64,000 nucleotides of DNA from Tipula vernalis (lineage: Eukaryota > Arthropoda > Insecta > Diptera > Tipulidae): positions 195,295,011 to 195,359,010 of the forward strand of contig OY282560.1 in NCBI GenBank assembly GCA_958295665.1, written 5' to 3'. Below, piece after piece: positions 1-64,000 of this stretch. A program made the translations under genes and the position numbers. The notes under the pieces were generated by a model. It saw only the letters and a program-made list of their open reading frames with translations, made no database searches and was not told the origin of the DNA. Position 1 is the stretch's first letter. The number at the start of each line of letters is the position of its first letter.

Positions 1-2358
1 GAAAATAAAGTTCTTGGTATGATGTGGGACTCAATAACAGATATATTCAGCTATCAGTTTCATCCCAATGATTTGTCGGTGCATACCAAGAGAAGTCTGC
101 TTTCAGAATCCAGCAAAGTCTTCGATCCGTTAGGATTGCTCACCCCAATAACTATAAAAATCAAGATTTTATTTCAAAAACTTTGGCTTTCACCAATGAA
201 GTGGGATGATGAACTGCAAGACGAGGTTAAATCAGAATGGCTAAAAATCAGAAATAGCTTCAATAATATAAATTCAATTAAGATCCCGAGGTGGCTGAAA
301 ACCAACAGTGAGTGCACATTACAAGGGTTTAGTGATGCAAGTGAGGCAGCTTATGGCGCGTGTATCTATGCGGTAACAGATGAGGAAGGCATTGCAGTAT
401 CAAGATTGGTTGTAGCCAAGGCAAGGGTTGCTCCCATTAAACAAGTAAGCTTACCACGATTGGAGCTACAAGCAGCATTGTTACTGGCCAAACTAATGTC
501 ATGGGTCCAGCGCACGCTAACGATCAATGTAAAGAAAGTTGAATTATGGACAGATAGCAAAATAGTTCTAGACTGGTTATCATCACATCCTCGACGCTGG
601 AAAACTTTCATTGCTAATCGGACATCAGAAATTTTGGACACATATAAATTCAAACGAGAATGTTGGAACCACGTTAGATCCGAGCATAACCCAGCAGATT
701 GCGCATCGAGGGGGATTTTCTTGGAACAACTGGAAAATCATCATTTGTGGTGGTCCGGTCCACATTGGTTAACGTCAGGAGAAATTTATCAGACGAAAAA
801 AGAATCAACTCTAAAAATCCCACCTCAAGAAGAAGAAGACATAATAAGTTTAACCTGTGCTGCAGTCCCGGATGTTCTCAAATCATTAATCGAAAGGCAT
901 TCCAGTTTCTATAGAGCATGCCAAGCATTAGCCAACGCAATTAAATATATCGAAAAATTAAAGGCAAGGATTCATCCAGAACTGAGTAACCAACACAACC
1001 CAAAGATTCTACCAAGAGACATTCGAGCGGCTGAAGTAATTTTGTATAAATATATCCAAAGAATCGAATTTGCTGACGAGTATGAAGCATTGAAGAAAAA
1101 TCAATTAGTCCCAAGTAAAAGTAGATTACGTAATCTGCATCCTTTTATTCATCAAGATGGGCTCATGAGAGTTGGTGGTCGAATCGAGAAGTCACTCTCA
1201 AGCTTCACAGTAAAGCATCCAATCATTTTGCCAAAATCGCAATTATCCAAATCTTTAGTATCAGATTATCATCGTTCATTCAGTCACGCAGGGATTATGT
1301 TATGTTTGGCAATGGTTAGGCGAAAATTTTGGATTATCAACTGTAAGGATGTAGTACGTGCTGTAATCAGGAAATGTATAAACTGTATAAGAATGTATCC
1401 AAAATGTGAGCAACAATTGATGGGTACACTACCAACCTCCAGAGTCCAATATGAGTACGCCTTTGCGAATGTGGGAATAGATTACTGCGGTCCATTCAAA
1501 ATACACTTATTAAGAAAACGAGGTTCATCACCACACAAAGCATATGTTTGCCTCTTCGTATGCATGGCTACTAAGGCCGTTCATATCGAAGTCGTCATCG
1601 ATCTAACCACAGAAAGTTTCCTGGGCGCTCTACATAGATTTATCGGTCGTCGTGGTTTATGTAAATCAATTTATAGTGATAACGGAACGAATTTCATCGG
1701 CGCCAAAAATCACTTAAACGAAGCCTATCAATTTTTGAAAACCAATAATAATCATATCCATGAATTTCTTTTAAGGAATCAAATAAGTTGGCATCTAATT
1801 CCAGCAGGAGCACCACACATGGGAGGTCTGTGGGAAGCCTCAGTCAAACTACTCAAAACAAATTTATTTAAGGTAGCTGGTAGCAATATTCTCACTCTAG
1901 AAGAATTTACGACGCTGATGGTACGAATTGAAGCCGCCATCAATTCACGTCCGCTATGCAAGGACCAACAAGAAGAAATCGATGTAATAACACCAGCCCA
2001 CTTAGTCATTGGACGCTCACTAGTAGATGTTCCAGAACCAATTTTTGTCAACAAAGCATCTCGATGGCACGTAGTGCAACAAATTTATCAACATTTTTGG
2101 AAAAAGTGGCATACCAACTACATCACGGCTCTTCAAAATCGCTGCAAATGGCGAGAATCCAAGGAAAATGTTAAAGTCGATGACGTTGTAATTCTAGCTG
2201 ACGATAAATCGCCATCGCTACATTGGCCGCTGGCACGAATTCTTGAAGTACATCCGGGTTCGGACGGATTAATTCGTGTAGTCACACTTAAGCTAGCTGG
2301 TGGAAGTATAGTCAAACGACCAACAAATAAATTATGCATTCTACCAGTCAGAAACTGA
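1..2358 (+). CDS. BEL/Pao retrotransposon pol, C-terminal 785 codons (RNase H-like region, integrase)
   Basis: Polyprotein part of a BEL/Pao LTR retrotransposon; the frame is already open at base 1, so the reverse transcriptase part lies outside the window. Numbering from the Met at base 19: the peptidase A17/RNase H-like region has GFSDASEAAYG (near residue 105) and ELWTDSK (near 175). An integrase HHCC zinc domain lies at about 415-460 (YHRSFSHAG, then CINC). The DDE integrase core has D488 (GIDYCGP), D554 (YSDNGTNF) and E606 (GGLWEASVK), a 51-residue second spacing usual for BEL. A DUF5641-like tail ends ...KLCILPVRN. No stop or frameshift occurs in 2.3 kb, so this is a young copy. The purine-rich tract and the LTR start follow the stop within 35 bases, as in other BEL elements. 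Family call is firm; whether the whole element is intact cannot be seen. Confidence 0.93.
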   Translation, partial: ENKVLGMMWDSITDIFSYQFHPNDLSVHTKRSLLSESSKVFDPLGLLTPITIKIKILFQKLWLSPMKWDDELQDEVKSEWLKIRNSFNNINSIKIPRWLKTNSECTLQGFSDASEAAYGACIYAVTDEEGIAVSRLVVAKARVAPIKQVSLPRLELQAALLLAKLMSWVQRTLTINVKKVELWTDSKIVLDWLSSHPRRWKTFIANRTSEILDTYKFKRECWNHVRSEHNPADCASRGIFLEQLENHHLWWSGPHWLTSGEIYQTKKESTLKIPPQEEEDIISLTCAAVPDVLKSLIERHSSFYRACQALANAIKYIEKLKARIHPELSNQHNPKILPRDIRAAEVILYKYIQRIEFADEYEALKKNQLVPSKSRLRNLHPFIHQDGLMRVGGRIEKSLSSFTVKHPIILPKSQLSKSLVSDYHRSFSHAGIMLCLAMVRRKFWIINCKDVVRAVIRKCINCIRMYPKCEQQLMGTLPTSRVQYEYAFANVGIDYCGPFKIHLLRKRGSSPHKAYVCLFVCMATKAVHIEVVIDLTTESFLGALHRFIGRRGLCKSIYSDNGTNFIGAKNHLNEAYQFLKTNNNHIHEFLLRNQISWHLIPAGAPHMGGLWEASVKLLKTNLFKVAGSNILTLEEFTTLMVRIEAAINSRPLCKDQQEEIDVITPAHLVIGRSLVDVPEPIFVNKASRWHVVQQIYQHFWKKWHTNYITALQNRCKWRESKENVKVDDVVILADDKSPSLHWPLARILEVHPGSDGLIRVVTLKLAGGSIVKRPTNKLCILPVRN

Positions 2359-2377
2359 AGTGAATTGAGATCATTCA

Positions 2378-2946
2378 GGGCGGGCGGAATGTTGTCGCAG
2401 CATAAATATGGGTAATAAAAACAAACGCTAGATATTAGTTATTATTATTATTAATAATTAAGAAATTATTTTAATTATTCAATTACGCCAGCTTATTATT
2501 ATTAAACATAAAATTTCGTATTGCATTAGTCTGGTGCGCCCTGTAGTTGTAATTTAACTTAAAGAAAAAGAAAGAAAACAAAAATGTATTAACAATTTGA
2601 TCAATGTAATATTAAGCAAAAAAGATACTTATCTTATTGTAACCAAAGATGACCGGTTCTAAAACTAAAGGAATAATTTAGTATAAATCAATAATTAATT
2701 AAAAATCTAAATAAAATGTAATAATTCTCTTACCAAAATTGTTATGTCAAATAATATGTCAACATTAAAATTCACTTTAACGTTCAGGGCAGTATCTGGC
2801 AGAATATTTAAAAACTACTAATTATTTAGCAAATTTGACTAGTATTGTATTCTTGTATGCATGTACTTTAAATTATAGAAAATTGCTATATTCCTAAAGA
2901 TTTTGAGAAGATCAGTTTTTGAGTAGCCGCTGTCAAATATAGAACA
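2378..2946 (+). repeat. Polypurine tract and probable 3' LTR of the BEL/Pao element
   Basis: A purine-rich tract (AGGGCGGGCGGAA, about 2377-2389) is followed at 2390 by TGTTGTCGCAGC, the typical start of a BEL-family LTR. A poly(A)-signal-like AATAAA lies near 2709. The end at 2946 (...GAACA) is a guess from the TG...CA convention; the 5' LTR is outside the window, so the true end cannot be set. Confidence 0.5.
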
Positions 2947-3159
2947 AATTATTAAAACAAGGTATATAAAGTAAAATTAAAATTAGTATTCTTTTAAGAT
3001 TAATTAAAAATTATAAGATAAAATAAAGGATAAAATAAAATTGATGTTTCAAGATCCGAAGAGATTTTAATTGCATCCGAAGAAAGAAAATTAAGCAACA
3101 GAAGAATTTGAAGACATCAGTTGATCAAAAATATTTGAGATATCGCAACTACATCAATT

Positions 3160-4405
3160 TTATCCGAAGTTTACAGTGGTGTTTATACCGAAAGCGGGGA
3201 AAAGCTCACATGCCTATCCTAAGGGACCTAAGACCAATAACTCTATCATCCTTTCTTTTGAAAATCTTGGAAAGGCTGCTGGTTATATACATTAGAGATA
3301 AATAGGTGCCAGGAAGTGGGCATCGTCTCAGCATGCGTACACAAAGGGTATATATGTGGACACTGCTCTGCACACCTTGGTGTGTACGATGATTGGGGAT
3401 TGTCATTTTTGGAGGTGGACGTTCCTCTGAGAAGGTTAATCAATTATATGCTGGGAAGCAGGATTGTTAGCTCGAAGTTAGAAGACTCCTACATCAAGAG
3501 GCGAGTAACTAGGGGAACCCCGCAGGGGAGGGTTCTGTCCACTTTTCTCCGAAACATAATGGTAAACGGGTTACTACTAGAATTGGAGAGAGAGGGTATT
3601 GAAGTTATCGCTTACGCAGACGACGTAGCTTTAGCCGTTACCGGGAAATTCCTGGGCACGATTGTAGACGTAATGCAGAATGCGCTTACCATCGTTACGA
3701 AATGGGCTGGCAAATGTGGACTTGGTATTAACCCGTCCAAGACAAAGCTGGTACTCTTCACTAAGAAATACAAAATCCCGGTAGTTGTCCCTTCCACCTT
3801 AAATGATATCTGGGCATTTTCTTGGACAGTAAGCTTTGTTGTAGGCCCAATATGTTGGAGAGAAAAAACAAAGCTACTATAGCTTTGTACTTCTGTAGGA
3901 ACGCCATTAATCATAGATGGGGTCTGAAGCCGAAGCTGGTACACTGGCTCTACACCGCTGTAGTGAGACCTGTACTCATGTAAGGGGTGGGTGTTTGGTG
4001 ACGAGCTCTGGACAAGGTAACTTATAAAAGTAGGATTGAGAGGGTGCAAAGAACGGCCTGTATGCTTGTTAGCGGGGCCTTGAGGTCGACACCGACAAGT
4101 GCCTTAGAGGTTATGTTGCTCCATCCTCCGGTCGACATTTTTGGCAAACAGATGGCGGCAAATACGGCTGTGCGACTTGCAGCCGTCTCTAAATGGAGGT
4201 GTCTTAGTACAGGACATTTTTCTATCGTAAGATCGTTGAAGGATGAGCTGGCGAATCTTGACTAGATCTCTACCTCTTTCCCTTTAAGGAAATCCTGGTT
4301 GCAATAGGGGTAAAAGGGATATATTCTGTGGTATCACAATGGACCGTCACCGGTCTAAGTGTGCCTAAGCAGCCACTCCAACTCAACTTAACTTAACCTA
4401 ACCTA
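3160..4405 (+). mobile_element. LOA-type LINE, decayed reverse transcriptase with CTAACC-rich 3' end
   Basis: Non-LTR retrotransposon remnant. Three frames together give RT motifs: FIPKAGK and LRPITLSSFLLK (about 3190-3265), HAYTKG-like sequence degraded near 3340, RGTPQGRVLS (3508-3540; the usual PQGG is PQGR), and the catalytic AYADDVA (about 3611-3632). The thumb/linker region (near 4044-4265) has RVQRTACMLVSGALRSTP and GKQMAANTAVRLAAVSKW, a signature of LOA/R1-related LINEs of flies. Palm motif A (FxDxxxAFD) is missing: sequence jumps from VYDDWGLSF to LRRLINYML, an internal deletion. The 3' end carries a GGTCTAAGTGTG...CAGCCACTC block and stops in AACTTAACTTAACCTAACC. Inactive through frameshifts, deletion and stops. 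Confidence 0.82.
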
Positions 4406-4513
4406 TCTGGATTTCTTGAAAATGAAAACACAATAAATTCAAGAAAATAACAAATTATTCTCAGTTGCAAAAAAAACTTAAGGTTATTGACTTGACCAAA
4501 CATAGCTTTTGAT

Positions 4514-5370
4514 TTGTTTCTTGAGAAACTGGATAGTTTAGTTGACAACTGCTCCAGTATAAAACGAATGACTTCTACGGACTTTAAGCTAGAGCCTTGG
4601 ATGTGTAGCGGTTTCCTTATTAAAATACACGAAAGGAATAAGAAACTTAAATTTGTTCGCGTTATTTGTGATTCGTCTTTTATGAGGATTTTATACTATG
4701 CATTGGTTGATTCTCACTTGCAATATGGAATATCTTGTTGGGTAGTATTTATTTTGCTGCACTCGACAAACTAATTAAAGCTCAAAATCATTTTTTAAGA
4801 GTGATGTATTTCAAAAATAGAACAGAACCATCATATCCTTTATTTTTAAATAATATCATAATTCCCTTAAGGCATCTTTATATTTTTAAAGTTTTTCGTA
4901 TTTTTTATAACCGTAGTTGTAATCGATGTTTAAATCATGTAGTAACGTATACGCCACTAAAGAACGTGAAGAAGAAGTATGAAGTTGAATCCATATTTAA
5001 AGTGATAAAATAAATATTTCGAAATATTTTTTTTTTTTTTTATTTATTATGATATTTATCGGTTTATCCTCAATTTTAGTTGTTATTCTTCCACCTCTTG
5101 AACATTTTATTGAATATGTTAATTCTTTGTTATTTATTTACATTTAGTAATTTTTTTGTATTAATAATGATTTTCGTTTCTACTTTTTAAATTTGTTGCA
5201 CCCCAACAACTAGTAAATATGTTAATTTTATTTAGGATTTGTTTTAAGTTTGTCCCGTGGCTTCAGCACCTTGCATACAATATGGAGTCCACTATTACAA
5301 TTTTTATTATATTGTCAAATTTTTAAGCTGTAATAATGATCTTGTATTTTCAATTAATAAAAAATTGGTT
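4514..5370 (+). mobile_element. CR1/L2/Kiri-group LINE with most of the RT deleted
   Basis: Two overlapping frames (4514-4774 and 4735-5013) carry the two ends of a LINE polymerase protein. FKLEPWMCSGFLIKIHERNKK is the linker before the RT (compare KIKPWI in the minus-strand LINE near 59.46 kb). It is followed almost directly by RILYYALVDSHLQYGISCWG-like sequence and LDKLIKAQNHFLRVM, which belong after the RT. About 300 residues including the catalytic YADD are therefore missing. A 3' UTR-like stretch with a poly(T) run (5026-5041) and AATAAAAAATTGG near 5355 follows. Dead copy of the same general family as the LINE at 57650-59590. Confidence 0.72.
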
Positions 5371-5396
5371 AAAAAAAAACACCAATCGTAACCGCT

Positions 5397-6010
5397 TGCA
5401 CACCTGTCGAACAAGTTGGGCGCTTACATTCATATCATCATAAAATAACCAGTAACAGCGGCACAACCAACAACATCACTACCATCGCCACCAGCAGCGC
5501 CATCGACACCATCAGCGCCATCGAAACCAATACAGACGACAACACCAGACAAAACAACGGCATCATCATCATTGCTATCACCACGATCACCATCGGCAGC
5601 CAACACAACAAAAAAAGGGCCACCATCCTATCACCGACAGCTACATCACCACTATCATCACTAAACGGTACCAACGTCATCGCCATCATCATTCAACGGT
5701 GCACTTGATCTTAACCCATATCTTCGCCGTCAACATCATCATGGTCACCATCAACGAACAGCATAAACTGCAACAACAGTAGCAATAAAACTTCATATTT
5801 TTGTATGTATAATATTGTAAATTCTTCACCACCAAATTTTCTTTTTGAATATTTTCTTTTCCGGTTCGAACAATGGTCGTACAGCAAAACGACCCACCGA
5901 GCGATCGCCACCTCTGCTCAGCTAATCTAAACACAGACAAACCGAAACCAACCATGTTTGGTTTGCGAGGGGAAATCACTTGCGGTGGAGTCCTGTAGCG
6001 GCTCACTCAT
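5397..6010. other. GC-richer non-coding stretch with imperfect CAT/CAC/CAG triplet runs
   Basis: Base composition rises above the surroundings. About 5430-5720 is a cryptically simple run of CATCAC, CATCGCC and CAACAAC triplets on the plus strand, giving His/Gln/Arg-rich translations in one frame and hydrophobic low-complexity ones on the other strand. No start context, splice frame or conserved domain is visible. It may be an old exon or UTR of a host gene or part of an unrecognised element. Confidence 0.4.
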
Positions 6011-6584
6011 GCATACTCCGCCACAATGAATCAACCAATAATCAGTGCAACGTCTCCACGCCGCTCAACGTTGTACGATTTGGGAACACACGCATGTAAC
6101 CATAAAACTACTGTCTCTTCCATATGAAGAGACAACACGAACACAAAAACAAAATAAAATTTATTTCGTTCTGTGTCGTCTCGGATTTTGAGGCAGCCAC
6201 ACGCGCGCTCACCATTGGAAACGTTCTCAACATAAAATGGTTGTGATCAACACAAAATTAATGTAACAAATTAAAATTAAATTTATTAAATAAAATAAAT
6301 TAAATGAAATGTAAATTCAATTGTGTGTGCGTCTATAAAATTAATTAAATCCAACAGACTACTCAGAACTGTGTTAAACAAAATTAAAAGTAGTGCTAAA
6401 ATTCTCCTTGCGGAAAATGACACGATACTAATAAAATTTGTGAAAAATTCAACAATTACTTTGTTACCTGTGTTGAAAAATTATCCCGCAAAACCCCATT
6501 CATATATCTGTAAATTTAACCCCTTCGAGTATAACTAATCCGTATCATCTTTACCCGACAAATAATGTAGATTTCGAATATATT
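6011..6584. other. Gene-free stretch with an imperfect inverted repeat
   Basis: Near 6128-6182, GAGACAACACGAAC pairs imperfectly with GTTCTGTGTCGTCTC across an A/T-rich loop. No coding frame of note is seen apart from a short open frame (6323-6538) without recognisable similarity. It could be 5' sequence of the following LINE. Confidence 0.35.
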
Positions 6585-7107
6585 TTTTATACATTAAAAA
6601 AAAATAAAAAATCAGCAGTTGGATACGAAAACATTTCTACAAAATTCGGCAATTTCATAATAAATCCTCTTAGCCTCATTCTTTCAAAATTATTAAATGA
6701 TTGTTTTACGAGAGGAGAATTCCCAGAGTGTCTCAAAATTGCCAAAGTCACACCTGTATCTATAAGCGGCAATAAATTATCAGAGGCAAACTATCGCCCA
6801 ATTTCCATTTTGACAGTGTTTTCCAAAATCTTCGAAAAGGCAGTTGAAACTCGTTTCGAGAATTATCTGTCGTTTAGTAATATTAATAATAAGAATCAGT
6901 TTGGTTTCTGTACACCTGTTAGCTCTAAAGCTATTTGAAAACTATCTTACCAACAGAAAACAATTTGTTAAGATTGCAAATGGAAAAAGGGATGAGCAAT
7001 TTATTAAGTATGGTGTACCACAAGAATCTATTCTTGGTCTCAATTTATTCAATGTTTTTTGTAATTATATCTTCGACTTGGATTTATCAGGTGATTTGAT
7101 CATGTAA
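6585..7107 (+). mobile_element. LINE reverse transcriptase fragment (CR1/L2-like), truncated
   Basis: The first frame (about 6591-6938) reads through the start of the RT palm: KKSAVGYENI, LNDCFTRGEFPECLKIAKVTP and ANYRPISILTVFSKIFEK, then NKNQFGF. After a gap that removes the FxDxxKAFD motif, a second frame (about 6917-7107) gives FENYLTNRKQFVKI and KYGVPQESILGLNLF, the usual GVPQGSILGPLLF in degraded form. It ends abruptly at the Tc1-like copy, so the YADD half is lost. Motif order fixes the strand as plus. Confidence 0.8.
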
Positions 7108-8200
7108 TTTTGGGTCTTTTCAGATCATGTATATCTTCCACTTTAACTTAAACCTCCGCAAGCTTAAATCGAAACCCTACCCTGATCAAGACACACAATT
7201 ATATTCCAGATTTTTCATATAATTTCGTGGTAGTGACTCTTCTTATGTATGGGAGCACACTTCTTATGTATGGGAGCAGGTGGTTTGGTGTCTATTGGAC
7301 GGGGGGGGGGACCAAAGTTGAGTAGATTATTCTACCAGCTCCGTAACCTTCAAGTAGGGTGCGCATCACGTGAGCTGTTCTGGTCTTTTCATTAGGCAGC
7401 TGCGTGATGGGTACAATTGTGTAAGGGGTAACCTGTTCACAATTCGCAAGTGTACTTGCTGCCTTCTCGTGGCAACCACTGGTAACTAAGGCCATTTGGC
7501 ACATTTTTGGCCATTTGGCACAGGCTAAAGTACGGCGCTAAAGGAGAAAACCTTGACAAAAAACCCTAATTTAAGGTGGAACAGCATACGCCGAAAGATG
7601 AATGGCTGATAGGTTAATCAGTCCAAAATATGCGGACTCTGGATACCAGGCACCCTCCAGTTTTATTTAGCCTTCCTGTATTAAAGCTGGGTGACCTACA
7701 GGCGATTTGCAATTCCTAGCATCTCGTAAGAGTAAAATCAAACGGAATACGGGGCAGGAGTAGGAATATACGGGAGTGGGACAACACTCTCGAAGTCCTT
7801 GGGCTCAAATGCTACCGTTTTTCTAGCGGAACTACATGCTGTAGTAAACATCTAGGAGGGAGAGCAATAAGCCCAGATAGTATGTATCACTTACCGGGAG
7901 GCAGGATTGTCAGGTTCATTAAGAACCTGAATATTGACTGGACGGATAATTAAGCAGGGTCCAGCACAATAGATCTTTTAGGTCGCAGTGCGAAGTGACT
8001 GATTACCCGCATGGCCCTACAATAATAATAATAATATGTATGGGAGCAATATTGTGCTGAAGAGCAAATTGAGGACCGACCAGTTTATTATCAACCAGGA
8101 ATGTTACTTCATGAAATAAACCGAAATTGAACTATGACCTTGAATAGTTGTAGTTTATAGGGCATACAGACAAACGTAATGTGATATGCCGTCAGGAAAT
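7108..8200 (-). mobile_element. Tc1-like transposon fragment, minus strand, split by a LINE insertion
   Basis: The reverse complements of 7108-7257 and 8049-8150 match, in order, the plus-strand Tc1-like copy at 8270-8510; the intervening 7279-8034 is foreign. The shared region covers the transposase around the catalytic DNAPxH box and the segment before the WPAQGIDLN motif seen in the plus copy. Stops and substitutions abound. With the plus copy it forms a head-to-head pair. Confidence 0.72.
7279..8034 (+). mobile_element. 5'-truncated I/LOA-type LINE tail with RNase H remnant, inserted in the Tc1 copy
   Basis: The insert is flanked by the 14-bp direct repeat TATGTATGGGAGCA (7265-7278 and 8035-8048); a third copy of that repeat sits at 7244-7257. 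Near 7755-7850 a broken plus-strand frame gives GVGIYG, SLGSNATVF and AELHAV, the RNase H domain found downstream of the RT in I- and LOA-clade LINEs. The 3' end is AATAATAATAATAA, a (TAA)n tail like that of I elements. No intact frame remains. Confidence 0.75.
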
Positions 8201-8205
8201 GAAAC

Positions 8206-8963
8206 GTGAACGGCATCAACTGTTTTATTTCAAAATTAGTGCATATTGGTCTTAATTTTTCAAGAAGAATGTTCTATTTCAATTTATTTGATGAAGTAGC
8301 ATTCCTGGTTGATGATAAACTAGTCTGTCCTCAATTTGCTCTTCAATACCATAATGCTCCCATACATAAAAAAAGTCATTGTCACGAAATTATACAAAAA
8401 TCTTGAATATAATTATTTGTCTTGGCCAGCACAGGGAATCGATTTAAACTTGCAGAGGTTTAAGTTAAAGTGGAATATAGTCATGATCCAAAAAGACTAA
8501 AAATTTGTAGCAGGGTGCTAAGAAAACCGAGAGGGATAAGATTCTAGGTGATGTTAACAATAAATTTTTGAACCACTTGCTAGATGTTATAGAGGCTAAA
8601 CAAAAACTGACCATCTGCATACAAAACATGAGTGACTACGAGTATATCATTATTTAATTAGCAAAAAATAATCTTAAATTTATTTGATTTACTATTTTAT
8701 TTTGATTTTTTCCATATTGCACAAATAATATTGAGAACAGATTTGTGGGTACAAATAATTGTGGCAAAAACTAAATTAACTGTAATTTCTCCTAGAACTA
8801 AAATTTAAAAAAAATGTTAATAGAAATGTAAAGCAGGGTAATTAAATTTATTGAATTAATAATGTTTTCAAAAAGTTTATTATTTATTTAATTTTTAAAG
8901 TTGTTTGCGCTAGGTTGTACTAAAAATTTAGTAAGTGTACAAATAATTTTGATTAGGACTGTA
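8206..8963 (+). mobile_element. Tc1-like transposon fragment, plus strand
   Basis: The frame at 8206-8406 ends QYHNAPIHKKSHCHEI, a degraded DNAPCH box of Tc1 transposases. It is followed in the next frame by LSWPAQGIDLN (about 8419-8451), the WPAQSPDLNPIE motif. The C-terminal part is recognisable to about 8620. The probable terminal inverted repeat is at 8936-8961 (reverse complement CAGTCCTAATCAAAATTATT), followed by the TA (8962-8963) expected for this superfamily. The 5' third of the element is missing at the junction with the minus copy. Confidence 0.68.
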
Positions 8964-11934
<2,971 letters not shown>

Positions 11935-12060
11935 CAGAGGGTGGAACGTAAATGTGTCTTGGCTGAAAATTAGTTCAGTAAATAACCATTTTTGTATTTT
12001 AGTACTAGATGTTGCATGTAATCAAAATGCTGCCGCTCTCAATTTAAATTAAATTACAAT
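11935..12060 (+). repeat. Dispersed repeat, copy 1 (partner at 20910-21060)
   Basis: The segment shares AATGTGTCT, an AAAATTA block, ACCA-TTTTT and TAGTAGATGTTGCATGTA-like sequence, in the same order and orientation, with 20910-21060. Both copies continue with an AATGTTG/AATGCTG block and CAATTTAAA. Unidentified family; about 120-150 bp of detectable similarity. Confidence 0.6.
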
Positions 12061-12239
12061 AAAAAATAATAATATTTTTATTCAATAATTATCGACAGTG
12101 TTTATATTGATAAAATCAAATGTCTGTCGAAGACAGATTTTTTGATTTTTAATTCGATTTTTTTTATTAATTTATTTTAACCAACTCAATACGCACTAAA
12201 ACTTTTTGGTAAAACGAATTTAACAGTCACGGGTATAAG

Positions 12240-12360
12240 AAATTACACGAAGCATGCTGTGGTACGATGGTGTCACGGTGCGATAGTATAATGCTATAAT
12301 GGATTTATAGTATGAGCTAGAGTGCGGTATGATATAAAGTATAGTATGTGGTAATGTTAA
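12240..12360 (+). repeat. Short degenerate GGTATGAT/GGTACGATGG array
   Basis: Runs of TGGTACGATGGTG, GGTGCGATAG and GCGGTATGAT resemble the longer ATGGTATGATGGTA arrays inside the composite elements near 32.2 and 41.0 kb. Probably a related minisatellite relic. Confidence 0.4.
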
Positions 12361-12483
12361 TTTATATTCATGTTCAATATGCTATCAAAATGTAAGCAAA
12401 ATAGCAGGTAAAGCTTCTTTATTTTACAACTTTGTTTTAAAATCTAATTATTTGAATTATTTAATTTGCAAAACTTTATTTAA

Positions 12484-13060
12484 TATTAGCATCTGATGGT
12501 GCCTTTAATCTGCCAAATGTCATCTGGAAATTCGACCACAAAGTGAATGGCATACCTACTTCCACTTTTATTCACCAATGAAGCAGATATACTTAAAGTT
12601 GCAGAGACACCAACGCCATTTGTCATTAATAACATTCATCACAAATCGATGGATATTATATTTGATACTGTAGATCTTATACGAAATCAAGAATGGTAAT
12701 AATCAACAAATCACATACAATTCGGCGATTACTTTAAGTTAAAATACACTTCTTATCTAGCTTGTGTTGAAGACAAAATTAAAACTAATCCTAAATAATT
12801 TTGGAAATAATTTATAACTGGCAAATATGTCATACAATAACATTATCGCCAAGGAAATAGCTGATATGTTCGCTTCATTTTTTAATTTGTGTATTGACTG
12901 GTAGACAATAACGTGAATGCAGCACAAACATTGAATAACAACAACAACATGTCGATCTTTACTTTTATATAATATTACTGATGAAATTATTATAACTGCA
13001 CTGACAGACTTTAGCGACGGTTGTCGTCGACCAGATCATCATCCAATTTAAGAAACATTC
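12484..13060 (+). mobile_element. Decayed LINE: endonuclease end and linker to RT
   Basis: Plus-strand frames with stops give ASDGAFNLPNVIW (endonuclease DFNxPxxxW motif; the leading G-D is eroded), then LACVEDKIKTNPK and FWK (the NPKxFW linker motif of CR1/Jockey-type LINEs), IAKEIADMFASFFN and a GPDHHP motif (normally GPDGIP) where the RT begins. Too short to have missed a whole domain by deletion alone; it looks like a truncated and eroded copy. Flanks were not resolved. Confidence 0.62.
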
Positions 13061-13711
13061 AAATACTTACATATGTGTATCCATTGCGGGGTCCCTTCGA
13101 TAATCTTTAAATATATAGAAGACATTACATGCTTTTTGTTTGTTTTTTCAGTTTGTTGAGGTCAGATCTTAAGATACACATGACCGACGAGATATAGCAG
13201 CCCAAAGTTCCAAACACCACTCAATGGTGGTTCTGGAGGGTTAAATGACTTATTTTAATTGACAATTTAATGCTTAAAATTATTATGATATTTATAAAAT
13301 GTAATGTTATAAAAGAACTTAATGTTATAGAAATAATATTAAACAAAAATTATATAATTCAAAATATTTAATTTTAAAGAAAAAATTAATTAGAAAATTG
13401 ATTAATATGACAAAAATTGTAAAAATCATGAAATTTAATTTAATATGTAAAGTCGTCAGAAGTTGCAAAATATCAATTGAAACAATAGCTAATTTCGAAA
13501 TTAGCAATAAACTTTATTCAAGCCTTATAGATATGTATATTGCTTTTTTTTCTTGATTTTTTCAATATCTATCCACATAGCATAAATGCTAACAAAAGAA
13601 TGATTCGAAAAGCATGGAGTCCTCCTTTCTTCTCTTCCTATGCGTACGTGTGAATTCGCCGCCATTTAGTAGTTTACAGCTCGGCCAATCTGACTCAGTG
13701 ATCGACCCCGA
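13061..13711. other. Gene-free stretch between LINE and Gypsy remnants
   Basis: AT-rich with no supported gene. The part nearest 13600-13711 (CCTCCTTTCTTCTCTTCC, then GAATTCGCCGCCATTTAGTAG) is GC-richer and may be LTR or 3' UTR of the minus-strand Gypsy element that ends here; no direct repeat was found to prove it. Confidence 0.4.
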
Positions 13712-14083
13712 TCACCGATGGGAATAACCTAGAAATTCAGCCTCATATTCTCCCTCGGAATTAGGTCCGTGGAAATCGTCTTTGTCGGTGTCAGTATCGC
13801 ATTCGCTTAACAGATCAATTGAGCTTTCGGCCGTGCATGGTGGTATCCACCGACGCATTTTATTCGCTTCTACCACTCCATCTTTTGGAAGTTGGGTCTG
13901 CTGACAACCCTCAATGTCTCGGAAAACGTATTTATCATTTCCTAAAACTTTATGAACCACATATTGACCGCGGTATTTTGGAATAAGCTTCTTATTTGAT
14001 CCTACGACTGTATCTACGTTTCGAACTATCACATAATCTTCAACATTACATAAATCGTTTCGTTGATTTTTGATGATCCTCAT
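13712..14083 (-). pseudogene. Gypsy-type pol C-terminal tail (post-integrase domain)
   Basis: A 123-residue open frame: VIVRNVDTVVGSNKKLIPKY, then GQYVVHKVLGNDKYVFRDI and VVEANKMRRWIP. This is the region after the integrase core of Ty3/Gypsy elements, a small beta-barrel-like DNA-binding tail. It is followed by an acidic segment rich in Asp/Glu/Ser. Separated from the integrase core (14207-14790) by a frameshift and about 120 bases, so the two halves can no longer be one protein. Confidence 0.8.
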
Positions 14084-14206
14084 GGCGAGTCTTCTCGTAT
14101 TCTTGCCTCTTGGTGATTTTGTTGTGAGCGTTTGATCGCAGCTCTGCCAAATCTCTTGGTGCCTCAGGTGTCTCCTTATTAGCTAAATATTCTGACAGTT
14201 CTTCCA

Positions 14207-14790
14207 CTATTTTTCCTCGTTGTTCTGCACCGAATAATAATTTGCTTGGTGTTTCTTTCGTAGTGGCATGCGTCGAATTATTAATTGCGTTTCGATCTGT
14301 TGTAATTTCTGTGACCAGTCCGCGTGATTGATGGGATTACTTAATTTTCCCAGAGCGGCCTTCAAAATCCGATTAACCCTTCCGGCCTGGCCATTGGCCT
14401 GGGCCGATGCGGTGGCCACCTTCACATGTTCCACATTATTTCCCGTCAAAAATTCCGCGAATTCCAAGAACGTAAAACAGATGCCTCGATCCGAAATGAT
14501 TCTACGTGGTCGACTATAAAATGTGAAATATTTCTCCAGAGACGACATAACCTCTTTCGTGCTCGTTGAATTTACCGCAAATAATTTAGCATACTTCGTA
14601 AAAGCATCCACAATGACCAATACATGCCTCCTTTTGTTCATGAGTGCCGGTAATGGGCCAAAGTGATCCACGTGCAATGTATCGAATGGAATCGGTGCCT
14701 TTGGTATGCAATACAAACTTTGTTCAGAGACACGTACCGGTGCCGCGTACATAATGCATTTGATACATTTGTCGATAAATGACTGCAATA
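14207..14790 (-). pseudogene. Gypsy-type integrase core with the catalytic Glu replaced by Gly
   Basis: Minus-strand frame from about 14790 downward: end of the zinc domain (CIKCIM), PFDTLHVDHFGPLP with the first catalytic Asp, VIVDAFTKYAKLFAV, and RRIISDRGICFTF with the second Asp. Then ANGQAGRVNRILK, where family members have Glu before RVNR; here the codon reads GGA, one transition from GAA. The first 26 or so residues of the longer open frame come from the adjacent Helitron fragment read backwards and are not Gypsy. Together with the loss of the reverse transcriptase this copy is dead. Confidence 0.85.
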
Positions 14791-15850
14791 GGCGAATCAA
14801 TGGATATATGGAAGGAGAACTGGTTCGACAAGTATGAACGTAGACCGAATGAATTGGATGACATTTCATTGGCTCAGTTCATTTCCCAATATTACAAAAA
14901 TAATAAAGGCGAATATGTTAAGAGAGATGAAAAGAAAATAATAAGATATCGAAATTATGACATTGGGTCGGATTTCAATGAATACAGAAAGGAAATGGTG
15001 ACATTGGAAATGGTACATGCATTTACAAATGAAGAATAAGATATATTAGCGGATATGAAATTTTAAACGATCTCTGAAGAAAATGAACAAATCATATTAC
15101 AAAGGAGAAAAGAATTCGAACAAAATAAAGATATTGAAAAAACTATTCAAATATGCAGGGAACTTTGTCGAGAAGAAACACCTTGCGATGACGATGAAGT
15201 TCAAGACGGCAGAGGCAGATTCCCGAAATCTAATCCATTTGAACATTTATATAACGATCCGAATGTTGACGGTAATGCTGATTTACGACTAGCTGCCTTG
15301 AACAAATTGGGTGCCATAGAAACAGCTAAATCTTCTTTTGCAAGTGATTCTTCATTTATTATCTAGTGAAGATAATCCTCTCCAGATATTTTTTACGGGG
15401 CCAGCTGGATGTGGTAAAACATTTGTAATAAAATTAATCATTGAAATATATAATAGGTTTTCCTATAGCGATAGCTATTGTAATGCCTACATAACCTGTG
15501 CTTCTACTGGGAAAGCTGCTGTTGCTATCGATGGTACCACTGTTCATACGGCGTTAAAAATATCTCTGTCAAAATTGTTACCATTGAGTATAGAGGTAGC
15601 TCATCAGTATCGAGCCTTGTTTAAATATGTCAAAGTTATTATAATTGACGAAGTGAGTATGATATCGGCAGAATTATTAGAACATCTAGAAGTCGTCTAG
15701 AATTTCATTAGCTAAACTAAAATTTACAAGCAACGGATGTTCCCAGTATTTTGTTGATATACAATTTCAACAAACTAGAGCAACAGACAGTAATGATATA
15801 TATGAGGAAACCATTTTCAACAACAACTAGATTTTTACCGACTAAACATA
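14790..15850 (+). mobile_element. Helitron helicase fragment (PIF1-like)
   Basis: Three frames: 14805-15039 gives ENWFDKYERRPNELDDISLA and IIRYRNYDIGSDFNEYRKEM, a stretch just before the helicase of Helitron RepHel proteins. Then a Glu-rich segment shifts frame near 15065-15300. 15338-15700 gives the helicase P-loop FFTGPAGCGKTFV (Walker A), CASTGKAAVAIDGTTVHTAL and VKVIIIDEVSMIS (Walker B). The remaining helicase motifs are lost: after LEHLE the frame decays by 15850. No Helitron terminus (5' TC, 3' hairpin plus CTRR) was found here. It could be part of the same family as the helicase-less Helitron near 46-49 kb, but no shared sequence proves it. Confidence 0.85.
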
Positions 15851-16023
15851 TTTTGCATTATATAAACTCAAGAAACATTAAATAAAGAGTTAATTATTAT
15901 TGCATCTTTTCAACCTGTTAAAATTGTACTTAAATAAAAAATAAAGAAAACAAACTGTGGAAATAATTTACACAGTATAAAATATTTTTTTTATAATTTT
16001 CTTACAATAGAAAAGTTAACTCA

Positions 16024-16122
16024 GGACAGCATTCACTGGTCCGAGTTGCCTCGATCAAAACTAAATCGGGAGAATTTAAAAGAAACATAACCAAACTATG
16101 CCGTCTGCCGACTAATATTTAA
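16024..16122 (+). pseudogene. BEL/Pao pol C-terminal 32 codons
   Basis: Short in-frame stretch GQHSLVRVASIKTKSGEFKR... ending at a TAA. It matches the last part of BEL pol (compare SDGLIRVVTLKLAGGSIVKR and KLCILP near 2260-2345). A purine-rich tract (AGCAGGGGGAGCATGG, about 16244-16260) follows, possibly this element's polypurine tract. Isolated relic too short for a usual gene scan. Confidence 0.7.
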
Positions 16123-16610
16123 ATTATTACTAATTAAATTTTAAGTTAACACGTCTCTTAATATATTTCTTTATTTCTAGAAACCTATATCATTTCATCA
16201 AATCGAGCATTGATTATCAATACATTACCTTGAATTAATATTCAAGCAGGGGGAGCATGGACAATCCTTTCAACTAACAAAACTTTTGAACCATCCAAAT
16301 AATCATCAAAATCATCAATATTAAATGTACACATTGTGTACAAATTCCGGAATTATGGAATATTCTACGTAATTCTTATCAAACATCCTGCATCTATTAT
16401 CAAGCATCGAGTACACTGGATCTGTGGCATCCGATCGTGTTAAATATTATTTTTTGCATGATGTTTTGTGGTTTGCTGGGCGCCGTCGTAGACGTCGACT
16501 GGGAAGAGAAAGGAAAGAGGTGTACAATAAAAGATTAGTCTAAAGGCGATCAAAGAAAGAAGACGCCATTTTTTGAAGTCCATAAAAATATATATTTCAT
16601 TTTGAAAAAT
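16123..16610. other. Gene-free stretch upstream of the Gypsy direct repeat
   Basis: No coding frame supported. The GC-richer part at about 16420-16520 (TGTGGCATCCGATCGTG, then GGGCGCCGTCGTAGACGTCG) may be LTR sequence of the preceding BEL relic or of the following Gypsy element, but it has no second copy in the window. Confidence 0.4.
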
Positions 16611-16760
16611 TAATAAATAAAATTTAAAAAAACTATTGGTGCGAATTGTTTATTTAAAATAGTGCAAAGTAACTTTTGGCAACTATTCGTTCTCATATCT
16701 TAATTACTAAGGAATTTGTGTGCCCCTTACACACTCATCTAATAAAATAGTGGGGGAGAA
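16611..16760 (+). repeat. 5' direct repeat (LTR) of the Gypsy element
   Basis: About 150 bases nearly identical to 20324-20473, including ACTATTGGTGCGAATTGTTT, AATAGTGCAAAGTAAC, and GTGTGCCCCTTACACACTCA followed by TCTAATAAAATAGTGG. The repeats flank a gag-pol remnant in the same orientation, which identifies them as LTRs or what remains of them. Confidence 0.8.
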
Positions 16761-16912
16761 TCCGTGTTATTTCTTGTGGTGTGTTATTTAATGAGACATA
16801 CTGTTAACGGGAACGAGACGGATGGCGACGACACTGACCCAAAAGTGTTGCCAGGTGGCACGAGCAGCCCTCTTGAGGAAAGTAATATGGTGTCGGCGTC
16901 GAAAGAAGTTAT

Positions 16913-17455
16913 TTGAGGCTCGTTTGGCTGAAACACGTTGCGTTAAAACCTCCTCAACTGTTATACGCGCAAGACCCGGCGGTATGGTTCGAAATCCTGA
17001 AACAGCAGTTTTCCGTTGCGTACATAACTCGTGACGCCACAAAGTATTCACACGCTGTCGGTGCTTTGGACGCGAGGATGCATGATCAATTCGCGGATGT
17101 TATTATGAGTGACAAGGGTGCATCACCGTATTCTAAATTTAAACAGGAGATCTTTAAAGTTCTCGGAGAATCAGATAAGACCAAACTGCATAATTTTTTG
17201 CATTGTCTTGCATTGGGAGACGCGAAACCATCGCAGCTTCTTACTAAATTCAGACTTAATGCGGGCAGTAAATTTGATGACGACTCCGTGTTGGTGTTGT
17301 CTCCTTTCGAGAACGACCTGTACTTGACGGTATTGGCTGAACGAGCCGATAACCTTATGGAGACGTTGTCGCAGCAGCAGGTTTACACGGTTCAAACCAA
17401 TCATAGCTCGCCTGTTACACTCTCCACGCCTGAGCTTGATGAGAGATGGTCTTGA
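16913..17455 (+). pseudogene. Gypsy (CsRn1/Kabuki-like) gag
   Basis: A 180-residue open frame with VALKPPQLLYAQDPAVWFE, QQFSVAYITRDATKYSHAV and LALGDAKPSQLLTKF, the capsid-like gag of the CsRn1/Kabuki group of insect Gypsy elements. The frame stops at a TGA after LDERWS; gag-like sequence continues in another frame (17471-17743: VSALMEVKRQSRSES, then a degraded CCHC-like C-Y-Y-H stretch). The N-terminus is out of frame upstream (16822 on). Nonfunctional by frameshift. Confidence 0.8.
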
Positions 17456-17702
17456 TTTGAGTCTCGTATAATGAGTCAGGTGTCTGCCTTGATGGAAGTC
17501 AAGAGACAATCTCGTAGTGAATCAATGGATCGTGCTTTGAGAAATGAATCTCGTTCTAATTCTCACGGACTAAGACAGGACAAGGACCAATGTTATTATC
17601 ATCGTCGATTTGGCGATATAGGGCGAACAAATGTGTTGTTGGTTGTAAACACCATGCGGCGTCCGTCAATAAAGCGGACAATCAGGCCGCTGCAAAAAAT
17701 TA

Positions 17703-18050
17703 ATGGCCCATCAATATACGGCGACGTGTTTGGATGGGGCTAATTCGAGTCGCCTATTAATAGCCGAAAAAAATACAAATCGTAAATTCTTAAGTGATAC
17801 CGGGGCGGATATCTCCGTAATACCACCAGGTTTTAGAAGTGATACGCGGGTTAGGGCTGAATTTAATTTATATGCGGCCAATGGCACGCATATTAAGGCT
17901 TTCGGCACACGTATACTCCATGTGAACCTCGGACTTAGACGCAATTTTTCTTGGAATTTCATTATCGCGGACGTGTCAATGTCGATATTGGGAGCGGATT
18001 TTTACGTAGCACCGGGATCATTGTGGATATCAAATAACGTTACATCATAG
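17703..18050 (+). pseudogene. Gypsy aspartic protease domain
   Basis: The frame contains RLLIAEKNTNRKFLSDTGAD with the catalytic DTGA, followed by ISVIPPG. NLYAANGTHIKAFGTRIL is the flap region and IIADVSMSILGADF the second conserved ILGxDF motif. This is the retropepsin of the CsRn1-like element. It ends at a stop after LWISNNVTS, before the RT. The catalytic motif is intact; the frame is broken on both sides relative to gag and RT. Confidence 0.85.
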
Positions 18051-18078
18051 ACCCTCCAACTTCCGTGTTTCACTTACC

Positions 18079-19473
18079 GTGTTGTCGAGTCCTGCGTTAT
18101 CAATCTTGAATAAGTTTGAAACAAGCCCAGACATTTCATGTTTATTAACCCAATACAGTCCCATCACCCGGGAATTGTTCAATACCGAACCAGTGAAACA
18201 TAAGGTGACTCATTGTTTGGAAACCCGAGGCCCACCGGTATCGTGTAAAACAAGACGGCTAGCTCCCGACAAGCTTCGAATAGCCAAGGCGCATTTTGAG
18301 GAAATGATGGCGCAGGGCATTTGTCGGCGCGGTAGTGGCGCATGGTCCATACCACTACATTTAGTGCAGAAGAAAAACGGGGAATAGCGTCCGTGCGGGG
18401 ACTATCGTGCCTTGAACATGCGTTACGATTCCGGATTGTTACCCTATCCCGCATTTGCAGGATTTTTCCGCCCAACAGGCAGGTTCTCAAATTTTTACTA
18501 CGTTAGATCTTGTGCGGGCGTACCATCAGCTCCCGATAGAGCCCACCGATATCCCAAAAACCGGCCATAGCCACACCCTTCGGTTTATATGAGTATACGA
18601 TATTACAAGGTTTACCATTCTGTTTCGTCTATCCGGACGATATTTTGGAGGCGTTGAATTCACGGGAAGACCACATCGCACATTTAGCTGCAGTTTTTCA
18701 ACGATTGCCCAACGCCGGTCTCGTGATTAACGTAGATAAGTGCGTCTTCGCCAAAGGCGAAGTTCTATTTTTAGGTCATAAGATTATTGCACAGGGTATT
18801 CTACCATCGCCGGAACGTGTCCAGGTAATTACCCAATTTGAGCGACCAGTGAACGTCCAACAGTTAAAGCGATTTCTGAGCATGGTACATTTTTATCGAC
18901 GGTTTATTCCCGCGGCAGCTAGTGATCAGGCCGTTTTGAACGATTTTTTAAAGGGGTACCGAAGAAATAGCAAAATTCTCATTGATTGGTCCGAGGCAGC
19001 AATTGAATCGTTTGAGAGTTGCAAAGCGAAGTTGTCAGAGGCTACTAATCTTGCATACCCCGTGATGTCAGCACATATGTGTATTATGGTAGGTGCATCC
19101 GATACCGCGGTGGGAGCGATAGTCCAACAACGGGTGAGCCAGGCATGGCAACCATTAAGTTTTTTCCGTTCGTCTGACACCAGCCCAGAAGAAGTACAGC
19201 ACCTATGATCGTGAGCTGCTAGCGGCTTATTTGGGTGTGAGACATTTTCGATACTTGGTTGAGGGCCATTGTTTTACCTTTTATACCGATCACCGGCTAC
19301 TGATTTTTGCGTTTAGGCAGAACCTGGAAAAAACATCACCACGCCAGCGTAGGCATTTAGATTTTATAGGGCAGTTCACGACGGACTTGCAACACGTATC
19401 TGGAGTGAACAACGTTGTGGCCGATGCGCTCTCGCGTATCGAGCAAATAAGCTTGCCCGAGACTATTGATTAA
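18079..19473 (+). pseudogene. Gypsy reverse transcriptase and RNase H, YLDD changed to YPDD
   Basis: The RT starts in one frame (RLAPDKLRIAKAHFEEMMAQ, LHLVQKKNGE, then a stop where the family has W-RP, GDYRALN). It continues after a shift with TTLDLVRAYHQLPI near 18499 and TPFGLYEY. About 27 residues usually lying between PFGL and the active site are deleted, so FCFVYPDDIL comes too early, and the YLDD motif reads YPDD. From 18645 the thumb and connection are good: INVDKCVFAK, FLGHKI, RFLSMVHFYRRFIP. RNase H: VGASDTAVGAIV, then after a frameshift at about 19205 YDRELLAAYLGVRHFRYLV, FYTDHRLL and NNVVADALSRIE. Dead copy. Confidence 0.88.
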
Positions 19474-19509
19474 AATGCTATTGCAGAGGCAGAGCTCACG
19501 GATCAAGAA

Positions 19510-20322
19510 TTGGTGAAATTGATCACGGACGACAGCACAACGCTAAAGTTCGACAAAATCCTTATTCAATTCAACTCGACTAAGGTGCTTTACTGTGACA
19601 TATCCACTGGCAAGCCTCGGCCGTACATTCCTAGTAACTTTCGAGCACAGGTGTTTACTACACACCATAATTTAGCTCATCCGGGGATTAGAGCGTCTGT
19701 GAAACTGTTGACGGATCAGGTTGTGTGGCCGGACATCAAAAAAGATGTTAAGTTGTTTGCTCAATGCAATGTGTGCATGAACTGCCAAAGGTCGAAAATC
19801 TCCCGACATGCCAGATCCATTACGGGATCTCATGAAAGCACAACCAAGAGATTCTTAGAAGTTCATATGGATATTATCGGACCGCTACCTCCATCTGAAG
19901 GCAATCGTTACTGAATAACCATGATCGACCGCTAGACGTGTTGGGCTGAGGTCATCGAAGTGCCTGACATTACAGCGTCTACGGTAGCATTCGCTCTATA
20001 TTCAACCTGGATTGTACGTTTCGGGGTGTCTAAAGAACATTAAACAGCATTTCAGGGAGTTCCATCCCAGCAACGCGACATGCGACAGATAAGTTATTCG
20101 TCAGCCGTCGGTTAGGAGAATGTACACATGTTTTTGTTAGGACTGACGCTTTACGCAAGGCACTACAACCTCCATATAAAAAGATCCGAAAAATTTTACA
20201 AATTAGACATAGAGGGTCGTCATACTAATATCTCGATAGATTGTATTAAGCCATGCTATACTGAGAATGTAGAAAAAGAAGACATCCAATCATATCTGTC
20301 GTCAGAGATACCATCGCAATAA
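19510..20322 (+). pseudogene. Gypsy integrase with the catalytic core largely deleted
   Basis: The zinc domain is present (TTHHNLAHPG, CNVCMNCQRSK). It is followed by FLEVHMDIIGPLPPSEGNRY with the first catalytic Asp, a stop at 19912, and a degraded TCWAEVIEVPDITASTVA segment. After FGVSKEH (about 20040) the sequence jumps to the C-terminal tail: FVRTDALRKALQPPY in one frame, then KFYKLDIEGRHTNISIDCIK in the next, ending directly before the 3' direct repeat. The region holding the second Asp and the Glu is missing. Such tails end in SVDRLKPAY in this group. Confidence 0.85.
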
Positions 20323-20323
20323 A

Positions 20324-20473
20324 TAATAAATAAAATTAAGAAAAACTATTGGTGCGAATTGTTTATTCAAAATAGTGCAAAGTAACGTTTGGCAACTATT
20401 CATTCTCATAACTAAATTACGAAGGAATTTGTGTGCCCCTTACACACTCATCTAATAAAATAGTGGAAGAGAA
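20324..20473 (+). repeat. 3' direct repeat (LTR) of the Gypsy element
   Basis: Partner of 16611-16760; only a few mismatches. It begins two bases after the pol stop (20320-20322). No clear target-site duplication was seen outside the pair, so the true LTR ends are not fixed. Confidence 0.8.
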
Positions 20474-20560
20474 CATCTTTAATAGATAGGCCCCTATAGA
20501 TCCATTAACAACATTCAACACTTTTTTTTTTAATAAGTTGTAATTGTAGCAACGACTATA

Positions 20561-20811
20561 CTGCCGTGCTAAGCATGTTTTACATAACTACAATACTTAA
20601 AATGCATTTTGAGAAAAATAGTGTTAAAGTTTTGAAATCAGTGAATTGCATTAAAAATGAAAACTATTTTTCTAATCACGTGTTTCTCAATTTAATTTTA
20701 ATTTTTTTTTTTAATTTTAATGATAAAGTTTGTTATTACTAGCTATCGATTGGCATCAATAAGTCAGTTTGGCCAAAAATGTAATTATTGAAAAAAAGCT
20801 TAGCACGGCAG
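20561..20811. mobile_element. MITE with 14-bp terminal inverted repeats and TA flanks
   Basis: CTGCCGTGCTAAGC at 20561-20574 is the exact reverse complement of GCTTAGCACGGCAG at 20798-20811. Both are directly flanked by TA, the target of Tc1/mariner elements. The 251-bp interior is AT-rich and non-coding. Confidence 0.75.
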
Positions 20812-20909
20812 TATAAATTCGGGCTGAACCAATTTAGCGGAGCCAACATTTTTTTTCTTTTTTAGAACAAAAAATCGAATCCGGTATTAAAAAAACTCAT
20901 AATAGATGG

Positions 20910-21060
20910 CACAACGCCAATGTGTCTAAGCTTAAAATTAATTTGGTACATTACCACTTTTTTTAGTAGTAGATGTTGCATGTAGCTAGTCAAAATGTTG
21001 CATGAAAGCAAAATGTTGCGTTATGCCTTACTGTTCCCAATTTAAACGTTCATGAATTAA
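20910..21060 (+). repeat. Dispersed repeat, copy 2 (partner at 11935-12060)
   Basis: Same order of blocks as the first copy (AATGTGTCT, AAAATTAATTTGGTA, ACCACTTTTT, AGTAGATGTTGCATGTA). A further internal GTCAAAATGTTGCATGAAAGCAAAATGTTGC duplication is present here. Family unknown. Confidence 0.6.
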
Positions 21061-21346
21061 ATTTTATAATGTTTTTATTTGTTTTTTTTTGTTCATTTTG
21101 TACAATAATATCTATATAATAAAATTATATAAAAAAAATTAACATAATTTAAGGAAAACATTAATTATAATACTCATAGCAAGGATCTTGTATATAAACT
21201 TAAATTTTTTTACTTCACATTACTCTTTTGTTAACTATCCGTTTCTTGTTTTATTTTTGTCACATTTGTTATTATTAAAAATTTTATAAATTAAGTTTAG
21301 TTCAACAAAAATTTTCAAAAATCTACTAAATTAGGGGGTTTTGTGT
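21061..21346. other. Probable 3' UTR and downstream sequence of the pipe-like gene
   Basis: AT-rich with no other gene. On the minus strand an AATAAA-like run lies in the ATATAATAAAATTATATAAA neighbourhood near 21110-21135, about 220 bases after the stop. Confidence 0.4.
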
Positions 21347-22372
21347 TTAATTTGGCGGTAAATTAACAGCTAAGTATTGTTTATGCAATCGTTGTCGACA
21401 AAATTCATAAAACTCTATTTCTTTTGTGAAATTTTTCCGTACAATGTCCTTAACCTCCTCGCTCACTGGTGGCTTGAATGCGTTTCTATTGATTTTATTA
21501 AAACTTTTTATTTCGTCTGGGGAACAAAATTAAAAAATAAATAAAACGGTAAGATTTTAAACACTATAATTTGAAGGTGAACTATTTACCGTAATAAACT
21601 GATGAAGCCCCCTTAAAAAATCTTGGTATATATTTTTCGAATACTGCTAGGGTTGTATTTAAATCTTCGAGTACACCAACAACGGCATATTGACTTTCAA
21701 CTGCATATTTGGCCCGTTCCAAAGCTCCGTCTGTATTGAATGGCCTAAAATATTGTTTTTTATATATATTATCGTTTTATATTTTAAATTATTATAAGTT
21801 CAACCAACTTACGTGCATTCATTAGCATGTCCACAAAAAAATAAACTCTGTCGCCTATGATCACCAATTCCTTCGTGTGTCTCACCCGTTTGATAGGTAC
21901 ATTCACGATCACCGCGCAACACACATGTTTCAAAATCTTTACGCAACCAACGTGGATCGGGTAGTGGCAAATCTGGGAAGGCTTGTTTTCGTTCAACATA
22001 ATACCATGGTGCCCGTATATAATAGTACCAGCTAATCACCCGTTCAATTGGGTCACGTACTAAATTTATGTAGATTGGTGTTGGTAAACCAAATGATGTG
22101 AAATTTGTGTGACACACGTGTTTCACATAGACCGATGGTGTTATCAAATCAGTAACCATTTCGGCCAATTCTAGTTGTTGTGGCGGTGCTAAGCGTATGG
22201 TTTCAACACGTTGTACAGCGTCACGATGAAATGTGAATTTATTGTGTATCGATAGGCGTCTGAGGAGTTCCATAAAAGTTTGGGAACCAACTTTGGGAAC
22301 ACGATTGAAAAATATTAATTCGGTTTGTGCTCGCCGCGTATTATTTAGCTCCCAGAGGCTGAGTGTTTGCAT
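21347..22372 (-). CDS. pip: pipe-like heparan sulfate 2-O-sulfotransferase, three 3' exons
   Basis: Minus strand, three exons: 22372-21813, 21744-21590, 21516-21347; 885 bases, 294 codons plus TAA. The acceptor TTACAG abuts 22372, so the ATG there is probably internal to a longer protein whose upstream exons (membrane anchor) were not found. Donors are AC|GTAAGT and ACG|GTAAAT; acceptors TTTTAG and CCCCAG; reading phase is kept. Domains: FFNRVPKVGSQTF (about 22-34, 5'-phosphosulfate binding loop), INLVRDPIERVISWYYYIR (about 103-121, 3'-phosphate binding), CVLRGDRECTYQTG, RRQSLFFCGH, AVVGVLEDLNTTLAVFEKY (exon 2) and FTKEIEFYEFCRQRL (exon 3). In Drosophila, Pipe is a Golgi sulfotransferase that sets embryonic dorsoventral polarity and uses alternative sulfotransferase cassettes; this could be one such cassette. 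A plain Hs2st orthologue is less likely from the sequence around CTYQTG. Confidence 0.9.
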
Positions 22373-24469
22373 CTGTAATGATAAAAAAAAAATTTTTTTT
22401 TGGGGTTATTAAGATTCGAGATGAAACTTTATTCAAAGGTAATACATAAAAGCGGCTTTAACTCATAAGGAAAGACAAATTGGACGTGGAATTTTTTTGC
22501 ATGATAATGCCTACGGCCACATATATTTTCGAAAAGTTTTCCGGTTGCGTTTTTTTGTGCAGTACATTACATTGTACATTACGCAAATTAAATGATACAA
22601 TCTATATTAAATAAGAGTGAGTAGATGATAGAATTAACAAAACACAAAAGTGAATGTTTTTCTTAAGCATGTTTTATGATCTACGTCTTTAGAATTTAGA
22701 TAATAAATTGTTTAAAATTGTGCTTTCCAGCTTTACATATAATTAAAGCAAACAGAAATTATAAAAATATCGTAACAATTAACTAATTTGTAAAAACTTT
22801 TAATTTTACTATTCGGAAGTTACTTAAAGCAATTTGGATAGTGCATCATTTAGAAAGATCACAGGAGGATAAAAGTAAAATTGTATCAAAATATTAATTT
22901 CGAGATGATCTCAATTATTTAACAGTTATAAAATTCTTTTTTAACTTACTTAAATTGTTACTTTCAATTGAGGCGTATATAATTTTTTTGTGTGTAGCTT
23001 AATAGTTTCTTATTAGTTTTTTAGTTTGTTTTTTTTGGTCATTATTTGGCTGTACGTATAGGTACTATATCAAGAGATAGTTTGCAGAATTTTAAGTAAA
23101 ACAAAAAGAAAGTTGAATGAAAATAAAAGTAAAATTTGGAAATGTGTGTTAATGATTTGTGTGCAAATTTTTTTTGGGTTTCTGTTTTGAAGATCATGTG
23201 CCTTAGTAATTAAAGTAAAAAGAATGTACGTTATTTATAATTACAGAAATGCTGCAGACAATAGTGACCATGAATATTTTATACTTTAGGAAATATTATT
23301 TTAACGTAGGTAATATTAAAGCGGGTATTAAACCAAAGGCTACTATAGAAGAGAAAATTTTGAAATAACTTTCAAATTGTATCAGTTTGTTTTGGAATGC
23401 TTCAAATATTTTCTCACAATTTGTTTGGACTTCGTTTTATCATTTGGTATCCAGCCATGTTGTCTATAGCATCAAATAGATTTAATGAAGTAACTTTGGA
23501 TTTGAGATTAAAAATATCGGTTGCTTGTAGAATATGAAGCTTTGCTGGTCTATAACCTTCCGCCAACACTGATTATTCCGATACAATCCAAATAAGAAGG
23601 AAGTGATTTGAGACTATTGCCTTTACTGACTAGCATTGGTCGAACTGGCATAGTGTGTAGAAAACAAGCTGGACGCCATCGGTTTAATAAAATTTGTAGT
23701 AAATCCGAATACATATACAACTAATAACTCATAATTGATCAAACCCTTCATTTTGGGACTTTGTTGCTATGGTGAATGTGAGTTCCTCTCTATATTTTCT
23801 TCAATGTTGCTTGCCTCTACCATTTGTGATCTAGGCTTAGGATTCTTAGGTAAAAAAATATTTTTTTTGGAAAATCGGAACCAAAAATTTGTTGGATAGT
23901 TATTCTTTTTAGAACAAATAAAAGTGAATGAGCTGATTACCACATATTTGTAAATATTTCCACTTATTTTACGTCTTACCAAATATTTTAAATTTTTCTT
24001 CAAGAATAACGTAATTCGACTTTCATAACTTAAAATTTGATAAATCAAAAATATTTTATAAGCCAAATTTTAAATTTAAGCCAACAAATATTTTTTTTTA
24101 GATGTTAAAAAGTTTACTTTGGCCTTATCTCCGCTAAGTTAGATCAATAAATTAAGAACAAAATAAATGTCAAAATTAAAATATCTCAATAGTTTATTGC
24201 ACATTATTTGATGATCCGGAGTTCTTCTAGAAATTTTGCGATTATTGTTTTTATTCGTTAATGTATGTGGCTTTCATTTCATTAGGGCAATATATGGAAA
24301 TCCATGTAAAAGAATTTATCAGAATTTAAATGAATCAAATGTAAAATGCAATTCTACCGCATTTATGCACTTGAGAAACAGTTTTAATGATATTCAAATT
24401 CAAAATGGGCTCGAACGAAAACTAGTTTTTAATCCGAAAAGTTGCAAGGTATTATATGTTTGAGGGAAA
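22373..24469. other. Gene-free stretch upstream of the pipe cassette (probable intron)
   Basis: No further sulfotransferase exon, TE domain or RNA gene was recognised on either strand. On the minus strand this would be intron sequence before 22372. Frames at 23767-24066 and 24236-24463 have no recognisable similarity and no splice logic. Confidence 0.5.
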
Positions 24470-27300
24470 TCGATTTCGAATTCCAATTGAAAGACGATTG
24501 ATTTGACCAAAATTAGAGGGAAATCGAAAGGTAACAAGCTGAGTGAAATTTTAAGCAGAATAATTAGGCAAAATTTTGAATTTAATTTAGAAATGAAAAA
24601 AATTTAGAATTGAAACATGAATTTTAGTAAATTATTGAGTGCCATTTACTTGAGAAAAGTTCAACATACGTTTGTGAATTTCAACATATCGAATATAAGA
24701 TACTTAAATTGGATTTAAAAATTTAAAAATTGAATTAGAATTGAATCAAAAGCTAATCGAAGTTTTCAGCAGAAATTTAGTTATAAATAGAGTTAAATAT
24801 AATTCCAATCTTTGCATACAAATTCCAACAAGGGCTTGACTAAATATTCAGTGGATTTAAAAAACAAACCTCCGGTTTTAAATCCATAAATTTTCAGTTT
24901 GAAATTGAACAAATAAAATTTTAATTGAGTTACAATTCGAATTACAACGCCAATAACATTTTGAGTGACATTTAACATGGGTTAAAAATTGATTTGGAAA
25001 TTTAGATTAGAAATTGATTAGCACATTCTGCTTGTTTTTGAGCAAAAATTTGAGTGTACAATTATTGTTCCAAACTAGATCTAAACATAATTTTAATTGT
25101 AATTAGGTTAAAATTAAGTTGCAGTATGAGATTTGATCTCAAACAACCAATAACATTATTCCTTTGCATTTAGTTTAGAAATTTGAATCGGAAATTTTGA
25201 GTGAAATTTGAATTAGGAATTTAAATTTAAAAAAATGGCTTTGGTATTCCAAACCAAATAAAATCTTTGGTATAAATTATATATAGAAATTGAATTACAA
25301 CTCGAATTTTGATTTCACAAAATTTTGACACAAATATAAGTTTGCATTGCACAATAGATGTACTTAGGTGGAGCAAAGAATAGATGTCAAGGGAAAACGA
25401 AAATACATCAAAAAAATTAGACTGAAAAAGAAAACAGTTTTAATGGATTCGAATAAAACCTTAGATGCATCAAGAATAAAATTAGATTACAATTCCATCT
25501 GGATTTTAATAAACTTTGAGTGACATTTTAATCCGAAATAAAGTTAAACTTCCAGAACTGTACTTAAATGTTGATTGTAATTTTGATCACACTCATTGAA
25601 TTAAATTGAAATAAAAACTTGAGTGAAATTTAAAGTTTTAACACATATTTAGGTATTCTACTAATTGATTAGTGAGCGGTATTTAGAGTAGTACCTTAGT
25701 TTAAAATCAAAATGGATTCGAAAAAAATTAAGATTTTTAGCCTGAAATTTAGTTCCAAGCTGTTTCCGAAATTGATCAAAATGATAAATGGAATTTTGAA
25801 TATAAATCTAGTCTAAATTGGTCAAGTGCATTCGATAAAGAGGAAATTGATTAAGATAACAAAGTTTTAAAGAGAGAAAATTAGCTTGAATTCTAAACTC
25901 GATATAATGAGTTTGAGTGAAATTTTAAGTAGAAATTGTCAAAATATTTAATGCGCTTTATGTGACTTAGTTTAAATTCTAAACACGATTACAACTAATT
26001 TTTAGAGCAAAAATCTCTAAGATTTTTTTATAAAACAAGCATTTCAATTTTAAACCGTAATTAAATAAAATCTTAAGTAGGAACTTACATTAGACACACT
26101 ATAACTACATCAAACACATGAGCTTAAATTAGGTTCAAACTTGAGTTTGGAACTTCCATAACGGCTTGAGTGAATTTAACAGAGTTTCATAACAGCCTTT
26201 AATAACAGTTTCAGTGAATTTAACAAATTTAATTAAAATTATTTCAGCAAAATATTTATTTAGAGCGGGATAAAATAAGATTTGAACAAAGTGTGGGCTA
26301 AACATTTTATTTCAATCCAATCGAGAGTAGGAGCAAAAATTTGGATGCAATTTAATTAAAAAATATTTAAAAATTAAGTTTGAATTCCAAATTTAATTAA
26401 CACAAAATTCTGGTTGATATTCAGCTAGAGAAATTTTATGAAATTTTGTTTACAAATTAAGTAAAAATTCCAACCTAGATTTGTCTAAATGTGCTTGATT
26501 AGAAATTTGAAATATAATTTCAGCTTTATTTGCAAGTACTATTGAGAATTTATTTGAGTGTTATTAGAAATGCTGGATTAAGATTGAATTTAAAACTCTA
26601 GTTTGGATCAAAAGGTTTGTTAAATTTGTATCAGAATTTTGAGCTGAAATATGGAAATATCGCAGTATTTGAATTTTAAGCAGTAATTAAGGAAAATGTT
26701 GAGTAGAAATTGAATTTGAATAGTAATTTGGACTTGAGCAAAAACATAACTAAGTTATAATTATAAAATAGAGTTGAGCAAAATTTTATGTTTAGTGAAG
26801 GCCAAATTCTGAGAAAAAGTCGTTTTTAAATTCCAAAATTTTGGTTGCAATTAGATAGAAATGTTGTTATATTTTGAATACAATGAGGCTAAAGGAGGCT
26901 AAATTCCAAACTCGATTTGAAAAAATTGACGGAGGAATTGAGTTATAACTTTGAGGGAAATTTAAAATACAAAATTTACTGTTCAATTTCAGTTTTCATT
27001 TTAAAATGTGATACGAGAAGTGTAATTTTGATATTCCAAACTGAATTTTAATTGAAACTAGTAAAAATTACAATATGAAACATGATTTCAATAAAACAAC
27101 AAAATTATTTAGTATCAGCACGATGTATAAAAGAATCTGAATTTTAAACTGTAATTGAATATAATCTTGATGGCAACTTAAATTAAAAATTGAGTTTGAA
27201 TTACAATTTGAGTTGAGCAAAAATATGAGCGTTATTTAGTTTTTCTTAATTTAAAACAAAGAAGATTATTACAAGGCAGTTACTGAACTAAATCTGAGCT
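24470..27300. repeat. 2.8-kb degenerate AATT-rich repeat region
   Basis: The sequence is built from endlessly varied motifs such as GAGTGAAATTT, TTAGAAATTGAATT, AAATTCCAA and TTTGAGTAGAAATT on the plus strand, with no exact unit. It looks like an old tandem array or a strongly biased low-complexity tract. No coding frames of note. Confidence 0.6.
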
Positions 27301-27376
27301 CGGACTTACAACTGTAAATATGAATTTCAGTATTGACTACTAAGCTAATACAAAGCAAGGAGGAGCGGATATTAGG

Positions 27377-28620
27377 CTACCAAAATTAAACATACCTGTG
27401 TTTTCAGGCGACTATACCGAGTGACAATCGTTTCACGATTTGTATGTCGCATCAATACATGATTCAGCTTTACTGTCACCGGTACAAACATTTCAGTACC
27501 TTAAAGGCCTACTTTGAGGTGAAGCCGCTAGCCTATTGCGATACTTCAGTATCATCGAAGCCAAATACATCGAAACCATACAAAAATTAATACAGAGATA
27601 TAATCGTAAACGACATACCACGAACACTTTCATCCGGACATTTTTAGAACAACCAACAATTAGTCATGCAAGCAGTCAGAACATCAAACGATTATTGGAC
27701 ACTTCGGATGAAGTGTTGCAAGGTTTAAAGGCGATGGGAGCAAATGAAGAAGATCGAGATCCATGGCTGATCTATATAATGATTAACAAATTGGACGATG
27801 AATCTAAGAATCTATGGGCACAAGAGACAGCTGACAAGGACTTTCCGACTATCCAGGATTTGCTGAATTTTCTATTACGTCGAGGTGATGCACTGCACTC
27901 TGTTCGAATTTCGAGAAAGTTAGTAGTAAACGGAGTTGCGTTCTATCAAATAAGCCAACACCTGTTAAAACTCATGTAGCAATACAAGGTCAACATTGTT
28001 ATGTTTGTCAATATGAGGGCCATATCATTTACCAATGCCCAGTATTTAATGGAATGGAGGTACGAAAATGTCGAGAAGTGGTTAAGATCAAAAGACGGTG
28101 CTTTAACTGCTTAAATGATTCACATCCAGTCTTTAAATGTTCATCCAAAAGACGATGCTTGAAGTGCAAGGGACGACATTACACTCTCGTCCACTTAGAA
28201 GGAATCGAGAAGCTATCACACAAAAAGGATGAATCAGCAAAGAACGTAGAGACAGCGGAACTAACAAGTCACTTTGGGAGCAATGGATGTCAACACATAT
28301 TACCTACTGCATTAACCGAAGTAATCACTGCTTCGGGTCAAACAATTCAATGCCATGCACTGCTTGATTCAGGTTCGCAAGTCAGTTTTATAACCGAATC
28401 AGGTTTTTATCGTTTAGGGTTACCACGGCAAAATGGGCGAATATCAATTAAAGGTCTGGGACAGGTAGAAGCTGGTATTACCAAAGGGATGGCTCACATT
28501 TCCATTAAATTACCATCAGGGCAAATTTTATCAACTAAGGTATTCATTTTAAAGCGCATAACCAGCTTCCCAATATCAATACCGACGAGTTCCAGTTCGC
28601 CAACTTCAAGCATTTACAAT
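27377..28620 (+). pseudogene. BEL/Pao gag and protease, decayed
   Basis: LPKLNIPVFSGDYTE (27377 on; DUF1759-type gag) with stops. Then the 27536-27979 frame with KLIQRYNRKRH, ASSQNIKRLLDTSDEVLQGL and IMINKLDDESKNLW. Zinc knuckles follow: CYVCQYEGHIIYQCPVF (about 27998-28048) and, in the frame from 28054, CREVVKIKRRCFNCLNDSHP with CSSKRRCLKCKGRHYTLVH. The protease is ALLDSGSQVSFITE (DSGS; about residues 103-116 of that frame), typical DUF1758 of BEL elements. Stops between gag pieces and before the RT. Confidence 0.88.
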
Positions 28621-29400
28621 TAGCCGGTCCAGAATTCTACCGAGCAAATGATGTAGATTTACTGATTGGTGTCGGTAAGTTCTTCAAAATTTTAATCGCT
28701 GGGGAACTTAAGCATCTTCATAACAATATTTGGATGGGTGGTAGCAGGAGCCATTACCGATAAATCAACTAACGAAGATAACTCAATGTGATGTGGTACA
28801 AACAGCGCGGAAGAATTTAATATCGATGAAACCCTCAAGCGAGCAGTCGAGCCAAATTTATGAATGACTATCTCACCCTGGGTCATATGGAAGAAATACC
28901 AAATACAATGACCAAAGGTGATGGTTTTTTTCTTCTCCATCACAAAGTCATTAAGGAGGATAGCTCAACAACGAAGCTTCGCGTTGTATTCGACGGTTCG
29001 GCGAAAACTAGTTCTGGCGTATCACTAAACGATTGTCTCGTGGTTAGTCCCACAGTGCAATCTACACTCTAAGCAATAATCCTGAGATTCCGAGAACATC
29101 GGATAGAATTTTTGGCCGACATTGAAAAAATGTATAGACAAATCCAAATCCATGAAGATGACACCAAATTTCAAAAAATTGTCTGGAAAGGCACACTATC
29201 GTTTTAAATTACTTACAGTCACTTATGGGTTAGCATCAGCTCCATATCTAGCTACGCGAGTCCTTAAGCAAGTTGCAGAAGACGTGTCTACATCACACTC
29301 AAAGATTGCTAACATTATCGAAAGGTCCATATATATAGATGATCTGATGACAGGTGGAGATACAATCGAAGACACAGAAAATTTGAAGACATCAATATGA
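28621..29400 (+). pseudogene. BEL/Pao reverse transcriptase, decayed
   Basis: MDYLTLGHMEEI-like sequence (28860), FFLLHHKVIKEDSSTTKLRV, VVFDGSAKTSSGVSLNDCLV, then EFLADIEKMYRQIQIHEDD in the next frame (palm motif A, with D and the aromatic). After a shift, VTYGLASAPYLATRVLKQ and ERSIYIDDLMTGG with an intact YIDD. At least two frameshifts and a stop at 29070. Catalytic residues survive but the frame does not. Confidence 0.86.
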
Positions 29401-30620
29401 AATATTTTATCCAACTACGGATTTACCCTTGGGTCTCGAATTCACCTGAAGTTATAAAAATATCCTAAGTGAAGATCAGGAACAATATATCAAAGTAATC
29501 GACGATACAATCAAATACAAGGTAATAAAGATTTTAGGTTTACAGTACGACCCCACAGACGATATATTCAAATTTCGAGTTGCATTACCAGAAAATCCAA
29601 AGGAAACTAAATGAACCATACTATCGGAAGCAGGGAAGATATTTGACCCCTTGGGTTGAATCGCACCGCTTATCAACAAAATTAAAAAATTTATCCAGCT
29701 TACTGCAGTCTATTTATTACAAGGTATCTTCGGAAACGAGAGAATTATACACAATTTTGATATCAGCAAAAACAAAGGTAGCTCCAATTAAGCAGCAAAG
29801 TCTTCCACGACTCGAACTATGCGGCGCAGTTCTATTGTCTAAGTTGATGAATCTAGTCAAAGGGGAAACGAATATCAATGTGGAATAAGTGGTTTTGTGG
29901 ACCAATTCAACAATTGTGCTCGACTGGCTGAAGAAATCAAATTCAATCGGGTGTGGTGGACCGGACCTTTTTGGCTACGAAAATCAACGGAATTGTGGCT
30001 ACCCCAACAACGAGATTATGCGAATTTTGATTTAAGTACAAATACTGTTGTTCATATATCAACCGTGCAACCTAATATATTTGACTCCTTAATTGAAAGA
30101 TTTTCGTCCTTCCACAAACTACAGCGAACAGTACCATATTGTCTCAGATACATTGCAGGTACAAGAAAGCAACAGGTAACGAAAATCACATCCAAGTTCA
30201 TAACCAGAAACGAATTATGCGATGCCCTGTTTCATATTTGCAAGTTCGACCAAAGGAATCATTTTCGGCAGGAGATTCAAGATATAGACAAATCTAGACC
30301 AATCGCGACCAGCCTAAAATCATTAAGTCTATTTATTGAAGAGTTTGGAGTTTTAAGAGTCGGGGGAAGATTAGGGAATTGCCAGGTATCATTTTTTACT
30401 AAACATCCGATTATATTATCAGCAAAATCAGTAACAACAGCATTAATTCTTGATGAAATGCATAGACAACATAAGCATGCTGGACCATCGTTTTTACTTG
30501 CCCTATCGCGACAACAATATTGGATTCCCAATGTCAGGAATTTGATTCGTAAACTATTACACAGACGTGTTCCGTGCACAAGACATAAAGCTACATGTGG
30601 ACCCAACTAATGGGCAATCT
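29401..30620 (+). pseudogene. BEL/Pao RNase H-like region and integrase zinc domain, truncated
   Basis: A relic of ILSEAGKIFDPLG (29618-29656), then AKTKVAPIKQQSLPRLELC and AVLLSKLMNLV (29768-29865), parallel to KARVAPIKQVSLPRLELQ in the first BEL element, so related but a different family. The part between VLDWL and WWTGPFWLR is deleted (one recognisable junction near 29935). The zinc domain HRQHKHAGPSFLLALSRQQYW with RRVPCTRHK is at 30460-30585. Sequence ends before the integrase core; no LTR found. Confidence 0.85.
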
Positions 30621-30929
30621 GCCGAGTTAGCGGAATATGAAAAATGAATGAAACTGGACCATTTCCAAACCAATTAAGGTAAAATTCGAGATGGTTTCGA
30701 GAAGTTATGGAATATAAAAACTGGATTAAAAGTAGACGGTAAATCATAATGAGATTGATGCCTAAATGGCAAAATTTAATTTTATGTTTTCTTGAAGTTA
30801 TATGATATTCAACTAAAGTTAGTAATTTTCACTTCAAGTATCCCAGGGGTTGTAAAATCCAAGCGAATTTTCTAATAATTTCCACAAATAACGTTGAATC
30901 CATTGACTATTCTATAACCCGTTTGCGGG
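30621..30929. other. Junction between BEL remnant and composite repeat
   Basis: AT-rich. GAAACTGGACCATTTCC near 30648-30664 could be eroded integrase (NETGPF-like) and nothing else is recognisable. Confidence 0.35.
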
Positions 30930-32897
30930 TTGAATTGGGGTTGAGATGGTGTTGCGCCAGTGTTTAGTGAGCAGTGGAGCAATCTATAAAATAAAGTGAG
31001 TGTTGGTATGTATTTACAGCTTATGTGTATGATATTTAAACAAATCCACACGACTTGACCAATTTAAACCCAACCTTACACTAATATTGTTTAACACTTA
31101 AGAAAGGTTACTGTTAATATCTCAAACATCATATTGAACCTTTTTAATTTCAAATTAAAACCTTTAGCAAATTAAATGAATGGCCAATTAGTATGGAACT
31201 TATCTATTTGTTAACTGATTTTAGTGAAATCTGACTTCAGCGATGAAAATGGGATTCTAAAATGATTTTTGGATGAAGTTCTGGAATATGGCCAAGTATG
31301 ACGGAGGTTCCCTATGTCTTAACTAATTATGATGAAAGTCGGCTTATACATTGGAAATGGGAATCTAAATTGATTGTTGGAAGAAGTTTAGGAATAAGGC
31401 CTAGTATGATGTAATTTGGCTATTTTTCAACGAATTTTAAATGTGCGATGGTAATGAAATTTTAAAATGACTTTTAGATAAAGTCTATGAAAACGGATAA
31501 AGAATATGGCTAAGTAGGACGGAACTTTGCTATTGCTTAACCAATTATTTTGCAATTCGAAATTGGGAATGAGGATTTAAAATAATATTTCTAATTCTGA
31601 AACACTGCAGCACTACCGTTATTAGTTTCAATTTTGAGGCGGGTGTCTGATACACACTATATTTTTCTAAACAAGGCCAAACTTACCGCTCTGCCAGCAG
31701 ATGGCAAGAAAAATTTCTAATGGAACTTGAATATTAGTATGGAGATAATCTTGAGCGCTTAGCAATAGGAATCGTATGTTTAGGCTGCCTTAAAGAAACC
31801 TCAACAGCTGCATGATTTACAGAACAATATAGAAGCCATTTTGGCATGTTTCTCACAACCTTGTCTAAAAATAATTTTTGGGTCACATTTCCTTCTATTA
31901 GTTGGAAACGTCAAAACTATACTCGGTTAATAGCTAAGTTATATTCTTATTGCAATTTTCATCATAATCGGTTAAGGATTAGCTAAGCTCCATCCTAATT
32001 TTCCGTTCATATTATTTGTTAAGGGGTCAATCTGAAATGTAAAAGGTTCAACTTGCAATGTAAAAGATCCAATTTTAAATGTAAAAAGTTCAGTTTGAAG
32101 TGTAATAGGATCAATTTTAAGTGTAAAACCTGTATGATGGCATTATAGTATGTTGATCGTATAATGGCAAGATGATATGATGGTAGGAAGGTGTGGTAGA
32201 TTGATGGTAAGATACACATCATGGTGTGATGGTGCGGGGTTACTATGGTACAATGGTAGGACTGTATGATGGTTTAATGGTATATTGTCATAATGGTATT
32301 ATGATACCTACCTAATGGAATAATGGTATGATTGAATGATTGTCTAAGTTTATGATGGTAAGACGATACGTATGCTGGTATGATGGTGAGTAGGGTTTGA
32401 GTTGAAATTGAGTCGGATTTGAAAGAGAAGTTCGGTTAGGGATTAAGTGGGAGGGGGTTAAGTTTAGGGTTAAATGGGAGGTTAGATTGAGTTAAGTTCA
32501 TTCATCAAGCGTGTAGCTTTCGAATCGAGTTACATTTGGGATTGGGTTGGAAAATAAGTTTTAGAGTTGAGCAAAGGGTTGAGATTTGGGTCGAGCTAAG
32601 ATGAGTTGAAGTCGAATTAGGATTTAGTTAGCTTGCATTGAGGTGTTAGTTGTTTGGTTGGGGAATTATTTTAAGAGTTGAGTTGAAAGTTAATTATGGG
32701 TTCATTTGATGGTCGTTCGGTTGGTCGTTAATTTGTTGATTGCATTTTAATATTGTATTGCGATTGAATTAGTCAAGACCAAAGTTATGATAACCTTATG
32801 AGGTTTCAGCCCTTTATATTTTTTTTTTGTTTGGTCAATAAGATTTAAGGATTTCTTTCAAGGATTTCAATACTTTGGTCTTTTTAGACCGAAGTAA
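30930..32897 (+). mobile_element. Composite repeat element, copy A (left end lost, right terminus kept)
   Basis: From about 30957 the order of blocks matches 39785-41460: GTTTAGTGAGCAG and a conserved block with AAATCCACACGACTTGACC; a ~105-bp unit array (31180-31570: GGAAATGGGATTCTAAAATG, GGAATATGGCCAAGTATGA); a ~20-bp AAATGTAAAAGGTTCAA array (32030-32130); an ATGGTATGATGGTA array (32135-32390); a GGGTTAAGTT-rich part (32390-32720); and CCTTATGAGGTTT...CCCTTTATATTTTT. The right terminus, ATTTCAATACTTTGGTC... to GAAGTAA (32862-32895), is the near-exact reverse complement of copy B's left terminus. No protein coding. Confidence 0.75.
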
Positions 32898-35800
32898 CTT
32901 GGCTTGGCCATCAATTTAGGCAGTTATTTGCATTTTTTTTGCAGTGCCATCAAAAGCGGCGAAATTTTTCAAAAATTTATTAAACAGTTACTTGAATCCG
33001 GCAACATTCAAAGGTCACGGTGTTTTCAGCGTAAATTGTGATAATTGGTTCTAAAAAATATTTAAAACATTCTAAATTCCCAAGGTAAAAATTGTGATGA
33101 TTTCCTTCGTCTCCTCGTAACATGTCACAGAGACCTATTCACTTACGTTAATGTGATTCTAGAATGCAATAAAAGCACAAAGTAATGAAATGTAGAATAC
33201 ACTCAATACTGAACAAAAATCAGCGACTATGCTCTTAGAATATAAAATTTTTGCCATGAGGTAACAGTTGGCATCATTTGGAAAAATATACTAAATGTAA
33301 GAAAAAGGCAAATTACTTTGAATTCACCCGTTCACCAGTTCTGACGCGTCTCGATTTAAAGTCTCGAAATCCAGGGTTTGATTTTTCTATTTTTATTATT
33401 TTTATTTAAATTATATGCAACGTTAGAATGGAGCTTAGTTGCATGATATGTGTTAGAATCTCAAAGTAGTCTGGTTATATTCGAGATTTTCGGGATTTTT
33501 TCAGTAAGCTTGAGACCGCCCTAAATTTTCAATTGTTTAAAACTATTGGGAAATATTAGAGTCTATTCGAAAAATAGGATGGTTCGGCTTAACATTAACT
33601 TCCTTTAACTTTTGCGTTTTGGGTTAATAGATAAATCCAATTTATTCATTTTTATTTGAATATTCCATGGCATTATGAATTCAATAAATTTTGAAGATTT
33701 TCCGATATTATTCGAAAATTTCGTTATTTCTAGTTTATTCGATAATTTGGCTTTACAAACGTACCGAAAATCCGATATTCACAAAGTTTTCTACAATTTT
33801 TAAAATACTTTGAAACTTCCAAATTTTAAGATTACTTATTTTAAAATTTGTTGTGCCTTGCAGTGTCGGGAGTGCATCAACGCAGTTAACGGGGTCCGCT
33901 ATTATTTTAAACTAGGCGATTTGTCCTAATACTAGTTATAGTTCCTTTACTAGTCCAAAACCTTTACCGGGAAACACAATTCAGTTTCCATCGATAATTT
34001 ACAATTAATTAAATTTTTTTGCTTAAATGCGTTATTGAATATAAAAATGTTTCACCGCAAACCAATACGTGGGAATAGCCTCTTGAAATTTTTACAATCC
34101 AACCACTAGTATCAAAGCTAGGATAAAATCAGGGCCATAATTGCGATCTAGTTTCTAATTTGAAATATTTTATTTAAGATTAAATCGGTACCCAAACTAA
34201 TAGAACCCAGTTACCTATTTCTCAACTATGTAGCTAAATCTACCTTTTTTAACGAAAGAGACATTTGAAGACAAGAAGTACAAGAAAATGGTAAGATATG
34301 GTTTCTCTCTCAAAGTTCCTGCAGACAAAATACCCGAAAATTACCGACCCATTATTACCACAGTGTATTAAATATATTCAAGGTTTACTTAAAGAAGATA
34401 AACAAAGGGCAAGCCGAGCTTAAGTTTCGTTAGTAAAGCAATAATTGACCGGAAACCTAATTGAATAAAACTAATTGGTAACTATTCCTAAAATATGTTA
34501 ATCAAAAATAAAATTTATGTAATCATAAATTTGAAAATCAACATATCTTGCGGTTAAAAAGTAAATGTTTAACAAAATTTACATATCACATATTACATTA
34601 GCATAAAAATGACTCAATCAGCCTCCGTCGTCATTAATCTACTAAGCTTTATGATCAAATTTCAAAATTACATATTTTATTTAGGAGTTTACATAAAAAT
34701 CACAAAATTATAATTTTTCAAATTTTCATTGGTCTTGGAGAAGATTTTTATCATCTGTTTTTTAACACTATAAATTACATAACTTTGATGATGTGAACAT
34801 AAAAGTGTAAAATAAGAATTAGCTTTTATGGTTATTGTTATACACAAATTTTATTGTTATACACAGTTTTTGGTCTCAGCACAATAAACCATAATATAAT
34901 TGTTAAAATTTATCAAGTTAAACAACAAAATATTTAAAAGCGGTTTTTACAAAATGTTAAAAGCTTGTGAATTTTTGTTTTCTATATAAAGGAAACCGTA
35001 TTCGGATTGTTGTTTATTGAGCTTTTTAGTATGCATATAACATCGCAAATAAATTTATGGATTTACTTTTGAACATGCGTCTGCCATTTGTACTAATACT
35101 CGTTTATTGAGAGTGGAATGCATTTATAGTAGATCAAATCCAAAGATTCGAATTATTTATTTCATAGGAAGTAAAATTATCAAACTTTTATTTTTTTCGC
35201 AAATAATTGTTGTGACCAGAGCAGAAAATCATAAATGGATATATGTATCTTATTTCTTTATGTAACATATTATAAATACTCGCAGTTTCCGCATAAACAA
35301 AACATACATAGTAAGATTCACTTTCATTTTACACTGATGTGATGAATTAGTATATGTAATACATTTGCGAATTGCGTTTCGCTTAATACGTGCAACAAAT
35401 TAGATTCACTTTGTGAAAGGTAAGTGCACTTTAAAATTAATAAAATGTTGCGGTAACTAAATTTGTATTGTCTCTTATAGATAATCCAGACATATTTTTT
35501 TTAATCTTGGTTAACGAACAATTTGCCTGAATTCTGATGCACCCCGAAAAGTCTAGTACCATCAGCATTTTTTTTACATATAGTAAGTATAAGTACAATC
35601 CAATGCGATTAACATAAATTATTTTAAAAATTGTTGGTGCAATTATTCGGGGAACCGTAGAAGTACCAAAGTAAAAATTAAAATGCCCATATCAGCGGTG
35701 TTTTCCGATTAACAGTTTTATCGTTTCATGTAATATGTCATAATACAAAATCAAGAATCTATGACAAAAGGCAATTTTGTTTTCGTCATTTTTGGTAATA

Positions 35801-36000
35801 TTTTGTCAACTTATTTACTTTTATATAGTGAAGTTAGAATGGGTAAGTATTATAACCGTAATACAAATTTTGTTCCTAGAATTAATCGGAAGACGTTCAG
35901 CTACACTTTAACTTATATTGTGTGCGTTTAACGTTCTTTGTAAGAAAACGAAACAAAATGGTTTGCCGATTTCTTAGTATGTCGAATAGAACTAAATAAG
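32898..36000. other. Gene-free AT-rich sequence
   Basis: 3.1 kb without a supported gene on either strand. Scattered short open frames lack similarity. Nothing resembling an RNA gene or a full transposon terminus was recognised. Confidence 0.5.
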
Positions 36001-36479
36001 GAAAAAGATTACAACGGCCATTTTGAAAAAATTCGATACTCTCCTGCTACAACATGTGAGTACAGTTCCACACAATGTGGCGGGAATAGGTCAATCTCGT
36101 ATATGATTACTAAAACTACCAACTTGATATAGCTAGTGTAGTCATAATTCGGTAACAACTGCAGTAACGTCATTTGGATTCTATAGGATTACCCTTTTAA
36201 AAAAATCAAACTACTCTCTCTCTCTCTCACTTTATTCTTTCGCCATGGCACCTCGTCTATTTTTTATTATTATTATCTTTTTATTTCTACCTACGCGCTT
36301 CGTCTTCTTTGCGTTGAGCTTACGAATTAAACGATATATGGTATTCTTTATTCAATATAGTGACATCTATTATTTGTTATGAGAAGTATTTTACGTTAAA
36401 TATAAACCCTACATTTCGGCTATCTGACTCTGCAATTGATTCTGATTGCTCGTTATTAAAAGCCGCAAAAAAAACCATG
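36001..36479. other. Possible LTR region of the minus-strand Gypsy element, with (CT)n
   Basis: Lies directly downstream (minus-strand sense) of the Gypsy integrase tail, where the 3' LTR is expected. Contains a (CT)n run at about 36214-36228. No second copy in the window, so the LTR reading is only positional. Confidence 0.35.
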
Positions 36480-37400
36480 AAAGGGTTTGCTCGACAAGCG
36501 TTGTCCAGGAATATCTTTAACGATGTATCGTTCGCCTAACAATTTACGAGGTCCCTTGAATTTTTGGCAAAAGCTTATGAATAATTCCCGGCTCGTTTAC
36601 AATGTTTCGTATAAAGACATTATCACCAACTTGATACCTGTGTGCGTCTGTACCATATGTTTAGTGTCGAAATAAACTTTATTTTTGGTTCGGTCGCGTC
36701 CATTTTGGAATACCGTCTCTTATTTCATTTAGATTTCTACTTACATTCTCATTGTGAGAATTAATAAATTATTTCAGAACATCATTTGATTTAATTTGAT
36801 TAATACCAAAAAGTGCAATTGACGGTGTAGTTCCTATAGTTCGATTCTGTGTATTGTTTATCACAAATTCAGTATTATTAAGCACAGTGTCCCAACTTTT
36901 ATTAGGTAAGGAATCAATAATTTTTGAAAGTATCGGTTTAAAGGTACGATTAATTCGTTGAAGCTGACCGTTTGATTGGGGAAACATGTACCCCGACCTG
37001 ATATTATTCGTAAAGAAAACGCTGAACTGGTTAAAGTACGATTTTAAATGTTTGACAACTTAGGTCGTATTCGTCGGGCACAGTTTCGTAAATTTACTAA
37101 AATCGTCAACTACCGCAAAAATATCCTTCGGTTATAACCTTCGGTTCATAAATAAAACATTTCATACATTTTTTAATAAACTCGTTAATGTTTTCCACCA
37201 TATTCGTGAACCAATAATTACGTCTAATTTATTCTTGTATTTCCGATATACCAGATCATCGTAAATTATTTTTGTATTTTTATGGTATCGTCTGTCAACT
37301 GAAAATGCGCCAGATTTCTCGAAAGGTTGCATTCCAATATCAATATATTTGGTGCAAGACTATAGGCGCGTCAACGTATCGCATTCTGTCATTACCACGA
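36480..37400 (-). pseudogene. Gypsy integrase, decayed
   Basis: Minus strand. 36990-36769: FPQSNGQLQRINRTFKPIL and SWDTVLNNTEFVINNTQN, where QLQRINR corresponds to the QVERxNR region; the catalytic Glu is replaced by Gln. Tail 36640-36480: QVGDNVFIRNIVNEPGIIHK, LLPK, then after a frameshift GERYIVKDIPGQRLSS-like sequence. The upstream core (37000-37400) is too eroded to place both Asp residues. No env-like frame follows. Confidence 0.75.
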
Positions 37401-37415
37401 TAACCGATCTCATAA

Positions 37416-38035
37416 TCATAGTTTAAAAAATAACAAAGCCCACCGAATTATTCGATTATTAGTATCTTGTTTTTTTAACGTCAGTTTTAATGAATTACAG
37501 TCAGTTATTAATTTGGCATGAATTCCATGTACATATACATGAACACGTTGCAGAACAATAATGATAGCAAGCGTTTCCAGTTTGTAGGAGTGATAACGTG
37601 CTTCTGTTTCGGTCGTTCGTTTGCTATAAAATGAAACAGGATGGAGATATCCACCTGCGTCCGTATGTAATTCGGTAGCTGCGCTAGAATTATATAAACT
37701 CAAAGTTGGTGACGATGCCAATCTGGACTTTAACAATGAAATGTGTCTGTTCCAACTTTATCAAATCTATAATCAGCACCTTTTTTTAACAAATCGTATA
37801 AGAGTTTAGCTAATATCGAGTAATTTTGTATAAACCATCTAAAGAAGCTTGTTAAACCGATAAAACGGTGAAGTTCGTGAACATTCTTAGGTAATGGATA
37901 ATTCTGAATTGCATAAAGATATCGCGAAGTCGGGCGAATTTCATCTTGACCAATCTCGTAACATACATTTAGTAGATTAAATCTTTAAACAATTCGGATA
38001 CAATATGTCAAACACATTTTTGAGTATTTCAAAAT
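37416..38035 (-). pseudogene. Gypsy RNase H and C-terminal part of reverse transcriptase
   Basis: RNase H: SSAATELHTDAGGYLHPVSF, SKRTTETEARYHSYKLETLA and HAKLITDCNSLKLTL (37736-37416; the DAS motif is DAG). Upstream on the same strand (37990-37740) a frame gives YEIGQDEIRPTSRYLYAIQN, YPLPKNVHELHRFIGLTSFF and LAKLLYDLLKKGADYRF, the RT thumb and connection. The piece ends at 38035 exactly at the target duplication of the inserted inverted-repeat element; the RT resumes at 38898. Confidence 0.82.
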
Positions 38036-38246
38036 TTTACTTTTTTTAATTTTTGTTGAATGTTAATTAATTCTTATAATTTCTAAATATGCTACCGGTC
38101 TTACGACACTTTTAAATGTGTTTTTATTTATTAACACGTAGAAACATATTAGTATTACGAACAGTAAATTCAACGAAAACCGGCTAATAGACAGAATTCT
38201 ATTTATTTAATTTTAACTTAATATGTTCCGAAGATTGTAAGAGAAT

Positions 38247-38323
38247 TCAATCCAGTTTCGAACTGATGAGCTTATGATTATGAAAAAATCAATCCTCTCA
38301 TCAGGCCGCGGCGACTGGACTGA
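38247..38323 (-). ncRNA. Type III hammerhead ribozyme-like motif, left arm of copy 1
   Basis: Minus strand, same sequence as the right arm: stem III strand ending CCAGTC, 8-nt GCCGCGGC, CTGATGAG, a 36-nt stem-loop II, CGAAAC, and the returning stem III strand ACTGGATTGA. All conserved core bases are present. Stem I, GCCGCGGC, is only 2-3 bp with a tiny loop, or it pairs between two molecules because it is palindromic. Confidence 0.65.
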
Positions 38324-38788
38324 CTATACCACAATTTACATTCTATATATACAGAATGTCCTGTGCTTTATATACTAGCGAATCGTACTAATATAGATAA
38401 ATTCAATTACAATTTTTTCTTCTTCATGACAATCACATAAGCTGTGAACGCTAATTTTCCTTTTTTTAATTTTTGTTGAATGTTAATTAATTCTTATAAT
38501 CAACCGTTAATTAATTCTTATAATTTACCGTTCGTAATACTAATATGTTTCTACGTGTTAATAAATAAAAACACATTTAAAAGTGTCGTAAGACCGGTAG
38601 CATATTTAGAAATTATAAGAATTAATTAACATTCAACAAAAATTAAAAAAAGTAAAATTAGCGTTCACAGCTTATGTGATTGTCATGAAGAAGAAAAAAT
38701 TGTAATTGAATTTATCTATATTAGTACGATTCGCTAGTATATAAAGCACACGACATTCTGTATATATAGAATGTAAATTGTGGTATAG

Positions 38789-38865
38789 TCAGTCCAGTCG
38801 CCGCGGCCTGATGAGAGGATTGATTTTTTCATAATCATAAGCTCATCAGTTCGAAACTGGATTGA
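38789..38865 (+). ncRNA. Type III hammerhead ribozyme-like motif, right arm of copy 1
   Basis: Stem III 38789-38798 pairs with 38856-38865 over 10 bp with one G-U. U16.1 and C17 are at 38798-38799 (GUC; predicted cleavage after 38799). Stem I is 38800-38807, CUGAUGA 38808-38814, G10.1 at 38815, C11.1 at 38852, GAAA at 38853-38856. Stem II is weak: GAG/TTC and GAT/ATC around an AG bulge. A competing 8-bp hairpin CTGATGAG/CTCATCAG exists and would hide the core. Activity is an inference. Confidence 0.65.
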
Positions 38866-38897
38866 ATTCTCTTACAATCTTCGGAACATATTAAATT

Positions 38898-39310
38898 TAT
38901 TTCAAAATGTTTTTCTATTGAATCCGTCACCACCTGGATATCATCAAACCGCTCAAATACCGACGGTTCATTACATAGGCCAAAGGGCATTTTGAAATAT
39001 TCATATTGTCTGGCGTAACAAACGTTGTTGTTTCACAAAGTCTTCGTTTATTGGTATGTGCGGTGAAATCCCCTTTGTAGAGCTATTAGTGAAATCACAG
39101 TCATCTATTAATGGTAAAGGAAATCTTTTCATTATTGTTATTTTCTTTACCAACACTATTCTACTGGCAAAGCCACTTGTACTTGGTCGTATTATTCCAC
39201 GGTCAAGTAATTCGTCAATCATATCATCTTTTATTATGATGAGAACTTTGAGTTCGATCTGTCAACCAGTTTGTTTACAGCAGTTGGTTAGGTCAGTCGA
39301 CCTCATTAGT
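38898..39310 (-). pseudogene. Gypsy reverse transcriptase, N-terminal part
   Basis: 39222 downward: MIDELLDRGIIRPSTSGFAS, RIVLVKK, MKRFPLPLIDD (the KDGxxR-RxxVDYRxLN stretch is deleted). Then, frame-shifted, YEYFKMPFGLCNEPSVFERF near 39000-38940 (family: MPFGLxNAPxxFQR). The sequence runs into the target duplication at 38908-38898, and the reading continues beyond the insert at 38035. YxDD is not found. Upstream it is cut off near 39360 by composite element B. Confidence 0.8.
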
Positions 39311-39369
39311 TAGTCAGTGCACTGCGACTTTTACGATGAACGAAATTACTGAACAAAGAGTTGACCTTA

Positions 39370-41460
39370 AATTACTTCGGTCTAAAAAGATCAAAGTATT
39401 GAAATTCTGTCAAAAATGATCAAAAATTTGGTTAGTCCAAATTCAATTTTCTCGACGTTTTGAAAGTCCCTCAGTCTAAAAAAGCAAAAACAAAAAAAAA
39501 ATGTCCATTCGTCTGCCTGGATGTCTGTTGGTCTATTACCCGTGGTATCTCGTGAACGGCGCTTTTTCGATTTAGATTTTTTTTTGGCAATCTGTTGCTA
39601 TGGTCAAAGCCGAGATTTGAAAAGCTTTTGGAACCTGTGCATCAAGAGGGTCGGGTACCTGCCGTACGAATTGACCTAAAATACCTGGTTATAAAAATAT
39701 TAACCAATTTTTTATATATGCTGGTTTGAATATTGAGTTAGGTATTGAGTTTGGGGTTGATTTGAAGGTAAAATTAGGGGTGTGCTTAGTGAGCAGTTGA
39801 GCAATTTATAAAATAAAGTGATTGTTGGTATGTATGTACAGCATATGTGTATGATATTTAAACAAATCCACACGACTTGACCGATTTGAATCAAACCTTA
39901 CACAAATATTGCTTAAGACTTAAGAAAGGTCACTCTTAATATCTCAAACCTCAAATTAAACCTTTTACATTTCAAATTAAACCTTTAGCAAATTAAATGT
40001 ATGGCCAATTAGGATGGAACTTATCTATTTCTTAACTGATTTTAGTGAAATTTGACTTCCGCGATAGAAATGGGATTCTAAAATGATTTTTGGATGAAAT
40101 TCTGGAATATGGCCAAGTATGATGGAACTTGCCTATTTCTCAATTGATTATGATGAAATTTGACATGTGTGTTGGAAATGGGATTCTAAAATGAGTTCTG
40201 GATGAAGTTATGGAATATGAGCAATTAGGGCGGAACTTGCTTAATTCTCAATTGATTATGATAAAATTCGACATGATTGTGCGTTTAAAATAGGATTCTA
40301 AAATGATTTATAAATGAAGCTCTGGAATAGGGGCATGTATAATGGAACTTGCATATTTGAACAAATTATGATGAAATTCTTCTTGTGCATTGATAATGTG
40401 ATACTAAAATGATTTTTGGATATAGTTCTGGAATATGGCTAAGTATGATGAAACTTCCCTATTTCTCAACCGATTATGATTAAATTTGACATGTACATTA
40501 GAAATGGGATTCTAAAATGATTTATGCATGCAGTTCTGGAATATGGCCAAGTATGATAGAACTTGCCTATTTCTCAACGAATTATGATGAAATTTGATAT
40601 GTACGATGGAAATGGAATTAGAAGTACTGGAATATGGCCAAGTATGATGGAGCTTGCCTATTTCTAAACTAATTATGATGAAATTCGGCTTATGCATTGT
40701 AAATCCAAGCTCCATCCTAATTTTATAGTCATATAATTTCTTAATGGTTCAATCTGAAATGTGAAAGGTTCAATATGGAATGTAAAAGGTCCAATTTGAA
40801 ATGTAAAAAGTTCAGTTTGAAGTGTAAAAGGATCAATTTGATGTGTAAAACCTGTGTGATGATATATTAGTACGTTGATTTTATAATGGTAAGATGATAT
40901 GGTGGTATGGTGGTATGAAGGTGTGGTGGATTGATGGTAAGATATACATCATGGTGAAATGGTGAGATGATTCCAGGTTACTATGGTACAGTGGTACAAT
41001 TGTATGATGGTTTAATGGTATATTATCATGATGGTATGATGGTAGATATAATGGAATAATGGTATGATGAAATGATTAATTACTTTAATTAATTTTATTA
41101 ATTTCAGGTCGAGTTTAGGGTTTAGTGGGAGGTTAAATTGAGTTAAGTTCATACACTTATCTTAGAGTAGAGCAGTGGGTTGAGATTTGGGTGGAGCTAA
41201 GTTGAGTTGACGTAAAATTAGGATTTAGCTAGCTTGCATTGAGGTGTGAGTTGTTTGGTTGGGGAATTAGTTTAAGGGTTGATTTGGAGTTAGGTTAATG
41301 ATTAATTTGAAAGTTGATTAGATGATTTAATTGATGGCTTGGTAATCCGTTAATTTTGTGATTGCGCAGTTTGGTGATTTGCATTTAGGATTGTGTTGCG
41401 ATTGAATTAATCAAGACCGAAGTTCTGATCCCCTTATGAGGTTTGAGCCCTTTATATTTT
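39370..41460 (+). mobile_element. Composite repeat element, copy B (left terminus kept, right end lost)
   Basis: The left terminus TTACTTCGGTCTAAAAAGA (39372 on) extends over 34 bases as the reverse complement of copy A's right end and contains a small GGTCTAAAAAGATC palindrome. Then come a GC-richer block (39500-39680: TCTGCCTGGATGTCTGTTGG, GTATCTCGTGAACGGCGC) absent from copy A, and the shared blocks: conserved segment 39785-39960, ~105-bp unit array with about six to seven units (40000-40700), ~20-bp array (40740-40855), ATGGTATGATGG array (40860-41065), GTTAAG-rich part (41080-41400), and CCTTATGAGGTTTGAGCCC (41431-41449). The right end is replaced by a mariner remnant. Non-coding. Confidence 0.75.
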
Positions 41461-41469
41461 TGTGTTGCA

Positions 41470-41920
41470 AAATTGTGTTGAAATTTCTTGTGCTCATGCG
41501 AAAAAAGTGACAGGAATTATGGGCAAAAAACTCGTGGATTGAACACGATGATAACAAGCCATCACACCGAGCTTCGATTGTGATCAAATATAAGGCCAAC
41601 AACTCAATAAATACCATCGATCAACCATCAAGTTCACCTAGCTTATTATCATGTGATTTTTTCCTGTTTCCCAGACTCAAATTGCTAATCTGTGGAACCC
41701 GTTATGACTCCATTGCAGCCATAAAACAAAATTCGACGCGCGAACTGAAGGCCTTCCAAGGAAAGGAAAACGTTAGCGTATGTGTATATCCTCGAATCGG
41801 AAATACTTTGAGGGCGACAAAATATATTTTTATGATTGAATTTAAAATTTGTGCTTTATTTAACAATCCCCGGTACTTTTTTGACAGAACGTACATATAT
41901 GAGGTTGTTTTCTGCGCAAA
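41470..41920 (+). mobile_element. mariner transposase C-terminal remnant
   Basis: The frame from about 41580 has SLLSCDFFLFPRLKLLICGT, YDSIAAIKQNSTRELKAF, the YSPDLAPCDFFLFPKLK and GxRF...L-KAI region of mariner transposases. Upstream, in another frame, HDDNKPSHRA is the HHDNAPSHxA catalytic box with the second Asp. The N-terminal two-thirds is absent. Point changes (e.g. LAP to LLS) and frame breaks make it inactive. Confidence 0.82.
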
Positions 41921-42120
41921 ATAATTGTTACCGTTACTACATCAGTCTTGTTTATACTAATAATTACATCTAATTTTATTTGATTGAAAAAACGAATCAT
42001 AAAATGTTTATTTCTTAGTAAAAGTAATTTTCAAAAATAAGGGATATAACGCCTCGGGCGTTTTATTCGAATTAACCACCCAGTTGGCGTACTTAATAAA
42101 TAAACGTTAATGCTTCAGTC
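41921..42120. other. Upstream sequence of the DDE-like pseudogene
   Basis: ATAACGCCTCGGGCGTTTTATTCG (about 42047-42070) forms a CGCCTCGGGCG hairpin. Probably terminal or subterminal sequence of the following element. Confidence 0.35.
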
Positions 42121-43610
42121 ATGGATTCGCAAGAAACACCAATTTTAACGCAGCCTCAACACAGCAGAAAAAGAACTATTAAAAAATTATCTTGGAAGCG
42201 GGAACGTGCAAAAGTCCGAAGGTAGTTTATTAATATTTTTAAAGTTTAATAGTGGTGATTATAGAAAATAATCATAATTTTAAATGTTTAGAGATTCGGT
42301 TACTTAAATTCCGAAAATGGTACAATGCAGCCATAAGGGAAAAATGTTTGATTGCTAATTCCTTCTACGAGTATGCAAATAAAAGCAAAATTTCACAGGA
42401 CGCTTTTATTTTAAAATTCTGTACAATTGAACCACCGAAAAGAACAAATCGTACCAAAAGTGGTCCAACGAAATTGATAACAATTAAACATTTTAGGCGA
42501 TCACGAAAAAAACATTTATTGTCAGTGTGTCAAAAAGTATTTTAGAACGTTTTAAACATTGATAGATCTCGAGTGGACAGAATGTGTAGAAATCATTATA
42601 TCAGCGGTGCTATCCCAATTGAAAAAAGAGGTGGTGACAAAATTAAAGAAAAATTTGAACGAAAGCAGAGATCAATCGAGGTTTTCATCAAATCGTTTAG
42701 AGCAATCGAGCTGCACTATTATCAATTGCTACAATGTGGAAGCAGTATCAAATCCTTCGTCCTGAATCGCAGGTAAAGGAAACTTACTTCCGAATGATTT
42801 TTTGCACAAAATTCAACCTGGGATTCAAGACCTGAAGCACAGATATGTGCTCCACCCGCTTGTGTTTCAAGGAACAAATAAAATTGGAGATGAAAATACC
42901 TAAAAAAAATCAGCTAATGGTACAAAGTCGAGTACATAAATTGCGTGCAAAATCATTCTTTGGGTTTCTAAATGAAACGAGGGATGATTTGCTCACAGTT
43001 TCATTTGACTATCAAAAGAACATGGTACTATCCAAAATACCCGATCAGGCTACTTATTATAGCAGACAACTCTATTTATACTTATTTGGGATGGTCATTG
43101 GCACTGGACACTCCAAATTAACGAAAGATAACGTATTTCTATACCAGAAAAGGAACCAATGAAATAGTTTCGGCGGTTTTTCATAGATTGTGCAATATAA
43201 ACTTAGAGGGAATCATTACGGTTCGTTTGATATGTGATGGATGTGGTGGGCTGAATAAAAATTATATCATGGTAGGAATGGTTTCCTATTGGCTTGCTAT
43301 AAAAGCTCCATTTAACGTAACATGTGTGGAATTAAAATTTCCAGTAGAAGGACATTCTTATATACCACCTGATAGAGTCCAGTCTATGACTTTAGAAAAA
43401 CCGTTGGAGATTATTTGAATCCTCCAGCCAACTGGCACTTCAAATTTAAGGAATCAAAGCGTATGATTGTAACAAAAAACCAAAATAGGCAGATTTCTGT
43501 ACGTGGCGAAGTATTCTATAAAACGGACTTGGAAAAACCTATGAGCGTCATGAAAAAGAATAGGTTGATTCAAGCGTGTTAGTAAAATCTGAGCGGAGAA
43601 ATAACCCGTC
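42121..43610 (+). pseudogene. Insect DDE-like transposase-family pseudogene
   Basis: A widespread insect protein family that I recognise from its motifs but cannot name. Exon 1 is 42121-42222 (ATGGATTCGCAAGAAACACC; Lys/Arg-rich) with donor AAG|GTAGTT and acceptor TTTAG at about 42289. Then frame-shifted pieces: CLIANSFYEYANKSKISQDA and HLLSVCQKVF (42330-42544); RSRVDRMCRNHYISGAIPIE, KRGGDKIKEKFERKQRS (42559-42720); MIFCTKFNLGF (about 42798); VHKLRAKSFFGFLNETRDDL, VSFDYQKNMVLSKIPDQA (42845-43162). 43188-43418 has LICDGCGGLNKNYIMVGM and GHSYIPPDRV, where relatives have DGCGGQNKN. A final piece NPPANWHFKFKESKRMIVTK extends to about 43490. The SFDYQKN and CDGCGG acidic residues may be DDE catalytic Asp. 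Three or more frameshifts: dead. Confidence 0.72.
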
Positions 43611-43786
43611 GTGCTTATTTTATAAAAACTTTTTCGAAGTACCTCGAAGCCAATTGTGATATAACCAATGATCCAATTTGTGAATTCCAGGCTGAAAACG
43701 ACAGCTTACGAATTAAAATAAGTTCAGATTTTGTTATAAGTTGAACTTATTTTATTTGTATTTTATTATTATTAACCACAGCCTGA

Positions 43787-44320
43787 ATTTATGACCGCAT
43801 GGGAACATGATGATGGAACGAAATCTCGCCCCCCTCACAACCGCCGATGGAACAAATGGTGGAGGGAATAATAATACTTGTTTACAGCTTTTCAGAAAAA
43901 AGAGTTTGCAGCACCAGTAAATTTGTGTTGTCATTGTGTCTTCTCTTACAGGTTGGAGCAGTAGAAGAACTTTAAAATTGTATTGTCTTGTGCAAAATTA
44001 CTAAAAAACATATTACTAACAAATTTACTAACTATCAACTACTTAGGTGTCTGGAACCGGGTTGAGTCTTTGTTGCTAACATTCCTTTCCCATCGATCTT
44101 GTTATATGTAAAAAGGTGTACGACGGCGGCCTGGCCAGGGGCGGATATCATACTATTAGACTTATGTGGTTATCGATGTGAAGCCTTTCTTTACGGGGTT
44201 TGGCTTCATGAAGAATGGTGTCGTGCCATGGGTATAGTGGTGTGGTATTCGCATTTATAATACGGGAGACTTGCTTAATGCTTGATCGTACATCGAAATC
44301 AATCAATCAATCAATCAAAA
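43787..44320 (+). mobile_element. Non-LTR tail (RTE-like 3' end) with 15-bp target duplication
   Basis: Flanked by TTAACCACAGCCTGA (43772-43786 and 44321-44335). Ends in (AATC)n: AATCAATCAATCAATCAAAA. The region 44020-44320 resembles 63420-63592 behind the RTE-like LINE: GTGTCTGGAACCGGGT, ATGTAAAAAGG, GTGTACG, TTGATCGTACA. It is either a 5'-truncated LINE or a SINE that shares its tail. No coding. Confidence 0.75.
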
Positions 44321-44340
44321 TTAACCACAGCCTGAGTTTG

Positions 44341-45789
44341 TGTGATATATTTTTATGTTTAATGTGTATATACATAGCTATAGCTATGTAATGAAAATGT
44401 AATTCTTAAACTTATTTCTTTGTGTCCTATATTAAATATTTCAATTTATTGTTTCATTTCAAGGTGAGTTTATTCCCCTCGAGTTAGTTGCAAATCTTAC
44501 TTATTCCAGTTTTTGGATGCCAAACATGCTTATTTCAAACTAAGCAATTTTATCGTAGTTTTTTGTTTAAATATATTATAATTGTATTGTTTCTATATAA
44601 ATAAAAATAAAGGGTTAATTTGCGACATTTTTCAATTGAGAAGTTTTTTTTGATTTGCGCAAAATTCATCAAAGTGGAAAAGACTTTGCTTTGGTTCGCT
44701 TCTAAGCTACATAACTCAAAATTTACAAACAACATAGTAATCATCTCTTTCATTGCCTCTATTCAAATTTGAATTTGAATATCGTTCTGTTGTTATTTTG
44801 AATTTGCGAAGCATGCTAGATTGTTTCGATTTTCTGTTTTCTTCACGCTCATTGTATTGATTTAAGTTTTTCTGTTTGGCTCTTTTTGATTTATTTTAAT
44901 TTTGCTTGTTTTCATTGGTTATAAATGTGGACAAATCGTGACGTTGTAACAAAATAAAAAACAATAACCAAGGAAATTATATCGATGTTGGCAGCACCAA
45001 GTTTCAACTGATGACAAAAAGGAGGTGGACGAACAGTAGTATCTAGTATGTCGTCTGCGGTAAACCATACAACAAATTATTATTATATCTATATACAATC
45101 CCATGGAGGGATCCTATTATTTTTATATTAAATTAAATCAATATGTAATCCAATCAAGATATGTAAAATAAAATAAATAATAATAAACTAAATTAAACAG
45201 GAATAGTGAAATCATAAACAAATAAACATTTAATGTAGGTTGTGTATATAAATTTTGGCCCTTAAGGAAAATGAAAAAACCCACGCTACAACGTCATTAA
45301 ATTGAATTTTTTTTAAATACATATTGTATTGTTGTAGAATGTTTTTTAATTTAAATTCCCTTATATTCTTTTGATTATAGCTGGAAAATCAGGAAATTTA
45401 AGAACCTGTGTTTTAAATGAGTAAGACATTGAGTTGTTTTATAGCGATGTTAGAAAAAATCATTTAACTCGGTTAAACTTTTAATTCATGTTTTTTCGTT
45501 AATCCAAATCGCGTTTTTTCATACAAACTCTATGAAAATAAATGAGTTTTTGGCGTTTCTGTATCCCTTATTTTAAGTTCATTTTTCACATGCCCGGCTC
45601 TATTTACATCAAGATGGTTCTGATTATACAAAGCCATAGCTTAAAAAACGAAGCTTTTATAATGGAATTAGAAACGAGAAAAAAACCAAACTTTTCATTG
45701 TGAAACACATAAAACTTATGGGAAATCACTTTTTTTCGTAAGACGAATCTTTAAGTGAAAACGCCACAAATTCTTAATTATGATCTCTG
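44341..45789. other. Gene-free AT-rich sequence
   Basis: 1.4 kb without a recognised gene, RNA or repeat. 45580-45780 contains ATGCCCGGCTCTATTTACA and similar GC-richer pieces of unknown origin. Confidence 0.5.
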
Positions 45790-45793
45790 AGAT

Positions 45794-45825
<32 letters not shown>

Positions 45826-45836
45826 AATCATCATTT
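45790..45836. repeat. (ATC)n microsatellite, possible 5' edge of the Helitron
   Basis: About eleven ATC units from 45794 and an interrupted ATAATCATCAT. The Helitron 5' region begins here or just after; a 5'-TC terminus cannot be told apart within the repeat. Confidence 0.75.
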
Positions 45837-46237
45837 GATTAATAGACAAACATGAATTTAGTCCTCCCTTTTACGCCGCAACTATCCAACCGATTTTCAT
45901 AAAAATTACACCATTCGAAAGGAATTCTTCTGTAGGTGTGCACAATCCGTGTCTTAAATAAATCGGATATCAGATGGCTGAGTTATAACACATTACAACA
46001 ACAACATTTGTATATTTTCAATACGAATCAAATCAAATAGGAATCATATTAAATCCGTTTTGATTTTTATATTGTCAGCTCTTTCATTGTTTTGATGATT
46101 TTATATTGTCAGTTAAACAACGTAATTCAATTACAACAACAATATGTGTATTTTTTAATTTTTTTTTTTGTTCGACATAAATAGAAAGAGAGAAGCTGTG
46201 TTTTTCAGTTGCTAATTGGGCTTTCATTTTCCATAAA

Positions 46238-48590
46238 ATGCCTCGCCGTGCTACTATTACTGGTAAAGTGGAGCGGCGTCTTGACAGAAGTAATAAGAGA
46301 TTACAAAGAAGTGCATTAAACGACAATGGTACAAATAATAATCCTATAGATAATTTAGATGGGTATTTTAAATGTGCTTTAAATTCAATCCCAGTTGTGG
46401 TTCAATGAGTTTGCGTTGTGTATTCTGTAGTGCCAAACATTTTCAGGGAGAAGTCACTTTACGAAACACACAGTCGTTTACCTTATGTTGCCATAAAGGG
46501 AAAATTGATTTACCTCCGCTTGGTCAGAATACATTATTTAAAAATCTATGCGATGGACTTTTTTCTAATGATAATTCGATCAAACGTCGTTCTAAAAATT
46601 ACATTGAAAATATTCACTCCTATAATTCCGCATTTGCAATGGTTAGTTCTGAAGCTAAATTTTCTAATATTCTTTTGAACGGTATATACCATTTTAAGAT
46701 TCATAATATTTTTTATCATCGAGCTGGGGCTTTAACATCTGAATATGGTCGTCAACCGTGCTATGCACAATTATACTTTTATGATGTTGATACTGCTAAT
46801 CAGTATAGAATGCGTGAGAGAGCAAATGTTGACTGTAATGTTGATTTAATACGTGCATTGGCTGTAGAATTAGATCGGGTGAATGATTTTGTTCGATCCT
46901 TTAGATCAATGGAAGAATATTGTAAACAACCTGAAAACATTGCTTCTGATGTTTGTATGGTGATAAAAGTTAATCGAAATGCAGATATACGTCGTTTCGA
47001 TGATGTTGTTCAGACCGATGTCGCAACAATTTTTAAAAATGACGATGGTGAACCTCCTTTTGAGAAAAATATGGTTGTTTTTTCAAAATTGTCAAACGCA
47101 GTTCGTAGTATTTCTGTTTTAGATTCTTCGTTAGATCCTTTAGCTTATCCGTTATTGTTACCAAACGGTGATACTGGTTGGCATGTCAATATAGCACATA
47201 ACATAGCTACTACTTCTTCTTCTACAGTACCTCGAAACAAAGTTACAATGCTTCAATATGCCTCTTATAGACTTGCAATTCGTGATGGGTTTAGCCTTTT
47301 ACATCATTCGCAAAAATTATTTCTTCAATGGGTGGTTGATATGTATGTGCGGGTTGAAGGCACAAGGTTGCATTACGTGCAGAAGTGTATAATAATTTAA
47401 CTGATTTTGTAAATAATTGCCCAAACGGTGCTGATGGAGTTCATACTGTGGGCCGTAAAATCATTTTACCATCATCTTTTATTGGTTCTCCACGCAATAT
47501 GCACCAAAATTATTTGGATGCAATGTCAATCGTGCAACATTTCGGAAAAATTTCATTATTTATAACTATGACATGCAATCCACAATGGCCAGAAATTATT
47601 GAAGCTCTTGATGGTTGTTGTGCAAATTTTCGTCCTGATATTGTCGTTCGTGTATTTAAAAGTAAACTTAAGGAACTGATCGATTTAATTTCCAAAAGAG
47701 AAATTTTCGGTAAAGTAAATGCCTTAATTTAGACTATTGAGTTCCAAAAACGTGGTCTACCGCATGCGTATATTTTGATCACTTTGGATAGAGATGATAG
47801 AATAGATGGGGTTGTTGATATTGATAAGATTGTGTGTACTGAAATACCTGATATTCAAGTACATCCACAACTATATGCAATTGTTAGGCGTTATATGATT
47901 CATGGACCATGCGGTCTACTTAATCCAAACTCTGTCTGCAAGAAAAAAGGAAAATGCAGCAAACATTTTCCAAAAGATTTCTGTGATTATACGAGTGATA
48001 GCGTGAATGGGTATCCTGTTTATAGACGACGTGATATTGGTGTGAATGTTGATGTTCGTGGGCATTCTGTTGATAATCGATTCGTCGTTCCATACAATCC
48101 ATATCTTTTAGCCAAATTTAATTGTCATTTAAACGTAGAAGTGTGTACGACCGTTAAAAGTGCAGTGAAATACATTTACAAGTTTACTGATTGTGCGTCG
48201 TTAGAATTTGGGGAATTAAATGGTGAATTAAATGACGAAATTCAGGTAGATGAGATACAAAATTTCTTAAATGGGCAGTTTGTTGGTTCCACTGAGGCTT
48301 CATGGCGTATAATTCAGTACCCTATGCACTTTCAATCGCATACGATTATTCGCCTTGATTTTCACTTTCCCAATCGTCAAAATGTTGTTTTTCGGAAAGG
48401 TTCTGAGAATGAAGCTGTTGCAAATCCATCAACGACAAAATTATTGGCATTTTTTTAACTTGAATAATAATGACCCTTCATCTAATAGAATTTTGTATAG
48501 TGAAATACCATTGCATTATATTTATGCAAAAAAAAAACGGGCCTGTAATCTACCTCAATTGTGGTGTGGAAGAAGTACATAGATATTTTA
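46238..48590 (+). pseudogene. Helitron replication initiator (Rep), HUH and Tyr residues mutated
   Basis: Starts MPRRATITGKVERRLDRSNK (46238; Kozak-like AAAATGCC). A frameshift near 46390 leads to SMSLRCVFCSAKHFQGE (zinc-finger-like CxxC), FYHRAGALTSEYGRQPCYAQ, LRYASYRLAIRD-like MLQYASYRLAIRDGF and LFLQWVVDMYVRVEGTRL, then another frameshift at about 47375. 47385-47732: GRKIILPSSFIGSPRNMHQN, DAMSIVQHFGKISLFITMTC. After a TAG at 47730, EFQKRGLPHAYILITLD: the HUH motif (HAH) reads HAY. CGLLNPNSVC and GKCSKHFPK zinc ligands follow. The relaxase motif AVKYIYKFTDC has the first Tyr but Phe in place of the second. The frame ends at a TAA near 48458, with a short continuation NILYSEIPLHYIY. Catalytically dead by at least four lesions. 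Confidence 0.88.
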
Positions 48591-48835
48591 TAGTTTTTTA
48601 ATTAAATCGTGGCAACACTACGCTATTTTCGGCATAATCTGCCATACAAGTGTTACAAGTGTTAAATCCTCATAAATTTTGTAAAATTACATAACGAAAA
48701 CAAAGTTTATATACTACAGTTATTCTCATCAAAGTTTGACGTTGGTTGATTGGCACGTAGTATAGGAGTTAAAATGCTGCCGCGAAGCGGCAGTGCGGGG
48801 TTGGGGCTCTTCGCGCCCAGGGGCAGAGCCCCTAG

Positions 48836-49332
48836 TTTTCATAATTGTTTGAATAATGAGCATCGTTTGAAACAATCATTTTCATTTTCTACGATAACGT
48901 TTCGATGTTTAGCTTTTCGTTCACATTTACCAACGTCCGAATTATTGCTTTCAATAAATTTGATAAAACTCATATTCATCATCAAACAATATTATAACGC
49001 AAGTAAAAATCAAGAACATTTACTGTGAACTTATAATCTAAGCATGTAACAGGACTACTGTGTTAAACAAAAATAAATCAAAACGAAACAAATTTTTGTG
49101 ATCCTTTTGTTTTTTATTTTATTTACTATCGAAACAAACGGCATTAAAATTTGTTTTAAATAAAATCAAAATTACTGGATGCATTTGAATATTTATTTTT
49201 TGTGTATTTGTATCAAATAATCATAAACGAGGTAAGCAACTTAATTTAAAATAAAACAAAAAATTGCAAATTCTAAACAGAATTGTTTTTTAAATATATC
49301 AACTTAAGCGTTTAAACCACCGTTTTTAGGAA
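48836..49332. promoter_or_regulatory. Presumed upstream region of the BAF-like gene
   Basis: 500 bases between the Helitron 3' end and the BAF start codon. A pyrimidine-rich ...CGTTTTTAG lies directly before GAAATGG, which would fit a 5' UTR acceptor site. No TATA box or initiator could be assigned with confidence. Confidence 0.35.
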
Positions 49333-49682
49333 ATGGATAGTCCACCAAATAGAAATACAAATTTTTCAACTGAACCGATGGGTGATAAAACAGTTTTACA
49401 TTTACCTGGTATTGGTAAGACGTTGGCGACTCGCTTACAAAATGCCGGATTTGATAAGGTAAACTGAACATTTATTTTAATATGATTTTAGGTTGTTTAT
49501 TAAGTTGTTTTTATTTTATTTCTATAATTTTATAGGCCTATGAGGTACTGGGACAATATTTAGTACTAAAAAAAGATGATTACCTATTTCAGGAATGGCT
49601 TAAATTAACTTTCCATGCAAGTGCAACCAATGCCAGTGATTGTTGTCATTGTCTACGTACGTGGTGTGATGATTTTTTGTAA
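49333..49682 (+). CDS. Barrier-to-autointegration factor (BAF)-like protein, two exons, 90 aa
   Basis: Exons 49333-49458 (42 codons) and 49536-49682 (48 codons plus TAA) are joined in phase 0 across a 77-bp intron (GATAAG|GTAAAC ... TTATAG|GCC). The product has the BAF layout and usual length (89-90 aa): [12 protein letters not shown], the helix-hairpin-helix [20 protein letters not shown] (about 24-43), [20 protein letters not shown] (about 44-63), [16 protein letters not shown] at the end. BAF binds double-stranded DNA as a dimer and LEM-domain proteins at the nuclear envelope; that role is inferred by family. It differs from a typical BAF in its N-terminal ~10 residues and in ELAGIGE becoming HLPGIGK, so it is more likely a paralogue than the main copy. 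AATAAA at 49722-49727 lies 40 bases after the stop. Open, spliced frame: probably functional. Confidence 0.92.
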
Positions 49683-49839
49683 TCCAAAGAAATTTATTTG
49701 TATTTATTTATTTGCTATTGTAATAAAAATTATGTTTTTTTATCGTTTTACACTGTTACTATTTGTTTAACAGATCAATTGGTCTCAGTATGAGTAAAAT
49801 GTATATTTGAATTGAATTTTTTTTAAATTTAATAAGCAT
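49683..49839. terminator. 3' UTR and poly(A) signal of the BAF-like gene
   Basis: AATAAA at 49722-49727 is the first such hexamer after the stop codon; cleavage would be expected 10-30 bases further on. The sequence is T-rich downstream. Confidence 0.6.
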
Positions 49840-50081
49840 AATCTGAAATGCATCCAAATATATACGTGTACATAGGATTATACGACGCAGTTTTAAAACA
49901 TGGTAACAAAAATTAGCCACTAAAACCGTATAAGTGGAACGAAGAATATAAATCGTACAATAGAAACAGTTTGAAATTCTTCATTCCACTAACCAGTGGC
50001 TAGCGGCTAAGTTTTGTTACATGATTTCAACGTACGTTGTTCGATTCGTTGTACACGTATTTTGATTGAATATTTCAGATT
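49840..50081. mobile_element. Foldback MITE, 242 bp, TA flanks
   Basis: The left half from AATCTGAAAT (49840) pairs imperfectly with the right half ending ATTTCAGATT (50081). Internal blocks TACGTGTACA, TGTAACAAA/TGGTAACAAA, TTAGCCACT/AGTGGCTA and GGAACGAAGAAT/ATTCTTCATTCC pair. The outer ends read TA-ATCTGAAAT and ATTTCAGAT-TA, a Tc1/mariner-type TA target. Non-coding; within 160 bases of the BAF stop. Confidence 0.7.
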
Positions 50082-50560
50082 AGACATAATATTGTTAATT
50101 CAAAATTTTTTGTAAGCTATATTCAAACACAAATGTGATAAAGCACATCATTGATTGATTTATTGAATAAAGTAACAATGTATGAGCAAGGCTTGGGCAA
50201 AATAAATAAAAATGTGTTTGTAGTCGCATATTATGCTATGGACACAATCAAATTGGAGCAGTTTTATTTAAATTGTCCTGTTATCTTAAAGGGTTAATTA
50301 GTTTTGTCAAATATAATAACGTGAATGCAGTCAGTTAATAATAAGGTTAAAATGAGTTTGAAATATAAATTTTAATGTTTTTACAGTCAATTTTTACAAA
50401 AACCAATATTTTTATTGTTAATATAAGTATAATCTATAATTATTGTGTATAATTTCAGTTTATGTGAATTACTTTGTGGTAATATTTGTTGCAATTCCTA
50501 GTAAAATATCATATATTGAGCTTCGCCCCTGACATTTTATAAATTTTGTTTTTCAGAACA
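50082..50560. other. Probable 5' region of the piggyBac remnant
   Basis: AT-rich. TTTTGTTTTTCAG directly before AACAATGG looks like a splice acceptor; no TTAA-CCC terminal repeat could be identified. Confidence 0.4.
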
Positions 50561-51920
50561 ATGGCATCCAAAAAATATCCACCAAAATATTTTTTGACTT
50601 GCGGAGAGGTGGCCGAGATAATTATGGCAGACAATTCTGATTTAGAAGACCTGGACGAGGCAAATGAGCCAGGAGATGTGGTCCTATAACCAACATCAAC
50701 AATTCATGATCTATAGTTGAAATTGTTATGAGCTATGATCATATAGACCTAGTACAAGAAGATGCTTATGACTTTGAGTCGAGCGTTGAGTTTATTGACG
50801 CAAAATATTCAATAACGAAAATAAAGAAGATATAAAATGGCAAAATCGCCCATTTAATGGTTCACATATTAATTTAATTCAACTGGAACTTATTTATTTG
50901 GATTGTATGAACAAATAGCACAATTTACGAATACATACACTCTCCAAAACGGTTCTACAAACTTTGAGCATGCTACACCCAAAGAAATAATAAGTCTTTT
51001 TGGAATACATTTAGTTAAGGGAGTATTGGGATTTCCTCAAATTGCCATGTATTTGAACTGCGGTATCGAACTCCAAACAATTTCGAAGGTTATGATGAGA
51101 GATCGGTTTTATTAGTTGAGAAGTCATTTACGTTTGGTCGACAATTGTAAAATACCAAAGCATTGTAAGGATAAGTTTTACAAGGTACATCCAATCATCG
51201 ATAGCGTTCGTAATGCCAATGGAGCGTTCCTTGTCAATTGATGAACAAATTTTACCTTTCAAAGGATATCTCAGAATAAAGCAGTATGTGAAAGGTAAGC
51301 AGTCTACATGGCGCCTAAAGGTTTTTCTGTTATATGTACCCTTATGGCTTTGTCCTGTATCAAGGGCATGCTACCAAAGTCGACTTGATGAATCGAACAA
51401 ATTTATCATTAAGAATTTTAAACTGTTCAAACTGTTCTTTGATAATTATTTTATTTAAATAAATGCAGCAGAAATAATTCGAGTTAGCCGTTTAAGCCCA
51501 TATGTTTTAGTACAGATGTTACGATGAAAAAGAAAGGTCGTGGAACATCTGATGAAATCACAAGTCGTGATGACAATCAAGGCAAGACAACCGAGCAGCT
51601 CATCTGGCATCGAATTTTATTGGAAAGGAAACCGAATGTATCATAGATCGTTGGGTCAAAAATACTAGCGGCTACGCAAACATGAAACAACCTAAAATTG
51701 TCTCCAGTTACAACAATTGTATGGATGGAGTTGCCTTGGTAGATCAATATTTGGTATGCGCCAGTTATTTGGAGTACAAACAAAATTGTGCTTTTCATAA
51801 ACTGCCAAAGCGTGACATATTATCGTTGCAAGATTTTAAATTGTGACTATCGGTTACTTTCAGACCAAACAACTGTAAAATAAAGAGAAATTGCTCAGAG
51901 GCGAATTTGGGACAACAACA
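50561..51920 (+). pseudogene. piggyBac transposase remnant
   Basis: The N-terminus starts at ATG 50561 (YFLTCGEVAEIIMADNSD, EDLDEANEPGDVVL, stop 50687-50689). Then 50903-51115: YEQIAQFTNTYTLQNG, ATPKEIISLFGIHLVKGVLG, YLNCGIELQTISKVMMRDRF. A stop follows, with LRSHLRLVDN after it. 51213-51458: RSLSIDEQILPFKGYLRIKQ, YVKGKQSTWRLKVFLL (the catalytic DEQMIPFKG motif of piggyBac, with Asp). The middle of the DDE domain is lost; 51600-51840 gives VSSYNNCMDGVALVDQYLV (YNxxMGGVDxxDQ). No CCHC/RING-like C-terminus. Stops and internal deletion show it is dead. Confidence 0.85.
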
Positions 51921-53717
51921 ATTCGGGATGTAAGGGATGATCTGAAGTTAAATGTGATGAAATGAAACTAACTAATTGTGAACTGTAATTTATATTTCTG
52001 AAATAAATAAAATTGTTACTTACTCTTAGTAAAATTATAGAATAAATATAGTCGCTAAAAATAAATTTGTACACTGTCGGTTATTTTATTGTGAATAAAA
52101 GCATTTTGACATTTACTAACAACAGTTGACTCGTTTTACTAAAATACGTAACTTCAGTCGAAAATGTAAATTACTGTAACACTACTAATATCAGCGGCGT
52201 TCTTTCTCGATTGAACTCAAGAATGCGAGTAGTAAAAAGCTATAAGATGGGGATTTCCAAAAAAATGTTGGTTGGAATAGGGCTTATTTTAACTGATCCA
52301 TAATAGTAACAGAGTAGAGAAAAAATTTGGAATTAAACTGAAAAACTAATGAATTTTAAAGAGATTTTAATAGGGCTGCTGAGGTCTGATTTAACGTTCC
52401 GAAGATTTCGAAAGCAGTATTTGCATTAAAAAATATTTTTAACAAAACTATGAAACATTTTAAAGCAACCTGCTCAAATTGAAAGATTATACCAACATAA
52501 AATGACTTTTATGTACTTATCAATAATAAATTCATGGACGTGTTTTGCTTTACTGATATAAAATTCGCTAAATCAAACCGACTAAATGACCAATCAAATA
52601 ATTGGGTTTTTGAATTCGAAAATGTCTATTATGTTAAAGGTAAGCTTTTCAGTTCTTAAATTATAATTTATTACCTTAGGCGACTATAAAGAGAAGTAGC
52701 TCGCCAAAGGAAAGATGAATGTTTGGTTTTTTAAAGTAAACTGCTGTCTGAGATTTCAACCCTAAAGGCACCAAAAACAAAGACCAAATTACCAAACACG
52801 AGAAAAAAGGGCTAAACTTATGCAACTTTTAATGCAACTTGCTTTAAAATTTAATACTTCTAAAATATTTTATTAATGCAGTATTTGCTAAATTTTAATG
52901 CAGTTGATTGACGGTTCTTCTACAACTTGCTTTTCATTATAAGAGAATGTTGCTTTTTAATGCAAGCTTTGTATTATTTTGTAATACAGTCGTTCACTGG
53001 ACCTATATATGTAATGCAATTTACATTACACCAGCAATATTTTTTTAAGTGTATTTGTTAAGACCAGTGTCGAATTTAGCTAATTTAGTGATTGATTCGG
53101 TTTCTTATATTTTACTTACTTGAATTTGAGTTCAGTTATATGAACCATTCACAATTCACTTTGACAGCTGAATCATATTACAGTGTATAGTGGTGATTCA
53201 CTCACCGAGAGTTAGTTAAGTTGAATTTTGACACGGGTTTCACTAGAAAAAAGTACCAAACCAATTATTTAACCAATAAATTAATGGAATAATATTTGCC
53301 CAACAACTAATTTTACCCAAAGTATTGTGTCAATGTTTAAAAAAAAAAAGAAATAGAAAATTTGACATAAGGTAGTAAGTAGGACTTGAGGGTAGACATT
53401 TTTGGATAGGTCACAACCTATTTCATCATGGAAAAGACAAACCAATCAATCTACTATAGATAGTAGCGCTTAACTTATTGTCATACCAGAAGTCGATACA
53501 TCACAACCGGCCGTACCTGCAAAAATGCCAGCGTATCGTCAGGATTCCAAGCAAATTACGTAAGCGTAACAGCACCAGGATATAATTCAATTTAGTCGAC
53601 TTTTTACGAAATCAAAGCCGCTGCTCCACGACGCGACGGGGGCCTTTTGTAAGTAGAACTCCAAAATCGGTCACAAAACAGCATTTTGAAAAATTTTGTT
53701 AATAGTAAAATTAAAAC
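51921..53717. other. Gene-free stretch with TTTTAATGCAACTTG-like repeats
   Basis: 52815-53040 contains repeated TTAATGCA, GCAACTTGC and TGTAATGCAATTTACATTACA pieces in both orientations, suggesting a small AT-rich MITE-like relic. 53330-53700 may include 5' UTR of the LINE that follows. No other gene seen. Confidence 0.4.
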
Positions 53718-55857
53718 TTGACGAACGTGTGTGCGTTAAAATATCAACCAAAACAAGTAAAAGGCCTATTTTACGACTGTGTAACATTTCGTGTGAATTT
53801 ACCTGCTGAACAATTTACAACTGCATTACAATCAGCAACGTGGCTACCTGGACCATTGTTGAAAGATTTCGTGTGGAGACCACCTCGAGGAAATTTTCGC
53901 AATGTGAGCCCGGTCAACACACATCTTTAGCCTTAACTATAAAACAACAGAATCTTCATCTTGAGAACTCAAGCTAGACCAATGGCGAAACCAAAAAACT
54001 AGAAACCAGTAATGTAATTACCACAAAATTAAATAAAATGTCTTCGAAAGGAAAGCCGCTCAATTCCACAATTTTGTATTAAAAACGCTGTTTCCGGTTT
54101 ATGCCATCTGTGAAACATAATTCTACAAAAGGATCCTTAGTTCTAAATGCTTTCCTAGCCATAATATTTAGTTTATATATGGGACCGTTCAGCACAAATA
54201 AGTACTAAAAAATCTGGTGGGGGAGTGATGCTGTTGATACACCATTATCGAATAAGTTAGTTGAAATATCTAACCAATTTTCATATGAAAATCAACAATG
54301 CTGCTCATCCGTCTGACATCATCTTATTCACGGATGATTTTAATTTTCCAACTGTTAGCTGGTCATGTGATGAAGAAATAGAGTGTATGTTCAATAGAGT
54401 GTATGGTCTAGACCGAATTTTAGACCTAATTTTTACAAAACAACGAATTCTATTTAAAATAAACAAAGCCCTAGTAGTAATTTTTCGAAGCGACGGTAAT
54501 ATTGTTATTAATAATCACAAAAACTGCAAGCCATATTACAACTTCAGAAAAGCTGACACAATCAACCTTCATCTATATGTTGAGCGGGTTAACTGGGAAA
54601 GGAACTTATCAGTAGTAACATAGATGTTAACGTGAAGAAATTCTACAAAATAATATTTACGGGTATAGAATTATTTGTTCCTTGTGCTGTGGCTGAACCA
54701 AACAAATACTCTTCATGGTACGATTATAAACTTGTTCTAACGAACAAGAAAGACAAAGCTTATAAAGAAAATCTGAAATTTTCTTCCGAGGAAAGCAAAC
54801 ATAAATTCAGTGCGCTAAACGAAAATTTGGAAAGCTAGATTTTAAAGGTCTTTTAAAGAAAAACGTGGAATGAATAACTGCCCAGCGCGTATACGACATT
54901 CAGGGAAAGAAAAGCTTGTGACCCGAAGGTGATATCTAACATATTTGCTAAGTTTTTTCAATCAGGATACCATGTAAGCGAAAAGATATCGATAAGTATG
55001 AAAATCCACACAATGGTTAAAACAACGTAAATGTACTAACACTACGGATTGAAGCCGGGGATATTCATCCTGATAGCATTCCAGTTTCATTGTTAAAAGA
55101 TTTCACCAGGTTGGTAATTCCTCTGTATATTCTTTTTAATCAATCATTAAATCTATAGCAGTATTTCCAAAGAAATGGAAAGTAACCAGAGTAACACCAA
55201 TTTTCAAAACGAAGCAACAAATGATGTTTCTTGTTACGGAGGAATTACCTCAATATCTTCAATACTCAAATCCAGTAATTTCCAACTCACAGTGTCAGCA
55301 TGATTTTATATCCAAAATATCAACATCAACAAATTTGAAAAGCATAAACAAGTTGATGTGGTGTACAGTGACTTGGCGAAAGTCTCTCCAACAGTCATTT
55401 TATAACGTTGGAACAGTTATACAAATTCAGTTTCTCTAAACAATTTGTTGCCTGGTTTAAAACCGTATTCAGTAAATTGAGCTTGGTAATAGAAAATCAG
55501 AATTAATTCATGCTACCTCAGAGGTACCACAAGCCTCTCATGTTGGCCCCTTATGATAGCGAAACAAATAAGCTACAAGAAGACATTGATAATATAGCGA
55601 AATGATATAAGCCTAACCTCCTCAGTCTAAACATTAATAAATATAAGTGTTTATCGTTTCATCGGAAAGTTAACCCTGTTACACAACAATATCGAATAAC
55701 TGGCGTTTTTTTACAAAAAGCGTCCGAGATTCAAGACCTAGTGGTTAGTTTCGTTGAAAATATTATGCTTTACTAATATTTATAGATCCCGTATTATGCC
55801 TACGTCATTCCTCAGGAATATTTATAGATCCCGTATTATGCCTACGTCAAATCTCAA
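53718..55857 (+). mobile_element. CR1/Jockey-like LINE, ORF1 tail plus endonuclease and RT pieces
   Basis: 53718-53930: KYQPKQVKGLFYDCVTFRVN, WLPGPLLKDFVWRPPRGNF, the C-terminal segment of LINE ORF1 proteins. 54261-54623: IILFTDDFNFPTVSW (endonuclease; GDFN is DDFN), LDRILDLIFT. 54632-54838: NKYSSWYDYKLVLTNKKDKA (linker). 55040-55200: HPDSIPVSLLK and FPKKWKVTRVTPIFK (RT start) in separate frames; 55221-55439 TEELPQYLQY region; and AKSLQ-like relics to about 55760. A 42-bp partial tandem duplication (33 shared bases) lies at 55775-55849. Catalytic YADD is not found. Cut at 55857 by the inverted-repeat element. Confidence 0.75.
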
Positions 55858-56079
55858 CGTGGAAATGTTTTTTTTACTTTATTAATTTTTTGTCGAATGT
55901 TAATTAATTCATGTAATTTCTAATATGCTACCGGTGATTAGACCATTTTAATTGTGTTTTTATTAACACGAGAAGTATATTAGTATTTACGAACAGTAAT
56001 TCAATGAAACCGACTAATAGACAGAATTCTATTTATTTAATTATATGATTTTAATATGTTCCGAAGACTGTAAGAGAAT

Positions 56080-56156
56080 TCAATCCAGTTTCGAACTGAT
56101 TAGCTTATGATTATCAAAAAATCAATCTTCTCATCAGGCCGCGGCGACTGGACTGA
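56080..56156 (-). ncRNA. Type III hammerhead ribozyme-like motif, left arm of copy 2
   Basis: Minus strand: CCAGTC, GCCGCGGC, CTGATGAG, loop II, CGAAAC, and a 10-bp stem III with one G-U. All core bases conserved. Stem II is better than in copy 1: GAAGATT pairs with AATC-AG-TTC (seven pairs with an AG bulge), including A-U at the third pair where copy 1 has G-U. Confidence 0.65.
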
Positions 56157-56403
56157 TTATACCACAATTTCCATTCTATATATACAGAATGTGCTGTGGG
56201 TTAAGTACTAGCGAATCATACTAATTATATGAATAAATTAACATTAAACAAAAAATTAATAAAGTAAAAATTAGCTTACACACAGAGCTGTGTGAATATC
56301 GTGAAGAAGAAAAATTGTAAGAGAGTCATTCTTTATTAGTAAGATTCGCTAGTACTTAACGCACAGCACATTCTGTATATATAGAATGTAAATTGTGGTA
56401 TAA

Positions 56404-56480
56404 TCAGTCCAGTCGCCGCGGCCTAATGAGAAGATTGATTTTTTGATAATCATAAGCTAATCAGTTCGAAACTGGATTGA
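56404..56480 (+). ncRNA. Hammerhead-like motif with a core mutation, right arm of copy 2
   Basis: Same layout, but the catalytic box reads CTAATGAG where the others have CTGATGAG (G5 to A). G5 is an invariant core base, so this arm should be inactive even if the others cleave. Confidence 0.6.
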
Positions 56481-56522
56481 GTTCTCTTACAATCTTGGGA
56501 ACATATTAAAATCGTGGAAATG

Positions 56523-57649
56523 CTGTTAATTTCTTGTTCCCTTAATACGATGAACATATCGGGAATATAGAGATTACCCAAAAAAGCTTATTCGCTATAT
56601 AACGTGGAAAAATGGATGGACTACCTCTAAAATTTACCGTCACGTTAACTTGAAGCAATGGCCACCATATCTTACTGGATACAAATCCTATGAAATAACA
56701 TCATTAGAAAATACATGAGAGGAGCTTTTAAAGTATTCGCTTGTTACAACCGAGTAAGTGTATAAGAAGAGAGTTTTTCACCGAGTAGAAGTTTGAGAAA
56801 TCAGGAGCTCCTTCATCTGTATAAACAAAGAACAAACTATGGTGACAATGAACCGGTAAACATGACGTTCAAGAGTTTTAATAAAATTGACCATCTCTTC
56901 GACTTTTACTTAAGCAAATATAGCTTTACACGTAGTTTGAAGCAACATTATGTTTCGACGTCAAGACAGTTTTATCTCGATTTTAATTCCTTTTTATTTT
57001 AACTTTGATTGAACAAAAAATTGACTTACAGTGAACTTACCTACAGAAATAGAAAAACCATTTGATTTGCTCACAAAATATGATTACATTGTTTAATATA
57101 AAATAGGAGATATCAACAGAAGAGATACCAATACAATCCCCGAACTTCTGATAGAAACGTTTGTCAACACAATCTAACCTACAACTCAGCTCCTAAATCA
57201 ATACCTAGCTGAATCACTTAATCCCCAACTCAAGGCAATCACCAAATCAGCCCCAACCCACTCGCCACTCGCCCACTACAAGATTGCCAGCATGTACAAG
57301 TTATTTATTTAGACTATTGCAGAGAACGTGGAGGATGCAAAGCACGATTGCCAGTGACAAGGCCACACGGAGTCCCATACACTATTATCGTGAGTGATAA
57401 GAAATTCCGCAAAAATCTGAACACTTTTTGAAATGTATAGTTATATGAGATCATACATTGTGTTTTGTACTCATTGGAAGTTCCATAAAATTTTCCCAAA
57501 ATTCTGAAGAAAATAAATGCATGACAGACTGCCACGTTTGCCTTTAAGTTCAAGATATGTAGCTTTACGTCAGTAAATTTGTCACTGTGAACTTAAAGAG
57601 CATAATTTAGGGTTATAGCCCCTAGTTACATTTTATGAATACCAATTTA
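56523..57649. other. Unassigned stretch between two LINEs
   Basis: An open frame at 56793-57002 (LHLYKQRTNYGDNEPVNMTF) has no recognised similarity. Near 57310-57390 a frame gives CRERGGCKARLPVTRPHGVP, faintly like a FLYWCH-type zinc finger, but the downstream His ligands are missing. Otherwise nothing. Confidence 0.35.
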
Positions 57650-59590
57650 ATACTTATCGGAAGCTTTACGGTTATAGAGCGAATTTACAGTTTGTGAATG
57701 GGAAAAGGGAAGGGGCATTAATATGCGAAAATCCAAGTAGACCAAAAAATTATATTTTTGAAGGTTGTACCTAGGAAATATTTGCGAAAATATGTTGTGT
57801 GAAATTTCGGAATAATTTTCAAGATGACATTTTTTTTCCTCAACGCATAGGCATGAAATGATACTGTACGGTTGCCGCAAATAACAAAATATTTCTCTAA
57901 AACTTTAGAAACGAATAGGTGTCTGAGCAGAATAAGTGAATTCGATGAAAATAAAGACCAAGATTCCGTAAACTTCCGTTTAAAAAACGTAACCCTGATT
58001 ATTATATACTTTTGAGCTAGAATGACTGGTTTTATAGTATTAATGTAGGTGCCACCAGATAAACAAATACCATAACGTAGTCTGGAATCAACCAAGGCAT
58101 GATAACAAATTTTGAGAACTGATGGTGGACAGTGAATAGAAACATTTTCCTAATAGTATCTATAAGTTGCATAGATATTGCTTCAAGATGTAATTTCCAA
58201 CAATTAACCGTAATTCCTAGGTATTTGATACTATGGACACTTTCAATAGGGAAACAATGCTGGGAGCAGTTATTAACCCCAGAACAGCGGCTGTCATGAA
58301 AAATGTTATCATTATTCAAGTTTAGGTACCGAGGTCAATTAAAAAACATGACTTTAGTTTTAGGGCTCAATACTAAAGAATGCCGATTAAACCATTGGCT
58401 AAGAATCCTCAGATCATGATATATATTTGAAAGTGTAGCAGTATAACTATCGGTATTATAAGCGAACGCCATGTCATCAGCAAAAGCCACCACCTTACAC
58501 TGAAACGAGAACTGACACTTGAGGGACTCCAGCTCATAAAATTTCACGGCAACTAAGAATCCCATTAACCCGAACACCTTGTGAGCGATTAGCAAGATAA
58601 GGTTCAAACCAAGATAACGTAAACCCTCTAAAACCAGCAAGAATAAGTTTATTTAGAAGCAATTTATGATTGACCATATCGAATGCTTTCGTAATATCCA
58701 CAAATAAAGCGGCAACTGAGCGCTTTTCATTAAGACCATCATGAAGAGAGTTAAAAAAATGTTAATAAAGCATCTTCAGTTTCCAACCCAGAACGGAAGC
58801 CAAATTATGCGTCATTAAAAAAATTGTTACTCTCCAAAAAATCAATCATGTGTTAATAGCTTTTTCGAACACATTAGAAATAACAGGCAATAAAGAAATA
58901 GGCCTATAATTACCAAAATACGACCGATTGCCTACTTAAGAGAGTATCGAAATAGGCGACAAGTAATAATTTTATTTAAAATAAAACATAAAATATCTAC
59001 AGTATTAAATTTAATATCTTCCAGAAGTGTGTTACTCAAACCACATTCAACCATAGAGCACTTGGTAAGAAGGGAATTGATAATAAAGAATATTTCGCGC
59101 GAAGAAAAAGGGCGAAAAAAAACTAGAGTCGAATGATCTTTCTTGAACTAAAAAACCTACATTCCCAAATGATAAATGCGAGTTGAGGTCATTAATATAA
59201 TTAGATTTAATTTTTGAATTTAATACTTAATTTACTAAGGCCCATTGTTGTTTAATATTACCAGACTTCTGATAAAATTCCGTCAGGTAATGCTCGACTT
59301 TAGCTTTTTTTATGTCACGTATCACATTCCTAGAATATTTATTGTAATATAGTATATCCGTAAGCTGGTATTCGACGGTTGGTTATTCACTGTTCTATTA
59401 ACCTTATTTTTTTTTATTTACACGTCGTACCAATGAAGAGTTAATCCATGGTTTAATTTTAAAATATTTCCTAGTAATAGAGGCTGAGCTGGTACAATAA
59501 GAAACAAAATAGGACAATCTAGAAAGAAAAACTGAAAAAAAACTCATTTGGATTTTGAATAGAAACAAAGTCAGCCCATGACTCAAACTG
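57650..59590 (-). mobile_element. CR1/L2/Kiri-group LINE, RT region, minus strand
   Basis: Read from 59590 downward in several frames: SSASITRKYFKIKPWINSSL (linker), YRPISLLPVISNVFEKAI near 58900-58860, AALFVDITKAFDMVNHKLLL near 58710-58650 (motif A FxDxxKAFD, here VDITKAFD), AGVPQVSVL-like near 58580, VAFADDMAFAY near 58490-58455 (catalytic FADD), LSPKTKVMFF, IKYLGITV (58230), and the C-terminal LILLRHLFVSKVLEKYF near 57920-57890. All RT motifs are in order but spread over frameshifts and stops. Same group as the deletion copy at 4514-5370. Confidence 0.83.
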
Positions 59591-62549
59591 TAAAATATTA
59601 TTCGGCACAATATTCCGATTTGCCTAACATAGCAGAGAATGTCCACCGGAAAATTTCCACCACTGACAATCCTTATACACTAATTGAGGAATCACAGTTA
59701 ATTGAGTCACCAATCCTGGACCTTCCCGTCAACTCATTCTGCCTTGGAACTTGGAACGTTCGAGGCCTTAATAACTCCCAGAAACGTGACGCCATTGACA
59801 GAATTTTATTAGAAAATAATGTCCATATATGTAGTGTCTCAGAAACAAATATGCCCTCTGGAACCTGTTCTTCAAAAAATTTCATTTGGCACCTTACAAA
59901 CGATCCCAAGACAAAAAGACGTGGAGTGGGAATTTTGATAAAAAGGCATACCTTCATTCGGACCATGGGAATTCTAAAATATTTTGGTGCCATAATTACT
60001 CTGAACGGCAGAATTGAGAATAGGAGGATCATTGCCATATCCGTTTATGTTCCACCTCACACTTCCCAATACAATCGTCGTCCACAAAGATATTCTCAAA
60101 GTTACTTTCGATAATTGATCGTTGCCCGCAACAGATCGATATCGTCTTATTTGGAGATTTTAATGCTCATCTAAAAGAAGATGATTTATAGTCGAAGAAT
60201 GAGAATGGAGTTTCTCTAGAACTACTAACTCGGTCGACTCAACTTTTTAATCACACCCTTCATGGACGTCGGCGGAAACTTATGACCTGGACTGATGGTC
60301 GATTGTATTCCCAGTTGGACTATATTTTAACCCGTAAAAGCAATCGGGTTATTTATGTTAAGTCGGTGAAAGCCGCCTGTTTTTACCCGCCACTAAGCGA
60401 TCATCGTTTAATATGGATTGTGTGCACCATGCGAAAAGTGCGGTCGCTTGCCTGTCCTACTAATGTAAAGCCAATTCTGATCTCTGCAGGGCCACCTATG
60501 ACCTATTCATTCAAATCTTTGAATCTCTCGTTACTGCAAGGAGTAAAGATACAAAAACAATATTAGTCCGTTTTAGCAAAATCATTTGCACAAGCAGTTT
60601 CAGATATAAATGATTGTAATCTATGGCATTTGATAACTACTTGCATCAAGGAAAGCTCCCAACATTTACTCATCACCAAGACGCCCCTGACACCTAAGCG
60701 TAGGAAAGCATTGGCGCTCTTTAAACAGGCCCAATTTCACAAACATGCTCATCCACAGGAGATGAGCTCTCGATTGCATCTACAAAGTGCCAGGAAACGT
60801 TTGTCTGATGCCTATTCCAGGCACAAATCTTCTGAATGCAAACAATTTTTTAGTCGTTTGACTTACTATTCTCCTCCAGAACGTCTTCGCAGAACTTATT
60901 CATATTTTAAGATTTTCAAACGAGATTGCTCTTCCTTTCGCGGAAATTACATACCAATTTCTTCCTGGGTAAATGAACTTTCTACCATTGAAGGAACCTG
61001 GCCGAGCCTTATAGAGCAACAGGATTACTTTCCTCTAGGTCCTTCTCCAAATAAGGAAGACATTCAGTCAGTCCTGAATTTAATCCGCCCAGGCACTGCC
61101 CCGGGGCCGGATCAAATTCCCATTGAACTATTTAAATATGCACCCAACAATATTGTTGAAGCGCTTCATAAAGTCATAGAAACTGCATGAATAAACAATG
61201 ACCCACCAACCGAGTGGCTGGAGACCATTCAGGTTCCAATTCCTAAGAACAAGAATCCTCGTCAAACCAGTGATTTCTGACGCATAACCCCATGCAATGT
61301 AGGATGCAAGATCTATGCCAAGCTTCTTCTTGAAAAGTTGGATGATCATCTCGAATTACCGCCCTCATACCAAGCTGCGTTTTTGCCCAATCGCTCGACT
61401 GATGATCACATGTTTGTCGTTCGTCGAGTACTGGATGAAGAATGGCGCTCCGGGAATGAAACTTTTACCTTTTCTATTGACTTAGCAAAAGCATTTGACA
61501 CAGTCAATCTAAAGGTCGTAATCGAATGTCTTCAACAATATGTGTCTCATTATCTGGTAAACCGCATCATAAAGGCTTGTTACTGGGAGAAAACCTCCAT
61601 CAAGTGGTTTAACACCTGTACAGCTAGAGTTAAAAAGAACAAAGGAGTAAAACAGGATTGTCCTCTATCACCAAGACTTTTTAATTTCATTTTGAATGAA
61701 GTATTGGTAACTGTTGCCGATCAGTATCCAGAATTATGTTTAAATCAAGGAGGGACATTGCAGCTTCCTTTAATTCTAGCATATGCTGATGACATTTTAA
61801 TTGTCACTCGGGACCCTGCACGCTTAGAACCCATTCTGATTGAGTTGATCGCTGGATTAGAGATTGCCGGACTAACAGTGAATCCAAATAAATGCACTGT
61901 ACTTATTAGAAACCCAGACTCCTTATCCCATCCTAGGCTTAGTAGGCCCCTCACTATCCGGACCCTGTGTCGCCAAGCGCTCGGGGTCACAAATCGAATG
62001 CAATCTTTCATTAAAAGAAATAAAGTATCTTCTAAGATAGCCATCACGATGTAAAATACTGTCATAGTTCCCATGATGATCTATGGATTGAAAACCACCG
62101 CCCTTACACTTGCAAATCGGAAGAGATTAAGGAAATATGAGTTTTTTTTCTTGAGAAGATTACTGGAATTTAGTAAAGATAAACCCACCCTCGGAGCAAG
62201 GAAAATTAAAGAAATTTTGAACAGTAAAACAATAACAAAGCGCATTAAGTTCCAGCGGATCAATTATTGGGGACATGTGTACCGCCGTCCGTCTATCCAT
62301 ATACTCAAGGCTGCTTTCACGTACAGTGCTGGTCCTAGGAAACTAGGACGACCATGTTTTACCTGGCATGATTCGTTACACCAGGATCTAAATTATCTCA
62401 ACAGATCGCATAATGAATGGGAACCTCTCTTATCCTCTCGAGTTGATTTACGGAAAGCAGCTGAAGAGATTTACCAATGCGAAGAATCAGATTCAAGTGA
62501 GCTTCTTGAAGATGAAATTTCGGAAGAAGAGATAGCTAAAGTAATGTAG
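59578..62549 (+). mobile_element. RTE-like LINE, endonuclease and reverse transcriptase with few lesions
   Basis: Endonuclease: NSFCLGTWNVRGLNNSQKRD (59731 on), ICSVSETN, RRGVGILIKR; then a frameshift and IVLFGDFNAHLKEDDL, SQLDYILTRK, YPPLSDHRLI (APE-type, with SDH). RT (60630-61190 and 61338-62054): GTAPGPDQIPIELFKYAPNN, WLETIQVPIPKNKNP, QAAFLPNRSTDDHMFVVRRV, FTFSIDLAKAFDTVN (motif A), GVKQDCPLSPRLFN (family GVRQGCPLSP; G to D), LAYADDILIVTRD (motif C intact). The tail 62073-62549 has INYWGHVYRRPSIHILKAAF and GRPCFTWHDSLHQDL, the C-terminal domain of RTE-type elements. About four stops or shifts in 3 kb, so it is fairly recent but inactive. The exact 5' end is uncertain where it meets the minus-strand LINE. 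Confidence 0.85.
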
Positions 62550-63377
62550 GTTGGATATTACAACTTTTATCAAATATTCATCGCTTACGTACATCAGAGC
62601 GATGTCAAGCAAGGAACTAATGGGTAATTAATTAATTAATCAACTGCTAAACAAATGTAGTTAAATTTATTTAAGTTAAGTAGAGGTAAAATAAATAGAT
62701 ATAAATGGATTGACATAGTAAATAAATAATTGAATACATATATGTATAGTTTATTTGTTATGATTTATAATTGACGAATGGTTTGCGGTTGTAACGTCAA
62801 GGTGGGAGAGATGGTGGTTGTGGGCGTTTTCGGATGGGAACAAATTTGTAGTTGGTTGTGTTCTTATATGGGCAGGGTGGACTATTCATAACATGCTAAT
62901 TGGGTTCAAAGTTTGAACTGTTTCAGGTATATTGCAGAATTTATTACTCTCCAAAAAGTTAAGTAGCGAATTGAGACTAATTTAGTTTAATTTAGTTATT
63001 TATATAGGAAATGATCAAACTTGATGGAGCATGCAAGTGTCTGGATGGATTAAATAAAATATTATTAATAGATTTTTTCTGCTCCTGGACAGGATTGTTA
63101 CTAGATGATTATTTATTTATTTAGTATAACTTAGGGTAGGAAGTAACTAACCGAGGATTGCTGAGAAACATATTTAACCTTATTAAAATAAATAGTGATT
63201 AAGATGATGACATGTTGGACCTCAGGAAATTAGCAATAGATTAGATAATTCTATCAGAATAAATTACAACAATAATACAAAGTTAAAATTTCAGGACTGA
63301 AGGAAAAAAAAGCAAAGTTACCGGTCTTAAGGAAATAAGAACTTGTAGATAGAAATTATGCCGTCCTGTGATAACAA

Positions 63378-63413
<36 letters not shown>

Positions 63414-63600
63414 AATTGTTATACTACTAACTGTTGACCGTCAAGGTGTCTGTAACCGGGTCCAACTCAATCCTATACTAACAATCCTATCCAATCCTTC
63501 CAAGTCAATGTAAAAAGGGTGTACGGTGGGCTCGGCGTCATCCGGAAGATCTTGCTAAAGGCTTGGTCGTACAACCCAAATCAAATCAAAATTAAAAAAA
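62550..63600 (+). repeat. 3' UTR and tail of the RTE-like LINE
   Basis: No coding. A (TTA)n microsatellite of about 11 units lies at 63378-63412. GTGTCTGTAACCGGGTCCAA, ATGTAAAAAGGGTGTACGG and TTGGTCGTACAACCC follow, ending in CAAATCAAATCAAAATTAAA near 63580-63600. The last 170 bases match the tail of the insert at 43787-44320. That the UTR belongs to the LINE is inferred from position and the shared tail. Confidence 0.6.
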
Positions 63601-64000
63601 AGTAAAAGTAGCAAAATGATCGGTTATATATACCTCTTCTACCCATGCATTGAAAACAGCATTAGATGATCTATAAAACATTTGATCATTACAAGTTTTA
63701 CAGTCACAAAAAATTCTTGTAGGACTGTTGGTCACAGATTTGAGTCTATAACTTGCCATCATGAATTTATATTCATCAATTTATCTAAAATCACAAATAA
63801 TTAATAAATTTTTAGATTTAAGAACGTTAACAAAATGAAATCTATAAACATATTATTGAAAATTTAAAGCAACCAATGTTGCAATCAACTAGCAAGATAT
63901 CAGCACTTTTTAAAGAATAGCCAGTATTTATTACGGCATTAAAATAATTAGGAACAAAAACTGCAACTCCACCACAGCACGATATTTATTATTGCTGTTC
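63601..64000. other. Gene-free AT-rich end of the window
   Basis: No frame, RNA gene or repeat recognised. Confidence 0.5.

Follow-up and report, generated by a model that had tools for sequence, protein, structure and literature searches.

What is the 862-bp insert at 38036–38897 of the window, the 64,000-nucleotide stretch of Tipula vernalis contig OY282560.1 analyzed here, and what machinery placed it there? Exact copies of TATTTCAAAAT flank it at 38025–38035 and 38898–38908 as the left and right halves of a target site duplication, confirming the limits proposed in a first-pass annotation of this DNA. We consider it very probable that the insert represents a retrozyme-like parasite of Penelope-like elements (PLEs), moved by PLE machinery acting on circular or multimeric RNA from two internal sites, which we call A and B.

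The insert and its family of tandem arrays

The inverted arms of the insert were recovered in alignments of 38206–38500 with 38612–38906 (98%) and of 38033–38177 with 38515–38659 (97%). Each arm holds a hammerhead-like core with a 10-bp stem III, detected by descriptor match, one on the plus strand (38789–38865; predicted cleavage between 38799 and 38800) and one on the minus strand (38323–38247; predicted cleavage between 38313 and 38312). Their positions and strands bear out the earlier description of outward-facing ribozyme-like copies with a type III order of core elements. The insert was also said to split a Gypsy reverse transcriptase. That context is plausible and finds support in an RNase H-like reverse transcriptase domain (Pfam) at 37419–37757 on the minus strand, but the split itself rests on reading the translations, because the pieces beside the insert gave no Pfam family.

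The first-pass annotation took the insert for a single inverted-repeat element, non-autonomous and mobilized by target-primed reverse transcription. The second half of that reading holds, but what was seen as one element consists of two cDNA runs of opposite direction. The left run (38036–38500, minus strand; L068 1019–1486 equals window 38033–38500) starts at RNA site A, at unit phase ~281, and covers ~1.1 units; the right run (38522–38897, plus strand), placed with a 22-unit query, starts at RNA site B, at unit phase ~98, and covers ~0.9 unit. They meet at a centre (38501–38521) that contains a short local duplication and varies between copies. The block order X Y X′ Y′ arises because the two runs, copied in opposite directions from a unit of ~421 nt, tandem or circular, start at different RNA positions.

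A second, older copy (~87%), absent from the first-pass annotation, lies at 55872–56510 and follows the same plan: it runs minus then plus, has ends A and B, and is bounded by a 10-bp duplication, CGTGGAAATG. Its plus-strand core has decayed (CTAATGAG) and its minus-strand core is intact. Elsewhere in the window we noted a Sulfotransfer_2 domain (E 1.6e-13) in an open exon-like stretch at 21812–22372 on the minus strand, a candidate host gene, and a LINE-like RVT_1 reverse transcriptase (E 2.6e-23) at 61338–62051.

Further genomic copies, anticipated earlier, proved numerous. At least 146 matches in the 1.27-Gb assembly (three large contigs, 371–464 Mb) were grouped into at least 38 young sites, the insert included; scoring covered the best candidates, so both figures are minimum counts. 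The repeat unit is 421 bp long, 29% GC and non-coding, with a longest open stretch of 47 aa in circular reading. Like a retrozyme, it is a short (150–450 bp), AT-rich tandem unit without an ORF, and LTR, PBS and PPT are absent as judged by eye. Unit numbering starts with the base that follows CCAGTC, at the predicted cleavage point. Units follow one another head-to-tail at ~420-bp spacing, and most arrays contain a strand switch; mapped with the 22-unit query, an array is either (−)n, centre, (+)m, usually head-to-head, or runs in a single direction. The 38 sites hold 39 arrays (L062 counted as two), 23 two-strand and 16 one-strand, the longest measuring 7609 bp.

The outer (start) ends fall at site A or site B in 60 of 62 cases, within phase windows that together make up 13% of the unit and were set after the data had been seen. 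Site A (phase 272–293, ~279) follows AAATTAAAAAAA, often with extra A, and site B (phase 93–109, ~105) lies in TTAAAATTAAATAAA. A is paired with B in 21 of 23 two-strand arrays; for 21 of the 22 classified pairs, p is ~5e-6 versus even chance, with windows chosen post hoc. The exceptions are L062, with A at both ends of one array, and L061, which combines A with the predicted cleavage point, without B. L062 was first coded B/A, and the final count treats it as two arrays at one site, one of which is A/A. The L033 right end was placed at phase 96, from the duplication, and not at 128, from the 22-unit query. Older copies with both ends in view pair A with B in 6/6. The two ends of a two-strand array differ in unit phase in 22/23, and the phase of the centre differs from copy to copy.

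Two side observations concern these arrays. Long A-runs occur at site A in L037, L054, L067, L033 and L060, both where arrays end and, in L037 (+34 A), within one unit, which suggests slippage or untemplated addition of A by the enzyme. The two arrays of L062 (975–3260) lie within a AATCTTATG-type simple repeat.

The hammerhead-like core

The order GUC, stem I, CUGAUGA, stem II, GAAA is that of a type III hammerhead, and the type III core letters are all present, with A15.1–U16.1, G10.1–C11.1 and stem III; a type I descriptor had no match on either strand of a unit dimer. Our descriptor (U16.1/H17, C3UGAUGA9, G12AAA, paired 10.1–11.1 and a stem III of at least 5 bp) matched three times in the window, at the two cores of the insert and at ~56137 on the minus strand, each time with a 10-bp stem III. 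A first-order Markov control gave 10 matches per 3.84 Mb (both strands, stem III of at least 5 bp). The stems are not regular: stem I consists of the 8 nt GCCGCGGC and the canonical stem II has ~3 bp, where typical type III hammerheads have stems I and II of 6 and 4 bp (PMC7936874). We conclude that the core is type III in order but atypical, and a predicted ribozyme.

Such minimal stems would also suit another reading, possible though doubtful, in which the region serves as a folded landing site beside B for the reverse transcriptase of PLEs and its likeness to a hammerhead is inherited or accidental. All core letters together with a 10-bp stem III would be rare by chance, which counts against it. 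Conservation bears on it from both sides. With one capture pattern, 108 of 111 young cores and 24 of 29 older ones retain the core letters, in line with the conservation expected of a functional core in the first-pass annotation. From the core to site B the units are 96% identical versus 81% elsewhere (one unit per subfamily), and conservation that runs past the core as far as site B is what a landing site would call for. On the other hand, a subfamily difference at stem II 10.3 (G to A opposite U) keeps the pair, and the stretch complementary to the core is altered in two source variants, in both arms of each, with at least one arm keeping the core; neither fits a landing site well. The absence of any match to the core in an Rfam hammerhead search, the check proposed in the first-pass annotation, would agree with one, but the same models also miss the PLE hammerheads of L095, L096 and L100, and because these motifs served as the control, Rfam does not decide on the core. 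A 22-nt core pattern gave 0 matches in viral contigs.

RNA folding had also been suggested earlier as a check. The 10-bp stem III is present, but the active fold (−19.0 kcal/mol) lies 12 kcal/mol above the best fold (−31.2 kcal/mol), in which CUGAUGAG pairs with CUCAUCAG and the core is hidden in a predicted stable hairpin, another feature in keeping with a landing site. Viroids and plant retrozymes block their own core by self-pairing (PMC7229834). The circular unit is predicted to fold at −87.8 kcal/mol, z −4.2 relative to 100 dinucleotide shuffles, which average −65.2 (sd 5.3). In this predicted circular fold, sites A and B are single-stranded beside the same junction, and in a rough 15-row consensus both are mostly unpaired. 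Covariation is uninformative because there is too little divergence: one of 86 consensus pairs changed on both sides, outside the core, in a rough alignment where several rotated units are incomplete or have residual overlap.

The predicted cleavage point coincides with three array termini, one of 62 starts (L061) and two of 62 stops (L052 and L053, the latter ambiguous by 2 nt). They run counter to a simple landing site but are suggestive only, as the two stops are not clearly above chance, and we set them aside as proof of cleavage. At L073 (349–1194), a tandem pair carries a G12-to-C change in both units, which differ elsewhere. This change should kill the hammerhead; either cleavage is dispensable for some insertions or G12C spread afterwards. 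We keep to the reading of the core as a predicted ribozyme, and the element probably spread as a small RNA circle carrying it.

Templates of the multi-unit arrays

Among the 60 complete units that we aligned, six arrays contribute more than one, and in four of these six, with 4 to 16 complete units each, indel markers recur in every complete unit. L059 has a T in 16/16 units (13 minus, 3 plus), present elsewhere in one L060 unit alone, and L049 has an A pair in 5/5 units (2 minus, 3 plus) that is absent from other arrays. On one strand, L056 has an A in 4/4 units, again absent from other arrays, and L066 has an A-run in 5/5 units that is found elsewhere in L062 alone. In L037, A-tracts are lengthened in 10/10 units, to varying length. 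Such sharing looks like the product of a single RNA, circular or multimeric, that served as template on either side of one break.

Substitutions give a different picture. Unit pairs differ by a mean of 0.3 substitutions within arrays versus 0.8 between them, and in L049, L060 and L066 units are on average further from one another than from the closest unit of another array. L060 has two complete units, which disagree at several positions, and L049 (1000–4137) mixes T and G at unit position 23, reading G,G,T,T from one side and G,T,G from the other; these mixtures mean that the template was not one monomeric circle. Thus a single template per array is favoured by the indels but not by the substitutions. 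The mixed units could have arisen from a multimeric template, by template switching or through copying errors. The family is young, given its low divergence.

A circle would not be needed at all if the PLE machinery acted on a linear multimeric transcript of a tandem locus, with a core that is not required for movement. The mixed units of L049 and L060 would follow readily from such a transcript, as would the G12C change shared by both L073 units, and a published PLE used unprocessed RNA in vitro and still inserted hammerhead mutants (PMC11167929). We nevertheless regard this alternative as unlikely, in view of the four arrays that are uniform for their indel markers, on both strands in L059 and L049, and of the longest array, whose 7609 bp would need a very long uniform source. 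The shared markers of the four arrays appear compatible with a circular RNA, and L049 and L060 are not simple cases.

Penelope-like machinery and the proposed pathway

Clean duplications (n = 19) measure 10–13 bp: 11 bp in 13, 12 bp in four, 10 bp in one and 13 bp in one. Their flanks form the symmetric motif TAAAC[N11]GTTTA, with T at −5 in 24/38, A at −3 in 27/38, A at −2 in 23/38 and C at −1 in 19/38 (p = 3e-6 versus an assumed 17%). The 19 motif rows are those with a clean 10–13 bp repeat; the two-strand arrays L033 (a 15-bp repeat with a T run), L048 (11 bp, one mismatch), L061, L062 and L065 were left out. One-directional arrays mostly have no clean duplication. L039 alone represents them in the motif set, L041 (a 10-bp repeat) was left out, and in L034, L051 and L056 the repeats, of 16–25 bp, belong to the element itself. 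The flank motif would place the cut immediately ahead of GTTTA on both strands, with 3′ overhangs of 11 nt, and from the strand order both 3′ ends would have been extended on RNA of one polarity.

The unit, being non-coding, with neither a reverse transcriptase nor a GIY-YIG ORF, can use only the enzyme of another element, and the same genome contains candidates. The GIY-YIG endonuclease domain gave at least 67 matches (best 150 of 1663 candidates scored), several of them close minus/plus pairs, and we fetched 15 PLE loci covering 21 of these. L093 and L096 contain both reverse transcriptase and GIY-YIG domains by Pfam; a search for solved structures of the L093 protein returned 0. L094 (600–4000) has an open 812-aa Penelope-like ORF between inverted terminal repeats with two hammerhead motifs. 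Its protein has no Pfam domain and aligns with the proteins of L093 (30%) and L096 (64%). The hammerhead motif CTGATGATGAGC..CGAAACTAGT is present in 13/15 PLE loci, on both strands near the outer ends in 8; L093 has a variant of it and L105 is without it.

Ten of the 15 PLE loci have two ends with a 10–12 bp duplication, L093, L101, L102, L105 and L107 having no usable end pair. Their flanks show A at −2 in 18/20, A at −3 in 15/20 and C at −1 in 12/20, counts that lean toward the motif because the ambiguous edges of L094 and L104 were read so as to fit AAAC/GTTT. In 8/10, site 1, within the terminal repeat, forms one end, and an extra tail at the opposite end reaches site 2, which in L094 is at the ORF start. 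The two misses are L097, with both ends beyond site 2, and L099, with one end ~10 nt short of site 1; for both we took the repeat adjoining the element ends and not the longest repeat, and both still have two different ends.

A PLE sharing the X/Y blocks had been envisaged, and none was found in the 15 fetched loci. The sole match is 23 nt at the edge of L103, where positions 1–23 are identical to unit phase 248–270; this stretch lies ~785 bp outside the L103 PLE and apparently represents the A end of another copy nearby. Direct likeness between A or B and the PLE start sites is weak, with one of eight comparisons notable: site B shares 15 identical nt with site 1 of the L094/L095 family, a match equalled in 6/400 shuffles. 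The start sites are ~170 nt apart in the element versus roughly 40–55 nt in PLEs of this genome. What the element and these PLEs have in common, in a comparison of these two groups, is the duplication length, the AAAC/GTTT flanks and the rule of one start of each kind, and these shared features make PLE machinery the most likely agent of its mobilization.

Two other sources of inverted copies fare far worse. LINE-type target-primed reverse transcription with twin priming is very improbable. LINE-1 also yields inverted cDNA halves, and a LINE-like reverse transcriptase is present in the window. The duplication length and AAAC[N11]GTTT flanks, however, match PLEs, the retroelements with which we compared them, and two internal start sites are a PLE trait (PMC11167929). 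The inverted arms and the 11-bp duplication could also come from a DNA transposon or foldback element, with its long inverted repeats and 9–11 bp duplications, but this is scarcely credible and was rejected on end asymmetry (end phases differ in 22/23 two-strand arrays), tandem units of variable number, a variable centre, variable A-runs at the A end and one-directional copies.

From the arrays, end sites, A/B pairing, shared markers, duplication length, target motif and PLE rules, all of them read in sequence, we infer a pathway with a circle, cleavage, a dimer and a PLE protein as agent. Genomic tandem copies would be transcribed, and the hammerhead-like core would cut the transcript into 421-nt units that become circles. 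The PLE reverse transcriptase/GIY-YIG endonuclease, probably as a dimer, would make a staggered cut, offset by 11 nt, through both strands of a TAAAC[N11]GTTTA-like site, and both 3′ ends would be extended along one shared RNA, beginning at internal site A for one end and at internal site B for the other. Each run could pass the unit many times because the template would be circular or multimeric, and the two runs would meet at a variable point, giving (−)n(+)m arrays within an 11-bp duplication. We lean modestly toward a more specific version, twin-primed rolling-circle reverse transcription, in which one PLE complex on a single circle would extend both overhangs at once from A and B, the circle being made by an unusual type III hammerhead whose palindromic stem I may act as a dimer or with the PLE protein. 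If this is true, head-to-head multimer arrays would be written in one step. That the palindromic stem I could permit a dimer is speculation; a dimer has been proposed for PLE hammerheads (PMC7761336), and a lizard PLE hammerhead cut only with the PLE protein present (PMC11167929).

Published PLEs offer the closest parallel for the insertion step. The lizard PLE protein (PAc, PMC11167929) cuts and extends both strands and uses two internal start sites that match the tail, and bdelloid (Adineta) Pen families are head-to-head, with duplications of 8–10 bp in named cases and none in others (PMC3846280); AT-rich targets and a hammerhead near the end are further likenesses between these elements and ours. 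PLEs differ from it in that they encode reverse transcriptase and endonuclease and carry minimal type I hammerheads, whereas our element codes for nothing, and published PLE start sites are 30–40 nt apart as against ~170 nt. Metazoan non-LTR retrozymes (Cervera and de la Pena 2020, PMC7229834) resemble the element in their tandem, AT-rich, non-coding units, each a few hundred bp long and containing one hammerhead, in having no LTR and duplications >4 bp, and in a PLE being proposed as partner. Their hammerhead is type I, whereas the core here has type III order, and the main text of that report, in which the word "inverted" does not occur, makes no mention of head-to-head arrays with two fixed starts. 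The hammerheads of schistosome W-elements are likewise type I (PMC8490949).

Plant LTR retrozymes and Avsunviroidae have in common with the element the type III order and the blocking of the core by a stretch complementary to it (PMC7229834), but the element lacks LTR, PBS and PPT, as judged by eye, and makes 11-bp rather than 4-bp duplications. Type III hammerheads are known in dipteran and termite genomes (PMC7936874), and those described there, including in deltavirus-like RNAs, are likewise type III motifs of animal genomes with atypical helices; they have longer helices I and II and a pseudoknot, whereas stem I here is minimal, and in termite genomes they are isolated motifs rather than a mobile unit. 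Among titles of the retrozyme, hammerhead and Penelope literature, with subscription journals mostly outside the set, none concerned such arrays or a match of duplications and targets between retrozymes and Penelope elements.

The kinship in lifestyle with retrozymes and PLEs that the first-pass annotation had suggested is thus supported, and the element probably works like a retrozyme. We call it retrozyme-like because it lacks the type I hammerhead, a defining feature of animal retrozymes. The partner of animal retrozymes has not been established, although PLEs are strong candidates; their repeats offered no motif from which to deduce it (PMC7761336, PMC7229834). This genome supplies a link to the partner in the duplication length, target motif and start rule common to the element and the PLEs, and so points to the long-sought machine that moves such ribozyme elements. 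The arrays would also document in a genome the two-sided reverse transcription that one Penelope protein carries out in vitro (PMC11167929), and the pathway becomes directly testable.
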